From Kitasatospora terrestris (GTDB lineage: Bacteria; Actinomycetota; Actinomycetes; Streptomycetales; Streptomycetaceae), in contig NZ_BAABIS010000001.1 in assembly GCF_039542905.1 (NCBI RefSeq), forward strand, positions 682,001-746,000: a stretch of DNA of 64,000 bases, in the 5' to 3' direction. The position numbers and the translations under genes are program-made. Below the pieces are notes generated by a model. The model was given only the letters and a program-made list of their open reading frames with translations. It was not told where the DNA came from and ran no database searches. Below, piece after piece: positions 1 to 64,000 of the stretch. The stretch's first letter is position 1. Each line of letters opens with the position of its first letter.

Positions 1-231
1 ATCACGGCGGCTGCGGAGATTGTGGGCGGTCTGTCCATCAGCGCCAAGACCGAGGACGATCACCTGGCCCAGGGCCCAGGCCGAGGACATCGGCGCAAGG
101 TTGAAGGAGCCGTTCTCGTTCTCCGTGGAGAGCAGCACGACCGGCGTTCCGAAGTACAGGATGCTCGGCGTGACGGTCACGTGTTCGGACGACAGGTCGG
201 TGGGCGCGCTGCTGGGCGTAGCGGTGTTCAT
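1..231 (-). CDS. flavin reductase-like protein (N-terminal part; runs off the left edge)
   Basis: The 77 visible residues are the N-terminal part of a flavin-reductase-like FMN-binding split-barrel protein; the C-terminus lies outside the window. TPVVLLSTENENGSFNLAP, then SSAWALG and LGLGADGQTAHNLR, is the usual opening of these actinobacterial flavoproteins. The substrate cannot be inferred. The ATG is chosen because a -10-like TACGGT (minus strand, 239-244) lies 7 nt upstream, suggesting a leaderless transcript. It diverges from an ArsR-type regulator, with a perfect palindrome between them, so repression by that regulator is the likely control (inference). Confidence 0.82.
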   Translation of the reverse strand, partial: MNTATPSSAPTDLSSEHVTVTPSILYFGTPVVLLSTENENGSFNLAPMSSAWALGQVIVLGLGADGQTAHNLRSRRD

Positions 232-245
232 GGGGCCGACCGTAG

Positions 246-283
246 ACCTGCGATTCTTCGGCGGCCGCCGAAGAATCGCAGGT
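246..283. promoter_or_regulatory. 38-bp perfect palindrome, probable operator shared by divergent genes
   Basis: The two 19-base halves are exact reverse complements with no spacer (core ATTCTTCGGCGG / CCGCCGAAGAAT). It begins 2 bp upstream of the -10-like TACGGT of the flavin reductase gene and ends just before a GACAAT -10-like box (285-290) reading toward the ArsR-type gene. A dimeric regulator bound here would cover both promoters. ArsR/winged-helix proteins typically bind such dyads next to their own gene; the assignment to this regulator is inference. Confidence 0.75.
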
Positions 284-298
284 GGACAATGGACAGCG

Positions 299-1022
299 AT
301 GAACAACCCATGACGCTCACGTCGAGGGCCCTGACCTGGCCGCACTGGCCGCACTGCTGGCCGACGGCACCCGGGCCGGCTTCTGCCTGGCCCTTCTGGA
401 CGGCCGTGCATGGACCGCGAGCGAGTTGGCGCGCCATGCCGGAGTGGCCGCCTCGACGGCGACCGGGCACTTGAACCTCCTGGTCAGCGGGGGGCTCCTC
501 ACGCAGGAGCGCCAAGGCCGCCATCGCTACGTCCGCCTGGCCGACCCCGACACGGCCGAACTGATCGAGAAGCTTGCTTCGATGGCGCCTCGGCGCGCCG
601 ATCCGCCCCGCTCGCTGCCCGCTGCCAACCGCAGCCGGGCGCTGGCCCGTGCCCGCACGTGCTACGACCATCTCGCCGGCGCTCTCGGGGTGGCGATCAC
701 CGAGGCGATGACCGATCGGGGGCTGCTGGACTGGGGGCAGGGGCTGACTCTCACCAGCGACGGGGCCGCCTGGCTCGCTGAACTCGGCATCGCACAACCG
801 CCCGCCACCCGGCGCCCGCCGGTTCGCTCGTGCCTGGACTGGACCGAACGCCGCCCCCACCTGGCCGGCGCCGTCGGCGCCGCCCTGTGCCGTCACGCCT
901 TCGACGCCGGCTGGATCACTCGGATCGGCACAAGCCGCGCCGTCGCTCTCACCGACACCGGCAAGCGCGCGCTCAAGGACCACCTCGGTCTGGCCGGCGA
1001 GACGCAGACTCCGGTCAGGTGA
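299..1022 (+). CDS. ArsR-type winged-helix transcriptional regulator with an apparent N-terminal frameshift
   Basis: The protein reads DLAALAALLADGTRAGFCLALL, then an ArsR-like helix-turn-helix (ASELARHAGVAASTATGHLN, wing QGRHRYVRLADPDTAEL) and a C-terminal extension of about 140 residues. Family knowledge: DNA-binding dimer that usually represses a neighbouring gene. The start is a problem: the frame encoding the conserved N-terminus is open from 303 but has no ATG or GTG before 426, which would cut the HTH. A good leaderless ATG at 299 (8 nt after GACAAT) is in another frame and stops after four codons. One missing base near 303-312 would restore a normal protein. Either sequencing error or a recent lesion. 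Confidence 0.7.
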
Positions 1023-1129
1023 ACACCAGCCCTCTGGGTCTGGCCCTACGGCTGTCCACGTCTCGGGCGACACGGTTGGTCTTCGTTGCTGACTTCAGCC
1101 CGTCGGGGTGAATCCGGGCGAAGTCCCTG

Positions 1130-1325
1130 ATGGTCCTGAAGCGGCTGCGCCGGGAGTCGGTACGGGTGCGGGTGCGGGTGCGGGCGCGGGCAGCCGAGTT
1201 GTCCGAGCAGGAGGTCAAGCCGGCGGAGGTGGCCCGGCGCCTGCGGGTGAGTTCGAAGTCGGCTTGCCAGTGGCACCGGTCGTGGCGCGACGGCGGGACC
1301 GGGGCGCCTGTTTGTGGCGGGACTG
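1130..1325 (+). pseudogene. remnant of an IS630-type transposase N-terminal helix-turn-helix
   Basis: About 65 residues read ELSEQEVKPAEVARRLRVSS then KSACQWHRSWRDGGTGAP, the winged-helix start of actinobacterial IS630-like transposases. The catalytic DDE part is absent: similarity ends near 1325, where an IS110-like fragment on the other strand begins. The frame stays open into the downstream kinase gene by chance, which could mislead start calling there. A GTGCGG-type short repeat lies at about 1160-1185. Confidence 0.55.
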
Positions 1326-1326
1326 A

Positions 1327-1437
1327 TCGCCGTGCGGCCCGGCTCGCGCGCCCGGTGATCACGGCGGCGACGTGGATGTCCTTGTGGGCGTCGCCCCCAG
1401 GAACGCGCCGGCGGCCGGACGGGGTTCCGCGGATGAG
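1327..1437 (-). pseudogene. remnant of an IS110-type transposase N-terminus
   Basis: On the minus strand about 35 residues contain GGDAHKDIHVAAVITG, close to the opening DTHKDxHVAAV of the RuvC-like DEDD domain of actinobacterial IS110 transposases. The rest of the enzyme is missing and there is no plausible start. It abuts the IS630-like piece, so this gap is a small transposon graveyard. Call rests on one motif. Confidence 0.5.
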
Positions 1438-1552
1438 GGGCGGCGTCAGCACACCCGGGAGCGTGTACCCGGGGATCGCGGGTAGGCGGCGGGACACACG
1501 CGTTCCAGCAGGGCGTGCGGCAACTGGCGACCTTCGACTTCCGGAGACTGGT

Positions 1553-2791
1553 ATGACCGTGACCGCCGAGAGCAGCACGGCGACGATACTGTTCGCGCAG
1601 CGGTACCGAGTGTGTTCGGTGCTCGGCCGGGGCGGCGGGGCCGACGTCCTGCACGCCGTGGACGAGCGCTTGAAGCGTGAGGTGGCTCTCAAGGTCTTCC
1701 GACCCGGTGCGAGCGCGGACGCGGCCCGGCGCTTCGGCACGGAGGCGCGGCTGCTGGCCCGGCTCCGCCATCCGGGGCTGATCGAGGTCTACGACTACGG
1801 GGTCGTCGGCGAGCAGCCCTACCTCGCCCTGGAACTGGTGCCAGGTCCCACGCTGGCGGAGCTGCTGCGGTCCCACCCGATGCCGACCGATCAGGTCCGG
1901 CGGCTCGGACGTGATGTGGCCGAGGTGCTGGCGTTCGTACACTCCCACGGGGTCGTCCACCGGGACGTCAAACCGTCCAATGTCCTGATGGACGCTGACG
2001 GCCGGGTCAGGCTGGCCGACTTCGGTGCCGCCCGGCTCCTCGCCGAGGCCGCTGCCCCCGGTGACGAAGCACTCACCGGCACCGGCCTGATCATCGGCAC
2101 CCCGGCCTACCTCGCTCCGGAACAGATCCGCGGCCAGGGCGCCCTGGCCGCCGCCGATGTGTACGCCCTGGGTCTGCTGCTGCTCGAGTGCCTGACCGGC
2201 ATCCGCGAGTACACGGGGGCCCCGATAGAAGCAGCGGCGGCGCGCCTGCACCGCCCGCCCGCCATCCCCCGGTCCCTGCCCGCCGGCCTCGCGAGGACCC
2301 TGCGGCGGATGACCGACATGGATCCGGAACGCCGCCCGTCGGCGGCCGCCTGCGCCCGGCTCCTCACCGAGGAGGAACCGGGCGGACCTGCCGGGGTCGC
2401 CGCCGTCGTCCACCGGTCCCTGCGCAGGACGCGAACCGGTGCCATGCGGCCGGCGTACGCGAAACCGCTCCTGGCCGCGGCCTCGCTCGTCGTCCTCACT
2501 GGCCTGGGTGGCAGCGCCACCCTCGACGACAGCCCCACGGCGGTTCACCGCCCGGCGACCTCACCCGCCACGGCACCGACGGCGGCGGTGCCCTCCCCCG
2601 AGAGCCCTTCGGCGCCGAGCCCGCAGCAGACGGCCCCGCCGGCACCCCTCTCCCCCGCATCCGCTGACGAGCCCCGGACCGCGGCCCCTGCCCCGGCCCC
2701 CACGCCCCTCGGCCCGAATCACCCGGCCGGCAACGGCCGACACGGACCGAAGGGCCACCCGAACGGTCGGCACGGGAAGAGTCCGGAGTAG
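1553..2791 (+). CDS. membrane-anchored Hanks-type serine/threonine protein kinase
   Basis: 412 residues. The N-terminal kinase domain (about 15-275) has the glycine loop LGRGGGADV, ATP-binding K47 (VALKVF), catalytic loop HRDVKPSN with D138, metal-binding DFG at 156-158 and APE at 188-190, so it should be active. One membrane helix (about 303-320) precedes a roughly 90-residue Pro/Ala/Ser-rich outer segment ending in a Gly/His/Lys-rich tail. There are no PASTA repeats, so the signal sensed is unknown. The ATG at 1553 is preferred: everything upstream in frame is transposase debris. It stands alone, with no phosphatase or FHA partner nearby. Confidence 0.9.
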   Translation: MTVTAESSTATILFAQRYRVCSVLGRGGGADVLHAVDERLKREVALKVFRPGASADAARRFGTEARLLARLRHPGLIEVYDYGVVGEQPYLALELVPGPTLAELLRSHPMPTDQVRRLGRDVAEVLAFVHSHGVVHRDVKPSNVLMDADGRVRLADFGAARLLAEAAAPGDEALTGTGLIIGTPAYLAPEQIRGQGALAAADVYALGLLLLECLTGIREYTGAPIEAAAARLHRPPAIPRSLPAGLARTLRRMTDMDPERRPSAAACARLLTEEEPGGPAGVAAVVHRSLRRTRTGAMRPAYAKPLLAAASLVVLTGLGGSATLDDSPTAVHRPATSPATAPTAAVPSPESPSAPSPQQTAPPAPLSPASADEPRTAAPAPAPTPLGPNHPAGNGRHGPKGHPNGRHGKSPE

Positions 2792-2993
2792 CACGCCACC
2801 CGGCCCACCGCCCCGTGCCGGGGCCGGCCCGCCCGGCCCGGACAACGAGCCTCCCGACCAGCAGATCGACACTGCGAACGAAGGGGCAACCCTGGGTGGC
2901 GCGCCGGGTTTCACGCACGTCGGACGGCCTGACACCACCTGACACCACCGTGTAGCCCCGGTCGCGAACCCTCACGGCCGCTCCGGTGTCGGG

Positions 2994-3303
2994 ATGACCA
3001 CTGCAGTGCAGACCCTCCGGTGCGCGCCCCGACCGGCGGTCACCTTCGCCGACGGCGGGGACGATACCGGCGTCCACGTGCCCGTCTTCGCCACCGCCGG
3101 CATCGGCGGCATCGGCGGGATGGGCGTGTACGCCGCGGTGTTTCTCGTACGCGTGGCCGTGTGGTGCTTCACGGGCAAGTCCTTCGCCACCCGCCCCGTC
3201 ATCGCCGAGGCCCTCGCCCGCTGGGGTCACGTCCCGCTCCCCCGTGATCCTGATCGCCATCGGTCTGCTCATCCTCATCGAGGGCGGCGCCCGCAGCCTG
3301 TGA
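2994..3303 (+). pseudogene. C-terminal half of a CadD-like cadmium resistance/efflux transporter, frameshifted
   Basis: The first frame gives VTFADGGDDTGVHVPVFA, then membrane residues and TRPVIAEALARWGHV, matching the second half of CadD-family cation transporters. At the C-run near 3236-3242 the reading must shift one base to continue as PVILIAIGLLILIEGGARSL and a stop at 3301. The N-terminal half (first three helices) is not found upstream. It is therefore both truncated and frameshifted and should not make a working transporter. The upstream limit of similarity is uncertain (about 3030). Confidence 0.65.
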
Positions 3304-3686
3304 TACGGCTGACGCGTCACCAGGCCAGTTCGGGTTCCGCCACGACACCGAGCAGTCACACCAACGCCTCACCCGACTCGGCATGCGATGGGGACGGGCA
3401 GGCGCTGGCTGCGCGTCGCCGACAGACCGGCGGGGCGCAGCCGGTCCGTCGCACGGCGACGCCACCGCGCTCGCAGCCGCGCCAGGGGGCGATGTCGCAC
3501 CGCGAACCCGCTGGCCGGCAGCGGAGCCGGTACCTCGATGGCCCGATACCAGCTCGGGGCGGGGCGGCACCGGGCCGGCGAAGCTGACACCCCACGTTCA
3601 CTCGTTGGGATGGCGGTCGCGCAGGAAGGCCGGGACCTGTAGCAGGCTCCTTACGCAATTGTCTTTCCACCAGCGAGGAGACCTCC
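3304..3686. other. non-coding gap, no convincing gene
   Basis: Open frames here are arginine-rich shadow frames without recognisable domains or ribosome binding sites. The last 15 bases carry the GAGGAG ribosome binding site of the following gcvH. No IS remnant or repeat was recognised. Confidence 0.5.
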
Positions 3687-4067
3687 ATGCAATTCCCGTC
3701 GAACCTCAAGTACAGCAAGGACCACGAGTGGGTGCTGGTCACGGGGAACACCGCTCGCGTGGGCATCACTGAGTTCGCACAGAGAGAGCTCGGCGACATG
3801 GTCTTCGTCGACATCCCCACGATGGGAAAGCAGCTCGCCGCCGAAGAGGTCTTCGGAACCGTGGAGGCGGTCAAGACGGTGAGTGATCTCTTCATGCCGG
3901 TATCTGGAAAGATCACCGCCTTGAACACCGAGCTCGATGGCGAACCCGAACTGGTCAACCAGGACCCGTACGGCGACGGCTGGATGATTGAGCTCACCCT
4001 GACCGACACCGGCGAACTGGACAACCTGCTCACGGCCGAGCAGTACAAGGACCTCGTCGGGCAGTAG
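3687..4067 (+). CDS. gcvH: glycine cleavage system H protein (lipoyl carrier)
   Basis: 126 residues, normal length for GcvH. The protein carries the aminomethyl group on a lipoyl arm between the P, T and L proteins of the glycine cleavage system. The lipoylation motif [12 protein letters not shown] is intact with K63 as the modified lysine; SKDHEWV at the N-terminus and [11 protein letters not shown] near the C-terminus are also typical. A GAGGAG site precedes the ATG by 7 nt. No gcvT or gcvP lies nearby; the neighbours are pseudogenes. It may be a second copy or one serving lipoyl relay; this cannot be decided from the window. Confidence 0.93.
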
Positions 4068-4079
4068 CCGCCTCCCCGG

Positions 4080-4109
4080 CCCTCCTGCGCAACACCCGCC
4101 CGAGGAGGG
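4080..4109 (+). terminator. possible rho-independent terminator after gcvH
   Basis: A 7-bp stem CCCTCCT / AGGAGGG with a 16-nt loop starts 13 nt after the gcvH stop. There is no T-run, as is usual in streptomycetes. Weak support. Confidence 0.35.
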
Positions 4110-4361
4110 GCGGCCTTTCCCAGTCACGCCGACTGCCCAATGACGACCCCGCGCTGGTGGGTGCCGGCCACCGGGAAGCCGGTCCTGGCGTCCAGCTGTG
4201 GGGCTCCACGGGGAGCCGGACGTGCCGAGACCCTACCGGTATCCGCCTGCCTCGGGGCCGTCGTGCCGGCGCGCTCTCCACCCCGCTGCTGGGAGGGTGT
4301 GGCGACAGCACCCGGCGCCGGCGCGGCCCATGTCGCGCCGGCCGTCACCACCCCGCCGAAG

Positions 4362-4616
4362 GAGGCGTTCGACCGCCGCCTTCGGCCTGCCGAGTCAGGG
4401 TTGATCCTGTTCACCGAGCCGATCGGCGGCTGCACCGAGGACGTCGGCACCTCTGGCCGCCACCATGGCGGCGCCGCGCGGGGGTGTCGGCCACGGTCAC
4501 CGTCCCGATCGTGGCCGCGTCGTGGACCACCTGGTCCCCGAACCTGTTCACCCTGACCGACGCCGGGCCCGGTGGGCGCATCCGCTGGGTGCACCGCACG
4601 GGTGAAGAGCCTCCGC
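4362..4616 (+). pseudogene. degraded gene of unknown function (two frames)
   Basis: Two adjacent frames look like parts of one protein. The first reads EAFDRRLRPAESGLILFTEP then IGGCTEDVGT and loses sense at about 4455. The second, shifted, reads VSATVTVPIVAASWTTWSP then NLFTLTDAGPGGRIRWVHRT. Neither frame shows the Arg-rich noise typical of shadow frames. I do not recognise a named family; the pattern resembles hypothetical proteins of actinobacterial mobile regions. At least one frameshift and no clear start make it a pseudogene. The bases before it (4110-4361) hold nothing I recognise. Confidence 0.4.
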
Positions 4617-4728
4617 CACGCGCCCTGCACACCAGCTCCCGCGGCGGAAGAACGATGGGAGGGGCAACGCTCCAGCCAATCCGGCAGGAGCAGCACTTCA
4701 CCACGGGAGACCAACGTGATCGCGCGCA

Positions 4729-5058
4729 TCATGGGCGAGGGCCATCCGGGGCGGAGACCAACGCAGCCACCAACTCCCGCCGGATCAGGGCGGGAAGCAC
4801 CAGCGGGCCCAGCTCCTGCATCTTCCGGTCGCTGACACACTGCAGGCACTCCAGCCGGTCGGGGCCGGCCTTCTCCCACAGCTCCAGCACCGGGCCCTCC
4901 TTCCCGCCGCTCGAGCCCCGGCACGTCCAGCACGGGCCCAGTGCGGAGTTCGCCGCGCGGGCCGCCTCCAGCCGCGCCTGGGCCTCGGTCTCCCGTTTCG
5001 CCTAGCGCCGTTGCTGCTCCTTCTCGCGGCAGGACCAGCAGCGACCGCCGGACCCGCA
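4729..5058 (-). pseudogene. degraded zinc-ribbon-like protein with three CxxC motifs
   Basis: The minus strand reads CGSGGRCWSCREKEQQRR, an in-frame TAG (5002-5004), then AKRETEAQARLEAARAANSA, CWTC, LELWEKAGPDRLECLQC and a helical end ALIRRELVAALVSAPDGPRP before TGA. The pairs CWSC, CWTC and CLQC suggest zinc binding. Sense continues on both sides of the TAG, so this looks like a once-real gene interrupted by a nonsense change; no start codon is visible upstream, where another stop follows. Function unknown. Its 3' end faces the degraded gene at 4362-4616. Confidence 0.45.
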
Positions 5059-5189
5059 GGCATCAGTTCCGCCAGCTACGCTCCTGGACAGCTTTCAGGG
5101 GCCCCCGACCATGGCAGCGGGCATGGTTGCCGCGGGCATGGCCCCGCATACGACCTCCAGCTGTCCGAACTAGCCCATACGATCACCCC

Positions 5190-5366
5190 GTGACCGGCCA
5201 ATCGCCCCTCGCCCCGTTTCACCTTGACGAAACCGGCGAATCGGACCCTTCCCATTGCGTCTGTCTCTTCGACGGCGACGCCGACCTGCTGCACTCCGCG
5301 TTCCACGACCGCGAGCTCCTCAGCCGGTACATCGCGTCGGACGACCCGCACTTCCTGAGCCGGTAG
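5190..5366 (+). CDS. small hypothetical protein (58 aa)
   Basis: A GTG-started frame encodes an acidic peptide with SHCVCLFDGDADLLHSAF and RELLSRYIASDDPHFLSR. The balanced composition (His, Asp, Phe, few Arg) is unlike the shadow frames around it, which is the main support. No domain is recognised. There is no strong ribosome binding site. It sits between degraded genes and the 162-residue hypothetical on the other strand, so it may itself be a remnant. Confidence 0.4.
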   Translation: MTGQSPLAPFHLDETGESDPSHCVCLFDGDADLLHSAFHDRELLSRYIASDDPHFLSR

Positions 5367-5435
5367 GGCCCGTGAGCAGGGAAACTGACTACACCCTGAG
5401 CCGGATCGAGCCCGAACCCGCAGCGTGAGGGCGTC

Positions 5436-5924
5436 TCAGTGGTTACGCTGCCGGACGGCGAACGCGGTCGGCGGGATCCCCAGCGCATCCAGTCGGGACA
5501 GGAGCTCCACCTCCTGCTCCCGTGTCACGGCAATCCACAGAGAGGTGCCGGAGTCACCGGCGCCGAACACCAACCGATCCCCTCGCCGGCCTTCGGCATT
5601 GATCGCGTGGGGAGCCAAGTCCAACAACAGCTCGAACTGCGCGTCGTCGCGGACATCGATGTCGATGCCCATACCGGGATCGGCGCGCCGGGGGCGGGTG
5701 CCATGTGCCGCCGCCTCCCGGGCCAGGGACAGCACGCGTTCGTACGAGTGCACCACTGCGGGCGGCCAGGGATCGTCGCTGTAGGCGTCGACGTGGGCTG
5801 TGTCGATGCCGGAGCGCAGTACCCGAAGCGCCTCGCGATGAACAAGCACGACGTCCGCAGGACTCATGCCGTCCGCGAGTACGAGCTCGTGATCCGAGCC
5901 GCCATCTTGGTTGATCACACGCAT
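5436..5924 (-). CDS. hypothetical protein (162 aa)
   Basis: An acidic soluble protein with no signal peptide or membrane helix. Segments such as MSPADVVLVHREALRVLRSG, MGIDIDVRDDAQFELLLDL and TSLWIAVTREQEVELLSRLD suggest a compact alpha/beta fold. I do not recognise a family. The ATG at 5924 is chosen because residues upstream in the same open frame are Arg/Thr-rich noise antisense to the DUF6891 gene. It is divergent from that gene with about 165 nt between starts. Confidence 0.62.
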   Translation of the reverse strand: MRVINQDGGSDHELVLADGMSPADVVLVHREALRVLRSGIDTAHVDAYSDDPWPPAVVHSYERVLSLAREAAAHGTRPRRADPGMGIDIDVRDDAQFELLLDLAPHAINAEGRRGDRLVFGAGDSGTSLWIAVTREQEVELLSRLDALGIPPTAFAVRQRNH

Positions 5925-6089
5925 GACCTTCCCACACGCAGTCCCCGCGTCCCCAGGTGAGGCCTGCCACCGCGACGTGATCTCTGTCCGATCAGTCCTG
6001 TTCTTGGTGCTTGTTCGAGCTGTCGCAGCAGCAGTTGCGTCGCGGTCCCGGGAAGGTCCGCAGTCAGAGGGCTGTGTCAGAGTCTGCGC

Positions 6090-7007
6090 ATGCTCGAGAT
6101 CGTGGTGAAGACGGAGAACCGGGAGCGGCACGTCCGCGTGTCCGCCGAGGAACTGGCTGGGCTGGTCCGGCGGATCGGTGGTGACGGTGACCGTTTCCTG
6201 GTGGTCCAGCGGATACCCGACCTGCCTGACGTCTTCGCCCAGGTCTGGCACCAGACCGGTGGCGGTTACACGCTGGAGTACCGCGACGGTGCCGCCGACC
6301 GGCACTTCCAGGCGATGGCCGACGGGCCCGAGGTGGTGATTGCGGCGATGACCGGCTGGGCCCGACAGGAGGCAGGGTGGGACGGCGGTCTGGTTTGGTC
6401 GCTGCTGGACATGGGCCCCGCCCGTGAGGTGCCGCCGCTCGACCTCGACGAAGGCGAGCGCGTGGAGTTGGAGGAGCGCGTCCGCGAGGTGCTGGCCGGC
6501 GGTTACGTCTCCCGCGCCGGGCTGGCCGAGCTTGCGGAGGAGTACCTGGTCACCCAGGACCGCCGGCCCGTCTCGCGCGAGCAGGCGCAGGCACTGGCCG
6601 ACCGGTTGTGGCTGGAGCGGGTCGCGGAGCAGGCCGAATGGCAGGGCGAGACCGACCCCGAGCGGCTCACCCGAGCGTTCACCGCCTTGCGGGAGGCCGG
6701 TATCACCGCCCGCGAGAACTTCACCTGTTGCCGCAGCTGCGGCCAGGCCGAGATCGGCGCTGAAGGCGGGCCCGACGCCCGTGGTTTCGTCTACTTCCAC
6801 ACCCAGTGCACGGACTCCGCCGCGGCCGGCCACGGACTGATGCTGCTTTACGGCGGCTTCGACGGCTCGTCCGAAACCACGACCGCCATCGGCCACGAGG
6901 TCGTGGCTGCCCTCGAAGCAGTCGGCCTCCCTGCCGAGTGGGATCACGACCCCGGCCGGGCCATCACCGTCACCCCCTTGGACTGGCGCCGCCGCCTGGT
7001 CGGCTAG
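6090..7007 (+). CDS. DUF6891 domain-containing protein
   Basis: 305 residues, cytoplasmic. The C-terminal half (about 140-305) matches the actinobacterial DUF6891 family: NFTCCRSCGQAEIGAEG with a CxxC that may bind zinc, GFVYFHTQCTD, LMLLYGGFDGSSETT and the terminal PLDWRRRLVG. The N-terminal half (about 1-110) has a beta-rich region with TGGGYTLEYRDGAADRHFQA, like immunity-type small domains. Biological role unknown. No operon partner. A CAGAGT box 6 nt before the ATG could be a leaderless -10. Confidence 0.85.
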   Translation: MLEIVVKTENRERHVRVSAEELAGLVRRIGGDGDRFLVVQRIPDLPDVFAQVWHQTGGGYTLEYRDGAADRHFQAMADGPEVVIAAMTGWARQEAGWDGGLVWSLLDMGPAREVPPLDLDEGERVELEERVREVLAGGYVSRAGLAELAEEYLVTQDRRPVSREQAQALADRLWLERVAEQAEWQGETDPERLTRAFTALREAGITARENFTCCRSCGQAEIGAEGGPDARGFVYFHTQCTDSAAAGHGLMLLYGGFDGSSETTTAIGHEVVAALEAVGLPAEWDHDPGRAITVTPLDWRRRLVG

Positions 7008-7570
7008 GGACCCGCATCGACAAGCAGCCGTGCCTCCGCGGCGTTGCGGACGAAGAGTCGCTTGCCCCATAGAGCCCGGCGCCTTACTGCGAGCGACGGG
7101 CAGGGCCGAATAACCCGAACCCATGGGGACGCCGGCCTGGGAGGCGGGCCTCCTTCCCGTAGGCGTCCTGAGGGGAGAGATCGCCGGTCTCGGTCTCGGC
7201 GTGGGTGGTCGGTTGTCTGCAGGCCGCTGCGATCACTGCTCCGTCGAGGTCGCTGAGCTGCCGGGGGGACAGCGTGCTCGACCAGACCGCGGTCATCGCC
7301 CGGAAGGGACAGGGTGGCCGCGGTGGTGGCGGGGCGCATCGCAGATCCGGCACTGCGCGTCCTGCGCCCGCCGACGGTCCGTCGCCCAGCTGTCAGGCAG
7401 GTGGCTCTGTTCACGAGATCGGGTACTGGCTCGATCTCGTGAACAGAGCCACCGGGGCGAGGCCATCACGCGGTGCACCACCCGGACCGGTCGCGTTGCG
7501 GACGCGGACGCACCGCATCACCCCAGTTCAAACCCATGCGGACGTTCCAGCGCTCGGAGTCAGGAGCTCC
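7008..7570. other. 563-bp gap with no convincing gene, containing one perfect inverted repeat
   Basis: Frames on both strands lack domains. A minus-strand frame near 7100-7290 (LSPRQLSDLDGAVIAAACRQ) has somewhat protein-like composition but no start site or family I recognise. The notable object is the 22-bp inverted repeat listed separately. Confidence 0.45.
7400..7453. repeat. perfect 22-bp inverted repeat with 10-nt loop
   Basis: Arms 7400-7421 and 7432-7453 are exact reverse complements (arm begins GGTGGCTCTGTTCACGAGAT). This would form a very stable hairpin. The arm sequence resembles the GGCTCTGTT-type termini of some insertion sequences, so it may be two abutting IS ends or a minimal MITE; alternatively a terminator for transcription coming from either side. 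The flanking genes' stops are 390 and 118 bp away. Confidence 0.6.
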
Positions 7571-9679
7571 TCACGGCCCGGGCCGCTGCTCCAGAGCGTG
7601 CAGGACCTTGTCCAGCGTGATCGGTAGGTTCCGCACGCGCACCCCGCAGGCGTGCCACACCGCGTTCGACACCGCGGCGGCCGTGCCGACGATGCCGATC
7701 TCCCCGATGCCCTTGGACCCCATGGCGTTGACGTGGGGGTCGTGCTCGGGCAGCCAGTGCGCCTCGATCCCGTCGACGTCCGCGTTGGCCGCGATGTGGT
7801 AGTCGGCGAAGTCGTGGTTGACGACGTGACCGGTGCGGGGGTCGAGGACGCTCTGCTCGTGCAGGGCCATCGACAGTCCCATCGTCATCCCGCCGACGAA
7901 CTGGGAGCGCGCCGTGCGCGGGTTGATGATCCGGCCCGCGGCGAACACGCCCAGCAGGCGCGCCACCCGCACCTCGCCCGTGTCGATGTGGACGCGCGCC
8001 TCGGCGAACTGCGCCCCGAAGGCGTGCATCGCGTAGCGGTCGTCGGCCGGACCGACGGCGCCGGAGGCCTCGGCCCCGTCCGGCGGCTCGGCCCCGTGCT
8101 CCGCCCGGAAGGCGCGGGCGGCCTCGACGACGGCCGAGCCCCAGGTCGTCATGCCCGAGGAGCCCCCGGCCACCGACGCCACCGGGTGGTCGGTGTCGCC
8201 GATCCGCACCTCCACGCGGTCCACCGGCACGCCCAGCGCGTCCGCCGCGATCTGCGCCAGGGTGGTCCACGTGCCGGTGCCAAGGTCGGCCGCCCCGATC
8301 TCGGCGACGTAGCGTCCGCCCTCCCGCCGGATCGTCGCCGTCGACTTCGTCATGCGGTTGACCGGGTAGGTGGAGGCCGCGACGCCCGTACCGACCAGCC
8401 AGTCGCCGCGGCGGCGCACCCCGGGCCGCGGATCGCGCCGCGCCCAGTCGAAGCGCGCCGCGCCCTCGCGCAGGCAGCCGACGAGGTCGCGGCTGGAGAA
8501 GGGCTTGCCGGAGCCGGGTTCGACGGCGGGCTCGTTGCGGATCCGCAGCTCGACCGGGTCCAGTCCCAGGCGCTCGGCCAGCTCGTCCATCGCCACCTCC
8601 GGGCCGAACATGCCGGGGCACTCGCCCGGTGCGCGCATCCAGGAGGGCACCGGGACGTCGAGCGCGGCGAGCCGGTGCGTGGTCCGCCGGTTCGCCGCGG
8701 CGTACATCATCCGCGCGGGCACCCCGGTCTGCTCGGCGAACTCCTTGATGCGCGAGGTCTGTTCGACGACGTCGACCGCGAGCGCGGTGAGCCTGCCGTC
8801 CCGGTCGGCACCGAGGCGGCACCGCTGGACGGTCGGCGTGCGGTAGCCGGCGAGGGCGAACATCTGCTGCCGGGTCAGCGCGATCCGCACCGGCCGGCCG
8901 GGCACCGCGCGCGCCGCCATCGCGGCGAGCACCACGTTGACGTGCGGCTGCCCCTTGGAGCCGAACCCGCCGCCCACGTACGGGCAGACCACCCGCACCC
9001 GCGCCTCGTCCAGACCAAACAGTGGCGCCAGGACGGCACGCGTCGGGTGGACGCCCTGGGTGGAGTCCCACAGGGTGAGGAATCCGTCACCCGCCGGGTC
9101 CCACAGGGCCGCCGTGGTGTGCGGCTCCATCGGGTTGTTGTGGTACATCGCGGTGGTGTACGTCTCGTCGACGGTCACCGCTGCGGCCGCCAGCGCGGCG
9201 TCGACGTCGCCCTCGGAGGTGTCGGCGGGAAAGTCCGGGTTCACCTTCTCGGGCGCGTACAGGTCGTCGCGGTCGGCCCGCAGCTCGACGTCGTGCGCCT
9301 GCGGTGCGTAGCCGACCCGGACGAGAGCGGCCGCGTGCCGCGCCACCTCGGAGCTGTCGGCGACGACCAGGGCCACGACCTGGCCCCGGAAGGCGATCTC
9401 CTCGTCCTGCAGGACCGCCAGCTCGCGGTCCTCGGTGGAGGCCAGGCGTTCGGCGGTCGCGGGGGTGAGCACCGCGACCACACCGTCGAGTGCCTCGGCG
9501 GCGGTGGTGTCGAGCGCGGTGACGCGACCTCGCGCGATCGTGGCCTGGACGGCGTGCAGGTACGCGGCGTCCGCCAACGGGGCGTCACCGGCGTAGCCGG
9601 CGGTACCCAGCACCTTGACCGGCCCGTCCCGGCGGGGCAGATCGCGGCCGACGGCGTCCGGCTCGCTCGGGAACGTCAT
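7571..9679 (-). CDS. molybdenum-cofactor subunit of xanthine dehydrogenase-family aldehyde oxidoreductase
   Basis: 702 residues, the large Mo-pterin catalytic subunit (PaoC/YagR-like). The N-terminal part (about 20-140) is the a/b-hammerhead domain; the rest is the Moco-binding domain with VGGGFGSKGQPHVN, RAPGE and EIGAADLGTGTWT. The C-terminal GSKGIGEIGIVGTAAAVSNA holds the conserved catalytic-site Glu region. It would hydroxylate an aldehyde or heterocycle, passing electrons through the FeS and FAD subunits encoded just upstream. Its ATG overlaps the FAD subunit stop by 4 nt. No Moco maturation or XdhC-type chaperone gene follows. Confidence 0.93.
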   Translation of the reverse strand: MTFPSEPDAVGRDLPRRDGPVKVLGTAGYAGDAPLADAAYLHAVQATIARGRVTALDTTAAEALDGVVAVLTPATAERLASTEDRELAVLQDEEIAFRGQVVALVVADSSEVARHAAALVRVGYAPQAHDVELRADRDDLYAPEKVNPDFPADTSEGDVDAALAAAAVTVDETYTTAMYHNNPMEPHTTAALWDPAGDGFLTLWDSTQGVHPTRAVLAPLFGLDEARVRVVCPYVGGGFGSKGQPHVNVVLAAMAARAVPGRPVRIALTRQQMFALAGYRTPTVQRCRLGADRDGRLTALAVDVVEQTSRIKEFAEQTGVPARMMYAAANRRTTHRLAALDVPVPSWMRAPGECPGMFGPEVAMDELAERLGLDPVELRIRNEPAVEPGSGKPFSSRDLVGCLREGAARFDWARRDPRPGVRRRGDWLVGTGVAASTYPVNRMTKSTATIRREGGRYVAEIGAADLGTGTWTTLAQIAADALGVPVDRVEVRIGDTDHPVASVAGGSSGMTTWGSAVVEAARAFRAEHGAEPPDGAEASGAVGPADDRYAMHAFGAQFAEARVHIDTGEVRVARLLGVFAAGRIINPRTARSQFVGGMTMGLSMALHEQSVLDPRTGHVVNHDFADYHIAANADVDGIEAHWLPEHDPHVNAMGSKGIGEIGIVGTAAAVSNAVWHACGVRVRNLPITLDKVLHALEQRPGP

Positions 9680-10689
9680 CGGGACCCCTCTCCTGCCAGG
9701 CCGCGCAGGGTGGCGGCGAGGGTTCGGCGCAGCAACGGGATCTTGAACGCGTTGCCGCCGTCCAGCCCCTCGGCCGGCCGGGCACCGGCCAGTTCCGCGT
9801 CCGCGGCGTCCCGGTAGCTCCGCTCCGAGGCCGGGGCGCCCCGCAGCGCCTCCTCGGCCCGGTACGCGCGCCACGGTGCGTGCGCGACGCCGCCGAACGC
9901 GACCCGCGCGTCCACGATCACGCCGTCCTCGACGTCGAGCGCCGCGGCGACACTGACCAGCGCGAAGGCGTAGGACGCGCGGTCGCGCACCTTGCGGTAG
10001 GCCGAGCGGCGGGCGATCGGCGCGGCCGGCAGGTCGATCGCGGTGATCAGCTCACCGTGCTCCAGGACGGTGTCGCGCTCGGGTGCGCCGCCGGGCAGCC
10101 GGTGCAGCCCCACGAAGGGGACGGTGCGCTCCCCGGCCGGACCGAGCACCCGCACCCGCGCGTCGAGCGCCGCCATGGCCACCGCCATGTCGGACGGGTG
10201 GACCGCGATGCAGTGCTCGGAGGCGCCGAGGACCGCGTGGTGCCGGGTCCACCCGCCGATCGCGGAACAGCCGGAGCCGGGTTCCCGCTTGTTGCAAGGG
10301 GTGGTGACGTCCTGGAAGTAGGCGCAGCGCGTCCGCTGCAGCGGGTTGCCGCCGACGGTGGCCATGTTGCGCAGCTGCCCCGACGCCCCCGACAGCAGTG
10401 CCTGCGACAGCACCGGGAAGCGCTCGCGCACCCGCCGGTCCGCGGCGAGCTCGCTGTTGCTTACCCCCGCGCCGATCCGCAGACCGCCGCCGTCGAGCTC
10501 GTCGAGCTCCTCGACCTCGGCGGGCAGGACACCGGCGAGGCCGACCACCAGCTCGGGCGCCACGACGCCCAGCTTGAGGTGGTCCACCAGGTTCGTCCCG
10601 CCGCCGAGGAACACCGCGCCCGGATTCCCGGCCACGCTGCGCACGGCGGCCGCGGCGTCGACGGGGCTGAGGTAGTCGAACGGCTTCAC
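9676..10689 (-). CDS. FAD-binding subunit of the aldehyde oxidoreductase (PaoB-like, with extra Fe-S motif)
   Basis: 337 residues, CO-dehydrogenase flavoprotein/FAD_binding_5 type. FAD contacts are the AVFLGGGTNLVDHLK and NMATVGGNPLQRTRC segments. The stretch RCAYFQDVTTPCNKREPGSG followed by C is the four-cysteine insertion that binds a [4Fe-4S] cluster in E. coli PaoB, setting this apart from ordinary XdhB. The GTG start has a GGAGGTGG site and overlaps the Fe-S subunit's stop by 4 nt, so the three subunits are translationally coupled. Confidence 0.93.
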   Translation of the reverse strand: MKPFDYLSPVDAAAAVRSVAGNPGAVFLGGGTNLVDHLKLGVVAPELVVGLAGVLPAEVEELDELDGGGLRIGAGVSNSELAADRRVRERFPVLSQALLSGASGQLRNMATVGGNPLQRTRCAYFQDVTTPCNKREPGSGCSAIGGWTRHHAVLGASEHCIAVHPSDMAVAMAALDARVRVLGPAGERTVPFVGLHRLPGGAPERDTVLEHGELITAIDLPAAPIARRSAYRKVRDRASYAFALVSVAAALDVEDGVIVDARVAFGGVAHAPWRAYRAEEALRGAPASERSYRDAADAELAGARPAEGLDGGNAFKIPLLRRTLAATLRGLAGEGSR

Positions 10690-11315
10690 CCCGCCACCTC
10701 CGTATCGGTCTCCCGGGGGCCGCCCGGCCGGGAGGTGACCGCCCGCGCGGCCGGGGAGGCCCCGGCCGCCTGCCGGACGGCGGTCACGATGTTGGCGTAG
10801 GCCCCGCAACGGCACAGGTTGCCGCTCATCCGCTCGGCCACCTCGGCCCGGTCCAGCCGTGGCGTCCCCGGACCCTCGGTCACCGCGCTCGGCCAGCCCC
10901 TGGCGAACTCGTCGAGCGCCCCGACCGCCGAGACGACCTGCCCCGGGGTGCAGAAGCCGCACTGGAGTGCGTCGCAGTCGACGAAGGCCCGCTGCACCGG
11001 GTGCAGGCCGCCGTCGGCGCCCGGTGGTCCATCGCCGGCGGCGCCCGGTGGTCCATCGCCGGCGGCCGCCCCGGCGGCGAGCCCTGCGGCGGTGACGACC
11101 TCGGCGCCGTCCTGGGAGACCGCGAGCGTCAGGCAGCTGAGCACGCGCCGGGCCCCGGACAACACCGTGCACGCGCCGCACTGCCCGTGGTCGCACCCCT
11201 TCTTGGGGCTGGTCACCCCGAGCCGCTCGCGTAGGGCGTCCAGCAGCGTCGTGCGCGTGTCGACGGTCAGCCGACGCGCGACCCCGTCGACCCGTACGGT
11301 GATGTCCCTCTGCAT
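10686..11315 (-). CDS. [2Fe-2S] subunit of the aldehyde oxidoreductase (PaoA-like)
   Basis: 209 residues, first gene of the operon. The plant-type ferredoxin domain has CDHGQCGAC and a later Cys; the helical C-terminal domain has CGFCTPGQ and the CRCGAY motif, giving ligands for two [2Fe-2S] clusters that pass electrons from Moco to FAD. The ATG at 11315 starts MQRDITVRVDG, the usual length for the cytoplasmic form; no Tat signal is present. Between the domains is a Gly/Ala-rich insertion made of an exact 24-bp tandem duplication (about 11018-11065) giving two GDGPPGA units. Confidence 0.92.
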   Translation of the reverse strand: MQRDITVRVDGVARRLTVDTRTTLLDALRERLGVTSPKKGCDHGQCGACTVLSGARRVLSCLTLAVSQDGAEVVTAAGLAAGAAAGDGPPGAAGDGPPGADGGLHPVQRAFVDCDALQCGFCTPGQVVSAVGALDEFARGWPSAVTEGPGTPRLDRAEVAERMSGNLCRCGAYANIVTAVRQAAGASPAARAVTSRPGGPRETDTEVAG

Positions 11316-11448
11316 CGCACGAGCGTCCCCGCCCTGGACGACGCCCACACGCCGCACGGCCCGGCGTCACACCCGTGGCGGTGGGCCGCGCCCCGGAGAC
11401 GCGCGCCCGGCACGGCCCGGTGTCAGGGGGACGCCCTACGGTGGCGCC

Positions 11449-11847
11449 GTGGACGAGTACGGGAAACGCGTCGAGTATGCGGTACCGGTCCTGCCGAGCC
11501 GGGACCTGGACGAGACCTCGGATTTCTACTCCCGCCTGGGCTTCGAGCCGCGCGGGCGCTGGGACGGGGAGGACAGCTACCTGATCGTCGTCCGGGGCAC
11601 GGTCGAACTGCACTTCCGGTACGACCCCGCGGTGGACCCGTTGACCACGGCCGGCAGCTGCTACCTGCAGGTCCGGGACGCGGACGCGCTGCACGGGGAC
11701 TGGGCGCGGCTCGGCGTGCCCATCGACCCGGCCACCGGCAGTCGGCTGATGCCACCCGCCGACACCGGTCACCGGATGCGGGAGTTCGCGCTGGTCGACC
11801 GCAGCGGCAACCTGTTGCGGATCGGCAGCCCGTCCGGGCGGCGCTGA
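11449..11847 (+). CDS. VOC-superfamily (glyoxalase/bleomycin resistance-type) protein
   Basis: 132 residues, a paired beta-alpha-beta-beta-beta fold: VEYAVPVLPSRDLDETSDFY at the N-terminus and REFALVDRSGNLLRIG at the C-terminus with the usual Glu/His-like metal or ligand positions. The family includes bleomycin/antibiotic-binding proteins and small dioxygenases; the ligand is unknown. The GTG start lies 6 nt after TACGGT (11437-11442), consistent with a leaderless transcript. It is divergent from the aldehyde oxidoreductase operon with 133 bp between starts. Confidence 0.85.
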   Translation: MDEYGKRVEYAVPVLPSRDLDETSDFYSRLGFEPRGRWDGEDSYLIVVRGTVELHFRYDPAVDPLTTAGSCYLQVRDADALHGDWARLGVPIDPATGSRLMPPADTGHRMREFALVDRSGNLLRIGSPSGRR

Positions 11848-11934
11848 GCACCGACGCCCTCCGGAGGCGGGGCGGCCCAGCCGCCTGCCCGTCCGGTCCG
11901 CGCGACCGGACGGCGTGTGAGCCACCGCGGCCGG

Positions 11935-12160
11935 TCACGGCTCGCGGACGCACTCGATCAGGTAGTCGCCGGTGGCCGGGCCGATCGTGACACCGTGGGT
12001 CGCGCCGTGGAACCCGTGGAACCGCCGGTCGAACCCCTCGATGCCACCAGGCAGCACAGCAGCGGACCGCCGGGCGCGTCGGCGTCCGGCCCGTCCTCGC
12101 CCGGCATCGGCACCGGGATCCCGGGCGGCGTCACTGCGACCATCGCGGCGGCCACCCGGC
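11935..12160 (-). pseudogene. C-terminal remnant of an Orn/Lys/Arg decarboxylase
   Basis: Reading the minus strand, AAAMVAVTPPGIPVPMPGED in one frame, then in the next frame GGIEGFDRRFHGFHGATHGV and GDYLIECVREP with a stop. This is the conserved end of PLP-dependent basic amino-acid decarboxylases (PPGIPxxMPGE ... FDRRFPGF...THGV). A frameshift lies near 12035-12060. The upstream part of the gene is gone: an IS5-type fragment starts at about 12173. Only the last ~70 residues of a roughly 480-residue enzyme remain. Confidence 0.6.
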
Positions 12161-12172
12161 CGGCGGCCCGTG

Positions 12173-12400
12173 CCAGACGTAGAGGATTGCGTCGAGGAGG
12201 TCGCGCAGGTCGTGTTCGGGCGGTCGGCCGAATGCGAGGGCCCGTTCGGTTCGGGCCTGGCGCCAGGCGGTGGGGGCGGGCTCGACGAGGGCCCAGCGGG
12301 CATCGGACAGGTCGCTCGGATAGCGAAACACCCAGGTTCGACTGTCCCCACCCGAGTTCCAGGGTCCTTTGGGCCCCGCCCGTACCCGTGGTTCCGACAT
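12173..12400 (-). pseudogene. N-terminal remnant of an IS5-family transposase
   Basis: Starting at an ATG, the minus strand reads YPSDLSDARWALVEPAPTAW and GRPPEHDLRDLLDAILYV, the DUF4096-like head of actinobacterial IS5 transposases. Similarity stops at ILYV, just before the DRTG motif, exactly where the decarboxylase remnant begins. So the IS is cut at this junction; the DDE domain is missing. Confidence 0.65.
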
Positions 12401-12597
12401 GACGTCAGATGGCGCAGTGGCGCCTTTGGTCCAGTTGGCGGCGCAGACCGGCGTGCGGCTGGACGGGTGTAGTTCGACGCCTCGTCCTGGTGGCCTCCGT
12501 CCGAAGCGGTGCGCCTGCGGGTTGCATGGGCCTGCGTCTCGGCGCGGGGCGTGCCGGTGTCCTTCACGGCCCCGGACCCGACGGATGAAAGAGCACC

Positions 12598-13872
12598 ATG
12601 GCAGAGCACGACCCTCGTAACCGCACCGGTCGCGTCCCTCTACTTCGCGGGCTCGCCGCAGCCGCGCTCGCGGTCGGCACGCTGGTGGCCTCAGCGGGAC
12701 CCGGATACGGGACCGGCGCGGCCGCTCTGGCGCCCGGCACGCAGTTCACGCCCCTGACGGCGGCGGTGATGACCGAACCGGCACCGTTCGACGCCACGGA
12801 CGGCAAGACGCACCTCTCGTACGAACTGCTCACCACGAGCGCACTGTCCAGCAGCGCGCCGGTGCGGCTCGACCGTGTCGACGTCGAGGACGCCGGCACC
12901 CACCAGGTGATCGGCTCGCTGAGCGGGCAGGCGTTGGCCGAGGCCGCCAATCCGGTGGGCAACCCCCTGCCCGGTGCGGACGCGTACACCCCACCGCCCC
13001 CGGCGCCGACGCCGACCGTCATCCAGGGCTCCCAGCAGTGGATCATCTGGCTCGACCTGACCCTCGACCAGGGCCGAACGGTGCCCGAGGTCCTCGAACA
13101 CCATTTCTCGGGTGCCATCCTGACCGCCTCCGGCCCCTCCGCGTTCGAGGAGACGGTGCAGGCCACCCCGACCGCCCGCACCGCGCCGTTGAACCTGAGC
13201 CCGCCGGTCCTCCCCGGCGCCTGGTACGCCAGCGAGTCGTGCTGCGGCAACACCCACCACCGGCGCGGTCTCGCCCCGGTCAACGGCCGCTTCGGCGTGC
13301 CGCAGCGCTTCGCGATCGACTGGTACCGGGTCGGCGAGCAAGGGCAGGCCTGGGAAGGCGACCCCACCCAGCTCACCAGCTACCTGAGCTACCGCCAGCC
13401 GGTCGCGGCCGCGGCCCGCGGCCGGGTGGTGGAGGTCCAGGACGGGGTCCCGGACAACCCGCCGCCCCACACGCCGCCCATCCCGCCGATCGAGGACACC
13501 GTCGGCAACCACATCACCCTGGAAGTCGCACCGGGCCGCTACCTGCTCTACGCCCACCTGCAGCCAGGCTCGCTCAACGTCCGGGAGGGCGACTGCGTCG
13601 AACCCGGCCAGATCCTCGCGCTGATCGGCAACAGCGGCAACTCCACCACCCCGCACCTGCACTTCCAGGTGATGACCACGGCCGAGTTCTTCCCGACCGA
13701 CAGCCCGCCGTTCACCTTCCAGCAGTTCCGCGTCCTCGGACAGGTCGAACCCCGGATCTGGGACGACAACTTGGGCCTGCAACCGACCGGCGTCCTGCCG
13801 ATCACGCCCTCACCGTACGAGGGCCCTCACCGTGCGCAGTATCCGCTCGACCGCGAGGTGCTGGAGTTCTGA
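12598..13872 (+). CDS. secreted M23-family metallopeptidase-like protein
   Basis: 424 residues. A Sec-type signal (RNRTGR ... [20 protein letters not shown]) is followed by an all-beta region of about 220 residues of unknown role and a C-terminal LytM/M23 domain. The zinc site is seen as HHRRGL...RFAIDW and [20 protein letters not shown] is canonical. M23 enzymes cut glycine-rich or peptide cross-links in peptidoglycan, though many streptomycete relatives of this two-domain form are uncharacterised. The domain looks intact. A GAAAGAG site precedes the ATG. Monocistronic; immediate neighbours are IS remnants. Confidence 0.85.
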
Positions 13873-14089
13873 CCCGACGCCGGCACGTCCCCCGGGCGGG
13901 CGCCGACACCACGGCGCCCGCCCGGACGCGTCCCGTCGGGACGCACCGGCGCGGACACTGCGCACCACACGCCATCGGCCACCGCACCCGTTCGTCACAC
14001 CCACCACTCCGTGGCGAGGAAGATCGCAGATCCTTCGGCGCCGGCTGCGGCGAAGGCGGCTTCTGCGGCGGCGAGGCGGATGCGCGAGT

Positions 14090-14740
14090 GCGCCCCGCCC
14101 GGACGGGCTGGCTGTTCTGGCCCGTCAGGTTGGGGACGCGGCTTGCGGGGGGTGCCTGCGAGTGCGGTGTGTCCGCGGTGGTGACTGCAGGAGTGGAGCC
14201 GGCCGGGGAACGCTTCACGGCGTTCGATGTCTGACCGGTAGGAGCCGGCGCAGGCCCATTCGTCGAGCAGGGTGCGGTTGAAGCGTTCGACCTTGCCGTT
14301 GGTCCGGGGCCGGTGGGGCCGGGTTCGTTCGTGGGTGATCCCGGCCGCCGCCAGGCTGTGGTGCCAGTCGCGTGAGCGGTAGCAGGAGCCGTTGTCGGCC
14401 AGAACCCGTTCGACGGTGGTCCCAGCGTCCGTGAAGAAGGCGCGGGCCCGTTGCCGGAAGGCGACGGCGGTCTCCTTCTTCTCGTCCGCGTGGATCTCGC
14501 TGCAGGCGGGGCGGGAGCGGTCGTCGACGGCGGTGTGCGGGTAGCTGTAGCCGACGTTCCTGCGGGTCTTGCGGCCCGCTTGCCGGCCAGGGACCTTGTG
14601 TCCGCCGCCGTCGGGGATGCTGCCGGGCTTCTTGATGTCGACGTGCCCGAGCTCGCCGGGTCTCTCGCGTTCGTAGCGACGTATGACGTGCCCGGTCGCG
14701 CGGTCGAGGTGGGTCGGGCGGGCCGGTCTGCTGGTCGGGA
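14090..14740 (-). pseudogene. IS481-family transposase, truncated at the N-terminus and frameshifted at the C-terminus
   Basis: The minus strand carries the rve/DDE core: VIRRYERERPGELGHVDIKK, an Asp in AVDDRSRPACSEIHADE, VLADNGSCYRS, and the family tag RPHRPRTNGKVERFNRTLLD. Upstream of HLDRATGHVIRRY the sequence becomes unrelated, so the two N-terminal HTH domains (about 120 residues) are missing. Near 14145 one extra C in a run of six shifts the frame; PASRVPNLTGQNS, the normal C-terminus, is in the neighbouring frame. The element is dead. It ends only about 55 bp before the quinone oxidoreductase start. Confidence 0.82.
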
Positions 14741-14793
14741 ATCGGATCGCCATCAACGGGGTTGGAGGGGGCTGAGCCGTTGTCGGAGGGGTC

Positions 14794-15804
14794 ATGCGAG
14801 CGATTCAGGTGTACGGAGTGGGCGGTCCCGAGGTGCTGCAGGAGGCCGAGGTGGACCAGCCGCGGCCGGGTCCGGGCGAGGCGGTCGTGGAGGTCGCCGC
14901 GTCCGGGGTCAACTTCCTCGACGTGTACCACCGCGAAGGCCGCTACGGCCTCCCGCTGCCCTTCACCCCGGGTGCTGAGGGCGCCGGCACGGTCGTCGAA
15001 GTCGGCCCCGGCGTCACCGACGTCGCGGTGGGGGACCGGGTCGGTTGGGTGGAGATTCCCGGCACGTATGCCGAGCGGGCCGTCGTGGACTCCTCCCGGC
15101 TGGTGCCGCTGCCCGACGACATCGGCTTCGAGACGGCAGCCGCCGTGCTCCTCCAAGGCATGACCGCGCACTATCTCGTCAAGGACGCCTACCCGGTCCA
15201 GGGAGGTGACACGGTACTCGTGCATGCGGCTGCCGGTGGCATGGGGCTGCTTCTGACCCAGCTCATCACCCGTCTCGGCGGCAGGGTGATCGGCACGACG
15301 TCGACCACGGCGAAGGCCGAGCTGGCGAAGCGCGCCGGGGCCGCCGAGGTGATCCTCTCCTCCGCGGTCGACGATCTCGCAGCCGAGGTGAGGCGGCTCA
15401 ACGGCGGTCAGGGGCTGCCGGTCGTCTTCGACGGCGTCGGCGCGCACACCTTCGATGCGAGCCTCGCCAGCCTGCGAGCCCGCGGCCATCTCGTGCTCTT
15501 CGGTGCGGCAAGTGGTGCCGTGCCGCCGTTCGATCCGATCCGGCTCGCCCACGGCGGTTCGCTGACCCTGATCCGGCCCAGCCTCGGGGACTTCATCGCC
15601 GATCGGTCCGAACTGCTCCGACGGGCCGCCGATGTGTTCGAGTGGGTGCGCTCCAAGGCCCTTGAGGTCACCGTAACGGGCCGCTACGCCTTGTCCGAGG
15701 CCGCCCAGGCCCACCGCGATTTGGAGGCTCGGCGTACCACCGGCAAGCTGCTCGTCGTACCCGGTGCGGCCGCTCTTGGACGCCGCGAGGAGACGCGGAG
15801 CTGA
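14794..15804 (+). CDS. NADPH:quinone oxidoreductase (zinc-independent MDR family)
   Basis: 336 residues. The N-terminal GroES-like domain (MRAIQVYGVGGPEVL, ASGVNFLDVYHREGRYGLPL) and Rossmann domain with nucleotide loop HAAAGGMGLLLTQ match bacterial QOR/Qor2 proteins that reduce quinones with NADPH. The zinc ligands of alcohol dehydrogenases are absent. Length and start are normal. The promoter region was apparently replaced by the truncated IS481 remnant, which ends close upstream; transcription may therefore start inside IS-derived DNA (inference). Confidence 0.93.
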   Translation: MRAIQVYGVGGPEVLQEAEVDQPRPGPGEAVVEVAASGVNFLDVYHREGRYGLPLPFTPGAEGAGTVVEVGPGVTDVAVGDRVGWVEIPGTYAERAVVDSSRLVPLPDDIGFETAAAVLLQGMTAHYLVKDAYPVQGGDTVLVHAAAGGMGLLLTQLITRLGGRVIGTTSTTAKAELAKRAGAAEVILSSAVDDLAAEVRRLNGGQGLPVVFDGVGAHTFDASLASLRARGHLVLFGAASGAVPPFDPIRLAHGGSLTLIRPSLGDFIADRSELLRRAADVFEWVRSKALEVTVTGRYALSEAAQAHRDLEARRTTGKLLVVPGAAALGRREETRS

Positions 15805-15819
15805 TCGCGGGTGGCCAGT

Positions 15820-15855
15820 GGGGCTGGGGCTGGGGCTGGGGCTGGGGCTGGGGCG
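15820..15855 (+). repeat. six tandem GGGGCT hexamers, potential G-quadruplex
   Basis: Six consecutive units (the last GGGGCG) give six runs of four G separated by CT. This satisfies the four-run G4 pattern with very short loops on the plus strand. It fills the space between two convergent stop codons (15804 and 15860), so it could halt transcription or replication locally. The hexamer array may vary in copy number between strains. Confidence 0.85.
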
Positions 15856-15859
15856 GCCG

Positions 15860-16540
15860 TCAGGCCCCCGTGCGGTACGCCTCCAGCCGGTCGGCGAGCT
15901 CCGCGGGGTGTCCGAGCATGAGGCAGTGGTCGCCCGGCAGTTCGTCGGGCGTGATCCCCAGGCGGTCCCGGACGATGCGGCGCATGTACGCGGCGGGGAA
16001 GAAGCGGTCGTCCCGGGCCAGCAGGAACTTCGTGGGCACGTCCGGCCACGCGGCCAGCGGCCACGGTTCCGCGAACGGGGTGGCCGACTGCCCACGCGTG
16101 TGCCGCTGCGCCTCCGCGACCAGGTCCGGCGGGGTGTCGTTGAAGAACAGGTCGGTGTCGTCGTCGCCCGGGGCCCGGCCGTCGCGCTCGTCCTGCTCGC
16201 GCCGGGCCTGCTCGTAGCCGGTGTCGGCCGTCCACTGGGCCGGGCTCTCGCCCGGTGCCGGGATCTGCGCCTGCACCAGCACCAGCAGGTCCACCGGAAC
16301 CCGGTCGCACACCAGCGGCGCGGTGAACCCGCCGAAGGAGTGCGCCACCAGGACCACGCCGGTGCGGCCGCCGATCGCGTCGACCACGGTGTCGGCGTAC
16401 TCGGCCAGCCCGGCCGAGTCGTCCTCGCACGGCAGGTCCACCGCCACCACGTCGTGGCCGCGCCGTCGCAGCTCGGCCCCCACCAGGTGCCAGTACCACG
16501 GGCCCGCCGCGGCACCGGGAATCAGCACGTACGTGGCCAT
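15860..16540 (-). CDS. alpha/beta-hydrolase family protein
   Basis: 226 residues. The fold is clear: TYVLIPGAAAGPWYWHLVGA at the start, nucleophile elbow VLVAHSFGGF (AHSFG instead of GHSxG), acid in LLARDDRFFP and catalytic His in LPGDHCLMLGHP. It resembles the HNL/salicylate-esterase-like group that often demethylates or hydrolyses small esters; true substrate unknown. The ATG at 16540 gives MATYVLIPG; an in-frame ATG 12 nt earlier is possible. Single gene, converging on the quinone oxidoreductase. Confidence 0.87.
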   Translation of the reverse strand: MATYVLIPGAAAGPWYWHLVGAELRRRGHDVVAVDLPCEDDSAGLAEYADTVVDAIGGRTGVVLVAHSFGGFTAPLVCDRVPVDLLVLVQAQIPAPGESPAQWTADTGYEQARREQDERDGRAPGDDDTDLFFNDTPPDLVAEAQRHTRGQSATPFAEPWPLAAWPDVPTKFLLARDDRFFPAAYMRRIVRDRLGITPDELPGDHCLMLGHPAELADRLEAYRTGA

Positions 16541-16613
16541 GGTCACCAACACCTCTCACCGGGCGGACGGAAGCGTCCACCTGCCGTGCCACCCTGGCAC
16601 ACCGCCGGCCGGG

Positions 16614-16760
16614 TCAGCCGCTGTTCGGGGCCTGCCGGGGTGCGCGCAGGAGGCAGCCGAGGGCGGCGGCGAGCACGATGACGGTGACGACGGCCAGGGA
16701 GGCGGACAGGCCGCTGAGGAAGGCGTCCTCGCCGGCCTGGGTGAGAGCCTGGCCCTGGGG
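16614..16760 (-). pseudogene. C-terminal remnant of an MFS (DHA2-like) transporter
   Basis: The minus strand ends with ALTQAGEDAFLSGLSASLAV, then VTVIVLAAALGCLLRAPRQA and a stop. This looks like the last loop, last membrane helix and tail of a 14-helix drug-efflux permease. Nothing upstream in this frame continues the transporter; instead the stop of a different membrane protein lies at 16778. Small fragment, so moderate certainty. Confidence 0.45.
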
Positions 16761-16777
16761 CCCGCCTGGTGGGCGGC

Positions 16778-17467
16778 CTACAGGCCGGCGGCCTGCGGCC
16801 TGGTGCGCCGGGCGAGGACGGGCACGGCCGCCAGGAGCGCCGTCGCCACAGCGAGCAGAGTGATCCCCTGCCTGAGGTCCTCGCGGTCCATGTCCGGCAC
16901 ACCCGGAGGCACCCACCCGGCCGGATCCACCAGGACGTCGAGTGTCCGGCCGACATCCGACCGGCCGTGGCAGCCCGAGCTTCCGTCGAGGAAGGCGTGC
17001 GGCAGGGGCAGCCCGTCCGTCCGGCGCAGATCGCACGTCCAGCTGACCCGGTCGTTCTTGCCCTTCGAGCTGTGGGCGGCGGTCACCACGACAGGGGTGT
17101 GCACTCCGCTCAGGACCAGCACCTCGGACTGGATCGCCGGACCGACCCCGATCAGGAGTGCCATCCCCGGCAGGGCCATCAGAAGGACCGGCCATGTGCT
17201 TGTCCGAGGCAGGAGCGCCAGTGCACCGCCGAGGCAGAACACCAGGACCCCCGCGATCAGGCTCACCACGGTGTAGTCCGGATTGCTCCCGAGTGCCCCC
17301 AGGCCGATCAGCGCGAGCGGGGTGACGACGGCACTGGTGACGCCGAGGCGTCTGACCCGCGGGGGCGGCGTGCGGGTGGCGGCTCGCTTTTCGCCGTCCC
17401 CCGCCCCTGCGGCTTCCCGGCCGTCCGACTGCACGGGAGCCGGTCCACCAGCAGATGTGTTGCCCAT
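16778..17467 (-). CDS. DUF3592-like membrane protein
   Basis: 229 residues with three N-terminal helices (VTSAVVTPLALIGLGALG; VVSLIAGVLVFCLGGALALL; WPVLLMALPGMALLIGVG), an extracytoplasmic domain with VSWTCDLRRTDGLPLP and DVLVDPAGWVPPG, and a last helix (LLAVATALLAAVPVLA). This resembles DUF3592 proteins, whose beta domain follows a membrane anchor; function unknown. The ATG gives MGNTSAGG. The C-terminus ends RRTRPQAAGL beside the MFS remnant. Confidence 0.7.
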   Translation of the reverse strand: MGNTSAGGPAPVQSDGREAAGAGDGEKRAATRTPPPRVRRLGVTSAVVTPLALIGLGALGSNPDYTVVSLIAGVLVFCLGGALALLPRTSTWPVLLMALPGMALLIGVGPAIQSEVLVLSGVHTPVVVTAAHSSKGKNDRVSWTCDLRRTDGLPLPHAFLDGSSGCHGRSDVGRTLDVLVDPAGWVPPGVPDMDREDLRQGITLLAVATALLAAVPVLARRTRPQAAGL

Positions 17468-17891
17468 TCCCACTCCCTGTCGACGATCGGGACAGTCTGG
17501 CGGACACCCGCGCCCCGACCTCGGGCGGGGTATCAGGTGGCCGCGCGCAGGACCCGGGACAGGCCGAGGGCCGCCGTCCTTCCGGCCGGAGCGCAGTCGG
17601 GCACCGGCGACACCGTCCTCCTCACCACCCGCAGCGCGTCGGGGGCCGCCTCCACCCCCGCGCCGCCGCCCCCGCCCCGTCGGGCGGCGCAGGCTCCAGC
17701 GCCGGCAGCAGCCCGGGCACCTCGGTGTCGCCCCGCCCCCGCCGGACCAGTGCCGCCCACGCGCCCGCCGCTCCCCCGGCCGACGACAACCGGGCCATCC
17801 GTACGGGTGAGAGACCGTGTCACAGACCGGCGTTGCACGCGTCGGGCGGGGAGACTGGCCGCACCAATCGGACGCACACCGAAGGATCGTG
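17468..17891. other. 424-bp gap, no convincing gene
   Basis: Very GC-rich. Frames on both strands are Pro/Ala/Arg-rich and lack domains. A minus-strand frame around 17533-17640 (RVVRRTVSPVPDCAPAGRTA) might be a fragment of a lost gene, but nothing identifies it. The last ~15 bases hold the GAAGGATC ribosome binding site of the cyclophilin gene. Confidence 0.45.
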
Positions 17892-18416
17892 ATGGCGGAG
17901 GAACTGTACGCGACGCTGAAGACCAATCGGGGTGACATCGCGGTCCGGCTGCTGCCGAACCACGCCCCGAAGACCGTCAAGAACTTCGTGGAACTCGCCA
18001 CGGGCGAGCGGCAGTGGATCGACCCGAACACCGGACAGCCCAGCAACGAGCCGCTGTACGACGGCACGGTCTTCCACCGGGTCATCTCGGGCTTCATGAT
18101 CCAGGGCGGCGACCCCCTGGGCAACGGCACCGGCGGGCCCGGCTACAAGTTCGCCGACGAGTTCCACCCGGACCTGGCGTTCACCAAGCCCTACCTGCTG
18201 GCCATGGCGAACTCCGGGCCGGGCACCAACGGCTCCCAGTTCTTCATCACGGTCGGGCCGACCACCTGGCTCACCGGCAAGCACACCATCTTCGGCGAAG
18301 TCGTCGACGAGGCCAGCCAGCGGGTCGTCGACACCATCGTCGATGTGGAGACCGGCCGCAACGACCGGCCGCTGGAGGACGTGGTGATCGAGAAGGTCGT
18401 CATCGAGACCCGCTGA
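17892..18416 (+). CDS. ppiA: cyclophilin-type peptidyl-prolyl cis-trans isomerase
   Basis: 174 residues, cytoplasmic. Family residues are present: catalytic Arg in [20 protein letters not shown], then NGSQFFIT and [14 protein letters not shown]. It catalyses proline isomerisation during protein folding. The insertion after [11 protein letters not shown] ([14 protein letters not shown]) is typical of the streptomycete PpiA form. GAAGG ribosome binding site 6 nt before the ATG. Single gene facing a hypothetical on the other strand. Confidence 0.95.
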
Positions 18417-18470
18417 TCGCCGGACCCGGCACGGCGCCCGGCCTCTGGTCCTGCGCCGTGCCGGGGGGCG

Positions 18471-19061
18471 CTACTGCCGGCGGACAGGCAGTCCGTCCGC
18501 GCCGCGGACCTCGATGCGCAGGCCGAACTCGTCGCGCAGCGCCGCCGCCTGGCCGGGGGTGGCCAGCAGGTAGTAGTCGTCGGCACAGGCGCCGTCGCCG
18601 GGGACGCAGTGGAAGACCCGCGGGTCGCCGCCGCCCGGGAGGAGGTCCGAGATGCCCTCGTGGACGGCCCCCAGGTCGAGGTAGTCGTCGGACTCCTGCT
18701 CGATCTGCCAGGACTTGGCCTCGCCGTTGACCTTGAAGTCGAGGTCCCGCAGCGAGCCGATCTCGCCGACCAGTGCCACGTCCGTGACGGCGACCGCGCC
18801 GCCGATGATCCGCTCCGCGTCCTCGAGGATGCCGGCGTAGGCGCCCTCGGCGAAGTCGACGTCCTCGCCGTGGACCTGCAGGGCCACGCCGCAGTCCTCG
18901 AACACCGCGGCCAGTTCGTCGGTGCGCCGCTCCGGGCGGGGCTCGCTCCAGTCGGCGGTGTACGCGCACACCTCCTCCGCCTTCCGGCGGGTGATCATGC
19001 CGAGCTCGTGCAGCCGGGCAGCCAGGCGCTGGTAGGTGTTCATCCCCGTGTTCTCGATCAT
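18471..19061 (-). CDS. hypothetical protein (196 aa)
   Basis: An acidic cytoplasmic protein beginning NTYQRLAARLHELGMITRRK with a helical N-terminus, then alternating beta/alpha stretches such as LRDLDFKVNGEAKSWQIEQ and LDLGAVHEGISDLLPGGG. I do not recognise a family; it resembles phage-abortive or SMI1/YwqG-type small acidic proteins only in composition. The start may instead be the second Met (19043). No operon partners. Confidence 0.68.
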   Translation of the reverse strand: MIENTGMNTYQRLAARLHELGMITRRKAEEVCAYTADWSEPRPERRTDELAAVFEDCGVALQVHGEDVDFAEGAYAGILEDAERIIGGAVAVTDVALVGEIGSLRDLDFKVNGEAKSWQIEQESDDYLDLGAVHEGISDLLPGGGDPRVFHCVPGDGACADDYYLLATPGQAAALRDEFGLRIEVRGADGLPVRRQ

Positions 19062-19202
19062 GCAGCGGATTCTGACATGCCGTCACGACAGCGGGGCAGC
19101 GGGGCAGTGGTCGAGCCGAACACCCGAACCAGTCAGTCCGTTGATCTACGCTCCGTCAGGAAGCCTGTTTTGCCCCTGTGCTCGACCCGAGGGGAGACAA
19201 GG

Positions 19203-19613
19203 ATGAGTGCGGAGATCGTCCGGTTGGTGGAGCAGGCCGGTCCGTACCCGACCGCTGCGGTACGGGCCTACGGCGGGGCCGTCCTGGCCCGGGCGGGGAA
19301 TTCCGCCGCGGACGCCACGTCCGACCTCGGCCGCCGCGTCCTCCAAGCCGTCGCGCGCCGGCGCTCCGACCCCAAGCAGGCCTCGCTGGCGGCAGCGGTC
19401 CAGGACGTCGCGGAGGACCCCGACACCCTGGCCGCCCGCAACAACCTCGCGCTCGCCCACCAGACGGCGGGCGAACCGGACCGCGCCGTCCCCCTGTTCG
19501 AGGCCGCCCTCCGCCAGTGCCTGCGGATCCTCGGCGACACCCACCCGACCACGCTGGCCGTCCGGTCCGACCTGGCCGTCGCCCGCGACGCGGCGGGCGG
19601 CCCGGACCGGTGA
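19203..19613 (+). CDS. small tetratricopeptide-repeat protein
   Basis: 136 residues. The C-terminal half contains one clear TPR unit and part of another: NNLALAHQTAGEPDRAVPLF then LRQCLRILGDTHPTTLAVRS, close to the kinesin-light-chain/NPHP-type TPRs found in streptomycete STAND and FxSxx-COOH systems. The N-terminal part is helical (AAVRAYGGAVLARAGNSAAD) and may bind a partner. It looks like a fragment-size relative, complete with a GGGGAG ribosome binding site and a stop. Role unknown. Confidence 0.7.
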   Translation: MSAEIVRLVEQAGPYPTAAVRAYGGAVLARAGNSAADATSDLGRRVLQAVARRRSDPKQASLAAAVQDVAEDPDTLAARNNLALAHQTAGEPDRAVPLFEAALRQCLRILGDTHPTTLAVRSDLAVARDAAGGPDR

Positions 19614-19695
19614 AGCCCGGCGCCCCGACGCTGGACCGGGTGGTCGGCCCGGCTGCCGGGTCGGCCACCGGGCAGACGCACCGCGGACCCGGGCC

Positions 19696-20919
19696 CTACC
19701 AGGCCACCGGCAGCTCGTGCACCCCGTACACGACCATGTCGGTCCGGTAGCGGATCGACTCGTACGGCACGGCGAGCCGCAGCTCGGGCAGCCGCCGGAA
19801 GAGGGTCTGCAGGGCGATCTGCAACTCGGCGCGGGCGAGCGGCTGGCCGAGGCACTGGTGGACACCGAAGCCGAAGGCGAAGTGGCGGCGGGCGTCGCGG
19901 CCGATGTCGAGCCGGTCGCCGCCGGGGAACACCTCGGGGTCGCGGTTGGCCGTCGAGACCATGCAGAGCACCCCTTCGCCGGCCCGGACCGGGGTGCCGT
20001 CCAGGTCGACGTCCTCGACGGCGACGCGCGGCACGCCGAGGTGGACGATGCTCAGCCAGCGCAGCAGTTCCTCGACGGCGCCCTTGGCGATGCCGGGTTC
20101 GGCGCGCAGCCGGGCGGCCTGCTCGGGGTTGCGGAGCAGGGCGAGGGTGCCGAGGGCGGTCATGTTGGCGGTGGTCTCGTGGCCCGCGACCAGCAGCAGC
20201 AGGCCCATGGCGGCGGCCTCTTCGAGGGTGGTGTCGGGGCGGGCGGCGAGGCGCCCGAGCACGCTCTCGTCGGGGTGGCTGCGCTTGCGGCCGGTCAGCT
20301 CGCGCAGGTAGTCGGTCAGTTCGCGCTGGGCGACGCCGACGGCCTCGGCGGGGGCGGCGAGGTCGAGCAGCGAGGTGCTGCGGCTCTGGAAGAACGCGTG
20401 GTCCTCGTACGGGACGCCGAGCAGGTGGCAGATGACCAGCGACGGCACCGGCAGGGCGAAGGCGCTGACCAGGTCGGCGGGCGAGCCGTCGGCGGTCATC
20501 CGGTCGAGGGTGTCGTCGACGATCCGCTGGATCTCGGGGCGCATGGCCTCGATCCGTTTGACGATGAAGTCTCCGGTGAGCATCCGGCGTTGGCGGGCGT
20601 GTTCGGCGCCGTCGAGGCGCAGGAAGGTGGGGGTGGTCCGGGTGACCAGTTCGCGGCGGCCGGGCGAGAGGAACGGGAAGCCCGGGTGGCGGGCGTCGGC
20701 CGAGAAGCGCTCGTCGGCGAGGACGGCCCGGACCTGGGCGTGGCCGGTGACCAGCCACAGCGAGCTGCCGTCCCACAGTCCGGCGCGGGTGACGGGCGCG
20801 GTGTGCAGGGCCTGGTCGTAGGCGGGCGGGGGGTCGAAGGGGCAGCCGCCGTCACGCGCGGCGGGGACGGCCAGGTCGGCGGGGTCGCTCGGGACGGCAC
20901 GGTGTGCGGCGGTGGTCAT
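19696..20919 (-). CDS. cytochrome P450 (CYP105-like)
   Basis: 407 residues, soluble class I P450. The heme thiolate is C356 in FAFGFGVHQCLGQ, the I-helix oxygen-activation motif is AGHETT (245-250) and the K-helix ExxR is EELLR (283-287). It is a monooxygenase taking electrons from a ferredoxin, encoded just upstream (37-bp gap). Sequence style (VPSLVICHLLGVPYEDHAFF, TTLEEAAAMGLLLLVAGHETT) is that of the CYP105 group, known for broad xenobiotic oxidation; the actual substrate is unknown. All key residues are present. Confidence 0.95.
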   Translation of the reverse strand: MTTAAHRAVPSDPADLAVPAARDGGCPFDPPPAYDQALHTAPVTRAGLWDGSSLWLVTGHAQVRAVLADERFSADARHPGFPFLSPGRRELVTRTTPTFLRLDGAEHARQRRMLTGDFIVKRIEAMRPEIQRIVDDTLDRMTADGSPADLVSAFALPVPSLVICHLLGVPYEDHAFFQSRSTSLLDLAAPAEAVGVAQRELTDYLRELTGRKRSHPDESVLGRLAARPDTTLEEAAAMGLLLLVAGHETTANMTALGTLALLRNPEQAARLRAEPGIAKGAVEELLRWLSIVHLGVPRVAVEDVDLDGTPVRAGEGVLCMVSTANRDPEVFPGGDRLDIGRDARRHFAFGFGVHQCLGQPLARAELQIALQTLFRRLPELRLAVPYESIRYRTDMVVYGVHELPVAW

Positions 20920-20956
20920 TCCGGTCCTTCCGGTCCTGTCGCAGGGGGCTGCTTGG

Positions 20957-21154
20957 TCACACGTCGTGCACGGTGATGGCGTTGCCGGGGCACAGGGCTG
21001 CGGCGAGCCGGACGGAGGCGTGCTGCTCCGGCGTCGGGCTGGGCAGGAGCAGGCGGACCAGGCCGTCGTCGTCGGACTGGTCGAAGACCTCGGGCGCGGT
21101 CAGGACGCACTGTCCCGAGCCGCAGCAGCGGTCCTGGTCGACGGTCACCTTCAT
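20957..21154 (-). CDS. ferredoxin (3Fe-4S type), P450 partner
   Basis: 65 residues. Three cluster cysteines are seen in CCGSGQC and CPGNAI, with the non-Cys spacing usual for actinobacterial [3Fe-4S]/[4Fe-4S] P450 ferredoxins; MKVTVDQDRC is a standard start. It should shuttle electrons from a reductase (not in this window) to the P450 encoded directly downstream in the same operon. The start has a GGAGGTGC site. Confidence 0.93.
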   Translation of the reverse strand: MKVTVDQDRCCGSGQCVLTAPEVFDQSDDDGLVRLLLPSPTPEQHASVRLAAALCPGNAITVHDV

Positions 21155-21239
21155 CGAGCACCTCCGGCGGGGGCGGACACGGTCGGCTGGGGTCGGGAGC
21201 ACCCGCCGCTGGGGCGCGGGCACTCGGCCGACGTCGAAA

Positions 21240-21258
21240 CGGTTGCCTGAGTCAACCG
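21240..21258. promoter_or_regulatory. 19-bp near-perfect palindrome upstream of the ferredoxin-P450 operon
   Basis: CGGTTGCCT-G-AGTCAACCG: arms match at 8 of 9 positions, with TTGACT on the minus strand that could double as a -35. It lies 86 bp upstream of the ferredoxin start. The form (19 bp, GGTTGAC arms) is typical for TetR-type operators. No TetR gene is adjacent; the one at 37715 has a different palindrome. Binding protein unknown. Confidence 0.5.
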
Positions 21259-21639
21259 ATAGCACGCCAACCAACGCCCTGCGTACCCACGCGGCCGACT
21301 CACCCACCACCTGGCGTCAGGTGTCCGGATCCGCGCACCCACTTTCGGCCGTCCCCGGACCGACCGCCCCGCCGGCTCCCGCTGCCGGGACCGCTCCGGG
21401 CAGCGGTGCGGCATTCCCGCGCGGGAGAGTCCCCTGGTCAGAGGCAAGGACGACGATCCGAACACGCTCACGCCCGGTCAGCCGGCCCGCCCACCGGGGC
21501 ACCGCGCCCCTGCGGCCGGGCGGTCCTGCCGGCTTCCGCAGGGATGGATCCGGCCACCGGGCGCCGGTTCCACCGCACCGGGCGGATCACCCGCGCCCAC
21601 CCGAGGCGGCCGCCGCGGCAGTCGTCCGCGACCCGGCGG
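21259..21639. other. gap of about 380 bp upstream of the P450 operon, no gene seen
   Basis: No frame shows a domain or protein-like composition. It separates the ferredoxin operon promoter region from the 3' end of the gene ending at 21640. Nothing further recognised. Confidence 0.45.
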
Positions 21640-22608
21640 TCAGAGGCGCGTCCAGGTGAGGTGGGGATGCGCGGGATCGTCCGAGCAGACGAAGATCTGG
21701 ACCGCCGACCCCTCGCAGACGCCGAACCCGGTCGGCGCGTTCAGCCGCACCCGGCCCGGCCGGTCCTCGACGGGCTGCCAGGTCGGGTTCTCCGGATCCC
21801 ACTCGCCGTACGTCGCGGCCAGCAGCAGGGTCAGGGCCGCCCCGCACGCGCACCGGGTCGGCGGCGGGCCCGCCTCGTGGTCGTGCGGGAAGCCACCCGC
21901 CTTCCAGCCGGGGGCCACCCCGAGCGCGGCCCGGTACCGTTCCGCCTCCCCTCCGGTCAGGCGTCCGGAGACCGCCTTCGGCAGCGCCGGGAGATCGGGG
22001 TACTCGATGACCTGCTCGGGGTGCAGGACGCACGGCCCGGCGAACGCCGATCCCGGCCCGGCGACCTCCGGCCGGGGTGCCGGCGCGAGGACGTCACCGA
22101 CCTCCCCGCTGCGCCGCCAGTACAGCCGGGGCTCCAGCTCCAGTCGGTTCGGCCCGTGGAGGTAGAACGGGCACCAGAGCACCTGGAGCAGGTCGCAGCC
22201 GTCGGGCCCGGGCGCCAGGTCGGGCACGTCCCGGCGGTACAACTGGGCGACCGCCAGCAGCGGGAGGGGGTCGGTGTCGGCGAGGTCGGGGCGGTGCAGC
22301 GCCCGCGGCACCGGGTGGAACGGGATCAGCCGGCCCTCGGGCGAGATGCGCACCCGGCGCGGACCGTACAGCTCGGCGTGCCGCTGCTCGACGTCGCGCA
22401 GGAGGTAGCCCTCACCCCGCGGGTGCGGTTCGGTGCACGTGGGCCACGGCTCGTCCTGCGGCCACAGCAGCGGCCCGCCGATCGAACTGTCCCCGACGCC
22501 GGGCGCACCGTGACGCGGGTGCAGCCGGGTGGTGGTACGGCCGTGGCCGACCAGCTCCGGCAGGACCGTGACCGGGTCCTGCGGACGCGGTGGCGTCGTA
22601 CGGCTCAT
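21640..22608 (-). CDS. hypothetical protein, possibly YwqG/DUF1963-like
   Basis: 322 residues, cytoplasmic. The beginning has SSIGGPLLWPQDEPWPTC, like the start of YwqG-type proteins; the middle has LLAVAQLYRRDVPDL and LQVLWCPFYLHGP; the end has TRCACGAALTLLLAATYGEW and VQIFVCSDDPAHPHLTWTRL. In other YwqG-like proteins this pattern of WPxC and quantified beta sandwich is linked to toxin immunity, but that role is not shown here. The ATG starting MSRTTPP is chosen because upstream sequence is Arg/Gly-rich noise. Confidence 0.72.
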   Translation of the reverse strand: MSRTTPPRPQDPVTVLPELVGHGRTTTRLHPRHGAPGVGDSSIGGPLLWPQDEPWPTCTEPHPRGEGYLLRDVEQRHAELYGPRRVRISPEGRLIPFHPVPRALHRPDLADTDPLPLLAVAQLYRRDVPDLAPGPDGCDLLQVLWCPFYLHGPNRLELEPRLYWRRSGEVGDVLAPAPRPEVAGPGSAFAGPCVLHPEQVIEYPDLPALPKAVSGRLTGGEAERYRAALGVAPGWKAGGFPHDHEAGPPPTRCACGAALTLLLAATYGEWDPENPTWQPVEDRPGRVRLNAPTGFGVCEGSAVQIFVCSDDPAHPHLTWTRL

Positions 22609-22943
22609 CCCGGTCTCCCCCTCCGGCCGGCAGCGCTCCACTGCAACGGGGCGGCGTCGACGGATCCGGCCCGGCCCCGGCCGGCCGCCGGGCGGTGCCG
22701 CGACCGCCGTCGCGCCGTTGGCGCCGAGCAGGCCGGGACGCCCGCACGGCGCGTGGGGGCTGCGGCGGGCGTCCCGGAGTTCGGATGGATGGACTCCGAT
22801 GCGCCCGGCCCCGTCTTCCCCGGCCTGGGGCTGCGGGCCGGTCGCGCCAGTGACGATGCCGCCTCGCGCGACGGTCGTCAAGGAGAACGGCAGAACAGCC
22901 TGAAACTTTCAGCAATTTTACACATCATGCTCCCGACAAGTCC
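22609..22943. other. 335-bp gap with an AT-rich regulatory-looking segment
   Basis: Most is GC-rich noise. Bases 22888-22930 are unusually AT-rich and contain the 13-bp palindrome listed next, followed by CAATTTTACACATCAT. It looks like a promoter region, but no gene starts nearby in the right orientation apart from the gene beginning at 22608 some 280 bp away. Confidence 0.4.
22900..22912. promoter_or_regulatory. palindrome CTGAAACTTTCAG, LacI-type operator candidate
   Basis: Perfect 6-1-6 dyad of the GAAAnTTTC kind used by LacI-family sugar regulators in streptomycetes (family knowledge). Twelve bases, AGCCTGAAACTT (22897-22908), recur in inverse orientation in the alpha-amylase promoter region (26550-26561). 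No sugar gene is adjacent, so it may be an orphan site or chance. Confidence 0.4.
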
Positions 22944-23441
22944 TCAACTGCCGGACCGGGACCGGAGATAGCCGGGCAGATGGCCGTCGCAGCAGGCCCA
23001 CTGCGCACCGCGCGCGTCCACGACGGCGTACTTGGGCTTCTCCCCGCACGGGTTGAGCCTGTCACCGCCCCAGGTGCACCGCAGCCTGCTCTCCTTGCCG
23101 GAGATGCCCGCGCGGTGGTGGTCGTCGAGGTCGGCCGCGGCGGGCCACCGCCCGGTCAGCCGACCGACCCTGCGGACCTCGCCGGCCCCGAAGGCATCGC
23201 CCACCCCGGCGGGCGTGAGGCCGGCGGCCTCGCCGAGGGCCTGCGGGGTGCGCGGGCGCGGGGTGGCGAAGATCCGGCCGTACGCCAGCAGCAGCCGGAC
23301 CCGCTCGTCGGCGGCCCCGTGGACCGCGGCGAGGTCCCCGAGCGCGGCGAGGAGCGGGTCCCGGCCCGCCGTCCCGGCCCCCTCGGGCGGCAGCGGCGAG
23401 CAGATGGCGCGGAGGTCGTCCAGCAGTTCCTGCGAAGTCAT
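22944..23441 (-). CDS. hypothetical protein (165 aa)
   Basis: A soluble protein: helical N-terminal part (TSQELLDDLRAICSPL; VRLLLAYGRIFATPRPRTPQ, LGEAAGLTPAGVGDAFG looks like an HTH-style helix pair) and a C-terminal part with LRCTWGGDRLNPCGEKPKYA and WACCDGHL, whose cysteines may bind zinc. I do not recognise a family. It could be a small DNA-binding protein. Monocistronic. Confidence 0.65.
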   Translation of the reverse strand: MTSQELLDDLRAICSPLPPEGAGTAGRDPLLAALGDLAAVHGAADERVRLLLAYGRIFATPRPRTPQALGEAAGLTPAGVGDAFGAGEVRRVGRLTGRWPAAADLDDHHRAGISGKESRLRCTWGGDRLNPCGEKPKYAVVDARGAQWACCDGHLPGYLRSRSGS

Positions 23442-23481
23442 GGCTGGAAGCCTGCAGATGATTCCGCGTCAGGACAAGGGC

Positions 23482-23937
23482 TCAGCCGCGACTCGGCGCC
23501 CCCGCGGTCTCCGACACGGTGGCGGCCTCGATCCCGGCGAGGATCTCCGCGCGGCGCTGCGGCCCGGAGGCGCGGCGGACGATCCGGCCGTCGCGGTCGA
23601 GCACCAGGACGGTCGGCGAGCGCAGGAGCCCCAGGCGGGCGACCAGGTCGGGCCGCGCCTCGGCGTCGACCTCCACGTGGGTGACGCCCGCCGTCGTCGC
23701 CGCGAGGCCGCCGAGGAGCCGGCGCGCCGCGTCGCAGGAGGAGCAGTAGGTGGTGGAGAACTGCACCAGCGTCGCCCGTTCGCCGACCCGCTGCCCCAGC
23801 TCGGCCGAGGTCAGGCGCAGCCCCGCGTCGGCGCTCCGCACCCGCAGCCGGCCGTCGCGCGCCGTGCGGACCGCGCCGAAGACGGCCGCCGCGACGAGGA
23901 CGGCCGCGCAGATCACCAGCCCGGTCGGGTCAACCAC
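23482..23937 (-). CDS. membrane-tethered thioredoxin-like protein
   Basis: 151 residues: one N-terminal helix (GLVICAAVLVAAAVFGAVRT) and a thioredoxin fold with the redox site YCSSC in LVQFSTTYCSSCDAARRLLG and cis-Pro region LLRSPTVLVLDRDG. It probably reduces or relays disulfides or sulfane sulfur at the membrane. It overlaps the DUF4395 gene by 8 nt; this pair, often with a rhodanese, is linked to thiosulfate/cysteine metabolism in actinobacteria (family context). No rhodanese gene is here. Confidence 0.87.
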   Translation of the reverse strand: MVDPTGLVICAAVLVAAAVFGAVRTARDGRLRVRSADAGLRLTSAELGQRVGERATLVQFSTTYCSSCDAARRLLGGLAATTAGVTHVEVDAEARPDLVARLGLLRSPTVLVLDRDGRIVRRASGPQRRAEILAGIEAATVSETAGAPSRG

Positions 23938-24388
23938 GGGCCGGCTCCGCCCCGCGCAGCCGGGTCGCGAGCAGGTAGACCTCGCAGCCCAGGCAGTAGC
24001 CGAACGCCGCGTTGAGGAAGGCCGCGGCGAGCGCGGCGCCGGTGGCGGCGAGGCCGAGCCAGGCCGGTCCGACCAGGTAGCCGACCGTGCCGAGCAGGCC
24101 GAACGCGAGGCCGACGGCCTGCGCGAAGCGCGGCGGGCGCTCGTCCTCCAGCTCGGCGGGCGGGCCGAGGCGCGGCCGGACGAGGGTGCGGAAGAGCACG
24201 CCGTACGGGGAGCGGCGCAGGCCGAGGAGGGCGCCGGTCGCGAAGACGGCGGTCTGGGCGGCGAGCAGCCAGCCGCTGCCGGTGACCAGGGTCGCGGCCA
24301 GGACGACGGTGGTGAGGGTGGCGGCGAAGCGCGGTCCGCGGGGGTCGATCAGGGCAGCGGAAGGGGCGCCGACGGGGGCGTGGGACAT
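23930..24388 (-). CDS. DUF4395 integral membrane protein
   Basis: 152 residues with four membrane segments: RFAATLTTVVLAATLVTGSG, WLLAAQTAVFATGALLGLRR, AVGLAFGLLGTVGYLVGPAW and LAATGAALAAAFLNAAFGYC. The end FGYCLGCEVYLLATRL is the DUF4395 signature with a CxxC facing the membrane; these cysteines may handle persulfide sulfur (inference from its thioredoxin and rhodanese partners elsewhere). The ATG at 24388 gives MSHAPVG. It follows the leader peptide by 41 nt. Confidence 0.88.
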   Translation of the reverse strand: MSHAPVGAPSAALIDPRGPRFAATLTTVVLAATLVTGSGWLLAAQTAVFATGALLGLRRSPYGVLFRTLVRPRLGPPAELEDERPPRFAQAVGLAFGLLGTVGYLVGPAWLGLAATGAALAAAFLNAAFGYCLGCEVYLLATRLRGAEPARG

Positions 24389-24429
24389 GGGGGCTCCGGG
24401 GAGAAGGGCAGGACGGGGTCGCGGCGTGG

Positions 24430-24510
24430 TCAGGGACGACGACACGCCGCGGACCACACCCGACCGAAGTCGATGTGGGCCCTCGTCACCAGCAGCAGCC
24501 CGGAGCGCAT
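24430..24510 (-). CDS. leaderless leader peptide (26 aa) of the DUF4395-thioredoxin operon
   Basis: The peptide contains TRAHIDFGRVWSAAC followed by RRP, matching the short streptomycete leader peptides (LLLTRRRHIDLxRVASAxC) that precede sulfur-assimilation genes. Its ATG is 6 nt after a TGCAAT -10 box, so the mRNA has no 5' leader. Family knowledge: related actinobacterial short ORFs sense cysteine supply through their Cys codons. Here there is a single Cys codon followed by two CGT Arg codons. The stop is 41 nt before the DUF4395 ATG, room for an attenuator fold. Confidence 0.8.
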   Translation of the reverse strand: MRSGLLLVTRAHIDFGRVWSAACRRP

Positions 24511-24516
24511 CCGGCC

Positions 24517-24545
24517 ATTGCAGCAGGGCCGCCGCCCGCCGTCAA
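24517..24545 (-). promoter_or_regulatory. promoter of the leader peptide-DUF4395-thioredoxin operon
   Basis: Minus strand TTGACG (24540-24545), 17-nt spacer, TGCAAT (24517-24522). This is a near-ideal housekeeping sigma-factor promoter and places the transcript start at or next to the leader peptide ATG at 24510. Confidence 0.75.
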
Positions 24546-24605
24546 CGACGTCCCGCCTGCCGGCACGCCGGTCTCCGCCTCGCCGGCGACCGCCCCCGCC
24601 GTGGC

Positions 24606-25004
24606 TCAGCCATCCAGCGCGGCCAACGCGTCCAGCGCGGCGCGCAGGCGGGCGGCGGCCTCGTCGGCGACGGCCGCCAGCTCGGGGTTCCCGGCGACCC
24701 GGACGATCAGCTGCGGGTCCATCGCCTCGACCACCGTGCGGCCGTCGGCGGCCCGGACCACCACGTTGCAGGGCAGCAGCAGCCCGATGCTGCGGTCGGC
24801 CCCGAGCGCGCGGTGGGCGAGCGGCGGGTTGCAGGCGCCGAGGATCAGGTACTCCTCGATCTCCTCGCCGAGCTTGGCCCGCAGGGTGGCCTGCATGTCG
24901 ATCTCGGTGAGGATCCCGAACCCCTGGTCGGCGAGCGCGGCCCTGGTCCGCTCGACGGCGTCGGCGAAGGGCAGGTCGAGGGTGACGGGGATGCCGTACT
25001 CCAT
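24606..25004 (-). CDS. DUF302 domain-containing protein
   Basis: 132 residues, soluble. The DUF302 fold is recognised by YGIPVTLDLPFADAVERTRA, the LTEIDMQATLRAKLGEEIEE strand-helix, and ILGACNPPLAHRALGADRSI followed by LLPCNVVV. The family is common near redox and sulfur genes, and its CxP and PCN cysteines are conserved; function is not established. The ATG is followed by EYGIPV as in relatives. It reads toward the leader peptide operon but has its own upstream region. Confidence 0.9.
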   Translation of the reverse strand: MEYGIPVTLDLPFADAVERTRAALADQGFGILTEIDMQATLRAKLGEEIEEYLILGACNPPLAHRALGADRSIGLLLPCNVVVRAADGRTVVEAMDPQLIVRVAGNPELAAVADEAAARLRAALDALAALDG

Positions 25005-25206
25005 GCCGGGCTCCGTTCGGGGGCGTTCCGTTGCACATACCCGTGGGGGTGTTTCCCACGGTACGGCAGCGCGTGGCGGCACCGGCGCATCCGGGCGGCG
25101 CGGCGCGCCCGGCGAGCCTGTGCGGCCGTCCTCCGCGAGGATGGGAGCACTGCCGGCGCCGCCGCGCGACGCGCGGCGGGCCCGCTGCGGCTGTCGGAGG
25201 TGCGTG

Positions 25207-26463
25207 ATGATCGAGGACACCGACCGACCGGGCGTGGTGACCGGGCCCGCGGTCGACTACCGGGCGGTCTTCCAGGCCCTGCCGTGCATGGTCGCGCTGC
25301 TCACCCCCGACCTGGTGTACGCCGACGCCAACGACGACTTCCTGCTGCAGTCCGGCCGCACCCGCGAGCAGGTGGTCGGCCGGTACCTCTTCGACGTCTT
25401 CCCCGACAACCCCAACGACCCGAACGCCACGGGCGTCCGCAACCTCGCGGCCTCGCTGAACCGGGTCCTGGCCACCGGCGAGCGCGACACCATGGCGCTG
25501 CAGCGCTACGACGTCCAGTCCGCGGAGCGGCCCGGGGAGTGGGAGGAGCGGTACTGGAGCCCGGTCAACGTACCGATCCTCGACGGCGAGGGCCGCACCG
25601 TCCTGCTCGTCCACCGGGTCGAGGAGATCACCCAGCTGATCCGCGCGCACGGGCTGCCCGAGGGCAACCGGGCCCGCGTCCTGGAGGCCGAGCTGTACAC
25701 CCGGGCCCGCGAGCTGCAGGAGGTGAACGAGCGGCTGCGCGAGGCCCACGCCCAGGAACGGAAGGTCGCGCTCGCCCTCCAGGAGGCCATGCTGCCCGCC
25801 CCGCGGCCGCTGGAGCGCCACCGCGCCGCCGTCCGCTACTGCCCCGCGCTCGGCGCGCTCAACGTCTGCGGCGACTGGTACGACCTGGTCGAGCTGCCCG
25901 GCGAGCGGGTCGCGGTCGCGGTCGGCGACGTGGTCGGTCACGGCCTGGCCGCCGCCGGGGTGATGGGCCAACTGCGCAGCGCCCTGAGCGCCGCCTCCCG
26001 GGTCGCCCGCGGCCCGGCCCAGGCGCTGGAGGTGCTCGGCCTGTACGCGCGCTTCGTCGAGGGCGCCGAGTCCGCGACCGCCGCGACCGCGTTCATCGAC
26101 GCGGCCGACCGCACCATCAGGTACAGCAGCGCCGGCCACCTGCCGCCCGCGCTGGTGCACCGCGACGGCACGGTGGAGTTCCTGGACGGGGCCACGGATC
26201 CGCCGCTCGGCGCCCGGCCCGACCACCGCCCGCGCCCCGAGGCGGCCGTCCGGTTCTCCGAGGGCGACACGCTCGCCCTCTACACCGACGGCCTGGTCGA
26301 GCGCCGGACCGAGGACATCGACGTCGGCCTGGAGCGGCTCGCCCGGTCGCTCGCCGCCCACCGTTCGGCGGACCCGGAGGTGCTGGCCGACACCGTCCTC
26401 ACCGAGCTCCTGCCGCCCGACGGCGCCACCGACGACACCGCCCTGGTCGTGGTCCGCCTCTGA
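25207..26463 (+). CDS. PAS domain-containing PP2C (SpoIIE-type) protein serine phosphatase
   Basis: 418 residues. An N-terminal PAS domain (about 18-140: YRAVFQALPCMVALLTPDLV ... EERYWSPVNVPILDGEGR) leads through a coiled helix (RARELQEVNERLREAHAQER) to a SpoIIE phosphatase domain with metal-binding VCGDWYDL, GDVVGHG and the end TDDTALVVVRL. Such enzymes dephosphorylate anti-anti-sigma factors in stress partner-switching; the partner is not encoded nearby. ATG at 25207, or GTG one codon earlier. It is divergent from DUF302 and read in the same direction as the amylase. Confidence 0.92.
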   Translation: MIEDTDRPGVVTGPAVDYRAVFQALPCMVALLTPDLVYADANDDFLLQSGRTREQVVGRYLFDVFPDNPNDPNATGVRNLAASLNRVLATGERDTMALQRYDVQSAERPGEWEERYWSPVNVPILDGEGRTVLLVHRVEEITQLIRAHGLPEGNRARVLEAELYTRARELQEVNERLREAHAQERKVALALQEAMLPAPRPLERHRAAVRYCPALGALNVCGDWYDLVELPGERVAVAVGDVVGHGLAAAGVMGQLRSALSAASRVARGPAQALEVLGLYARFVEGAESATAATAFIDAADRTIRYSSAGHLPPALVHRDGTVEFLDGATDPPLGARPDHRPRPEAAVRFSEGDTLALYTDGLVERRTEDIDVGLERLARSLAAHRSADPEVLADTVLTELLPPDGATDDTALVVVRL

Positions 26464-26494
26464 GCGAGTTGGTGTACGGACGCGGTCAAGAGCC

Positions 26495-26573
26495 TTGACG
26501 CCCCGTCGGCGCCGCCCGTACGGTCTGCGCTACCGAAAATGTTTCCGGCAAGTTTCAGGCTTCTTGCAGCAAG
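26495..26573 (+). promoter_or_regulatory. alpha-amylase promoter with operator-like repeats
   Basis: TTGACG (26495-26500), 18-nt spacer, TACGGT (26519-26524). Directly downstream are GAAAATGTTTC (26535-26545, a GAAAn3TTTC dyad), AGTTTCAGGCT, and the perfect dyad CTTGCAGCAAG (26563-26573). CTTGCAG-like and GAAA/TTTC elements are known near streptomycete amylase genes as sites for LacI-family maltose regulators; here they lie around and after the start point, consistent with repression. Binding is inferred. Confidence 0.6.
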
Positions 26574-26636
26574 GACCTGCAGGAGGTGCCGTGCGCTTTT
26601 CGGGCAATCCCGGCTCCCACCCCACCTGGAGAACCC

Positions 26637-28082
26637 GTGGACCACCGCTCGCCCGTCCCCCACCGTCGGCGCAGCGCCTCCCTCGTCACCGCGACCCTGA
26701 TCGCGGCGACGGCGGCGGCCGGACTCGCGACCGCTCCCCCCGAAGCCCGTGCCTCCACTCCGGGCAGCAAGACCGTCACCGCCACCCTCTTCGAGTGGAA
26801 CTACGCCTCGGTCGCCAAGGAGTGCACCAACGTGCTCGGCCCCAAGGGCTACGGCTGGGTCGAGGTCTCGCCGCCCCAGGAGCACATCCAGGGCAGCCAG
26901 TGGTGGACCTCCTACCAGCCGGTCAGCTACAAGATCGCCGGACGGCTCGGCGACGCGTCCGCGTTCACCTCCATGGTCAACACCTGCCACGCCGCGGGCG
27001 TGAAGGTCGTCGTGGACGCCGTGGTCAACCACATGAGCGCGGGGTCCGGCACCGGCACCGGCGGCACCGTCTACACCAAGTACAACTACCCCGGCTACTA
27101 CCAGGACTGGGACTTCCACTCCTGCCGGACGAACATCTCCAACTACGCCGACCGGGCCAACGTCCAGAACTGCCAGCTCTCCGGCCTGGCCGACCTCGAC
27201 ACCGGCAGCGACTACGTCCGCTCCACCATCGCCGCCTACCTCAACGGCCTGATCGCCAAGGGCGCGGACGGCTTCCGGATCGACGCCGCCAAGCACATCG
27301 CCTCCGGCGACCTGGCCGCGATCAAGGCCAAGCTGACCAACCCGGGCATCTACTGGGCCCAGGAGGTCATCTACGGCTCCGGCGAGGCCGTGCAGCCCGG
27401 CGAGTACACCGGCACCGGCGACGTCGACGCCTTCATGGGCGCCTACGACCTCAAGCGGATCTTCACCAGCGAGAAGCTCGCCTACCTGAGCAACTGGAAC
27501 GACTCCTGGGGCGCCGGCTACCTCCCCAGCACCAACTCCCGCACCTTCACCGACAACTGGGACACCGAGCGGAACGGATCCACCCTCAACTACAAGAACG
27601 GCAACACCTACACGCTCGCCAACGTCTACCTGCTGGCCTGGCCCTACGGCTCGCCGAACGTGTACTCCGGCTACGAGTTCACCGACATCGACGCCGGACC
27701 GCCGAACGGCGGCAGCGTCACCGCCTGCTACCAGAACGGCTGGAAGTGCCAGCACGCCTGGCGGCAGATCGCCAACATGGTCGGCTTCCGCAACGCCACC
27801 AACGGCACCGCGGTGACCAACTGGTGGTCCAACGGCAACAACGCCATCGCCTTCGGCCGCGGCTCCAAGGGCTACGTGGCGATCAACCACGAGACCACCG
27901 CGCTGACCCGCACCTTCCAGACCTCGCTCCCGGCGGGCAGCTACTGCGACGTCCAGCACGGCGACCCGAGCGCGGGCGGCGGCTGCAGCGGCCCCAAGTA
28001 CACCGTCGCCGGCAACGGCACCTTCTCCGCCACCGTCGGCGCGGGCGACGCCATCGCCCTCTATGCGGGCGCCGGCGGCTGA
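26637..28082 (+). CDS. secreted GH13 alpha-amylase
   Basis: 481 residues. A Sec signal ([20 protein letters not shown] ... PPEARA) is followed by the GH13 barrel beginning [20 protein letters not shown] and a C-terminal beta domain ending [11 protein letters not shown]. Conserved regions: [21 protein letters not shown] with nucleophile D216, [12 protein letters not shown] with acid E243, [13 protein letters not shown] with D309. Region IV normally reads NHD; here His is replaced by Trp (W308). There is no starch-binding CBM20. The GTG with GGAG 6 nt upstream is chosen over an in-frame GTG at 26586. It would cut starch outside the cell. Confidence 0.93.
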
Positions 28083-28103
28083 CCGGTCGCAACCGGGGGA
28101 CGG

Positions 28104-28176
28104 CCCGCTCCGTCAGGCCGCTCCGTCAGCCCGCTCCGCCCGGCCCGCGCAGGACGGAGCAGCCGGACGGAGCGGG
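28104..28176. terminator. bidirectional terminator between amylase and the small membrane gene
   Basis: An 11-bp stem CCCGCTCCGTC (28104-28114) pairs with GACGGAGCGGG (28166-28176). The loop contains further CCGTC/GACGG copies (CTCCGTCA at 28121-28128, GGACGGAGCA at 28152-28161) that can form nested hairpins. It starts 21 bp past the amylase stop and ends 25 bp before the convergent gene's stop. Confidence 0.6.
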
Positions 28177-28201
28177 GGCGGGGGTCGTGCGGAGTGCGGG
28201 C

Positions 28202-28435
28202 CTAGCCTCCCCACCCGCAGACCCGCGCGACGGCGAAGCCCACGAAGCTCACCACCAGCAGGCCGATGGCGAGCAGGGGGATCCAGCTCGGCCAGGCCGT
28301 GCGCAGTTCGACCGGTTCGGGGATCGAGATCCCGTGGCTGGTCGACCCCTCGCACTCGGGCGTCTCTTCGGGCGTCCGCAGTCCGGGACGGTCCGGTTCG
28401 GGAGGGGTCGACGGGGTGGAGTCGGCGAGAGTCAT
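28202..28435 (-). CDS. small single-helix membrane protein (77 aa)
   Basis: An N-terminal acidic, Pro/Thr-rich segment (STPSTPPEPDRPGLRTPEET) precedes one helix, WIPLLAIGLLVVSFVGFAVA, and a short RVCGWGG tail. Perfect AGGAGG ribosome binding site 6 nt before the ATG supports it as a real gene. No family recognised. It sits between amylase and carbonic anhydrase, and is divergent from the latter. Confidence 0.72.
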   Translation of the reverse strand: MTLADSTPSTPPEPDRPGLRTPEETPECEGSTSHGISIPEPVELRTAWPSWIPLLAIGLLVVSFVGFAVARVCGWGG

Positions 28436-28593
28436 GGTGGTCCTCCTCTGCACCCATCGTGGCGACCCGGCCCGGGAGGATCCCCTCGCAGCGGTCGTGC
28501 ACTGTTTTCGGGCGCGGCGTGGCGGGAGGGCCACCCGTGACCACGTCACGGACCGGAAACCTGCGGGGGGCCGAGTCCGCATAGGCTACGGCC

Positions 28594-29220
28594 ATGATCG
28601 ATCGACTGACTGTCCAGAACGCCGTTGACGCACTCCTGGCGGGCAACCGGCGCTTCACCGCCGGCGAGCCCGAGCACCCCAACCAGGACGCCGCCCGTCG
28701 GGCCGCCACCGCCCCGTCGCAGAGCCCGTTCGCCGTGCTGTTCGGCTGCGCGGACTCCCGCCTCGCCGCGGAGATCATCTTCGACCAGGGCCTGGGCGAC
28801 CTCTTCGTCGTCCGCACCGCCGGTCACGTGATGGGCCCGGAGGTGCTCGGCAGCATCGAGTACGGCGTCAGCGTCCTGGGCAGCCCGCTGGTCGTCGTCC
28901 TCGGACACGACTCCTGCGGCGCCGTCGCCGCGACCCGCGCCGCCATCAAGGACGGCACGACCGCGCCGGGGTACGTGCGCGACGTGATCGAGCGCGTCAC
29001 GCCCAGCGTGCTGGCCACCCTCGCCGCCGGTTTCACCCACGACGACGACTTCATCAACGAGCACATACGGCACACCGTCGACCTCCTGCTGGACCGCTCC
29101 CGCGTGGTGGCCGACGCCGTCGCCGCCGGCGACGCGGCCGTGGTCGGCATCTCCTACCGCCTGGCGGACGGCACCGCGCAGATCGTCACCGCCCGCGGCC
29201 TGACCGGCACGGTCGTCTAG
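28594..29220 (+). CDS. beta-class carbonic anhydrase
   Basis: 208 residues. Zinc ligands C52, H105 and C108 lie in CADSR and GHDSCG, with the D54-R56 dyad of active beta enzymes. It interconverts CO2 and bicarbonate in the cytoplasm. Length and the VGISYRLADG end match actinobacterial enzymes. Followed after 121 bp by a universal stress protein gene; both probably have their own promoters. Confidence 0.96.
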   Translation: MIDRLTVQNAVDALLAGNRRFTAGEPEHPNQDAARRAATAPSQSPFAVLFGCADSRLAAEIIFDQGLGDLFVVRTAGHVMGPEVLGSIEYGVSVLGSPLVVVLGHDSCGAVAATRAAIKDGTTAPGYVRDVIERVTPSVLATLAAGFTHDDDFINEHIRHTVDLLLDRSRVVADAVAAGDAAVVGISYRLADGTAQIVTARGLTGTVV

Positions 29221-29341
29221 CCACACCGGACGCGACGGGGCCGACCGGACCGCGAACAGGGCCGGTCGGCACCCTCCCCCGCCGTGCGCGACGCGGAAGA
29301 CTGGCAGCGGACCAGCCACTTCGAGCGCGCCGGAGGTCATC

Positions 29342-30196
29342 ATGGACGGGCCGGTCACCGTGGGCTTCGACGGATCGCCCCAGGCGCTGGCCGCCGCGGA
29401 GTGGGCGGTCGACGAGGCCGCGCTGCGGGGAGTCCCGCTGGAGCTGCTGCAGGCCTGGCCGTGGGCCGCGCCCCACCTGCTCGGCACGCCCGACGCCGTG
29501 GCGGAGGGCAGGAGCCGGCTCACCTCGGCGGAACGCGGGCTCCGGGCCCTGCTGCCGGGCGTCGAGGTGCGACCGGTGCAGATGCCCGTCAGCGCCGAGG
29601 ACGCGCTCGTCGCAGCGAGCCGGACCTCCTCCCTCCTGGTCCTCGGCTCCCGCGCCCTCACCACGCTGCGCGGCTTCCTCGTCGGATCGGTCGCCCAGCA
29701 CGTCCTCGCCCGGACCGCCTGTCCCACCGTCCTCGTCCGCGCACCCGTCGCCGACGCGCCGCCGCCCGCGCCCGGGATCGTCCTCGGACTGGACCCGCGC
29801 AGCCCCTGCGACGACCTGCTGGCCTTCGCCTTCGACACCGCCCGACGCAGGGAGCTGCCGTTGCGCGTGGTCCACGCCTGGCAGCCGGCCCGCGCCGCCC
29901 AGTACCTCGCGCCCACCGCGGTCGCGGGCATCGAGGACGAGATCGCGGGCGTCGAGCAGCAGCAGTTCGACGACCTGGTGGGCGCCTGGAGCGAGAAGTA
30001 CCCCGACGTCGGGTGCACCGCCACGCTGCTGCGCGGCAGCGCCGCTTCGACGCTCCTGGAGGCGGCCGACCGGCCGAGCCTCCTGGTCGTCGGCCGTCGG
30101 AGCCGGCGTGGCGCTCCCGGGCCCCACATCGGTCACGTCACCCATGCGGCCGTCCACCACGCCCGGTGCCCGGTCGCGGTGGTCCCTCACGAATGA
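29342..30196 (+). CDS. tandem universal stress protein
   Basis: 284 residues forming two UspA domains (about 1-140 and 148-284). The first opens VTVGFDGSPQALAAAEWAVD and ends LRGFLVGSVAQHVLARTACP, TVLV; the second opens GIVLGLDPRSPCDDLLAFAF and ends VTHAAVHHARCPVAVV. In the second, the G-x2-G-x9-G(S/T) ATP loop is altered to GPHIGHVTHAA, so nucleotide binding there is uncertain. These proteins aid survival in hypoxia and stationary phase. The next gene, a flavodoxin, starts 48 bp later and may be co-transcribed. Confidence 0.92.
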   Translation: MDGPVTVGFDGSPQALAAAEWAVDEAALRGVPLELLQAWPWAAPHLLGTPDAVAEGRSRLTSAERGLRALLPGVEVRPVQMPVSAEDALVAASRTSSLLVLGSRALTTLRGFLVGSVAQHVLARTACPTVLVRAPVADAPPPAPGIVLGLDPRSPCDDLLAFAFDTARRRELPLRVVHAWQPARAAQYLAPTAVAGIEDEIAGVEQQQFDDLVGAWSEKYPDVGCTATLLRGSAASTLLEAADRPSLLVVGRRSRRGAPGPHIGHVTHAAVHHARCPVAVVPHE

Positions 30197-30244
30197 CGAG
30201 CACCGCCGCCGCGGCGCGGCGGCGGTGGGAAGAAGGTGGGAGCG

Positions 30245-30778
30245 ATGCGAGCCGTCATCGTCTACGAGAGCATGTACGGCAACACCAGGGAGGTCGCCGA
30301 GGCGATCGCCGAAGGTGTCCACGACGCCAGTCCGGACGCCACGGTCAGCTGCCTGCCGGTCGCCGAGGCGGGCGTCGACGTCACCCGCACGGCCGACCTG
30401 CTGGTGGTCGGCGGGCCGACCCACATGCACGGCATGTCCAACCGGCTCAGCCGGAAGATGGCCGCCTCCGCCGAGGCCAAGAAGGCCGGGCACCAGGAGC
30501 AGGCCGACGAGGCCCGCGCCACCACCGAGGGACCCGGGCTGCGTACCTGGTTCCACAGCCTCCCCGACACCGAACCGGGCACCCACGCCGCCGCGTTCGA
30601 CACCCGGGCCGCCATCAAGCACCCCGGCGGAGCGGCCGACGGCATCGCCCACCGGCTCACCCACCACCACTACGACGTCGTGGCCGAGCCGGAGGGCTTC
30701 CTGATCGACGAGGCCGACGGACCGCTGCGCGCCGGCGAGCTCGACCGGGCGAGGTCCTGGGGCGCCGCGCTGGTCTGA
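30245..30778 (+). CDS. flavodoxin family protein
   Basis: 177 residues. The FMN-phosphate loop VYESMYGNTREVA at the N-terminus and LLVVGGPTHMHGMSNR in the middle are diagnostic. Flavodoxins carry single electrons using bound FMN. A helical insertion (SAEAKKAGHQEQADEARATT) after the second motif is typical of the actinobacterial form. The ATG is preferred over GTG three codons earlier because GGTGGGAG lies upstream of it. Probable operon with the Usp gene; it faces apbE on the other strand. Confidence 0.92.
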   Translation: MRAVIVYESMYGNTREVAEAIAEGVHDASPDATVSCLPVAEAGVDVTRTADLLVVGGPTHMHGMSNRLSRKMAASAEAKKAGHQEQADEARATTEGPGLRTWFHSLPDTEPGTHAAAFDTRAAIKHPGGAADGIAHRLTHHHYDVVAEPEGFLIDEADGPLRAGELDRARSWGAALV

Positions 30779-30821
30779 CGCTCCGCCGGTGCCCGACGGG
30801 CCGTGCGGCACCGACGACCGC

Positions 30822-31625
30822 TCACCGGGCGGCGGCGGGCAGGGTCCAGTCGGCGGGTCCCACGGGCGGCAGGTAGCGGGACAGGCCGCCCGTCCGCAGC
30901 CGGGAGCCGTCCGGGAGGACGGCGAGGGCTTCCACCCCGGGCTGTCGCTCGACCCAGGCCGGTCCGCGCTCGGGGCCCATCGCGAACACGGCGGTGGCCC
31001 AGGCGTCGGTGCGGGCCAGTCCGACCTCCGGGGCACCGACCAGGGTCACCGAACTGAAGGCGGTGGCCGGGCGGCCGGTGAACGGGTCCATCACGTGGGC
31101 GCCCCGTTCGGCCGTGCCGGAGGTCGCCACGGCCAGGCCGGTGCCGGTCACCACGCCCGCGAGGGCGCCCGGCACCAAGGGGTGCGCCACGCCCACCCGC
31201 CACGGCCCGCCTTCGGTCAGGACGTCCCCACCGCCGCTCACGCAGTGCTCGCGGGAGCCCCCGGCCCGAAGGATCCGGCCGACCTCCTCCACCGCCCAGC
31301 CCTTGACCCAGCCGCTCGGATCGAGCCGCCCGGCTGGGCGTTCGGTGAACCAGCCGTCGGTCTGGGCTGCGGTCTCCCGGCACCGGGCCAGAACCTCCGC
31401 CACGTCGGGGTGGCAGTCCTCGACGGTGGTGTCCCCGCGGTCGAGGCGGCTGATGTCGCTGTCCTCGCGGTACGTCGAGAAGACCGCGTCGATCTCGTGC
31501 AGCCGTGCCATCGCCCGTTCCAACGCCGGCCCGGTGCCGGGGCCCGGGTCGCGCACGGTGACGGAGAAGACCGTTCCCATGACGTGCTCGGCGTGGCGGA
31601 CCGGTTCCGCCGGTGCGGCGCTCAC
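30822..31625 (-). CDS. apbE: FAD:protein FMN transferase (ApbE family)
   Basis: 267 residues. ApbE attaches FMN from FAD to a Thr in partner proteins. HVMGTVFSVTV, DPSGWVKGWAVEEV, GGDVLTEGGPWRVGVAHPL and RTDAWATAVFAMG are conserved blocks; the Mg-binding TDA is present. No lipobox is seen, so it appears cytoplasmic or non-anchored. The GTG start overlaps the stop of the FMN-binding protein gene by 4 nt, its likely substrate. Confidence 0.93.
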   Translation of the reverse strand: MSAAPAEPVRHAEHVMGTVFSVTVRDPGPGTGPALERAMARLHEIDAVFSTYREDSDISRLDRGDTTVEDCHPDVAEVLARCRETAAQTDGWFTERPAGRLDPSGWVKGWAVEEVGRILRAGGSREHCVSGGGDVLTEGGPWRVGVAHPLVPGALAGVVTGTGLAVATSGTAERGAHVMDPFTGRPATAFSSVTLVGAPEVGLARTDAWATAVFAMGPERGPAWVERQPGVEALAVLPDGSRLRTGGLSRYLPPVGPADWTLPAAAR

Positions 31626-32119
31626 AGTCCGGCCCGGTCGAGGGCGCTCTGCAGGGAACGGATGTACCCGTTGCTGGTGTAGGTCGCCCCGGAGACCACG
31701 TCGATCCGGGCACTCTGCGCGGCGATCGCCTCCCTGTTGAGCACGGGCAGCGCGAAGCTGTTGATCTCGCGGTCGCGCCGGTCCTCGGCGGGGTACTGGA
31801 CGACGTCGACGGCGGTGATCCGCGAACCGGCGAGGGTCACCTTGACCTGCACCGGTCCGTACCGGGTGTCCACGGCGCCGCCGGTGACCGCCCGGGACGC
31901 GGCCGAGGCGGACGGGCTCCCCGACGCGGAGGGTGACGGGGCCGCGGACGGTGCTCCGGTGGTGGCGGGACCCGGGGTCGGCTCGCTGCGACCCGCGGCC
32001 GGCTCGGTGTCGGCCTGCGTGCCGATCGCGGCGGCGGGGGCGCTCTCGTGCGGCTTCAGCGACAGCAGCAGGACGACCCCGGCCGCGGTGGCGGCACCGG
32101 TGACGACGGCTCGGCGCAT
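31622..32119 (-). CDS. FMN-binding domain protein, membrane-anchored
   Basis: 165 residues: an N-terminal helix (AVVTGAATAAGVVLLLSLKP), a Ser/Pro/Ala-rich linker and a C-terminal FMN_bind domain with SGATYTSNGY at 143-152, where Thr is the site for covalent FMN attachment by ApbE. It should work as an outer-face electron carrier. It lies 11 nt after the ferric-reductase-like gene and is coupled to apbE, forming a three-gene unit. Confidence 0.92.
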   Translation of the reverse strand: MRRAVVTGAATAAGVVLLLSLKPHESAPAAAIGTQADTEPAAGRSEPTPGPATTGAPSAAPSPSASGSPSASAASRAVTGGAVDTRYGPVQVKVTLAGSRITAVDVVQYPAEDRRDREINSFALPVLNREAIAAQSARIDVVSGATYTSNGYIRSLQSALDRAGL

Positions 32120-32130
32120 GGCGGTGCTCC

Positions 32131-33495
32131 TCAGAAGGCGAACGACTCGTGGTGGATGCGGCCGGGGCGCACACCGGCGGCCCGCAGGGCCCGGACGGCC
32201 TCCTCGGCCATCGGCTCCGGACCGCACAGGTAGACCTCGTGGGCGGCCAGGTCCGGGACCGCTCTGCGCAGCGCTTCGCCGAGGTCCCCGACCTGGGCGC
32301 GGGAGCCGGTCAGCGCCAGGACCCGCCCGCCCCGTCGCTCGGCCACCGCGGCCAGCTCGGCCGTGAAGAGCAGGTCCTCGGGGCGGCGCGCCCGCTGGAC
32401 CAGCGTGACCTCGCCCGGCAGCGTCTCGAACAATGCCCGCAGCGGGGTGATCCCGACGCCCGCGCCGAGCAGCAGCACCTTGGACCGCCGGTGCAGCCGC
32501 TCGGTGAAGGCGCCGTACGGGCCCTCGGCCCGCACCCGGGTGCCCGGCCGCAACCGTGCGACGGCGGCGCTGTGCGTCCCGAGGTCCTTCACCGTGAAGC
32601 GCAGGAACCTCTCGTGCGGCGGTGCGGACAGCGAGTACGGGTTGGCCGCCCAGCGGAGCCCGGGGGCCTGGAACTGCAACCTGAAGAACTGGCCGGGTTC
32701 GGCCCGCAGCTCGCTCAGGCGCTCCCCGGTCAGGAACACCGAGACCACCCCCGGACCCTCGGGCCGGACCTCCGCCACCCGCAGTCGGTGCCGCCGGTCC
32801 CGCAGCCACGGCACGGCCAGCCGGAACCAGCCGAGCGCCGCGGCGGTGCCCACGTACAGCGCCGACCAGGCGAGGCGGGCCGGTCCGTCACCGAGGTCGG
32901 CGCCGGTGGCCAACTGGTGCCCGAAGGCGAGCGCCACGGCGAGATAGGTCGCGAGGTGCAGGTAGTACCAGACCTCGTAGGACATCCGGCGACGGGCGAC
33001 GCGGGCGGAGACCGCACCGGTGGCGAACATCAGCAGCGTGCCCAGCGACGCCTTGATCATTTCGGGGTAGTGGAGGACGATGTCCACCCCCTCGCCCAGC
33101 AGACCGTGCCCACCGGTCAACGCGTAGCCCCAGACGATCGTCAGGACGTGCACGGCCGTCAGCGACACCAGGTAGCGGCCGCCGAAGGCGTGCCAGCGGG
33201 CCAGCCGGTCCGCGCCGACCTCCCGCTCCAGGACCGGGATCCTGGCCATCAGCAGCAGCAGGACGGGTGCGGCGTACCCGGCCAGCAGGCCGGTGATCCG
33301 GCCCGCGCCGGTCAGCCAGCCCGCCGCCCCGGTCACCGAGCCGGTGCCGCGCCACCAGAGCGCGAGGACCCCGAGGCCGCCCAGCGCGATCGCGGCCAGG
33401 ACGGCCGCCGGCACGGCCGCGACCGGGAAGCGGCGGGGATCACGGCGCGCGTGCCGACTGGCGGGCGGCGTGCGCCGCGGTGCGACGGCGACCAT
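32131..33495 (-). CDS. ferric reductase-like transmembrane/ferredoxin-NADP reductase fusion
   Basis: 454 residues. Six or so helices (about 25-220) with paired His in WHAFGGRYLVSLTAVHVLTI and HLATYLAVALAFGHQL that likely bind heme. Then an FAD domain (GQFFRLQF, NPYSLSAPP) and an NAD(P) domain (VLLLGAGVGITPLRALFE, VYLCGPEPMAEEAVRAL). It moves electrons from cytoplasmic NAD(P)H across the membrane, here probably to the FMN protein. First gene of the unit; 228 bp from the divergent response regulator. Confidence 0.92.
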   Translation of the reverse strand: MVAVAPRRTPPASRHARRDPRRFPVAAVPAAVLAAIALGGLGVLALWWRGTGSVTGAAGWLTGAGRITGLLAGYAAPVLLLLMARIPVLEREVGADRLARWHAFGGRYLVSLTAVHVLTIVWGYALTGGHGLLGEGVDIVLHYPEMIKASLGTLLMFATGAVSARVARRRMSYEVWYYLHLATYLAVALAFGHQLATGADLGDGPARLAWSALYVGTAAALGWFRLAVPWLRDRRHRLRVAEVRPEGPGVVSVFLTGERLSELRAEPGQFFRLQFQAPGLRWAANPYSLSAPPHERFLRFTVKDLGTHSAAVARLRPGTRVRAEGPYGAFTERLHRRSKVLLLGAGVGITPLRALFETLPGEVTLVQRARRPEDLLFTAELAAVAERRGGRVLALTGSRAQVGDLGEALRRAVPDLAAHEVYLCGPEPMAEEAVRALRAAGVRPGRIHHESFAF

Positions 33496-33562
33496 CCCCG
33501 GCCTCCTTCCGACCTCGGGCGGCACGGTGCCGCCGAGGGGACCAACCCTGCCACCGCAACCT

Positions 33563-33578
33563 CTCAGTTCCCTCTGAG
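33563..33578. promoter_or_regulatory. repeat-rich control region between redox operon and two-component system
   Basis: CTCAG (33563-33567) and CTGAG (33574-33578) form a dyad, and CCTCT units repeat at 11-bp spacing in the same place. Further CTCA steps 11 bp apart occur at about 33658-33675. An 11-bp period is the usual pattern for OmpR/PhoB-type tandem binding. This suggests that the neighbouring response regulator controls both directions (inference). Confidence 0.35.
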
Positions 33579-33723
33579 TCCGGGCCCCCGACGAGCGGAC
33601 CGGGACGGTTCCTCCGCAGGTCAGCGCGGTCGGGATCGAGAACCGGGGGGCACTGGATCTCACCGCTTTCTCATCGCGGCGGCCACAATGGGGACGGCAG
33701 CCAGACCAGCACCCGGGAGCACA

Positions 33724-34434
33724 GTGGAGCCCAGCACTCAGCCGACCTGGCGGATCCTCGTGGTCGACGACGAACCCGACCTCGTCGACGTCCTCTGCGG
33801 CGCGCTCGGCTACGAAGGGTGGGAGACCCGCGGCGCCACCCGCGGCCGGGAAGCGGTCGAGATCGCCGCGGCCTGGCACCCGCACGCCGTGGTCCTCGAC
33901 ATGATGCTGCCCGACCTCGACGGGATGGAGGTGCTCCGCCTGCTCCACCGGGAGCAGCCCGAGGTCCGGGTGCTCTTCCTGACCGCCCGGGACGGCGTCG
34001 AGGACCGGATCGCCGGCATCGCCGCGGGCGGGGACGACTACGTCACCAAGCCGTTCAGCCTGGCCGAGGTCGCCGTCCGGCTCCGCGGCCTGCTGCGCCG
34101 CACCGAGCCGCGGCCCGCGGGCGGGCCGCCGGAGCACGCCCTGGTCCTCGGCGACCTGGTCCTCGACGACCGGGCCCGGGAGGTCACCCGCGGCGGCGAG
34201 CCGGTCGAGCTCAGCCCCACCGAGTACGCGCTGCTCCGCCACCTGATGCAGCACCCGCGTCAGGTGCTGAGCAAGGCGCAGCTCCTCGACGCCGTCTGGT
34301 CGTACGACTTCGGCGGGCAGGCCCATGTCGTCGAGCTGTACATCAGCTACCTGCGCAAGAAGGTGGACGCCGGACGGCCACCGATGATCCACACCGTCCG
34401 CGGGGCCGGCTACCTGATCAAGGCCGCCCCGTGA
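33724..34434 (+). CDS. OmpR/PhoB-family response regulator
   Basis: 236 residues. Receiver domain with acidic pair D15-D16, phosphorylation site D59 in VVLDMMLPD, T87 and K109 (VTKPF). The C-terminal winged helix has ELSPTEYALLRHLMQHPRQV and AHVVELYISYLRKKVD. The GTG start follows GGGAG by 4 nt. Its stop overlaps the kinase GTG (GTGA), so the two are co-translated. Likely target: the divergent ferric reductase/FMN/ApbE operon. Confidence 0.94.
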   Translation: MEPSTQPTWRILVVDDEPDLVDVLCGALGYEGWETRGATRGREAVEIAAAWHPHAVVLDMMLPDLDGMEVLRLLHREQPEVRVLFLTARDGVEDRIAGIAAGGDDYVTKPFSLAEVAVRLRGLLRRTEPRPAGGPPEHALVLGDLVLDDRAREVTRGGEPVELSPTEYALLRHLMQHPRQVLSKAQLLDAVWSYDFGGQAHVVELYISYLRKKVDAGRPPMIHTVRGAGYLIKAAP

Positions 34435-35894
34435 GCCGCCGGGCCGCACGCCGGCCCCGGCTCGTCCCCCGGACCTTGCGGGCCCGGCTGGTCGCCGGAC
34501 TGCTCGCGCTGCTCGTCCTGGCCTTCGTCGGCGTGGGGCTGGCGACCACGGCCGCGCTGCGGCACTTCCTCGTGGACCGGCTCGACCAGCAGCTGGCCGT
34601 GGCCGGCGGCCGGTACGCGGCGAGCCTGGAGCACGGGGCGCCGACCGACGGCGCCGACACCAGGGCGCAGGCGCCCGGCACCTTCGGGGCCCGCCTGGTG
34701 TCCGGCCGGGTCACCGCGGCGGGCGTGGTCGACGGCGACGCGGACGACGGCGTGGAGCCCAACGACGACGACGGGGTGACCCTCACCTCCGCCGAGCAGC
34801 GGGCGGTGGCCGCGCTGCCGGTGGACGGCGCGGCGCGCACCGTGGGAATCGCCGCGCTCGGCGACTACCGGCTGCGCGCCGTCTCCGGCCGCGACGGCGA
34901 CGTCCTGGTCACCGGGCTGCCGCTGCACCCGGTCGAGGAGACCACCGAGCGCCTGATCAGCCTGGAGCTGACGGTGTTCGCGGTGGCCCTGGTCGCCGTG
35001 GGCGTCGCCGGAACCCTGTGGGTGCGCTGGTCGCTCCGCCCCCTGGAGCGGGTGGCCGGCACCGCCGAGGAGGTGAGCGAACTGCCTTTGGACAGCGGCG
35101 CGGTCGCCCTCTCCCACCGCGTTCCCGACGACGACCCGCGCACCGAGGTCGGCCGGGTCGGCGCCTCGCTCAACCGGATGCTCGACCACATCGGCTCGTC
35201 GCTGAACCGCCGCCACGAGATCGAGGAGCGGCTGCGCGCCTTCGCGGCGGACGCCAGCCACGAACTGCGCACACCCGTCGCGACCGTACGGGGCCATGCC
35301 GAACTGGCGCTGCGCCACCCCGGGCCGGTGCCGGACCCCGTGCACCACTCCCTGGAGCGGATCGATGCCGAGGCCCGGCGGATGGGCGCGATCGTCGAGG
35401 ACCTGCTGCTGCTCGCCCGCCTCGACGCCGGCCGGCCGCTGGCCGACGAGGAGGTGGACCTGACCAGGATCGCGCTGGACGCCGTCGCGGACGCCCAGGC
35501 CACCGGGCCCGACCACCGCTGGCTCCTCGAGCTGCCGGCGGAGCCCGTACTCGTCCGGGGCGACGCCGACCGGCTGCGCCAGGTCGTCACCAACCTGCTC
35601 GCCAACGCCCGCTCCCACACTCCGCCGGGGACGCGGGTGACCCTGGGAGTCGAGGCGGCGGAGCGGTCGGTCCGCCTGGTGGTCGCGGACACCGGGCCCG
35701 GCATCCCGCCCGAGCTGATCGACCGCGTGTTCGAGCGCTTCGTCCGGGGAGACCGGGCGCGGTCCCGCTCCACCGGCTCCACAGGCCTCGGGCTGGCGAT
35801 CGTGCGGGCCGTGGTGACCGCGCACGGCGGTGTCGCCGAGGTCCGCAGCACCGCGGACGGGACCGTTTTCACCGTCCTCCTGCCCCGGACCTAG
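34431..35894 (+). CDS. sensor histidine kinase, partner of the adjacent response regulator
   Basis: 487 residues. Two membrane helices (about 19-40 and 177-200) enclose a ~135-residue outer sensor with a strongly acidic patch (VVDGDADDGVEPNDDDG), which could bind a cation. A HAMP domain follows, then HisKA with H277 in DASHELRTPV, and HATPase with N-box NLLANARSHT, DTGPGIP and TGLGLAIV. All catalytic motifs are present. The start is a GTG overlapping the regulator stop. Confidence 0.94.
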   Translation: MSRRAARRPRLVPRTLRARLVAGLLALLVLAFVGVGLATTAALRHFLVDRLDQQLAVAGGRYAASLEHGAPTDGADTRAQAPGTFGARLVSGRVTAAGVVDGDADDGVEPNDDDGVTLTSAEQRAVAALPVDGAARTVGIAALGDYRLRAVSGRDGDVLVTGLPLHPVEETTERLISLELTVFAVALVAVGVAGTLWVRWSLRPLERVAGTAEEVSELPLDSGAVALSHRVPDDDPRTEVGRVGASLNRMLDHIGSSLNRRHEIEERLRAFAADASHELRTPVATVRGHAELALRHPGPVPDPVHHSLERIDAEARRMGAIVEDLLLLARLDAGRPLADEEVDLTRIALDAVADAQATGPDHRWLLELPAEPVLVRGDADRLRQVVTNLLANARSHTPPGTRVTLGVEAAERSVRLVVADTGPGIPPELIDRVFERFVRGDRARSRSTGSTGLGLAIVRAVVTAHGGVAEVRSTADGTVFTVLLPRT

Positions 35895-35905
35895 GGGGCA
35901 CGTCG

Positions 35906-36334
35906 TCAGTCCGCCCTTCTGCTGGTTCCGACGCACAGGGCCCAGATGACGAAGGCGTCGACGGCGATCAGGACGACCGACCAGACGGGGTAGTGGGGCA
36001 GCCACAGGAAGTTGGCGATCATGCTCAGGACGGCCAGGGCGATGCCGACCACCCGGGCCCAGACCGCGCCGCTGAAGAGCGCCAGTCCCGCCAGGACGAT
36101 CACGATGCCGAGGATCAGGTGGATCCAGCCCCAGGCCGAGGTGCTGAACGAGAACGTGTAGTCGCGGGTGACGACCACCAGGTCGTCCTTGGCGATGGCC
36201 GAGATCCCCTGGAGGAGGTTCAGGATGCCGCCGAGGACCAGCATGACCGCGGCGAAGACGGTCCACCCGGCGGCGAAGGGCCGGTGTTTCGTGGCCGGGG
36301 CACCGCGGTCGGGTCCGGTGACGCTGCTGCTCAT
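35906..36334 (-). CDS. DUF7144-like four-helix membrane protein
   Basis: 142 residues. Helices: WTVFAAVMLVLGGILNLLQG, WGWIHLILGIVIVLAGLALF, VVGIALAVLSMIANFLWLPH, VWSVVLIAVDAFVIWALCVG. The pattern including GIxNLLQGI and YPVWSVVLIAVDAFVIWAL is that of the actinobacterial DUF7144 group of uncharacterised proteins. Single gene converging on the histidine kinase with an 11-bp gap. Confidence 0.82.
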   Translation of the reverse strand: MSSSVTGPDRGAPATKHRPFAAGWTVFAAVMLVLGGILNLLQGISAIAKDDLVVVTRDYTFSFSTSAWGWIHLILGIVIVLAGLALFSGAVWARVVGIALAVLSMIANFLWLPHYPVWSVVLIAVDAFVIWALCVGTSRRAD

Positions 36335-36577
36335 GTCGTGCGCTCCTTCTGCGATGACCGCGTCGCGGACGGCGCGGACCGGAAGGAGGGGGCCGGCGTG
36401 GACGGGCTCCGCCCGACCGCGTCGGCGGCCTCCACCCTCATCGTAGGAGCGGCGCCGCAGAACGGCCTGGGCCGTCCGGCCCCGGACCGGTGCTTCCCAC
36501 CGGACGTTACCGGCCGGTAGCATCGCCGCTGTCCGTCGAAGCCCCGCACGCCCCCGCCGAGAACGCCGAGGAGCACC

Positions 36578-36940
36578 ATGCCGACCGACCGCTCTGCCCG
36601 CCTGCTCAGCGGCCTCCTGCTGGGCGCCGGTGTCGCCCACTTCGTGGTGCCGCGCCAGTTCGACGCGATCGTGCCGCGCAGCCTGCCCGGCTCGCCGCGC
36701 ACCTGGACGCACCTCAGCGGGGTCGCGGAGCTGGCGGTCGGCGCCGCCGTCGCCCTCCCGGCGACCCGCCGGGCCGGCGCGCTCACCGCCGCCGGGCTGT
36801 TCGCCGCGGTGTTCCCAGCGAACGTCAAGATGGCGTACGACTGGCGCCACAAGCCCGCCCCACTGCGGGCCGCCGCCGTCGCCCGGCTCCCCCTGCAGGC
36901 CCCGCTGATCGTCTGGGCCCTGCGCGTCGCCCGCGGCTGA
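36578..36940 (+). CDS. DoxX-like membrane protein
   Basis: 120 residues, four helices. ARLLSGLLLGAGVAHFVVPR, HLSGVAELAVGAAVALPATR, LFAAVFPANVKMAYDWRHKP and PLQAPLIVWALRVARG match the short DoxX/DoxD-like family (LxxAGxxHF, FPANVxMAxDW). Function is generally unknown, linked to redox or quinone metabolism. Ribosome binding site GAGGAG. It faces a small gene on the other strand. Confidence 0.87.
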   Translation: MPTDRSARLLSGLLLGAGVAHFVVPRQFDAIVPRSLPGSPRTWTHLSGVAELAVGAAVALPATRRAGALTAAGLFAAVFPANVKMAYDWRHKPAPLRAAAVARLPLQAPLIVWALRVARG

Positions 36941-36958
36941 CCGGCGGCGGGCGAGCGC

Positions 36959-37183
36959 TCAGCCCGGCTGCCCGCCGGCCGCGGCCGCCGCCTGCCGCCG
37001 GTGGGGAACCACCGCCCGTCCCATCGCCGCGTCGAGGCGGTCCAGCATCGGGGGGTCGGCCACCGCCTCCAGCGCGGCCAGCAGGAGTTCCAGGGCGACC
37101 GGGTCGTTGTCGGCGACGGCGCGGGCGATCCGGTCCACCAGGTCGCGGGGCCGGCCGCCGGTGGGCGCGGGCACGGCCGTCAC
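36959..37183 (-). CDS. small hypothetical protein (74 aa)
   Basis: The GTG start overlaps the stop of the SRPBCC gene by 4 nt, which is the main evidence that it is real. It is helical: RDLVDRIARAVADNDPVALE, LLLAALEAVADPPMLDRLDA. No family recognised. It may modulate or partner with the SRPBCC protein. Confidence 0.6.
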   Translation of the reverse strand: MTAVPAPTGGRPRDLVDRIARAVADNDPVALELLLAALEAVADPPMLDRLDAAMGRAVVPHRRQAAAAAGGQPG

Positions 37184-37620
37184 CTCCGTTCCGGGGCCGC
37201 CAGGACGCGCGGCATGCGCTCCGCGACCTGGTCGGCGAGCTGCTCGAACGCGGACCGCAGGAAGGGCGCGGCGAGCCGGGCGACGCCCTTGAACCGCAGC
37301 TGGGCGCGGTAGACCAGGAGGGTGCGGCCGTCGACCGACCGCAGCGTCATGTCGTCGGTCGCGGTGACCGTGCGGTTGCGGCCGACGAAGAGCAGCCGGT
37401 CCGCCTGGTAGCTCTCCAGGGTGTACGTGAGCTGGGTCCGGCGGCCGCGGAAGCGGGACACGTTGAGCCAGCTCGCGCCCGGCGCGACCGGCCCGCTGTC
37501 GAGCCGGGTGCAGCTCTCGGTGCCCGGGTCCCACTCCGGCGTGTTGCCGAAGTCGGCCAGGTAGGCGAGCACGTCGTCGGTGGGGCGGTCGAGGACGATG
37601 CTCCGCTCGACGGTGACCAT
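37180..37620 (-). CDS. SRPBCC (START-like) ligand-binding family protein
   Basis: 146 residues. VTVERSIVLDRPTDDVLAYL, ADFGNTPEWDPG and the C-terminal amphipathic helix APFLRSAFEQLADQVAERM are the SRPBCC helix-grip fold (polyketide cyclase/dehydrase subgroup 2). These proteins hold hydrophobic ligands in a cavity; ligand unknown. First gene of a two-gene unit, downstream of the tetR gene (94-bp gap). Confidence 0.88.
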   Translation of the reverse strand: MVTVERSIVLDRPTDDVLAYLADFGNTPEWDPGTESCTRLDSGPVAPGASWLNVSRFRGRRTQLTYTLESYQADRLLFVGRNRTVTATDDMTLRSVDGRTLLVYRAQLRFKGVARLAAPFLRSAFEQLADQVAERMPRVLAAPERR

Positions 37621-37714
37621 GGCGGTGTTCCTTCCGGGGTACGGGTGCGCTCCCTGTCAGCCCTTGTTCGGAGCGCGGGCCCGATCGGATGGCACCGCCT
37701 ACCGGCGCGGCCGG

Positions 37715-38320
37715 TCAGCGGTCGGCGGCGAGGGCCTGCCAGCCGGTTTCCAGCAGGTCGAAGGCGCGGGCCACCGCCCGGCGGGGGTCCGGCCGGCCGT
37801 CGGCGGCGCGGGGGGCTTCGAGGGCGAAGTGCGCGAGGGCCGCGCAGGCCGGGTCGTCCTCGGGCAGGCCGCTCTCCTCGGCGATGACCCGGGCCAGGGC
37901 CGCGGCGTGGCGCATCCACATGCCCTGGAGGTAGTCCCGCAGGGCGGGCGTGCCGTTCACCAGCGCGAAGAAGGCGGTGAAGCGCTCGTCCCGGTCGGCG
38001 GCGGCCATCCGGTGGCGCAGCGCGTGCTCGCGGAGGGCCGCCGGGATCGAACAGCCCGCGGGGCGTTCGCGCACGGCGGCGAGCAGCCGGGCCTCCTGGT
38101 CGGCGTCCTGGTCGAAGACGAGCGCCTCCTTGACCGGGAAGTGCTTGAAGAGCGTGGTGGTGGACACGTCGGCCGCGTCGGCGATCTCGCGGATGCCGAC
38201 GTCGTCGTAGCCGCGCTCCAGGAAGAGGCGCAGGGCGGCGTCGGCGATCGCCTGGCGGGTGGCGGCCTTCTTGCGTTCGCGGCGCCCGATCGGCGCGGGC
38301 CCGGTGTCGCTCTCGCTCAT
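37715..38320 (-). CDS. TetR-family transcriptional regulator
   Basis: 201 residues. N-terminal HTH: RRERKKAATRQAIADAALRL, FLERGYDDVGIREIADAADV, STTTLFKHFPVKEAL. The C-terminal ligand domain is specific to a small MftR-like subgroup (AFFALVNGTPALRDYLQGMW). It likely represses the divergent FAD monooxygenase gene and itself through the palindrome between them; inducer probably the substrate. Confidence 0.94.
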   Translation of the reverse strand: MSESDTGPAPIGRRERKKAATRQAIADAALRLFLERGYDDVGIREIADAADVSTTTLFKHFPVKEALVFDQDADQEARLLAAVRERPAGCSIPAALREHALRHRMAAADRDERFTAFFALVNGTPALRDYLQGMWMRHAAALARVIAEESGLPEDDPACAALAHFALEAPRAADGRPDPRRAVARAFDLLETGWQALAADR

Positions 38321-38357
38321 GCCGAGGATCGTACCGCCTTGGGTGGTGCGGATTCAA

Positions 38358-38376
38358 AAGTGCAACCGTTGCACTT
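38358..38376. promoter_or_regulatory. perfect 19-bp palindrome between tetR and the monooxygenase gene
   Basis: AAGTGCAAC-C-GTTGCACTT, arms 9 of 9. It lies 38 bp from the tetR ATG and 27 bp from the monooxygenase ATG, in a locally AT-rich stretch. Size, position and symmetry are those of a TetR operator. Confidence 0.8.
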
Positions 38377-38403
38377 GTGAAGTCGTTCTGGTTTTCTGGA
38401 GGC

Positions 38404-39537
38404 ATGAACACCACCCCCGCACCCCGCATCGCCGTCGTCGGCGCCGGCCCCGGCGGCCTGACCTTCGCCCGGATCCTCCAGCGCCACGGCATCCCGGTCA
38501 CCGTCCACGACCGCGACGGCGGCCCCGACGCCCGGGACCAGGGCGGCACCCTCGACCTGCACCGGGACAACGGCCAGATCGCGCTGCGCGAGGCCGGACT
38601 GCTGGAGGAGTTCCACCGGCTCTCCCGCCCCGAGGGGCAGGAGATGCGCCAGCTGAACCCGTCCGGAGACCTGGTCTTCCACCACGTCCCCGAGGAGGGG
38701 GAGCGCACGAAGCCGGAGATCGACCGCGGCGTCCTGCGCGACCTCCTGCTCGGCTCGCTGCGGCCCGGCACCGTGCGCTGGGGCAGCGCGGTCGAGGCGG
38801 TGGAGGGCCCCGCCGGCGGCCCCCGGCGGCTGCGCTTCGCCGACGGCTCCGCGGTCGAGGCCGACCTCGTCGTCGGCGCCGACGGCGCTTGGTCCCGGGT
38901 CCGCCGCGCCGTTTCGCCCGCCACCCCGCGGTACACCGGTGTCAGTTTCCTGGAGGCCTGGTTCCACGACGTCGACAACCGGCACCCCGAGATCGCCGAG
39001 CTGGTCGGCCGGGGCAGCGCGGCGGCGGCCGACGGCGACCGCGCCCTGTTCGCCCAGCGCAACGGCGGCGACCACATCCGCGTCTACGTCATCCAGCGCA
39101 CCCCCGTCGACCGGCCCACCGCCGCCGGCCCCGCCCCCGGGCACACCGACGCCGTCCGCGCCCGGCTCCTGGAGTCCTTCCGGGACTGGTCACCGGAGCT
39201 CCGCCGGCTGATCACCGACAACGACGGCCGGTACGTCGACCGGCCGATCCACGCCCTGCCCGTCCCCCACACCTGGGAGCACGACCCCGGCGTGACCCTG
39301 CTCGGCGACGCCGCCCACCTGATGCCGCCGCTGGGCGTCGGCGTCAACCTCGCCATGCTCGACGCCTGCGAGCTCGCCCTCGCCGTCGCCGGGAGCGACA
39401 GCCTCGGCGCGGCCGTCCGCGCGTACGAGAGCACGATGCTCCCCCGCTCCACCGCGATGCAGGAGCTCCTCGACGGCGGGGCCGAGGAACTCCTCTCCCC
39501 CGAGCTCCCCGACTTCGCCACCGGGGACGCCCGCTGA
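38404..39537 (+). CDS. FAD-dependent monooxygenase (TetX-like group A flavoprotein)
   Basis: 377 residues. FAD-binding GxGxxG in RIAVVGAGPGGLTFARILQR, the DG motif LVVGADGAWSRVRRAV and the second FAD motif GVTLLGDAAHLMPPLGVGVN, all intact. QGGTLDLHRDNGQIALREAG is the TetX/aromatic hydroxylase style. It should hydroxylate a small aromatic or polyketide-like compound with NAD(P)H and O2. The ATG at 38404 is preferred over one nine codons upstream, which overlaps the operator side. Regulated by the divergent TetR. Confidence 0.92.
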   Translation: MNTTPAPRIAVVGAGPGGLTFARILQRHGIPVTVHDRDGGPDARDQGGTLDLHRDNGQIALREAGLLEEFHRLSRPEGQEMRQLNPSGDLVFHHVPEEGERTKPEIDRGVLRDLLLGSLRPGTVRWGSAVEAVEGPAGGPRRLRFADGSAVEADLVVGADGAWSRVRRAVSPATPRYTGVSFLEAWFHDVDNRHPEIAELVGRGSAAAADGDRALFAQRNGGDHIRVYVIQRTPVDRPTAAGPAPGHTDAVRARLLESFRDWSPELRRLITDNDGRYVDRPIHALPVPHTWEHDPGVTLLGDAAHLMPPLGVGVNLAMLDACELALAVAGSDSLGAAVRAYESTMLPRSTAMQELLDGGAEELLSPELPDFATGDAR

Positions 39538-39553
39538 CCGGAGCCGCGCGCCC

Positions 39554-40036
39554 TCACCAGCCTCCGGTCCCGGGCGCGCCCTTGAACGGGCCGCGGATGC
39601 GGGAGGTGATCCAGCCGCCGTAGAAGTCGCCGGGCTGCGCCGACACCGGCTCCTCGCCGACCCGGCACTCGTCGACCCGTTCCGGGTAGAAGGCGAACGC
39701 GTCCCGGATCGCCTCGAAGCCCGGCAGCGGCTGCGGGTAGCTCCAGGCCGCACGGGCGCTCACCCGGGCGCCCACCCTCAGGTCCCAGTAGCGGGCGACG
39801 CCCTTCCACTCGCACTGCGTCCGCCCGGCGGCGGGCACCAGCAGATCCGTGCGCACGTCCTCGGCCGGCAGGTAGTGGACCGGCGGATGGCTGGTCTCCA
39901 GCACCCGCACCGACCGGACGGAGTCGGCCACGACCAGCCCGCCGAAGGTCACGACGACCCGCTCGCCGCACGGCACCACGACCGGCGGACGCGGATAGTC
40001 CCAGACCGATTCGGTACCGGAGTCGTCGAACGTCAT
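39554..40036 (-). CDS. DUF427 domain-containing protein
   Basis: 160 residues. ESVWDYPRPPVVVPCGERVV, VLETSHPPVHYLPAEDVR, CEWKGVARYWDL and FYPERVDECRVGEEPV are DUF427 hallmarks. A small beta-rich protein of unknown function, often beside photolyase or oxidoreductase genes in streptomycetes. The W/H/Y-rich cleft suggests ligand binding. Single gene; 16 bp from the end of the convergent monooxygenase gene. Confidence 0.92.
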   Translation of the reverse strand: MTFDDSGTESVWDYPRPPVVVPCGERVVVTFGGLVVADSVRSVRVLETSHPPVHYLPAEDVRTDLLVPAAGRTQCEWKGVARYWDLRVGARVSARAAWSYPQPLPGFEAIRDAFAFYPERVDECRVGEEPVSAQPGDFYGGWITSRIRGPFKGAPGTGGW

Positions 40037-40129
40037 CGCCCTCTCCTTCCACGTCCGCCCGGCCTCAGCCTCGTCGCCCCGGCCGGGCCGGCACCCCTCG
40101 CATCGAATGCGCAGCGGTCGGCGCGGGTC

Positions 40130-41011
40130 TCAGGAGGCCGTCCGGGGTCCGGGCGCTGCGGGCAGGGCCCAGCGGATCGACCGGACCACGGCCGTGCCCA
40201 GCGGTTGGAAGGCGCATTCGACGAGCGGCACGCCGGGCAGGCCGAGCAGGCCCCGGTGCTCCGGTTCCAGCAGGTGCACCGCGGCCGCCGCCAGCGCGCC
40301 GTACGCCGGGCGGACGGGCCACGGCAGGGGCGGGTGGAGCAGCAGGAAGCGGGCGGCCTCGCGCGCCTCGTCCGTCCGGGCGAGCTCGGGCCGGTAGGAG
40401 TGGAGCACGGCGTCCAGCCCGGCGCGGTCGCGGGGCGGGTCCTCGACGCCGAGGGCGGCCGCGACAACGGCCATGTCCGCCACGTAGGCGTCGTACCCGG
40501 CCGGATCGAGGGGCGCGGCGCCGTACACCTCGTGCGCGCGCAGGAAGCTGTGCGCCTCCGCGGCGTGCACCCAGGCGAGCAGGTGCGGGTCGTCGGCGCG
40601 GTAGGGCCGGCCGGCCGCGGTCGTGCCCCGGATCCGGTGGTGCACCGCGCGCACCCGGTCGACCGCGGCCTGCGCGTCCGCAGCGGTGCCGAAGGTGGTG
40701 ACCGCGAGGAAGGTGCTGGTGCGCTGGAGCCGGCCCCAGGGGTCGCTGCGGTAGCCGGAGTGCGCGGCGACCGCCGCCATCGCCGACGGGTGCAGCGACT
40801 GGACGAGCAGGGCGGCGAGGCCACCGACGAACATCGAGGCGTCCCCGTGCACGGCCCTGATCGCCGCGTCGGGCGGGAACCAGCGCGGCCCGGGCGTGCC
40901 GTGGATGCGCCGCCGCTTGGCCGGCCCGTCGGGGCCGGCCACCCGCTCGAACAGCGCGGACCCCAGCCGCTCGCGCAGGCTGCGGGGAGTCGCCCGGTCG
41001 TCGGCGTCCAT
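40130..41011 (-). CDS. oxygenase MpaB-family protein (DUF2236)
   Basis: 293 residues. MFVGGLAALLVQSLHPSAMA, the His in LLAWVHAAEAHSFL and VRAVHHRIRG are the conserved heme-related positions of the DUF2236/latex-clearing/MpaB group. These enzymes bind heme b and cleave or oxidise alkenes in known members; substrate here unknown. No signal peptide. The ATG gives MDADDRAT. Single gene. Confidence 0.9.
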   Translation of the reverse strand: MDADDRATPRSLRERLGSALFERVAGPDGPAKRRRIHGTPGPRWFPPDAAIRAVHGDASMFVGGLAALLVQSLHPSAMAAVAAHSGYRSDPWGRLQRTSTFLAVTTFGTAADAQAAVDRVRAVHHRIRGTTAAGRPYRADDPHLLAWVHAAEAHSFLRAHEVYGAAPLDPAGYDAYVADMAVVAAALGVEDPPRDRAGLDAVLHSYRPELARTDEAREAARFLLLHPPLPWPVRPAYGALAAAAVHLLEPEHRGLLGLPGVPLVECAFQPLGTAVVRSIRWALPAAPGPRTAS

Positions 41012-41043
41012 GCCCTCAACGGTAGGAACCCGCCGCGGCGTCA

Positions 41044-41170
41044 TCAAGCGCCGCCGGCGGCGCGGCGGCCCCGCGGCCGGACCACGGCCGGCGCCGTGCC
41101 GTCCGCCGTGCCGTCCGGCGGGACGAGGTCGGCGAGGAGCGTGTCCGCACGGGTGTCGGCGTCGTGGCGG
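41044..41170 (-). pseudogene. possible C-terminal scrap of a SpoIIE-type phosphatase
   Basis: The minus strand reads DADTRADTLLADLVPPDG then TADGTAPAVVRPRGRRA and a stop. The intact phosphatase in this window ends DTVLTELLPPDGATDDTALV, so the scrap resembles the last strand and helix of such a protein. TDDTAL, the metal-site motif, is changed to ADGTAP. No upstream domain is present. Could be coincidence. Confidence 0.3.
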
Positions 41171-41222
41171 CGGGCCGGCGGACGGGCGGGGCGGCGCAGC
41201 CGGTGCCCGGGCGCGCGGGGCG

Positions 41223-41975
41223 TCAAGGGCCGCACCGCGGTTCGCCGGACGGCCCGGGCCGCAGGAGTGCCGTCCCGTCCGCGAGTCCGTCCACGACGGC
41301 CTCCGCCCAGGGGCGCGGGTCCGCCCCGGCGGGCAGCCGCGGGGCGCGGCCGGCCACGGCCCGGGCGGCGAACCCCGTGTCGAGGTGGGGCGGCCGGACG
41401 TCCAGGACTCCGACGTGTCGGGGGCGCAGCTCCAGGCGGACGGTGTCGAGCCACCCGGCCAGCGCCGTCTTGGAGGCGCGGTAGGCCGCCGTCGTGGCCA
41501 GCGGGCGCTCGACCACGATGCCGGTGACGGCACCGATCGCACCACCCGGGCCGACCACCCGCAGGGCGCCGCGCAGCACCGCGACCGGAGCGAGCCCGTT
41601 GACCGCCATCAGGTGCTCCTCCACCTCGGGCGACGTCTCGTCCGCGCGGCCGAAGGCCACCACCCCGAACGCGGTCAGCACGGCGTCCAGTCCGCCGAGG
41701 AGGTCGGCCGCGCGGGGCGCGAGCGACGCGCAGCCGTCCAGGTCATAGGCGTCGAAGCGCAGGGTGCCCGGGGCACCCGCACGGCGGGCGGCGGCCGCGA
41801 GGCGGTCGGGATCGCGGCCGGCGGGCACCACCCGGGCACCGCGGTCCGCGGCTGCGGCGGCGACCGCGCCGCCCAGCTCGCCGGTGGCACCGGCGACGAG
41901 CAGTCTCAGCCCGTCCACCTGCCGGATTCCCGGCGGGCCCGACCGGTCCGCCGCCTGCGGCTCTCCCCCGCTCAC
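41223..41975 (-). CDS. short-chain dehydrogenase/reductase family protein
   Basis: 250 residues. Cofactor loop LVAGATGELGGAVAAAAADR (GATGxLG variant), catalytic YRASK in TTAAYRASKTALAGWLDTVR with Thr/Ser upstream (VTGIVVERP), and DAVLTAFGVVAFG in place of the usual NNAG. So the NNAG motif is changed while the Y-x3-K pair is kept. The GTG start overlaps the stop of the DUF3040 gene. Substrate unknown. Confidence 0.88.
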   Translation of the reverse strand: MSGGEPQAADRSGPPGIRQVDGLRLLVAGATGELGGAVAAAAADRGARVVPAGRDPDRLAAAARRAGAPGTLRFDAYDLDGCASLAPRAADLLGGLDAVLTAFGVVAFGRADETSPEVEEHLMAVNGLAPVAVLRGALRVVGPGGAIGAVTGIVVERPLATTAAYRASKTALAGWLDTVRLELRPRHVGVLDVRPPHLDTGFAARAVAGRAPRLPAGADPRPWAEAVVDGLADGTALLRPGPSGEPRCGP

Positions 41976-42265
41976 CGGCCGGCCACCCGGAGGAGCCGGC
42001 GGAACGCGGCCACCAGCGCGACGGCCCCGGCGACGGCTGCAGCCGAGGCCTCCGGGGCGGCGGCGCCCGCGCAGACGGCCGCCGCGCCGGTCGCGACGGC
42101 CAGCACCGCGATGAGGACGACCAGCGGCACGGGACGCCAGAGCAGGCGCCCGATGCGTCCGGGCCACCGGCTCAGCAGCCGGTCGAGCGCGGGGTCGCTT
42201 GCCCGGAGCCGACGCTCCACGGCCTCGATCGCGTCGAGCTCCGCTCGGGTGAGCCGTACGGTCAT
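41972..42265 (-). CDS. DUF3040-like small membrane protein
   Basis: 97 residues. The cytoplasmic N-terminus TRAELDAIEAVERRLRASDP is like DUF3040 (LSxxExxxLxxIExxLxxxDP). Two helices follow (LWRPVPLVVLIAVLAVATGA; AAAVAGAVALVAAFRRLLRV). Function unknown. Co-translated with the SDR gene through a GTGA overlap. Confidence 0.82.
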   Translation of the reverse strand: MTVRLTRAELDAIEAVERRLRASDPALDRLLSRWPGRIGRLLWRPVPLVVLIAVLAVATGAAAVCAGAAAPEASAAAVAGAVALVAAFRRLLRVAGR

Positions 42266-42492
42266 GAGTCCCACACCTCCATCGCCCGGGGAGGGTTCCA
42301 GCCTGCCGAGGGCCCGCCGCGCGCAGCAGCTCGCAGCGCTCGTGCAGCGCATCACCGGCTGTGCTGCCGTGCGGTGCGGTGCGCAAGGATCGTTCGGGTC
42401 CGACGGCGTGTCAGGCCGCGCTCGCTCCGAGTCGATCTACCGTGGCTATCGGCTCCCGGGTGCCGGGACGACGGGCACGGAACGAGGTCGGG

Positions 42493-43806
42493 ATGGACGC
42501 GGGGCTGTGCGTGGGCCGTCGGGTGGCGCTGCTGCGGGAGGCGTCCGGGCTCACCCGGGCCGAGGTCGCCGAGGCGGTCGGGCGCAGCACCGAATGGCTG
42601 CGGGCCGCCGAGGCCGGCCGGCAGCGGCTCGACCGGTACGCGATGGTCGACGCCCTCGCCGACGCGCTCGGCGTCGCGCCCGGCGAGCTGCTGGGCCTGC
42701 CGTGCGGCCGGGAGGACCCGGTCACCGGGCCGCTCCACCGGGCCGTCCCGGCGCTGCGTCGGGCCCTGCTGCGGTCCGGGATCCCCGCCCGGGCTGCGGC
42801 CGACCTGCCGGGGGCCGACCTGCCCTCCACCGGCTCGCTCTCCGCCGGCGCGCGACCGGCCGGCACCGCCGCCACCGGCGCACGATCCGCCGGCCCGTCC
42901 CCCGCCCACGTGTTCACCGCGGGCCCGGACCCCGCCGACCGGCCGTCCGTCGACGCGCTGCGGCACCGCCTGTCGGCGGCGGTCCGCCACCGGCAGGAAG
43001 CCCGCTGGACCAACCTCGCCCTCGCCCTGCCCCCGCTCATGGACGACCTGCGAGCCCGCACCGCCGACGCCCCGGCCGACACCGAGCCGTCCCGGCTCCT
43101 CGCGCGGGCCCTGCACGAGGCCGCCCTCCTGGCCAAGCGCCTGGGCGCGCTCGACCTGGCGGCGCTCGCGGCCGCGGAGGTGCGCCACCTCGCCGAGCCC
43201 GCCGCGGACCCGGTGCTGTCGGCGTCGGCGCTGTGGCTGCAGGCCGAGGTCGGCCTGGCTGCGGGCGCGGTGTCCGAGGCCGCTGAGTGCCTGGACGCCG
43301 GGCTGGCCGCGGCCGGGGCGGTGCTCGGCCGGGCGGCCCCGCAGGCGTGGGCGGTGTGGGGCACCCTGCACCTGGTGTCGGCCGTGCTGGAGGGGCAGCG
43401 CGGCCGACAGGCGGAGTCCTCGGCGCACCTGGCCGAGGCGGCCTCGGCCCTCGCGCACACGGATGCGTCGTCGTCCGGACCGACCGGGTTCGGCGAGGGC
43501 GAGTGGGCCGTCCACACCGTCCACGCGGCCCTCGAACTCGGCGAGGACCTGGGCGCCCTGGCGCGGATCGAGGGGATGGATCTCCGTGCCCTCCCGGCCG
43601 AGCGCCGGGCCCGGCACGGCATCGACCGGGCGCGTGCCGCGGCCCGCGCGGGGGACGCGGTGGGCGCGGCGGGTGAACTGCTGGCCGCCGACCGGGTGGC
43701 CGCCCAGGTGGTGCGGACCCATCCCTTGGCGGGCGAGCTGCTGCGCACCGCGCCGTCGAGCCGTCCGGTGGCGGATGCGGCGGCCCGGCTCGGGGTGCGG
43801 CTGTGA
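42493..43806 (+). CDS. XRE-family regulator with TPR-like C-terminal domain
   Basis: 437 residues. An N-terminal HTH_XRE (VGRRVALLREASGLTRAEVA, EAVGRSTEWLRAAEAGRQRL) is followed by a Pro/Ala/Ser linker (about 100-155) and a helical repeat region (WTNLALALPPLMDDLRARTA; LHEAALLAKRLGALDLAALA). This is the common streptomycete design of regulators that sense through a TPR-like domain. The ATG has GAGGTCGGG upstream; longer in-frame starts would add Arg-rich noise. The downstream flavoprotein starts 187 bp later. Confidence 0.88.
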   Translation: MDAGLCVGRRVALLREASGLTRAEVAEAVGRSTEWLRAAEAGRQRLDRYAMVDALADALGVAPGELLGLPCGREDPVTGPLHRAVPALRRALLRSGIPARAAADLPGADLPSTGSLSAGARPAGTAATGARSAGPSPAHVFTAGPDPADRPSVDALRHRLSAAVRHRQEARWTNLALALPPLMDDLRARTADAPADTEPSRLLARALHEAALLAKRLGALDLAALAAAEVRHLAEPAADPVLSASALWLQAEVGLAAGAVSEAAECLDAGLAAAGAVLGRAAPQAWAVWGTLHLVSAVLEGQRGRQAESSAHLAEAASALAHTDASSSGPTGFGEGEWAVHTVHAALELGEDLGALARIEGMDLRALPAERRARHGIDRARAAARAGDAVGAAGELLAADRVAAQVVRTHPLAGELLRTAPSSRPVADAAARLGVRL

Positions 43807-43993
43807 CGGCTGCGGCGGCTTCGGGCCGCACGGCGGCGGTGGCCGCGTCGGCGGCCCTGCGGCGCGGGCCCGGAATCCGGTCGGACCCGCGGCTCCGAAC
43901 CAGCCGGGCAGGCGGGCCGGACACCGCGCGCGGCACGGACCGGCGTGGCGGGCCCGGCGGCAGCGGCCGGGAGGACAGGGCGAACGAGGAGGC

Positions 43994-45241
43994 ATGATGC
44001 GTGCGGTCGGTTCGGCGGATGTCGTGGTGGTCGGGGCCGGCCTGGCGGGGCTGGCGTGCGCGCTGGACCTCGCGGCGGCCGGGCGGCAGGTCCGGCTGCT
44101 GGAGGCGTCGGACGGGGTGGGCGGGCGGATGCGCACCGACCTCGTCGACGGGTTCCGGCTGGACCGCGGGTTCCAGGTGTTCAACACCGCGTACCCGCAG
44201 GTCCGGCGCCGGCTGGACGTGCGGGCGCTGCGGCTGCACCGGTTCACCCCGGGCTTCGTCCTGACCGGGTCGCACGGCCGGTTCCGGTTCGTCGATCCGC
44301 TGCGGCGGCCCGATCTGGCGGCCGACCTGCTGCCCGGCCGGATGCTGCCGCCGCGGGACGTCGTGGCGCTCGGTGTCCTCGGTGCGCGTGACCGGCTGCT
44401 GCCGGCCTCCCTGCTGCGCGGCGGGCGCGACGTGTCGACGGTGGCGGCGCTGCGCGGTGCGGGGGTCTCGCTGCAGACGGTCGACGGGGTGCTGCGGCCC
44501 TTCCTCGCCGGGATCTTCCTGGAGGACACGCTGACCACCTCCAGCCGGGTGTTCCACTTCTACTGGCGCAGCATGATGCGCGGGTCGCTCACCCTGCCCG
44601 AGGCCGGAATCGGAGCCGTGCCGGCCCAGCTTGCCGCGCAACTCCCGCCGGGGACGCTGGAGTTGGAGGCCCGGGTCGCGGGCGTGGGCGAGGACGGCGT
44701 GCAGCTGGAGGGCGGCCGGGAGATCGGCGCGCGCTGCGTGGTGGTGGCCACCGACCCGCGCACCGCGGGCGCTCTGCTGCCGGGCCTGCCGGTGCCGGCG
44801 CTCCGGGCGGTGACGACCTTCTACCATGCGGCCGAGCGCAGCCCCCGGGCCGAGCCGATGCTCCTGGTCGACTCCGACCGCCGGCTGCTCAACTCGGTGG
44901 TCCTCTCCGAGGTGGTGCCGGGCTGCGCCCCGCCGGGGCTCTCGCTGGTGTCGACCTCGGTGCTGGGCACCGGCGCCGACGAGGGCGCGGTCCGGGCCCG
45001 GCTCGGGGAGCTGTACGGGTGCGACACCTCGGGGTGGCGGTCGCTCGCCGCGTACCGGATCCCCGGGGCGCTGCCGGCCATGCCGGCCCCGCACCCGCTG
45101 AGCCGCAGCAGCCGGTGGGCGCCGGGGCGGTACGTGTGCGGCGACCACCGGGCCACCGGGTCGGTGCAGGGCGCGCTGGCGTCGGGGGCGCGAGCGGCCC
45201 GCGAGGTGCTGGCCGACCTCGCGTCCGCGTCAGGGGGCTGA
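43994..45241 (+). CDS. phytoene desaturase-like FAD-dependent oxidoreductase
   Basis: 415 residues. The FAD fingerprint VVVVGAGLAGLACALDLAAAG, LLEASDGVGGRMRTDLVDGF and RLDRGFQVFNTAYPQ mark the amine oxidase/carotenoid desaturase superfamily; the C-terminal YVCGDHRATGSVQGALASG binds FAD. The FxVFxTAYP form is typical of a less-studied clade, so the substrate (carotenoid or other polyene) is only a guess. A GAGGAGG site is 4-7 nt from two adjacent ATGs. It ends 12 bp inside the convergent photolyase-like gene. Confidence 0.9.
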   Translation: MMRAVGSADVVVVGAGLAGLACALDLAAAGRQVRLLEASDGVGGRMRTDLVDGFRLDRGFQVFNTAYPQVRRRLDVRALRLHRFTPGFVLTGSHGRFRFVDPLRRPDLAADLLPGRMLPPRDVVALGVLGARDRLLPASLLRGGRDVSTVAALRGAGVSLQTVDGVLRPFLAGIFLEDTLTTSSRVFHFYWRSMMRGSLTLPEAGIGAVPAQLAAQLPPGTLELEARVAGVGEDGVQLEGGREIGARCVVVATDPRTAGALLPGLPVPALRAVTTFYHAAERSPRAEPMLLVDSDRRLLNSVVLSEVVPGCAPPGLSLVSTSVLGTGADEGAVRARLGELYGCDTSGWRSLAAYRIPGALPAMPAPHPLSRSSRWAPGRYVCGDHRATGSVQGALASGARAAREVLADLASASGG

Positions 45242-46744
45242 CGCCCCGCGGGCGGCCTCGGCGGCGAGCACCTCGGGCAGGCCGGTGAGCCGGTCCAGCC
45301 CGGCGACCGAGCGGGCGGTGCGGTGGTTGGCGGCGAGGACGTCCCGGTGGCGGTCGACGAAGGCCCAGTACCCGGTGGTGAACGGGCAGGCCCGCTCGCC
45401 GAGCCGCTCGGTGGGCCGGTACGGGCACGGGCCGCAGAAGTCGCTCATCCGGTGCAGGTACGCGCCGCCGGCCGCGTACGGCTTGGTGGTGATCCTGCCG
45501 CCGTCGGCGTACTGGGACATGCCGACCACGTTAGGGACCATCACCCAGTCGTAGCCGTCGACGAAGCACCGGTGGAACCAGTCGGTGACCGCGGCCGGGT
45601 CGTAGCCGTGCTGGAGCGCCCAGTTGCCGAGCACCATCAGCCGCGGGATGTGGTGCACCCACCCGCTGTCGCGGACCTCGGCGAGCACCCGGGACAGGCA
45701 CCGGGCCTGCACCGCGTCGGCGTCCAGGTCGGCGAACCAGTCGGGCAGCGCGCTGCGGTGGCCGAGCGCGTTGGCGGAGCGGTGCCCCTCCCCCAGGTGC
45801 CAGTACAGCTGCCACACGTACTCCCGCCAGCCCGCCACCTGCCGGACGAAGCCCTCCACGCTGTTGAGCGGCGCGGCCCCGCCGCGGTACGCCGCCTCGG
45901 CTCGGCGCACGCACGCGCCGGGATGCAGCAGGCCCAGGTTGAGCGGGACGGAGAGCAGGCTGTGCGCCATCCACGGGTCCTCGTGCAGCATCGCGTCCTC
46001 CCACCGCCCGAAGTGGGCGAGCCGGGCGGTCGCGAAGTGCTCCAGGGCCTCCTCGGCCTCGGCGCGGGTGGCGGCGAAGCGGCGCGGGCCGTCGCGGCCG
46101 ACGAAGGACACCTCGCCCGAGCGCTCCCAACGGTCCAGGTCGGCCCGGACCTGCCGGTCGATGTCGTCCTCGACCGGCCAGCGGGGCGGGGGGACGGGCA
46201 GCGTCGGCGCGCCGCGCGGCGGCGGTTCCCGGTTGTCCCGGTCGAGGTTCCACCGGCCGCCGGCGGGCTCGCCGTCGGGGTCGAGCAGCAGGTGCTCGGC
46301 CCGGCGGACCCGGCGGTAGAAGTCCTCCAGCAGCAGGCGCCGCCCGCCCAGCCCGTCCGCCCAGCGGCGGAAGTCCGCGAACGGCACCAGGAAGCCGCGC
46401 GGGGGCAGCACCTCCACCTGCGGCAGGGAGGTCACCAGCCCGAGGGCGGCCCGGGAGGTCGGGTGGCACACCGTCACCGGCGCCGAACCCACCGCCCGGC
46501 GCAACCCCTCCCGGTACGTCTCCGCCCGGACGTACCGGGCCCGGTCGCCCAGTTCGGCGGCCCGGTGCCGCATCGCCGACAGGACCAGGTGCGCCTTCGC
46601 CCGGTGGAACCGCCGCCGGCGGAACACCGACCGGGCCTCGATCAGCAGCACGGGCGCGTCGGCGTCCGGCCCGTCCTCGCCCGGCTCGGTGAAGTGCGGG
46701 CCCAGCTGGTCGCCGAACAGCCAGTGCGTGCGCGCCGTGCTCAT
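45230..46744 (-). CDS. FeS-type cryptochrome/photolyase-related protein
   Basis: 504 residues. THWLFGDQLGPHF and LLIEARSVFRRRRFHRAKAH identify the prokaryotic (6-4) photolyase/FeS-BCP family (DPRP). Four cluster cysteines are seen in RCFVDGYDW, CGPC and ERACPF, consistent with a [4Fe-4S] cluster, and FAD-site segments include SPLLNVG-like LLSVPLNLGLLHPGACV and HHIPRLMVLGNWALQHGYDP. It should repair UV (6-4) photoproducts or sense light. The ATG at 46744 overlaps the stop of a 10-residue upstream reading frame. Confidence 0.93.
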   Translation of the reverse strand: MSTARTHWLFGDQLGPHFTEPGEDGPDADAPVLLIEARSVFRRRRFHRAKAHLVLSAMRHRAAELGDRARYVRAETYREGLRRAVGSAPVTVCHPTSRAALGLVTSLPQVEVLPPRGFLVPFADFRRWADGLGGRRLLLEDFYRRVRRAEHLLLDPDGEPAGGRWNLDRDNREPPPRGAPTLPVPPPRWPVEDDIDRQVRADLDRWERSGEVSFVGRDGPRRFAATRAEAEEALEHFATARLAHFGRWEDAMLHEDPWMAHSLLSVPLNLGLLHPGACVRRAEAAYRGGAAPLNSVEGFVRQVAGWREYVWQLYWHLGEGHRSANALGHRSALPDWFADLDADAVQARCLSRVLAEVRDSGWVHHIPRLMVLGNWALQHGYDPAAVTDWFHRCFVDGYDWVMVPNVVGMSQYADGGRITTKPYAAGGAYLHRMSDFCGPCPYRPTERLGERACPFTTGYWAFVDRHRDVLAANHRTARSVAGLDRLTGLPEVLAAEAARGASAP

Positions 46745-46773
46745 CGGGTGGCCGCCGCGGGGTGGAAGTCCAT
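46741..46773 (-). CDS. possible 10-residue upstream peptide coupled to the photolyase-like gene
   Basis: ATG with AGGAG 8 nt upstream, then MDFHPAAATR and TGA; the TGA overlaps the ATG of the photolyase-like gene (ATGA). The photolyase ATG itself lacks a good ribosome binding site (GCCACCCG), so ribosomes could load at the short frame and restart. May be a translational-coupling device or chance. Confidence 0.45.
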   Translation of the reverse strand: MDFHPAAATR

Positions 46774-46947
46774 GGTCACTCTCCTGCACGCACCCGGAGC
46801 GGGCGCCTCCGACCACCACCCTCGGCGCTCGGGATCCGGCCGAACACTCGCATCGTTCGCGCATCGGTACCCGCACAGAAGCGTGCGCGGGGGTCACGCC
46901 GCCTCGCGAGCCGTCGGCGTGCGTGGCGGGGTCGGGGTCCGGCGGCG

Positions 46948-47643
46948 TCAGCGGGTGAAGGTGTCGATGGCGGCGATCCGCCAACGGCCTCCCTCGCGGA
47001 CGGCGTCCACGGCGAACATGGCGGCGGCGTAGCTCGCGTCGTCCTTGCCGGTGGTGCCGGCCGCCGTACTGACGTTGCGCTGGTCCGCGAAGACCAGCAG
47101 CCTGGCCCGGTCCCCGTCGAGTCGGACCACACCGGCGTCCGTGACGGTGGTGGTGAGCACCAGCTTCTGCTGCGGGGCCTGTTGGCGGACCTGGGCCAGC
47201 ATGCCGGCGTACTGCTGGACGGCCGCGCCGGTGAGCAGGGTCTTGGCGGCGTCGTCGGTGCGGGCGGTGTCGGCGTAGTTGTACGAGAACAGGGCGTTCA
47301 CCGCCTGGATCACGGCGCCCTTGACCTCGCTCGTCCGGGCCGGGTCGGCGAGCGCGGCGTTGTGCGCGGCGCCCCCCGAGCGGAGGTCGGCCGCCCGGCT
47401 CGCCGCGAGCGCGCTGAAGCCGCCGAGCAGCACGCTGAGCAGGGCGAGCGCCGCGAGCACCGGCGTCCGGCGGGATCGGCGGGGTGGGGCGTCCCCGGCC
47501 GCGGCTTCGGGGGCGGCTTCTGGGGCGGCCCCGGGGGCGGTCCCGGGGGCGGGCAGGCGGGCGGGCGCGGTGGTCTCCGCGGCGGACGGGCGTGCGGCGA
47601 GGCGGCGTTGACGGTTGATCACGTGGCGGGTGGTGGTCGACAT
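46948..47643 (-). CDS. Mce-associated membrane protein
   Basis: 231 residues. Cytoplasmic Pro/Ala-rich N-terminus, one helix (TPVLAALALLSVLLGGFSAL), then an NTF2-like outer domain (VIQAVNALFSYNYADTARTD; LVLTTTVTDAGVVRLDGDRA; GGRWRIAAIDTFTR). This is the Mam/OmamA-type accessory design that stabilises Mce transporters in mycobacteria. Last gene of the long mce operon, 47 bp after its neighbour. Confidence 0.85.
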   Translation of the reverse strand: MSTTTRHVINRQRRLAARPSAAETTAPARLPAPGTAPGAAPEAAPEAAAGDAPPRRSRRTPVLAALALLSVLLGGFSALAASRAADLRSGGAAHNAALADPARTSEVKGAVIQAVNALFSYNYADTARTDDAAKTLLTGAAVQQYAGMLAQVRQQAPQQKLVLTTTVTDAGVVRLDGDRARLLVFADQRNVSTAAGTTGKDDASYAAAMFAVDAVREGGRWRIAAIDTFTR

Positions 47644-47690
47644 GGCGTCCTTTCACGGGTGACAGGCGGCGGGCTGGGCAGCGGCGGGGG

Positions 47691-48218
47691 CTACCCGCCG
47701 GTGGCGGACCCCATGGGCGCCTGGCCGAGGGCGCTGAGCTTCCAGCCCGTGGACGTGCGGGTCAGTTCGCCGAGCAGCCGGCTGTCCTTGACGGCGGGCT
47801 GCTGCTCGGGCGCCCGGACGGTGATCCGCAGGGCCACCAGCACCGCCGCCCGGCCCGAGCGTTCGTCCAGTTCCGTCACCGCCCCGGCCAGCACCTTGGC
47901 GGTGCTCACCGTCTGCGCCTGGGTCACCTGCTTGCCGAACTCCGTCCGTCCCTGGACGAGTTGCTCGTGCAGGTCGCCGGTGGTGGAGGCCTCCCAGAGG
48001 TCCAGCCCCCGGGCGAGGTCGGCGTGGTCGAGGGTGTTCATGTTCTGGATCGCCTGCTCGCCCGCCGCCAGCGCCTGGTCCCGGGAACGGGCGTAGGCCG
48101 CGGTGTCGTCGTGCGCAGCGGAGTACCAGGACCATCCCGTCCAGGCGGCCGCTACCGCCGCGGCGACCAGGAGCGCCACGGCCGCCGTCAGGACCGGGTC
48201 GAGCCGTCGTGTCGCCAT
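47691..48218 (-). CDS. Mce-associated membrane protein
   Basis: 175 residues. One N-terminal helix (DPVLTAAVALLVAAAVAAAW) and an outer domain: SWYSAAHDDTAAYARSRDQA, NTLDHADLARGLDLWEASTT, TGWKLSALGQAP. The pattern 'anchor, then AYARSRDQAL..., then LDxWEASTTG' recurs in the other accessory genes here, indicating duplication. Starts 11 bp after the upstream gene's stop. Confidence 0.85.
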   Translation of the reverse strand: MATRRLDPVLTAAVALLVAAAVAAAWTGWSWYSAAHDDTAAYARSRDQALAAGEQAIQNMNTLDHADLARGLDLWEASTTGDLHEQLVQGRTEFGKQVTQAQTVSTAKVLAGAVTELDERSGRAAVLVALRITVRAPEQQPAVKDSRLLGELTRTSTGWKLSALGQAPMGSATGG

Positions 48219-48229
48219 GTTCCGTTCTC

Positions 48230-48754
48230 CTAACGGGCTTTGAGTTCGGTGATCCGCCAGTGGCCACCCGTCCGGCGGGCCGTGACCGAGAGCTGGGCGG
48301 CGGTCGTGTTCGCGGACTTCCCCTCGCGCTGGGCAGTCTGGTCGAGGAAGACCAGCAACTTTGCCTGCTCGCCGACCAGTTCGGTGACCCCTGCGCGCAC
48401 GACGCGGGTGGTCAGGGTCAGCTTCTGGTCCTTCACCTGCTGCTGCACCTGCCCGAACAGGGCCTGGTACTGCGTGGCGGCCGTGCCGTCCAGCAGCTCG
48501 CCGGCCGCCTTCGCCGTCGCGGCGGTGTCGGCGGGCGTGTAGGAGAAGATCCGGCCGAGCGCGTTGCCGACGTCTCCCACCACCTCGGCGGTGGTCTGGG
48601 CGTCGGTGAGCGCCCGGTCGGCGTTCGCCCGGGCCTCGGCCCGGTTGGCGAGGAGGAAGAAGGTGCTTCCCACGAGGACGAGCACCGCGAGGGCGAGCGG
48701 CAGCGGCCGGAGCCTCTGCCGGGGCGGCGGTGCGGGGAGGTCGTCGGCCGTCAC
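48230..48754 (-). CDS. Mce-associated membrane protein
   Basis: 174 residues. Helix LPLALAVLVLVGSTFFLLAN, then ALTDAQTTAEVVGDVGNALG, RIFSYTPADTAATAKAAGEL and a terminal GGHWRITELKAR. It pairs structurally with the 231-residue protein (both FSY..AD and WRI end), while the other two accessory proteins form the second type, suggesting heteromers. GTG start, GGTGG upstream; 11 bp from the preceding gene. Confidence 0.85.
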   Translation of the reverse strand: MTADDLPAPPPRQRLRPLPLALAVLVLVGSTFFLLANRAEARANADRALTDAQTTAEVVGDVGNALGRIFSYTPADTAATAKAAGELLDGTAATQYQALFGQVQQQVKDQKLTLTTRVVRAGVTELVGEQAKLLVFLDQTAQREGKSANTTAAQLSVTARRTGGHWRITELKAR

Positions 48755-48765
48755 GGGTGGTCCTC

Positions 48766-49860
48766 TCAGCTGGCGCCGACGGGCACGGCGGTCAGCGAGG
48801 TGACCTTCCAGCCGTCGGCTGTCCGGGCGAGCCCGGCCTCGAAGCGTTTGCGGTCGGTGCTGGGGCTGCCGGCCTTGGGTGACAGCTCGACCGTGACGGT
48901 CGCGATCAACCGGGCGGTGCCCGCGCGGGTGTCCAGTTCGGTGAGGGCGGCGTCGGTGACCGAGCCGTGCGCGGAGGTACCGGCCTGGCGCAGGGTGGTG
49001 GCGTCGGCGTCGCCGGTGCGCTGCAGTTGGTCGTGCAACGGACCGGTGGTCACCTCCAGCCACCCGCGCAGGCTCGCCTCGGCCTGCCCGGCGTCCACGG
49101 TGTTGAGCCGGTCGAGCGCCGAGCGCCCCTGCGCGAGCGCGGCGTCCCGCGCCTGCCCGAAGGCGAGCGTGTCGGACGTCCGCACCTGCCAGTACCGGCC
49201 GCCGGCCAGCACGCAGAACGCCGCGGCGAGCAGCACGGCGGCCCAGGCGGCCGCCCGACGCCACCCGGTGCGGGCACCCGGGCCCACCGCCGGAGGGGCT
49301 GCCGCGCCCCGCACCTCGCACGCGGGCTCGGCGGGGGTGTCCGAGGGCTCGCCGGCCTTCGGCAGGTCGACCTCCGGCAAGGGCTCGTCGGGGTACTGCG
49401 GCTCGACCGCCTGCGGCAGCTCGACCGCTCGCGGGGGCTCCGCCGTGGCAGTCATGGTCGCCTGCGGGGGCTCACCCGGAGTGCTCTCGGCCGCGAGCGG
49501 GGGCTCCGCCCGGGTCGGCTCGACCCCCTGCCAGGGCTCCGCCGGGGCGGGCTCGGTCGTCAGGGCCTGCGGCAGCTCGACCGCTCGCGGAGGCTCCGCC
49601 CGGGTCGGCTCGACCCCCTGCCAGGGCTCCGCCAGGGCGGGCTCGACTGCCAGGGCCTGCGGCAGCTCGACCGCTCGCGGGGGCTCCGCCGTGGCGGTCA
49701 TGGCCGCCTGCGAGGGCTCACCCGGAGTGGTCTCGGCCGCGAGCGGGGGCTCCGCCCGGGTCGGCTCGACCACCTGCCGGGGCTCCGCCGGGGCGGGCTC
49801 GGCTGCCAGGGCCGGCGGCAGGGCCTGCTCCGGGTCCGCGAGCTGCTTGCGGGCGGTCAC
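48766..49860 (-). CDS. Mce-associated membrane protein with long Pro/Glu repeat region
   Basis: 364 residues. The first ~190 residues are a low-complexity cytoplasmic region built from repeats of EPTRAEPP, AVELPQAL and EPWQGVEP. Then one helix (AAAWAAVLLAAAFCVLAGGR) and an outer domain (LAFGQARDAALAQGRSALDR; LRGWLEVTTGPLHDQLQRTG; TADGWKVTSLTAVP) matching the 175-residue neighbour. The repeats are near-identical in DNA (49380-49860), so length may vary between strains. The ATG overlaps the mceF stop by 4 nt. Confidence 0.85.
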   Translation of the reverse strand: MTARKQLADPEQALPPALAAEPAPAEPRQVVEPTRAEPPLAAETTPGEPSQAAMTATAEPPRAVELPQALAVEPALAEPWQGVEPTRAEPPRAVELPQALTTEPAPAEPWQGVEPTRAEPPLAAESTPGEPPQATMTATAEPPRAVELPQAVEPQYPDEPLPEVDLPKAGEPSDTPAEPACEVRGAAAPPAVGPGARTGWRRAAAWAAVLLAAAFCVLAGGRYWQVRTSDTLAFGQARDAALAQGRSALDRLNTVDAGQAEASLRGWLEVTTGPLHDQLQRTGDADATTLRQAGTSAHGSVTDAALTELDTRAGTARLIATVTVELSPKAGSPSTDRKRFEAGLARTADGWKVTSLTAVPVGAS

Positions 49861-51128
49861 TGCGCCGCCTCCAGGCCGAGCAGGGCCGCGAGGCCGCTCG
49901 GGCCGCCGGCCGGGAGTGCGGGGAGGCCGAGGGCGCCGGGGAGTGCGGTCCGGCCCGGGTCCGTGCGGGCCGTCGTCGTGGCGGAGGACGTGGAGCCGGG
50001 CTTGGCCGGGGTGGGGACGCCGCCGCGCGGGGCGTTCGCCGAGCCGCGGACGGCGGTGCCGGTGCCGGGGCCCGCGGTGCAGCGCGCGGCGGTGTTGAAG
50101 GCGGGGGCCGGACCGGTGTCGAGGCCGTTGCGGTAGGTGGTGCCGCCGTACCCGGACGTGCAGGGCAGCGGGGAGAAGAAGGTGACGGCCATGCCCAGGT
50201 GCGCGCCCTTGTCGTCGATCGCGGTGGCTCCGGCCGCGGCCACGGCGGGGAGGCGGACCAGCAGTTCCTCCAGGCCGCGCTGGCGGGTGACCGCGAGGTC
50301 GGAGGTGGTGAGCAGGTTGGCGATCACCACGCTCAGGCCGGGGTCGAGGTCGCGGAGCAGCGCGCTCACCTGTCCGGTCGCCTCCGGCGCTGCGGCGATC
50401 AGCCGCCGCAGGTCGGTGTCGGAGTCGTTGAGCTGTCCGGCGAGGTCTGCCGCGCTGCCGGCGAAGGAGCGCAGGGCGTCGCTCTCCTCGGCCTGGGTGG
50501 TGAGGACGGCGCGGCCGTCCTCCATCAGCGTGATGTTGTTCGGCAGGGACTTGCTCGCCGCGTCGAGCAGGTGGCTGCTGTTGTCCAGCAGGGCCTGGAG
50601 GTTGGCGCTCTGGCCGTTGAAGGCGGCGCCGAACTCCTCGACCACGGTCCGCAGCGACTCCACCGGCACCGAGCCGGCCAGCGCGTCGACGCTGGTGAGC
50701 AGATTGGTGACCGGGGGCGGTACGGACGAGTCGGCGCGGGCGACCACCGCGTTGTCGGTGAGGTACGGCGGCGCGTCCTCGGTCGGCCGCAGGTCGATGT
50801 ACTGCTCGCCGACGGCGGAGAGGTTCGCCACCACGGCCTTGAGGCGGGCGGGGATGCGCGGGGTGGAGTTGTTGATCCGCAGTTCGGCCTCGACGCCGTC
50901 GGGGGTGAGCCGGATCGGGCCGACCCGGCCGACCGAGACGCCCCGGTAGGTGACGTTGGCGTGCTCGAACAGGCCCCCGGTCTCGGCGAGTTGGACCCGG
51001 ACGGTGTAGTAGCCGCGCAGCCCGACGTACCGTCCGAGGTCGGCGTACCGGACGCCCAGGTAGCTCAGCACCAGGACGGAGAGGAGCAGGAAGGCGAGGT
51101 TCTTCAGCCTGGTGGCGCGGGTGAGCAT
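49857..51128 (-). CDS. mceF: Mce-family substrate-binding protein, sixth of the set
   Basis: 423 residues. Signal-anchor KNLAFLLLSVLVLSYLGVRY, MCE/MlaD domain (about 38-115: YYTVRVQLAETGGLFEHANV, TYRGVSVGRVGPIRLT, ANLSAVGEQYIDLRP), then a long helical shaft (about 120-310) and a Thr/Pro/Gly-rich tail. Six such chains form the hexameric tunnel that carries lipids across the envelope (known from mycobacterial Mce). Its ATG shares one base with the mceE stop (TGATG). Confidence 0.92.
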   Translation of the reverse strand: MLTRATRLKNLAFLLLSVLVLSYLGVRYADLGRYVGLRGYYTVRVQLAETGGLFEHANVTYRGVSVGRVGPIRLTPDGVEAELRINNSTPRIPARLKAVVANLSAVGEQYIDLRPTEDAPPYLTDNAVVARADSSVPPPVTNLLTSVDALAGSVPVESLRTVVEEFGAAFNGQSANLQALLDNSSHLLDAASKSLPNNITLMEDGRAVLTTQAEESDALRSFAGSAADLAGQLNDSDTDLRRLIAAAPEATGQVSALLRDLDPGLSVVIANLLTTSDLAVTRQRGLEELLVRLPAVAAAGATAIDDKGAHLGMAVTFFSPLPCTSGYGGTTYRNGLDTGPAPAFNTAARCTAGPGTGTAVRGSANAPRGGVPTPAKPGSTSSATTTARTDPGRTALPGALGLPALPAGGPSGLAALLGLEAAQ

Positions 51129-52357
51129 CAGCGGCCTCGCTTCTGGGGGGCGGTGACGGGCGGCAGCGGGAGCGGCAGCCCGCCGCCCTGGAGGTGCCGC
51201 AGCAGCGCCGCCTGGTCGGTCGGCACGTCCGTGGGGGTGCCGGTCGGCTCGTCGGTCGGTTCGTCCGTCGGCTGGTCGGTCGGTTCGTCGGTCGGTGTGG
51301 GCTCCGGCGTCGGGTCGGGGGTGGGCGGCGGGGCGTTGTCCGCCGGGTCGAGGGCCGGGATGATCTGGGTGCCGGGTGCCGCGGTGAGGTCGAGGTAGAC
51401 GTTGAGGTAGTCGCCCTTGACGCCCCTGAGCACCTCGTCGGTGAACGGGTAGGTGAGCAGCACCTGCAGCGAGTCCGGCAGGGCCTTGCCCGCGTCGGCG
51501 AGCCGTTGCAGCGTGGGGGCGAGCGCCTTCAGGTCGGCGACCATGTCGTCCCGGCTGCGGTTGACGGTGTCGACGGCGACGGCGGAGAGGCCGTCGAGCG
51601 CGCGGAGCATGGTGACCAGGGCGCCGCGCTGCTGGTCGAGCACCTTCAGGCCGGGGCTGAAGTCGGTGAGGACGGTGCCGATCTGCTGGTCGCGGGCGGC
51701 CAGGGTGGCGGAGAGCCGGTTGACGCCGTCGAGGGCGTCGGTGATGTCCTGCCGGTGGGCGTCCAGGTCGGCGGTCAGGGTGGCGAGCCGGGTCAGCATG
51801 GAGCGCAGCTGCGGCTCGTTGCCCGCCATGGCCTTGTTCAACTCTGCTGTGATGGTCTGGAGTTGGGCCACTCCTCCGCCGTTGAGCAGCATCGAGAGCG
51901 CTCCGAAGACCTCCTCCACCTCCACGCTGCGGTCGGTGTGCGCGGCGGGGATGACGGCGCCGGTGGCGAGGCTGCCCTGCTGGGCCTCGCCGCTGGGCGG
52001 AGCCGACAGCTGCACGTACTTCTCGCCGAGCAGGCTGGACTGTTCGACGTGGGCGTAGGCGTTGGCGGGCAGCCGCACCGCGCCGTTGATCCTCATGGTC
52101 ACGACGGCCGACCAGTCGCCGGGGGCGAGTTCGATCCTGGTGACCCGGCCGACCGCCACGTCGTTGACCCGGACGGCGGCCTGCGGCACCAGGCTGAGGA
52201 CGTCGGCGAAGTGCGCGGTGATCTCGATCGGGTGGGCTCCGAGGTCGGCGCCGCCGGGCAGCGGGACGTCCTGGATGCCGTGGAAGGAGCCGGAGCAGCC
52301 CGCGAGTGCGAGGGCCAGGGCCGCGGTGGCCGCGGTGGCGGCGGTGGCGCGTCTCAT
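51128..52357 (-). CDS. mceE: Mce-family lipoprotein
   Basis: 409 residues. Lipobox LALALAGC with C21 marks it as the lipoprotein of the set, the usual MceE position. MCE domain (about 45-120: ITAHFADVLSLVPQAAVRVN, VAVGRVTRIELAPGDW, SSLLGEKYVQLSAPP), helical shaft, then a C-terminal stretch of TDEPTDQP-like repeats and GGGLPLPLPPV. Start/stop overlaps of 4 nt and 1 nt with its neighbours. Confidence 0.93.
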   Translation of the reverse strand: MRRATAATAATAALALALAGCSGSFHGIQDVPLPGGADLGAHPIEITAHFADVLSLVPQAAVRVNDVAVGRVTRIELAPGDWSAVVTMRINGAVRLPANAYAHVEQSSLLGEKYVQLSAPPSGEAQQGSLATGAVIPAAHTDRSVEVEEVFGALSMLLNGGGVAQLQTITAELNKAMAGNEPQLRSMLTRLATLTADLDAHRQDITDALDGVNRLSATLAARDQQIGTVLTDFSPGLKVLDQQRGALVTMLRALDGLSAVAVDTVNRSRDDMVADLKALAPTLQRLADAGKALPDSLQVLLTYPFTDEVLRGVKGDYLNVYLDLTAAPGTQIIPALDPADNAPPPTPDPTPEPTPTDEPTDQPTDEPTDEPTGTPTDVPTDQAALLRHLQGGGLPLPLPPVTAPQKRGR

Positions 52358-53394
52358 CGGCCCGCTCCCGTGGTCTCGGCGCCCACGCGGGGCAGCGGGA
52401 GCGGCGGGCCGCTCAGTTCGTTGAGGTTCACCCGGCCGTCGAGGGTGCCGTGGGCGGCGTCGAAGGCGTTGAGGGCGTTGTCGGCGGCGAGCGGCGCGAC
52501 GTCCATCAGTTCGGCGAGCGAGGCGCGCTGGTCGACCAGGGACTGGGTGATCGGCACGAGCCGGTCGACCGCGGTCTTCAGCCGGGCCCGGTTGTCCTGG
52601 ATGAAGCCCTTCACCTGCCCGAGCGCGGTGGCGAGCTGCTGCAGGGCCGCGCCGAGGTTCTGCTTGTCCTCGGCGAGGAAGCCGGTGACGTACGCGAGCT
52701 GGTCGGTGGCCGAGCGGACCTTGCCGTCGTTCTCCTTGAGCATGGCGGTGAAGGACTGCAGGTGGTCGAGGGTCGCGAACAGGTCGTCGCTGTGCCCGGA
52801 GAGGGTGCGGGCGGCCTGACCGAGGCCGGCGATCGAGTCGCCGATGGCGCGGCCGTTGCCGGAGAGGTTCTGCGCGCCGGTGTCCAGGAGCTGCGAGAGG
52901 GCGCCGGTGGCGTTGGCGCCGTTCGGGCCGAGGGCGTCGGCGAGTTGGGTGACCGACTGGTAGAGCTGGTCGAGTTCCAGCGGGTTGGAGGTGCGCTCGA
53001 CCGGGATCTCGGTGCGGTCGGTGATCTCGGGGCCGCCGGTCCAGGCCGGGGTCAGTTGGACGTACCGGTCGGCGACCACGCTGGGCGCGACCACGACCGC
53101 CTTGGCGTCGGCCGGCACCCGTACGCCCGGGTCCAGGGTGAGGTCGACGCGCACCCGGGTGCCCTGCGGCCGCACCGCGTCGACGGTGCCGACCTTCACG
53201 CCGAGGATCCGCAGGTCGGAGCCCGGGTAGACGCCGGTGGTGTGGTCGAACCAGGCGGTCAGGTGCTTGCCGTCCGGCTGGTGGGCGGCCAGCACCCCGA
53301 AGGTCACGGTGCCGCCGACCACGGCCAGCGCGGCGGCGCCCGCCAGTGCCCGCCGGCGCAGTGCGGGCAGCTCACGCGGGGAACGCGCGGTCAT
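52354..53394 (-). CDS. mceD: Mce-family protein
   Basis: 346 residues. Anchor RALAGAAALAVVGGTVTFGV, MCE domain (HLTAWFDHTTGVYPGSDLRI, LGVKVGTVDAVRPQGT, SVVADRYVQLTPAW) and a long helical part (LYQSVTQLADALGPNGANAT; DHLQSFTAMLKENDGKVRSA). The ATG overlaps the mceC stop by one base; a GTG one codon earlier is an alternative. Its stop overlaps mceE by 4 nt. Confidence 0.92.
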   Translation of the reverse strand: MTARSPRELPALRRRALAGAAALAVVGGTVTFGVLAAHQPDGKHLTAWFDHTTGVYPGSDLRILGVKVGTVDAVRPQGTRVRVDLTLDPGVRVPADAKAVVVAPSVVADRYVQLTPAWTGGPEITDRTEIPVERTSNPLELDQLYQSVTQLADALGPNGANATGALSQLLDTGAQNLSGNGRAIGDSIAGLGQAARTLSGHSDDLFATLDHLQSFTAMLKENDGKVRSATDQLAYVTGFLAEDKQNLGAALQQLATALGQVKGFIQDNRARLKTAVDRLVPITQSLVDQRASLAELMDVAPLAADNALNAFDAAHGTLDGRVNLNELSGPPLPLPRVGAETTGAGR

Positions 53395-54416
53395 CACTGG
53401 CCTCCCTGGGGCTTGGGCGGCCGGCAGCCGCTCTCCGGGGCGCTGCCCGCGGGCAGGTAGTTGCGGGGGACGACCCCGCACAGGTAGCCGTCGAACCACC
53501 GGCCGCTGCCCAGGGTGTTGCCGAGCAGGCGGTAGTACGGCCCGGCGAGGGCGAGGGTCTGGTCGAGGCTGCTCTGGTTGGCGGTGAGGACGGCGGTGAC
53601 GCGGCCGAGCGCGTCCAGGGTCGGGGCGAGCTGCCGCTCGTTGTCGGCCACCAGGCCGCTCAGTTCGGTGCTCAACTTCTGCGTTCCGAGCAGTAGTTGG
53701 TGGATCGCGTCGCGGCGCTGCCGGATCTCGTCGAGCAGCAGGCCGCCGTCCGAGAGGAGTTGCTCGAAGCGTCCGTCCTGGTCGGCGAGGGTCTTGGTGA
53801 GCTGCCGGCTCCCGGCGAGCAGTTCGGCCAGTTGGCTGTCGCGGCTCGCGACGGTCTTCGAGAGCGCGGAGAGTCCGTCGGCGGCGCTGCGCACCGAGGC
53901 CGGGGTGTCCTTGAAGGTGTCGGCGATGGTCCGGAAGCTCTCGGCGAGCTGCTCGCCGTCGATCGCCCCGGTGGTGCGGCCGAGCTCGTCGAAGGCCCGG
54001 GTGACGTCGTACGGGGAGGTGGTGCGGGTGAGCGGGATGCGCTCGCCCGGGGTCTGGCTCCGGGCGCCGAGCGGGTCGACGGCCAGGTACTTCTCGCCCA
54101 GCAGGGTCTTGATGCCGATGGCGGCGGTGCTGGCGTCGCCGATCCAGGCGTCCTGGACGGCGAAGGCGACCTTCACCTTCGCGCCGTCCAGGGACACCCC
54201 GGTGACCTTGCCGACCTTGACTCCGGCGATCCGGACCTCGTTGCCGGGGCGCAGGCCGGCCGCGTCGGTGAAGTCGGCGCTGTAGCCGGTGCCGGAGTCG
54301 ACGAAGGGCAGCGCGTCGGCCCGGTAGGCGAGCGCGGCGACCATGAGCAGCAGGAGCAGGCCGACGGCTCCCACGGCGGCGGGGTTGCGGTCCCGCAGGG
54401 GGCGGAAGGCCGTCAT
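53394..54416 (-). CDS. mceC: Mce-family protein
   Basis: 340 residues. Anchor AAVGAVGLLLLLMVAALAYR, MCE domain (GYSADFTDAAGLRPGNEVRI, AGVKVGKVTGVSLDGA, KTLLGEKYLAVDPLG), helical shaft (FDELGRTTGAIDGEQLAESF; VASRDSQLAELLAGSRQLTK) and an end with two Cys (YLCGVVPRNYLPAG ... SGCRPP) that may form a disulfide outside. ATG chosen for the 4-nt overlap with mceB. Confidence 0.93.
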   Translation of the reverse strand: MTAFRPLRDRNPAAVGAVGLLLLLMVAALAYRADALPFVDSGTGYSADFTDAAGLRPGNEVRIAGVKVGKVTGVSLDGAKVKVAFAVQDAWIGDASTAAIGIKTLLGEKYLAVDPLGARSQTPGERIPLTRTTSPYDVTRAFDELGRTTGAIDGEQLAESFRTIADTFKDTPASVRSAADGLSALSKTVASRDSQLAELLAGSRQLTKTLADQDGRFEQLLSDGGLLLDEIRQRRDAIHQLLLGTQKLSTELSGLVADNERQLAPTLDALGRVTAVLTANQSSLDQTLALAGPYYRLLGNTLGSGRWFDGYLCGVVPRNYLPAGSAPESGCRPPKPQGGQ

Positions 54417-55462
54417 CCGCGGCACCTCGATTCGGTGACGGGCAGGCCGGTCGGCGGCGCGCTGCCGTCGTAGGTGGTGACGCCGGTGACCTTGGCCTCG
54501 CAGAGGTAGAGGTTGAGCCAGGAGCCGTAGGAGGTGAGCCGGCCGACGGTGCGCATCTTCTCCGGGGTGGTGCGCAGGAAGGTCTCCAGCTGCCCGCTGT
54601 TGTCGGCGAGGTTGGTGGAGAGCCGGCCGAGTTGGGCGACGGACTCCTTGAGCGGGGCACGGCCCTGGTCGAGCAGTCCGGCGGTGCTGGTGGTCAGCCC
54701 GGCGATGGCGTCGAGGGACTGCCCGATCGGCTCGCGGTCGGCGGCGAAGCCGCTGACCAGCTGCTGCAGGGTGCCGACCAGGTCGGTGAAGCCCGCCTCG
54801 CGGCTGTTCACCGTGGCGAGCACCGTGTTGAGGTTGTCGATCACCTGGCCGATCACCTGGTCCTTGCCGGCGAGCGTGCTGGTGAGCGAGCCGACGGTCC
54901 GCAGCAGGCTGTCGACCGTGCCGCCCTCGCCCTGGAGCACCTGGACGATCTCGTTGGCCAGCTGGTTCACCTGGTCCGGGGCGAGGCCCTGGAAGAGCGG
55001 CTGGAAGCCGTGGAACAGCTGGGCGAGGTCGAGGGCGGGGGTGGTGTGCTCCAGCGGGATCAGGCCGCCGGGCGGCAGGGTGCGGTCGACGGCGCCGGGG
55101 CCGCGTTCCAGGTCGACGTAGCGCCGTCCGACCAGGTCGAGGTACTTGACCGAGGCGGTCACCGACTCGGGCAGCGGCTTGCCGCGGTCGACCGAGAAGT
55201 GCACCTGGGCGATCCGGTGGTCGACCACGCTGACGCTGTCGACCTGGCCGACGCGGACGCCGGCGATCCGGATGCTGTCCCCGGGGGCCAGGCCGGTGAC
55301 GTCGGTGAAGCGGGCCGTGTAGCCGACGGTGCGCCCGACGCCGGTGTCGGCGATGCTCAGCGCCAGCGCGCCGGTGGCCAGGCCGGTCACCACCACGAAC
55401 ACCAGGGACTTGGTGAGCGGCCCGGCGAGGCCGCGCCGGCCGGTGCGGTCGTCGCTCCTCAT
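54413..55462 (-). CDS. mceB: Mce-family protein
   Basis: 349 residues. Anchor SLVFVVVTGLATGALALSIA, MCE domain (GYTARFTDVTGLAPGDSIRI, AGVRVGQVDSVSVVDH, YLDLVGRRYVDLERG), helical shaft (VQVLQGEGGTVDSLLRTVGS; LATVNSREAGFTDLVGTLQQ) and two outer Cys (YLCEAKVTGVTTY ... SRCRG), the same end pattern as mceC. Overlaps both neighbours by 4 nt. Confidence 0.93.
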   Translation of the reverse strand: MRSDDRTGRRGLAGPLTKSLVFVVVTGLATGALALSIADTGVGRTVGYTARFTDVTGLAPGDSIRIAGVRVGQVDSVSVVDHRIAQVHFSVDRGKPLPESVTASVKYLDLVGRRYVDLERGPGAVDRTLPPGGLIPLEHTTPALDLAQLFHGFQPLFQGLAPDQVNQLANEIVQVLQGEGGTVDSLLRTVGSLTSTLAGKDQVIGQVIDNLNTVLATVNSREAGFTDLVGTLQQLVSGFAADREPIGQSLDAIAGLTTSTAGLLDQGRAPLKESVAQLGRLSTNLADNSGQLETFLRTTPEKMRTVGRLTSYGSWLNLYLCEAKVTGVTTYDGSAPPTGLPVTESRCRG

Positions 55463-56721
55463 TCGACCGTCACCTCCGCCCCGCGGAAGAGCGGGCCGGC
55501 CAGCAGGCTGGCCCAGTCGGGGGCGCCGGCCGGCAGTGGCGCGCCGGGCCTCCGGGCCCTGAGGAGCTCGCCGACGAGTTGGTTCTCCTGCGGGGAGTTG
55601 GGCAGGCCCAGGCCGCTGGGGTCCGGTCCGGCGAAGGAGGGCACGTCGCTGAGCGGGGTGGTCCGGCCGGTGTAGGGGACGGCGTAGCACTGGGGGCCGC
55701 CGCTCGCCCGGTACACCGGGGTGTCCTGCCCGGGGAGGTACCGGCCGCGCGAGGGCAGGGTGGTGACGCTCACGTGCAGGCCGGGTCGGTCGGTGCCCTT
55801 GCCGAGGGCGCGGTCCATCGCGGGCACGAAGTTGGCCATCGTCCGCAGCGTGCACGGGAATTCGGGTGCGTAGCGGGCGAGCAGGTCGAGGGTGCCCCGG
55901 CTGTCGGCGGTGAGGTGGATCAGGTTGTCCCGGTTCTGCCGCAGGAAGGCGGTGAGGTCCTGGGCGGTGGCGGTGCCGGTGCCGTAGAGCGTGGCCAGCG
56001 CGGCCTGCCGGTCGACGAGGGTGGCGCCGGTGCGGGTGAGGTCGTCGAGGGCCTGGAGGAGGTCGGGCGCCGCCTGGTCGTACGAGCGGCTGACGGCGAC
56101 CAGCTGGTGGATGTCCTCGTTGAGGGTGGGCAGTTCGGGGTTGAGCTGCTCCAGGTAGCCGTCCAGTTTCGTCAGGGTCGCGCCCAGCTCGGTGCCGCGG
56201 CCGTCCAGCGCGGTGGCGACCGCGCTGAGGGTGGCGGAGAGCTTGGCGGGCTCGACGGCGGTGAGCACCGGCATCAGGTGGTCGAGGACCTGCTGCAGCT
56301 CGATCGCGTCGGCGGAGCGGTCCTGCCGGATCACCGCGCCGGCCCGCAGGTGGCCGGCCGCCGGCTGCGCGGCGTCGGGCACCAGGGCGACGTACCGCTC
56401 GCCGAACAGCGTGGTGGGCAGCAGCTGGACGGAGACCCCGGCCGGGATCTGCGGCAGCCGGTCCGGGTCGAGCGCCAGGGTGAGCCGGGCGCCGCCGCCG
56501 TCGCTGCTGATCCGCCGGACCTGGCCGACGACCACGCCGCGCAGCTTCACGTCGGCGTTCGGGTGCAGCTCGTGGCCCGCGCTGCCGGTCTCCACGACGA
56601 CCTCGGCGGAGTCGGTGAACGCCTTCTCGTAGACGGCCACCGAGAGCCCGGCGAGCAGGGCGGGCACCAGCAGGAAGACCAGCCCGGCGCCGCGCCGGCG
56701 GTACGTGCGGGCGGCGTTCAT
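55459..56721 (-). CDS. mceA: Mce-family protein, first of the set
   Basis: 420 residues. Anchor GAGLVFLLVPALLAGLSVAV, MCE domain (AEVVVETGSAGHELHPNADV, LRGVVVGQVRRISSDGG, TTLFGERYVALVPDA), shaft (VATALDGRGTELGATLTKLD; LVDRQAALATLYGTGTATAQ) and a C-terminal part with CTLRTMANFVPAMDRALG and ASGGPQCYAVPYTGR typical of MceA. The ATG at 56721 overlaps the yrbEB stop. The frame stays open far upstream through both permease genes by GC bias; that is not coding. Confidence 0.93.
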   Translation of the reverse strand: MNAARTYRRRGAGLVFLLVPALLAGLSVAVYEKAFTDSAEVVVETGSAGHELHPNADVKLRGVVVGQVRRISSDGGGARLTLALDPDRLPQIPAGVSVQLLPTTLFGERYVALVPDAAQPAAGHLRAGAVIRQDRSADAIELQQVLDHLMPVLTAVEPAKLSATLSAVATALDGRGTELGATLTKLDGYLEQLNPELPTLNEDIHQLVAVSRSYDQAAPDLLQALDDLTRTGATLVDRQAALATLYGTGTATAQDLTAFLRQNRDNLIHLTADSRGTLDLLARYAPEFPCTLRTMANFVPAMDRALGKGTDRPGLHVSVTTLPSRGRYLPGQDTPVYRASGGPQCYAVPYTGRTTPLSDVPSFAGPDPSGLGLPNSPQENQLVGELLRARRPGAPLPAGAPDWASLLAGPLFRGAEVTVE

Positions 56722-57521
56722 CCGGCCACCCGCACCGTCGTGGTCGCGCCCCAGATCGCCAGGCTGAGCAGGAAGTCGGCGAGGCTGATCACCACGATCG
56801 CGTTGCGCACCGAGCGCCCGACCGCGATGCCGACCCCGGCCGGGCCGCCCTTGGCGGTGTAGCCGTAGTAGCAGTGCGCCAGGATCACCACCACGCTGAA
56901 CAGCAGCACCTTGAGGGTGGAGAGCAGCACGTCGGCCGGGGAGAGGAACAGGTCGAAGTAGTGGTCGTAGGTGCCCGCCGACTGGCCGTTGACGTACACG
57001 GTGACCGCCCGCGAGGCCAGGTAGCTGCTGAGCAGGCCGATGCCGTACAGCGGGGCGATCGCCACGATGCCGGCGATCACCCGGGTGGTGACCAGGTACG
57101 GCATGCTGCGCACGCCCATCCCTTCCAGGGCGTCCACCTCCTCGTTGATCCGCATCGCGCCGAGCTGTGCGGTGAATCCGGCGCCGACGGTGGCGGAGAG
57201 GGCGAGCCCGGCCACCAGCGGGGCGATCTCGCGGGTGTTGAAGTAGGCGGAGACGAAGCCGGTGAAGGCCGTGGTGCCGAGCTGGTCCATCGCGGCGTAG
57301 CCCTGCAGGCCGACCACGGTGCCGGTGAACAGCGTCATCCCGACCATCACCCCGACGGTGCCGCCGATCACGCCCAACCCGCCGCTGCCGAACGCGACTT
57401 CGGCCAGCAGGCGACGCACCTCGCGGGAGTAGCGGCGGAGCGTGCGCGGCACCTGGAGCAGGGCCTGGAGGTGGAAGAGCAGGTGGTCGCCGCTCTCGTC
57501 CAGCTTGTCGAGCAGGGCCAT
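56718..57521 (-). CDS. yrbEB: YrbE/MlaE-type permease subunit B
   Basis: 267 residues, MlaE-fold permease with five or six membrane segments (LGVIGGTVGVMVGMTLFTGT, IAPLVAGLALSATVGAGFTA, VTTRVIAGIVAIAPLYGIGL). The conserved cytoplasmic loop RINEEVDALEGMGVRSMPYL contacts the ATPase. The other half-permease is encoded just upstream (3-bp gap). Together with the ATPase they drive lipid passage into or out of the Mce tunnel. Confidence 0.95.
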   Translation of the reverse strand: MALLDKLDESGDHLLFHLQALLQVPRTLRRYSREVRRLLAEVAFGSGGLGVIGGTVGVMVGMTLFTGTVVGLQGYAAMDQLGTTAFTGFVSAYFNTREIAPLVAGLALSATVGAGFTAQLGAMRINEEVDALEGMGVRSMPYLVTTRVIAGIVAIAPLYGIGLLSSYLASRAVTVYVNGQSAGTYDHYFDLFLSPADVLLSTLKVLLFSVVVILAHCYYGYTAKGGPAGVGIAVGRSVRNAIVVISLADFLLSLAIWGATTTVRVAG

Positions 57522-57524
57522 GGC

Positions 57525-58313
57525 TCAGGCTCCCTTCTGCGGGACGAGCTGCAGGTAGATGCCGGTGACGGCGACGTTCACCAGGAACAGCAGCAGGAAG
57601 GTGATGACCACGGACTGGTTGACCGCGTCGCCCACCCCCTTCGGTCCGCCGCGCGGGTTGAGCCCGCGGTAGGCGGCGACGATCCCGGCGATGAAGCCGA
57701 AGACCAGCGCCTTGAACTCGCCCACGTACAGGTCGGGCAGCTGGGCCAGCGCGGAGAAGCTGGACAGGTAGGCGCCCGGAGTGCCGTGCTGCAGGCCGAC
57801 GTTGAAGAAGTAGCCGCCGAGCACGCCGACCACCGAGACCAGGCCGTTGAGCAGCACCGCGACCAGCATGGTCGCCAGCACCCGGGGGACGACCAGGCGT
57901 TGGACCGGCGAGACGCCCATCACCTCCATCGCGTCCAGCTCCTCGCGGATCTTGCGCGAGCCGAGGTCGGCGCAGATCGCCGAGCCGCCGGCGCCGGCGA
58001 TCAGCAGGGCGACGATCAGTGGGCTGGCCTGCTGGACGACGGCCAGCACGCTGGCCCCGCCGGTGAACGACTGGGCGCCCAACTGCTGCGCCAGCGAGCC
58101 GACCTGGAGGGCGATGACGGCGCCGAACGGGATCGAGACCAGGGCGGCGGGCAGGATGGTGACACTGGCCACGAACCAGAACTGCTCGATCAGCTCCCGC
58201 CACTGGAACGGCCGCCGGAAGGCGTCGCGCACGGTGGTGGCGGCGAGCTGGAACAGCCCGCCGGACTGCCGCAGCGCGCCGAGGCCGGGAGTGCGCGTCC
58301 ACGGAACGCTCAT
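57525..58313 (-). CDS. yrbEA: YrbE/MlaE-type permease subunit A
   Basis: 262 residues. IEQFWFVASVTILPAALVSI starts the permease core; the coupling loop SRKIREELDAMEVMGVSPVQ is the EExDAxxxMG motif of the family; GLNPRGGPKGVGDAVNQSVV near the end is also conserved. The ATG overlaps the ATPase stop by 4 nt. Non-identical to subunit B, so the permease is probably a heterodimer. Confidence 0.95.
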   Translation of the reverse strand: MSVPWTRTPGLGALRQSGGLFQLAATTVRDAFRRPFQWRELIEQFWFVASVTILPAALVSIPFGAVIALQVGSLAQQLGAQSFTGGASVLAVVQQASPLIVALLIAGAGGSAICADLGSRKIREELDAMEVMGVSPVQRLVVPRVLATMLVAVLLNGLVSVVGVLGGYFFNVGLQHGTPGAYLSSFSALAQLPDLYVGEFKALVFGFIAGIVAAYRGLNPRGGPKGVGDAVNQSVVITFLLLFLVNVAVTGIYLQLVPQKGA

Positions 58314-59278
58314 GCCGGGCCCCCCTGGCGGGGGATCGGCCCGGCGCCGACGGCCGCCCGGGCCGCCGGGGGCAGCCGGTCGCCCATCGCGAGCACCCGG
58401 GCCCGGCGGCGCTGCACGGCCGCCCGCGGGCCGAGGCCCGGCGAGGGCTCCAGCTGCGGCGGCAGCGGGCCGGGCGGCTCGGGGACGTGGCCTTCCAGCG
58501 CCAGCTGCGCCTCGTCCTTCTCCTCGGACATCCCGATCGGGCCGGCCCGGCGGCCGGTGAGGAACTGCCGCACCACCGGCTCCTGGCTGGTGAGCAGCAG
58601 CTCGCGCGGGCCGAAGGCGACAAGTTCGCGCCGGAACAGCATGCCCATGTTGTCGGGCACGGTCGCGGCGATGTCGAGGTTGTGGGTGACGATCAGCATC
58701 GTCGCGTCGATCTGCGTGTTGAGGTCGATGAGCAGCTGGGAGAGGTAGGAGGTGCGCACCGGGTCGAGTCCGGAGTCGGGTTCGTCGCACAGGATGATCT
58801 GCGGGTCGAGCACCAGGGCCCGGGCCAGTCCGGCGCGTTTGCGCATGCCGCCGGAGATCTCGCCGGGCAGCTTGCCCTCGGCGCCGACCAGGCCGACCAT
58901 CTCGATCCGCTCCATGACGATGCGGCGGATCTCGCTCTCCTTCTTCCTCGTGTGCTCGCGCAGCGGGAAGGCGATGTTGTCGAAGAGCGTCATCGAGCCG
59001 AACAGCGCGCCGTCCTGGAACATCAGGCCGAACAGCTTGCGGGCCTCGTAGACGTCCCGTTCGGGGCTGTTGACCATGTCGACGCCGTCGACCACGACCC
59101 GGCCCCGCTCGGGCTTGAGCAGCCCGATCACGGACTTGAGGAAGACGGTCTTGCCGGTGCCGGAGGGGCCCAGCATCACGCTGACCTCACCGGCCGGCAG
59201 GGTGAGGGAGACGTCCCTCCAGACGGTCTGCTCGCCGAAGGACTTGGTCAGACCTTCGACGGTGACTTCGATGCCCAT
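58310..59278 (-). CDS. ABC transporter ATPase of the Mce system (MlaF/Mkl-like)
   Basis: 322 residues. Walker A GPSGTGKT (37-44), Q-loop GLMFQDGALFGSM, signature EISGGMRKRAGLARAL, Walker B ILCDEPDSGLD and switch TLIVTHN-like MLIVTHNLDIA. A C-terminal extension of about 80 residues after AFGPRELLLTSQEPVVRQFL is Pro/Glu-rich and not needed for the ATPase fold. It powers the YrbE permease. In mycobacteria one MceG serves several loci; here it is within the operon, 30 bp after the DUF6801 gene. Confidence 0.95.
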   Translation of the reverse strand: MGIEVTVEGLTKSFGEQTVWRDVSLTLPAGEVSVMLGPSGTGKTVFLKSVIGLLKPERGRVVVDGVDMVNSPERDVYEARKLFGLMFQDGALFGSMTLFDNIAFPLREHTRKKESEIRRIVMERIEMVGLVGAEGKLPGEISGGMRKRAGLARALVLDPQIILCDEPDSGLDPVRTSYLSQLLIDLNTQIDATMLIVTHNLDIAATVPDNMGMLFRRELVAFGPRELLLTSQEPVVRQFLTGRRAGPIGMSEEKDEAQLALEGHVPEPPGPLPPQLEPSPGLGPRAAVQRRRARVLAMGDRLPPAARAAVGAGPIPRQGGPA

Positions 59279-59308
59279 GACACCTCCCGGGGTCGCGGTC
59301 GTTGGCGG

Positions 59309-61060
59309 TCAGCGGCGGCGGGTGGGCGGGTCGGGGATGACGATCTCGGGTTCGCAGCCGTTGGGTTGGTCACTGGTGGGGGTGCAGATCGGGCCCTGCA
59401 TCAGGTTGAGCGAGTTGCCGGGGCCCGAGACGGCGGCGGTGAACAGGGCGTCGAGGTCCTCGCCGTGGCTGCCGCAGCCGGTGAACGGCGGGACGTACAG
59501 GTCGGTCTGGGCGAGCGGACCGCCGCCCTGCAGGGTGTAGTCGGGCTTGCCGTCGCCGCCGTCCGGCAGGTAGCCGTCCTGGCGGCCCTTGAGCACCAGG
59601 TCGACCGGCTCGGCGGTGCGGCAGTCGGGGCCGACGTCCAGCGGGGTGCCGTTGACCTTGACGTCGTAGATCCGCATCGACTGGTGGCCGCCGATGGTGA
59701 ACAGGCTCGGCTGGTTCCAGTTGGCGTTGCCGGTGGCGACAATGGTCAGCAGGCCGAGCGGGGTGAACTCGATCTTCGCGGTGGTCGGCACGAACCCGTA
59801 GGTCAGGAAGGTGGACTCGGCGACCGGGAGCTTCAGTTCGCCCAGCGAGTCGGCCTCGAAGTACCCGTCGGTGTCGCCCCAGAGCATCACCAGCCGCCGG
59901 GTCAGGTTCAGCCCGACCAGGGCGGGCGACTTCGCCGGGTCGTTGACCAGCGTGGCCTGGCCGAGCTTGGCGACGTTGGCGAAGCCGTCGGCGTAGGCGC
60001 AGGCGGGCACCGACGGGAAGGGGTACTCCGGGTCGGGCAGCACCATCGCGCCCTCCGGCACCGGGGGCAGCCGCCCGGCGTCCAGCGCGCCCTCCGGCGG
60101 TTCCGGGCACTGGTTGGTGCCGGAGTGGTAGCCGGCCTGCACCCGGATGGCGGCCGCCCCGCGGGCCGCCGCGCCGGGCACGGTCAGGCCGGCGGAGGCG
60201 GACGGGCCGGACGGGGTCGGCGAGCCGCTCGCGGAGGCCGATCCGCCCGGTGCGGCGGTTCCGGTCGGGGTTCCGCCCCCGGCGGCCCCGCCCGGCGGCC
60301 GAGCGGGACCGCTCCCACCGGGCGCGGGGGCCGACGGAACGGCGCTGCCCGCCGGCCCCTCGGCCACCACGACCCGGCCCAGCTCCGCGGCCTGACCGGC
60401 GACGGGGACACAGGCGACGGCGATGCGCGCGGCGCCCGCCGAAGCGGCTTTCGCCGCAGGGGCGCTCGCGGCAGCGACGTTCGCGGCAGGGGCGCTCGCG
60501 GTCGGGGAGCTCGGGGTCGGGGTGGGGGCCGCCGCGTTGGCGACCCGCTGGACCGTGAGGTCGAGGGCGAGGGCACCGGCCGTGAACGTCACCTCGCCGG
60601 GCGCGGCGACGGTGACGGCCGGCACGGTGCCGGTGAAGGCGAGCAGGCCGTCCCCGTCCCCGGGCAGCGGGGTCGTCGAGGCCGCCAGCGCGGTCCAGTC
60701 CGCGCGCACCGACGTCGCGCCCTGGCCGATCGCCGTGGTCAGGGCCGCCGTCCCGCTCGCGGCCACCACCTCGCCCGCGCCGGCCGCGGCACCAGCCAGG
60801 TCGGCGGGCAGCGGCACCCGGACCGTCAACTGCCCCGGTCGGAAGGCCGTTCCGGCCGACGCGCCGCCCGGGTAGGCCTGCTGGAGCTCGACCGTGACGC
60901 TCCGGTTCCCGCCCGGGAAGCCGCAGGTGTAGTCCAGCGACAGCCGCCCGTCCTGGCCGCCGGAGGCCGAGTCCGTCCCCGGCAGCAGCCCCGCCAGCAG
61001 CCCCGCTGCGGCAACGGCCGCGAGGCGCACCGAGCGGCGCGTGCCCACTGCATTCCTCAT
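59309..61060 (-). CDS. secreted DUF6801 domain-containing protein, first gene of the mce operon
   Basis: 583 residues. Signal peptide (TRRSVRLAAVAAAGLLAGLL ... DSASG), DUF6801 domain (about 35-180: LSLDYTCGFPGGNRSVTVEL, PLPADLAGAAAGAGEVVAAS), an Ala/Pro/Ser/Gly linker, then a second beta-rich domain with paired Cys (NQCPEPPEG, PACAYADGF, PDCRTAEP, TGCGSHGED, GPICTPTSDQPNGC). DUF6801 proteins occur beside actinobacterial mce genes and are probably envelope lipid-handling partners (inference). The start follows the signal pattern. Confidence 0.87.
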   Translation of the reverse strand: MRNAVGTRRSVRLAAVAAAGLLAGLLPGTDSASGGQDGRLSLDYTCGFPGGNRSVTVELQQAYPGGASAGTAFRPGQLTVRVPLPADLAGAAAGAGEVVAASGTAALTTAIGQGATSVRADWTALAASTTPLPGDGDGLLAFTGTVPAVTVAAPGEVTFTAGALALDLTVQRVANAAAPTPTPSSPTASAPAANVAAASAPAAKAASAGAARIAVACVPVAGQAAELGRVVVAEGPAGSAVPSAPAPGGSGPARPPGGAAGGGTPTGTAAPGGSASASGSPTPSGPSASAGLTVPGAAARGAAAIRVQAGYHSGTNQCPEPPEGALDAGRLPPVPEGAMVLPDPEYPFPSVPACAYADGFANVAKLGQATLVNDPAKSPALVGLNLTRRLVMLWGDTDGYFEADSLGELKLPVAESTFLTYGFVPTTAKIEFTPLGLLTIVATGNANWNQPSLFTIGGHQSMRIYDVKVNGTPLDVGPDCRTAEPVDLVLKGRQDGYLPDGGDGKPDYTLQGGGPLAQTDLYVPPFTGCGSHGEDLDALFTAAVSGPGNSLNLMQGPICTPTSDQPNGCEPEIVIPDPPTRRR

Positions 61061-61250
61061 GGCTGCGTCTCCTCGGCCCCGGATCGGGGCGTGCGGGTGG
61101 AAGCCCCGGGCGCGGGGCGGATCGCCGGCCGGCCCGGGGCTGGATTTTCGTTCGGGAGGCAGGACACTACGGTCCGGTAACAAGCAGCGACAAGTGATCG
61201 CACACGGGAAAAGTCGGCGATCTCGCCGGGGCGGAGAATTTTGTCATCCG

Positions 61251-61279
61251 CTGATAAGGCCCGCGCGGAGCCCTTGTCA
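61251..61279 (-). promoter_or_regulatory. possible promoter of the DUF6801-mce operon
   Basis: Minus strand TGACAA (61274-61279), 17-nt spacer, TATCAG (61251-61256), about 185 bp before the first ATG. A second TGACAA lies at 61241-61246, so ATGACAA is repeated 33 bp apart and may be part of a regulator site. It lies just after the terminator of the upstream gene. Confidence 0.38.
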
Positions 61280-61292
61280 TTCGATGAGCACG

Positions 61293-61339
61293 CCTCAGCC
61301 GCCTCCCGGCCCGGGGTCTGAGCCGGGAGGCGGCTGAGG
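61293..61339 (-). terminator. strong terminator after the small secreted protein gene
   Basis: A perfect 18-bp stem (arm 61322-61339 with arm 61293-61310, beginning CCTCAGCCGCCTCCCGGC) and an 11-nt loop. It lies 103 bp past the stop at 61442 and before the DUF6801-mce promoter region, so it separates the two minus-strand transcription units. The CAGTCCGGTCAGTACGG-type short direct repeats at 61391-61440 lie between stop and hairpin. Confidence 0.85.
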
Positions 61340-61441
61340 ACGGGTCCACCGCACCCGGAAGGAGGCGGGAGCGGTGGACCCTCGGCGGTCAGTCCCGTCA
61401 GTCCGGTCAGTACGGCCAGTCCGGTCGGTACGGGCCCGGGA

Positions 61442-62065
61442 TCACGGGGAGGTGATCGTCTGCGACCCGTTGAGGACGTAGTTCGCGGTGTAGGTCGCCG
61501 CGTCCCCGTTGTTGAGCAGACCCAGGCAGGTGCCGGACACGTTGTACGCGTGCAGATCACCGCCGCTGAGGCTCAGCGTGTGGGTCGAGTTGCTGTAGGT
61601 CCCGGTGAGGGTCGCCGGGGTGGCGCTGGTCGGACCGGCGAAGTCGGCGGTGCAGCCGGCGCCGCTGATGTGGGCCTTGACCCCGGTGAGGGTGCCGGTG
61701 GTCACGCCGGTGGCGGAGTTGTAGCTCACGGCGTTGAGGCTCCAGGGGAGCCCGTTCGGGGTCACCGTGAAGGTGATGCCCAGCGGACCGGTGCAGCTCG
61801 TCCAGCTCACCGAGGTGATGGAGGAGATGCCGGTGCCCGAGAGGCCGGAGCCGCTCTGCAGGGTGCCCGCCGCGCTGGAGGAGGAACAGGTCAGCTGCGT
61901 CCCGGTCCTGGTGTCGAGCAGCTTGGGCGAGGTCGCCTTCGCGGTCCACGCCCCACCGGGGGTGGCCGTCCAGGTGCCGGCGGCCGAGGCCGAGCCGGCG
62001 GTCATGCCGAGGGCCGCGGTGAGTGCGGCGGCGGCCACTGTGGTGGACTTGGTCAACTTGCGCAC
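61442..62065 (-). CDS. small secreted beta-rich protein
   Basis: 207 residues. Signal peptide VRKLTKSTTVAAAALTAALG ... ASA is followed by an all-beta domain poor in charged residues and rich in Thr/Ser/Gly: TWTATPGGAWTAKATSPKLL, SSITSVSWTSCTGPLGITFT, THTLSLSGGDLHAYNVSGTC. Four to six cysteines may pair. It resembles mycobacterial/streptomycete secreted proteins found near mce and DUF6801 genes; function unknown. The GTG has AGAAAGG at 9-12 nt upstream. Codon use is AT-richer at the wobble base of Thr/Ser than its neighbours. Confidence 0.82.
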   Translation of the reverse strand: MRKLTKSTTVAAAALTAALGMTAGSASAAGTWTATPGGAWTAKATSPKLLDTRTGTQLTCSSSSAAGTLQSGSGLSGTGISSITSVSWTSCTGPLGITFTVTPNGLPWSLNAVSYNSATGVTTGTLTGVKAHISGAGCTADFAGPTSATPATLTGTYSNSTHTLSLSGGDLHAYNVSGTCLGLLNNGDAATYTANYVLNGSQTITSP

Positions 62066-62551
62066 GTGCTGATCCTTTCTGGGAGTTCGCGGGCCGGTTC
62101 TTCCGGAATTCTGAAACGGCTCGAAGCGGAATTCCGACAGCGGCCCACCATCTGGGACGTTGCACCGATGCGAATCGGCCGTCGTCGTGGAAGTGGACGT
62201 TACGCACGGGTAACAGGGCCGCGCAACACTCCCGCCGGAGATTTCCCGGCAGAACTTACCGGCGGGTATTTTCTTGTCTCCGCACAACAGAAAGGGAGTT
62301 CACGCTTATAAGGAAATGAGCACCCCCACCCGGGCCGGCGCACCGCCCCGCCCCGGCGCCCCGGAACGGCCGTCCGCGGCGGCTGGACCGGCTCCGTGCA
62401 CGGAGGGTGCGCGGACGGCCACCGGTGGTCTATCTTTCAACTGTCGCCGAGAGTTTGTACGCTGCGCGCCTCGCCGGGGCCCACCACGCCCCGCCCGTAC
62501 CCGAAGGCGACCCGCACCGCTCACAGCAGCCGACCAACTGGGAGCACCGAC
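62066..62551. other. 486-bp divergent control region (secreted protein / PucR regulator)
   Basis: The left half is AT-richer than the rest of the window. It contains GTTAC-N6-GTAAC (62199-62214) and an 8-bp inverted repeat CCCGCCGG / CCGGCGGG (62231-62238 and 62259-62266). On the plus strand TACGCT (62458-62463) might be the regulator gene's -10. A short open frame from ATG 62317 (AAGGAA upstream) is Pro/Ala/Arg-rich and I do not accept it as a gene. Confidence 0.45.
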
Positions 62552-63760
62552 ATGACCGCAGGGCGACAGCCCCCGGAGCGCACCGAGCCGTTGGGACCGC
62601 TCCCACGTGAGCTGGCCGCCGTGATGAGGCCCGAACTCCCCAGCCTCCTCAAGGAGATGGCGTCCGAGATCGTGGCCGCCATCCCCGAGTACGCCGAACT
62701 GCTCGACGGCCCCAACGCCCGGGTGATCCGGGTCGGCATCGAGCAGAACATCGCCACCTTCGTCGACCAGATCGCCGCCCCCACCGCCACCACCTCCTTA
62801 CGCGACGAGATCTGCCGCCGTTTCGGCCGCTTCGAGGCGCACGAGGGACGCAGCCTGGACATGCTCCAGACCGCGTACCGGATCGGCTGCCAGGTCGGGC
62901 TGCGCCGGGCCCGCGCCGTCGGCAAGCGCTACAACTTCTCCGTCACGGTGATGCTCGCCTTCGCCGACGCGCTCTTCGCCTACATGGGCGACCTCGCCGA
63001 ACTCTCCCGCGAGGGCTACCAGCAGGCCATGGCCGAACTCGGCGAGGAGCCCGACCACCGGCGCCGGCGGCTGCTGCGACGCATCCTCGGCGGCACCGCC
63101 GTCGCCCGCAGCGCCCTCAACGAGCTCGCCGACCACGCCGGTTGGCCGCTGCCGACCGAAGTCACCCTGGTCGCGCTGCGCGCCACCGCACTCCCCTCGC
63201 GCACCGTCCTCGACCGGGACGTCCTGATCGACTTCGCCGATCCCGAGCCCCACCTGCTGGTCCCCGGACGGATCGAGGGCGAGCGCCGGGCCTCCCTGGA
63301 GAAGGCGCTCAGCGACTGCCGCGCCGCCATCGGTCCCACCACCCCGCTGGACGAGGCGGCCGACTCGCTCCGCTGGGCCCGGCAGACCCTGGTGCTCGTC
63401 GAGAGCGACGTCATCACCGACCAGCCGCTCGCCCGCACCGAGAACAACCTTCTGCCGCTCTGGCTGCTGAGCGACCCGGGCCTGGTCCGGCAGCTCGCCG
63501 CCCGCCACCTGGCGCCCCTGGCCGACCTGACGCCGGCCCAGCGCGCCCGGCTGATCGACACCCTGCGGACCTGGCTCACCACCCGCGGCACCGCCGCCCA
63601 GATGGCCGAGGCCCTCGGCGTCCACCCGCAGACCGTGCGCTACCGGATGCGGCTGCTCACCCGCGCCTTCGGCAGCCGACTCACCGACTCCGAGGAACGG
63701 TTCGCCATCGAGGTCGCGCTGCGGGCCCTGCAGTTGCAGGGCCCGCAGCGCGGCGGCTGA
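62552..63760 (+). CDS. PucR/CdaR-family transcriptional regulator
   Basis: 402 residues. N-terminal RsbRD-like helical sensor (about 15-170: LPSLLKEMASEIVAAIPEYA; ICRRFGRFEAHEGRSLDMLQ), a central GGDEF-like region, and a C-terminal PucR HTH: LIDTLRTWLTTRGTAAQMAE, ALGVHPQTVRYRMRLLTRAF. This design is common for regulators beside streptomycete lipid and mce genes, and it is the only regulator at this locus, so control of the divergent secreted protein and mce operon is likely (inference). Confidence 0.92.
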   Translation: MTAGRQPPERTEPLGPLPRELAAVMRPELPSLLKEMASEIVAAIPEYAELLDGPNARVIRVGIEQNIATFVDQIAAPTATTSLRDEICRRFGRFEAHEGRSLDMLQTAYRIGCQVGLRRARAVGKRYNFSVTVMLAFADALFAYMGDLAELSREGYQQAMAELGEEPDHRRRRLLRRILGGTAVARSALNELADHAGWPLPTEVTLVALRATALPSRTVLDRDVLIDFADPEPHLLVPGRIEGERRASLEKALSDCRAAIGPTTPLDEAADSLRWARQTLVLVESDVITDQPLARTENNLLPLWLLSDPGLVRQLAARHLAPLADLTPAQRARLIDTLRTWLTTRGTAAQMAEALGVHPQTVRYRMRLLTRAFGSRLTDSEERFAIEVALRALQLQGPQRGG

Positions 63761-63771
63761 GACGCGGCCCC

Positions 63772-64000
63772 TCACGCTCCGGCGCCCCCGAAGCGGCGCC
63801 AGCGCGCCGAAACGAACGAGAACGCCCCGTACGCGACGAGCCCCGCGGCCACCCCGACCAGCAGCCACGGGCCGGTGGAGCTGTCCGCGAACGACCGGAG
63901 CGTGCCGTCCATCCCCTTGGCGCGCCCCGGGTCGAACCGGACGGCGGCCAGCACCACGAAGATCCCGGCGGCGCCGTAGACGGCCCCGCGCGCCAGGTTC
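63772..64000 (-). CDS. DUF1206 membrane protein (C-terminal part; runs off the right edge)
   Basis: The last ~75 residues are visible: GAVYGAAGIFVVLAAVRFDP, KGMDGTLRSFADSSTGPWLL, VGVAAGLVAYGAFSFVSARW. This is the final repeat of DUF1206 (three tandem two-helix units, function unknown). The N-terminus lies beyond the window. It converges on the PucR gene with an 11-bp gap. Confidence 0.85.
   Translation of the reverse strand, partial: NLARGAVYGAAGIFVVLAAVRFDPGRAKGMDGTLRSFADSSTGPWLLVGVAAGLVAYGAFSFVSARWRRFGGAGA

Follow-up and report, generated by a model that had tools for sequence, protein, structure and literature searches.

Organisation of the locus

The analysed window, a stretch of 64,000 nt from Kitasatospora terrestris, carries on its minus strand a short reading frame followed by a two-gene unit. 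The frame (positions 24430..24510) consists of 26 codons and a TGA stop codon, encodes MRSGLLLVTRAHIDFGRVWSAACRRP, and is probably translated from a leaderless mRNA. A gap of 41 nt separates its stop codon from the start of a DUF4395 gene (23930..24388, minus strand; PF14340, E 4.4e-47), the end of which is overlapped by a thioredoxin-like gene (23482..23937, minus strand; PF00085, E 1.9e-7). The original prediction, which gave no strand for the element, had correctly described this unit, as well as the single Cys codon of the leader and the two CGT Arg codons after it. The Cys codon is TGT, and CGT CGT CCC TGA comes next. This Cys codon (UGU in the mRNA; codon 23, 24442..24444, minus strand) is the proposed sensor codon.

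Upstream of the leader, on the same minus strand, a -35-like TTGACG (24540..24545) is followed after 17 nt by a -10-like TGCAAT (24517..24522), and six further nucleotides, GGCCGG, lead to the ATG at position 24510, exactly as claimed earlier. The window of 64 kb contains a single instance of TTGACG-N17-NGCAAT, a pattern absent from all of 100 shuffled versions. A search against Rfam 15 gave no matches over the gathering score in the window, and no terminator-like sites were found at positions 23900-25100. Directly upstream of the leader region lies a DUF302 gene (24606-25004, minus strand; PF03625, E 2.2e-28), itself preceded by ATACCCGTGGGGGTGT (25037-25052), which resembles a CsoR-type operator.

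Conservation and gene neighbourhood of the leader

The leader of the window contains a core of the form [H/V/A]-x-D-x-x-R-x-x-S-x-x-C, like actinobacterial cysteine leaders in general. For the narrower core of its own subtype (subtype A), a pattern written with degenerate codons found matches in 119 genomes when 394 were sampled from the family, and the same pattern read backwards gave no matches in any row listed. Among 100 distinct copies of the subtype-A core, taken from the matches listed, 20 stand before DUF4395 genes and 62 before genes of luciferase-type monooxygenases, called by PF00296 on partial sequences and presumably SsuD-like; the other 18 comprise six located before a similar-looking gene lacking a Pfam match on the piece tested and 12 unassigned copies. 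For the pairing comparison described below, no start was found at four of the 62 monooxygenase loci, and 58 were used. The gene after the leader is of a thiol or sulfur type, being DUF4395 with a thioredoxin-like partner in the window and a luciferase-type monooxygenase at the sister copies.

Starting from the gene rather than the leader, a sample of 200 genomes from the family gave a DUF4395 match in 124, and 30 loci were taken from these; a scan of named genome contigs added the best 80 of 305 relatives, resulting in 110 loci or, after removal of 13 duplicates, 97 distinct ones. Subtype A precedes the gene at 17 of these 97 loci, which bears out the conservation of the peptide in orthologous positions; 33 carry other leaders (type B), mostly like RRVVDLCRATASRCR, and 47 have no recognised leader. 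The order leader, DUF4395, thioredoxin on one strand is found at all 17 subtype-A loci, where the thioredoxin frames all end past DUF4395 and eight of them, taken from stop to stop, begin early. At type-B loci, the thioredoxin gene is divergent in 26 of 33 cases and in the other seven is an upstream neighbour of the same orientation, and it is divergent at the 47 loci without a recognised leader. The remark that this unit lacks the usual rhodanese has some basis, since one more distant locus (L088:724-3188) carries thioredoxin, leader, DUF4395, rhodanese and DUF1416 genes consecutively.

In the wider phylum, matches were obtained in 15 of 198 genomes, one of which lies outside the class, and this locus (L344) has no Cys residue at position +11 of the motif.

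Promoter-like elements

All 100 distinct subtype-A copies carry TTGAC[GC] 35-37 nt upstream of an in-frame ATG or GTG start codon; the rule used to choose the start required TTGA 31-37 nt upstream, and none of the 100 loci failed it. The hexamer located 17 nt past TTGAC[GC] ends 6-8 nt before the start codon, and in 87 of the 100 copies its fourth and fifth bases are AA. Such spacing fits a leaderless start of the mRNA at the leader ATG, as we infer from the sequence. The description of the promoter as near-consensus holds for the -35 element but not for the -10 element, since TGCAAT has no A at position 2. A consensus promoter scan of positions 23900-25100, performed with a scanner that demands this A, reported no promoter, and in S. 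lividans leaderless genes A is present at -10 position 2 in 94.5% (PMC8079986). Among the type-B leaders, TAnnnT is present at -12 to -7 in 14 of 33. An operator-like TTGAC/GTCAA dyad is visible by eye in some copies.

Codon choice at the conserved Cys

All 100 subtype-A copies use TGT for this Cys, which is codon 22-24 in every one of them, although the N-termini differ. The 33 type-B leaders all end their series of Cys codons with TGT, while each of their 36 internal Cys codons is TGC.

The same count was extended to the class using the top-scoring loci for each of three leader models of NCBIfam, a phylum draw and 60 further matches, picked by hand from those listed so as to represent different genomes. 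This set contained 176 loci (120 and 56), of which 147 were distinct after two unassigned loci (L316 and L354) and 4 and 23 duplicates had been removed; two more (L236 and L344) have no Cys at +11, leaving 145 leaders. Of these, 143 have TGT and two have TGC as the codon 11 residues past the [H/V/A]-x-D position, the score used to pick frames having favoured Cys at this position while being blind to its codon. The remaining Cys codons of the same leaders are 60 TGT and 183 TGC. Among the distinct 15-residue cores, 92 of 96 have only TGT. For comparison, the DUF4395 genes contain 5 TGT versus 90 TGC, and the long flanking frames, possibly including antisense ones, 70 TGT versus 408 TGC. Since the base 3' of TGT is also skewed (92 C and 20 T among 117 cases in the set of 119 loci), the nucleotide context after the codon may matter too.

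What hardly varies is thus the presence of UGU at one set position, and not the number of Cys codons. The single Cys codon, which the original prediction had regarded as setting this copy apart, is shared with roughly 24 of the 147 class-wide leaders, as judged from the printed peptides, and is no novelty. Nor are the two CGT Arg codons after it conserved: in most of the 100 subtype-A copies read, the Cys is followed by a lone Arg, by another Cys or by some different residue.

The preference for UGU over UGC at one position points to a sensor of decoding speed.

Hairpin in the coding sequence

In subtype A, the codons CAC ATC GAC TTC GGT CGN GTG TGG are predicted to form a hairpin with a cUUCGg loop, which in the window includes the HIDFGRVW codons and their neighbours (24451..24482, minus strand). 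All 100 copies have GTG and 99 have GGT, and the hairpin is part of the consensus fold computed for DUF4395 leaders as well as of that for monooxygenase leaders. Its mean energy over the 100 copies is -16.0 kcal/mol versus -9.9 kcal/mol for synonymous random versions, with 82 copies at P <= 0.05. A reading of HIDFGRVW as peptide conservation alone is therefore weakened, because the codons form a more stable hairpin than other codons for the same residues. This excess of stability is less marked in the class as a whole, at 25 of 119 (mean z -0.6), and in type B, at 3 of 30. A second predicted hairpin lies around the Cys and stop codons. The leader region of 134 nt as a whole folds better than 198 of 200 shuffles.

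Complementarity between the leader 5' end and the DUF4395 Shine-Dalgarno

Codons 2-4 of the window leader include GCTCCGGG (24499..24506, minus strand), the exact complement of the Shine-Dalgarno region of the DUF4395 gene; GCUCCGGG, in the same codons, complements without mismatch CCCGGAGC (24393..24400, minus strand), which contains the Shine-Dalgarno GGAG (24397-24394), and the predicted fold pairs the two. A helix of at least 5 pairs over GGAG is available to 19 of 20 subtype-A leaders located before DUF4395 (shuffles: mean 9.4, largest 15) and to 20 of 32 type-B leaders (shuffles: mean 5.2, largest 10), one type-B locus (L094) being without a Shine-Dalgarno by the rule used. For subtype A as well as type B, binding of the Shine-Dalgarno region by leader nucleotides 1-24 is better than in each of 200 shuffled sets. 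Leaders also pair more strongly with their own gene than with a permuted partner (fractions 0.011 and 0.013). Permutation and Fisher values take no account of common descent. No excess was seen for the 58 monooxygenase leaders, which have the same core and a median spacer of 289 nt; there the matched pairs, at -8.2, are worse than the shuffled ones, at -9.0.

The importance of the very 5' position is clearer in type B, because in GC-rich subtype A many windows pair over GGAG (84 of 190 other 24-nt windows give at least 5 pairs, compared with 77 of 420 in type B), and leader nucleotides 37-60 bind almost as well as nucleotides 1-24 (-12.9 vs -13.6). Pairing is weak at L018, L022, L057 and L155. 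RNAalifold applied to the 20-sequence DUF4395 alignment did not choose the 5'-end helix and paired a CUGG stretch with the Shine-Dalgarno side; among its 20 pairs, none changed on both sides, and for the monooxygenase leaders (30 of 62 sequences) 3 of 26 pairs did so.

Accessibility of the Shine-Dalgarno was predicted for leaders masked by ribosomes in different positions. For subtype A (20 loci), it was 0.05 for the free RNA, 0.05 with one ribosome stalled at UGU (0.053 and 0.049 before rounding), 0.19 with the 5' end covered and 0.20 with a queue; for type B (30 of 33 loci), the corresponding values were 0.11, 0.14 (0.109 and 0.141), 0.22 and 0.22. By these predictions, a lone ribosome halted at UGU would leave the site closed, and covering the 5' end would partly open it. 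The leader seems to hide the DUF4395 ribosome-binding site with its own first codons.

Proposed mechanism and alternatives

We propose that the element is an attenuator of the cysteine leader-peptide type, acting on translation of the DUF4395-thioredoxin mRNA, in which the 5' end of the leader serves as the sequestering strand; we hold this reading with a confidence somewhat above even. The mRNA would start at or beside the leader ATG. As long as the first codons are free of ribosomes, they would pair with the complementary stretch downstream and the DUF4395 Shine-Dalgarno would be hidden. When charged tRNA-Cys is short, ribosomes translating the leader would pause at the single fixed UGU, and later ribosomes would queue back to the start, cover the 5' end and leave the Shine-Dalgarno free; when cysteine is ample, the leader would clear fast and the 5' end would re-pair. 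With UGU at codon 22-24, the leader has room for about three ribosomes, 23 codons being about three ribosome widths. The sequence itself provides the leader with its conservation, the invariable placing of UGU, the complementary stretches, the hairpin and the lack of a terminator-like site; a leaderless start, stalling, queueing and cysteine as the signal are inferred. We counted in its favour the 100 distinct loci, the promoter-like pair at near-fixed spacing and the kinship to known leaders, and against it the predicted accessibility, which rises to about 0.2 at most, the atypical -10 element and the 47 of 97 DUF4395 loci without a recognised leader.

A rather unlikely but still credible alternative is ordinary attenuation of the mycobacterial type, where a single ribosome stalled at the Cys codon blocks a sequestering structure and the 5'-end pairing is secondary. 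The core is common to the mycobacterial leaders, for which a cysteine attenuation model is published (cited in PMC9094748, PMC13236596 and PMC9031893), and, with an assumed footprint, a ribosome at UGU would lie over the 3' arm of the cUUCGg hairpin and would also reach into the second hairpin; however, masking by one ribosome had no effect on access to the Shine-Dalgarno in subtype A and little effect in type B. The constant spacing of 11 residues would also suit nascent-peptide arrest, in which the conserved peptide, always equally far from UGU, would hold the ribosome alone or together with a sulfur signal, codon supply not being the main trigger. Class-wide, D (GAC 81, GAT 38) and R (six codons) are kept through different synonymous codons, both D and R/K being part of the search rule. 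Peptide arrest gives no account of UGU over UGC, though, and in subtype A the RNA hairpin explains the same residues too, making this explanation improbable in our opinion.

Control could instead lie in the promoter, the TTGAC...CAA pair being a site for an activator or an alternative sigma factor and the leader mainly bringing ribosomes. The invariance of TTGAC[GC] and the frequent AA in the later hexamer, unlike a usual -10, speak for this, but it leaves unexplained the UGU, its fixed position, the hairpin and a complementarity that the DUF4395 leaders have and the monooxygenase leaders do not, and we give it little credence. Least of all do we expect that transcription is attenuated, whether by an intrinsic terminator or by Rho, between the leader and the nearby DUF4395 gene. 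Rho-dependence has been proposed for cys leaders without terminators (PMC1262725), and a GGGCCG...CGGCCC inverted repeat follows the stop codon of many monooxygenase leaders, but a terminator-like site was not found here and the gap is just 41 nt.

If the output is a queue that reaches back to the start of the leader, as in the mechanism that we favour, one Cys codon would be enough and poly-Cys runs would not be essential. A broader and decidedly speculative generalisation is that cysteine leaders of the class Actinomycetes gauge sulfur status through one near-obligatory UGU at a fixed place, which its reading through a G-U wobble by a single tRNA-Cys would make the slow, supply-sensitive step, possibly also sensing a sulfur-containing modification of that tRNA; extra Cys codons would provide tuning, and the DUF4395 branch would read the signal by queueing onto an anti-Shine-Dalgarno in the first codons. 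Among the literature matches listed from our narrow searches, neither the UGU rule nor a 5'-end anti-Shine-Dalgarno was reported. DUF4395 is seldom named in the literature searched, and the link of DUF4395-thioredoxin and SsuD-like genes to one type of control offers a lead on it.

Comparison with known leaders

The window leader matches the NCBIfam model NF042936, "Ms4527A family Cys-rich leader peptide", with E 6.2e-6 and 25.7 bits, below the curated cut-off of 45, which agrees with the originally suggested relationship to actinobacterial cysteine leaders; it has one Cys codon and not the several near the end that are typical of NF042936. The model NF042934 (cis_reg_atten, "putative leader peptide"; cut-off 27 bits) did not match the window peptide up to E 10, unlike six other leaders of the same genome, which scored 21.6-39.6 bits, four of them at least 27. 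The mycobacterial leaders Ms4527A and Ms5788A are likewise short, have a core of R-x-H-V/I-D-x-x-R type, precede sulfur genes, and combine a spacing that fits a leaderless start with no terminator found. Unlike them, the window leader has one Cys codon versus a run, a coding cUUCGg hairpin, a proposed 5'-end sequestering strand and a DUF4395-thioredoxin target. Canestrari and co-workers reportedly described, in 2020, the polycysteine leaderless sORFs of mycobacteria as cysteine-responsive attenuators.

In earlier studies, mycobacterial Cys leaders appear as translated leaderless sORFs (Shell et al. 2015, PMC4633059) and as Cys leaders without conserved terminator hairpins before cys operons (Seliverstov et al. 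2005, PMC1262725). The uORFC-8-2 motif located before cysS in Rhodobacterales resembles the window leader in having Cys codons in an upstream ORF and a cysteine-related gene, but its two tandem Cys codons are mostly UGC and it has an apparent intrinsic terminator (PMC8632094). In the LEU element of leuA, as in the window, a leader-coding stretch pairs with the downstream Shine-Dalgarno; there, however, the regulatory codon run itself pairs, whereas here the first codons do (PMC1262725).

Other leaders in the same genome

Further leaders of the K. terrestris genome precede reading frames of nitrite/sulfite reductase, ThiS-type, sulfatase and FMN-reductase proteins. A second subtype-A leader (L003, C1:7325851-7325907) is located before a luciferase-type monooxygenase gene. 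Another leader, MLTSRRHIDLQRVCSSMAEA (L002, C1:7330366), has the motif without Cys at +11, and its sole Cys codon is TGC. A cysteine-type leader at C1:2004195 (L005) stands before a gene for a protein with a PF14226 non-haem dioxygenase N-terminal domain, which is not obviously a sulfur gene. Two of the 12 matches in this genome (L009 and L013) lie inside long frames and look like chance occurrences. Finally, GGGCCGnCTGACCGGCCC or a variant of it forms the inverted repeat after the leader stop codon at L130 and at many of the other 61 monooxygenase loci, where it may belong to a transcription attenuator.
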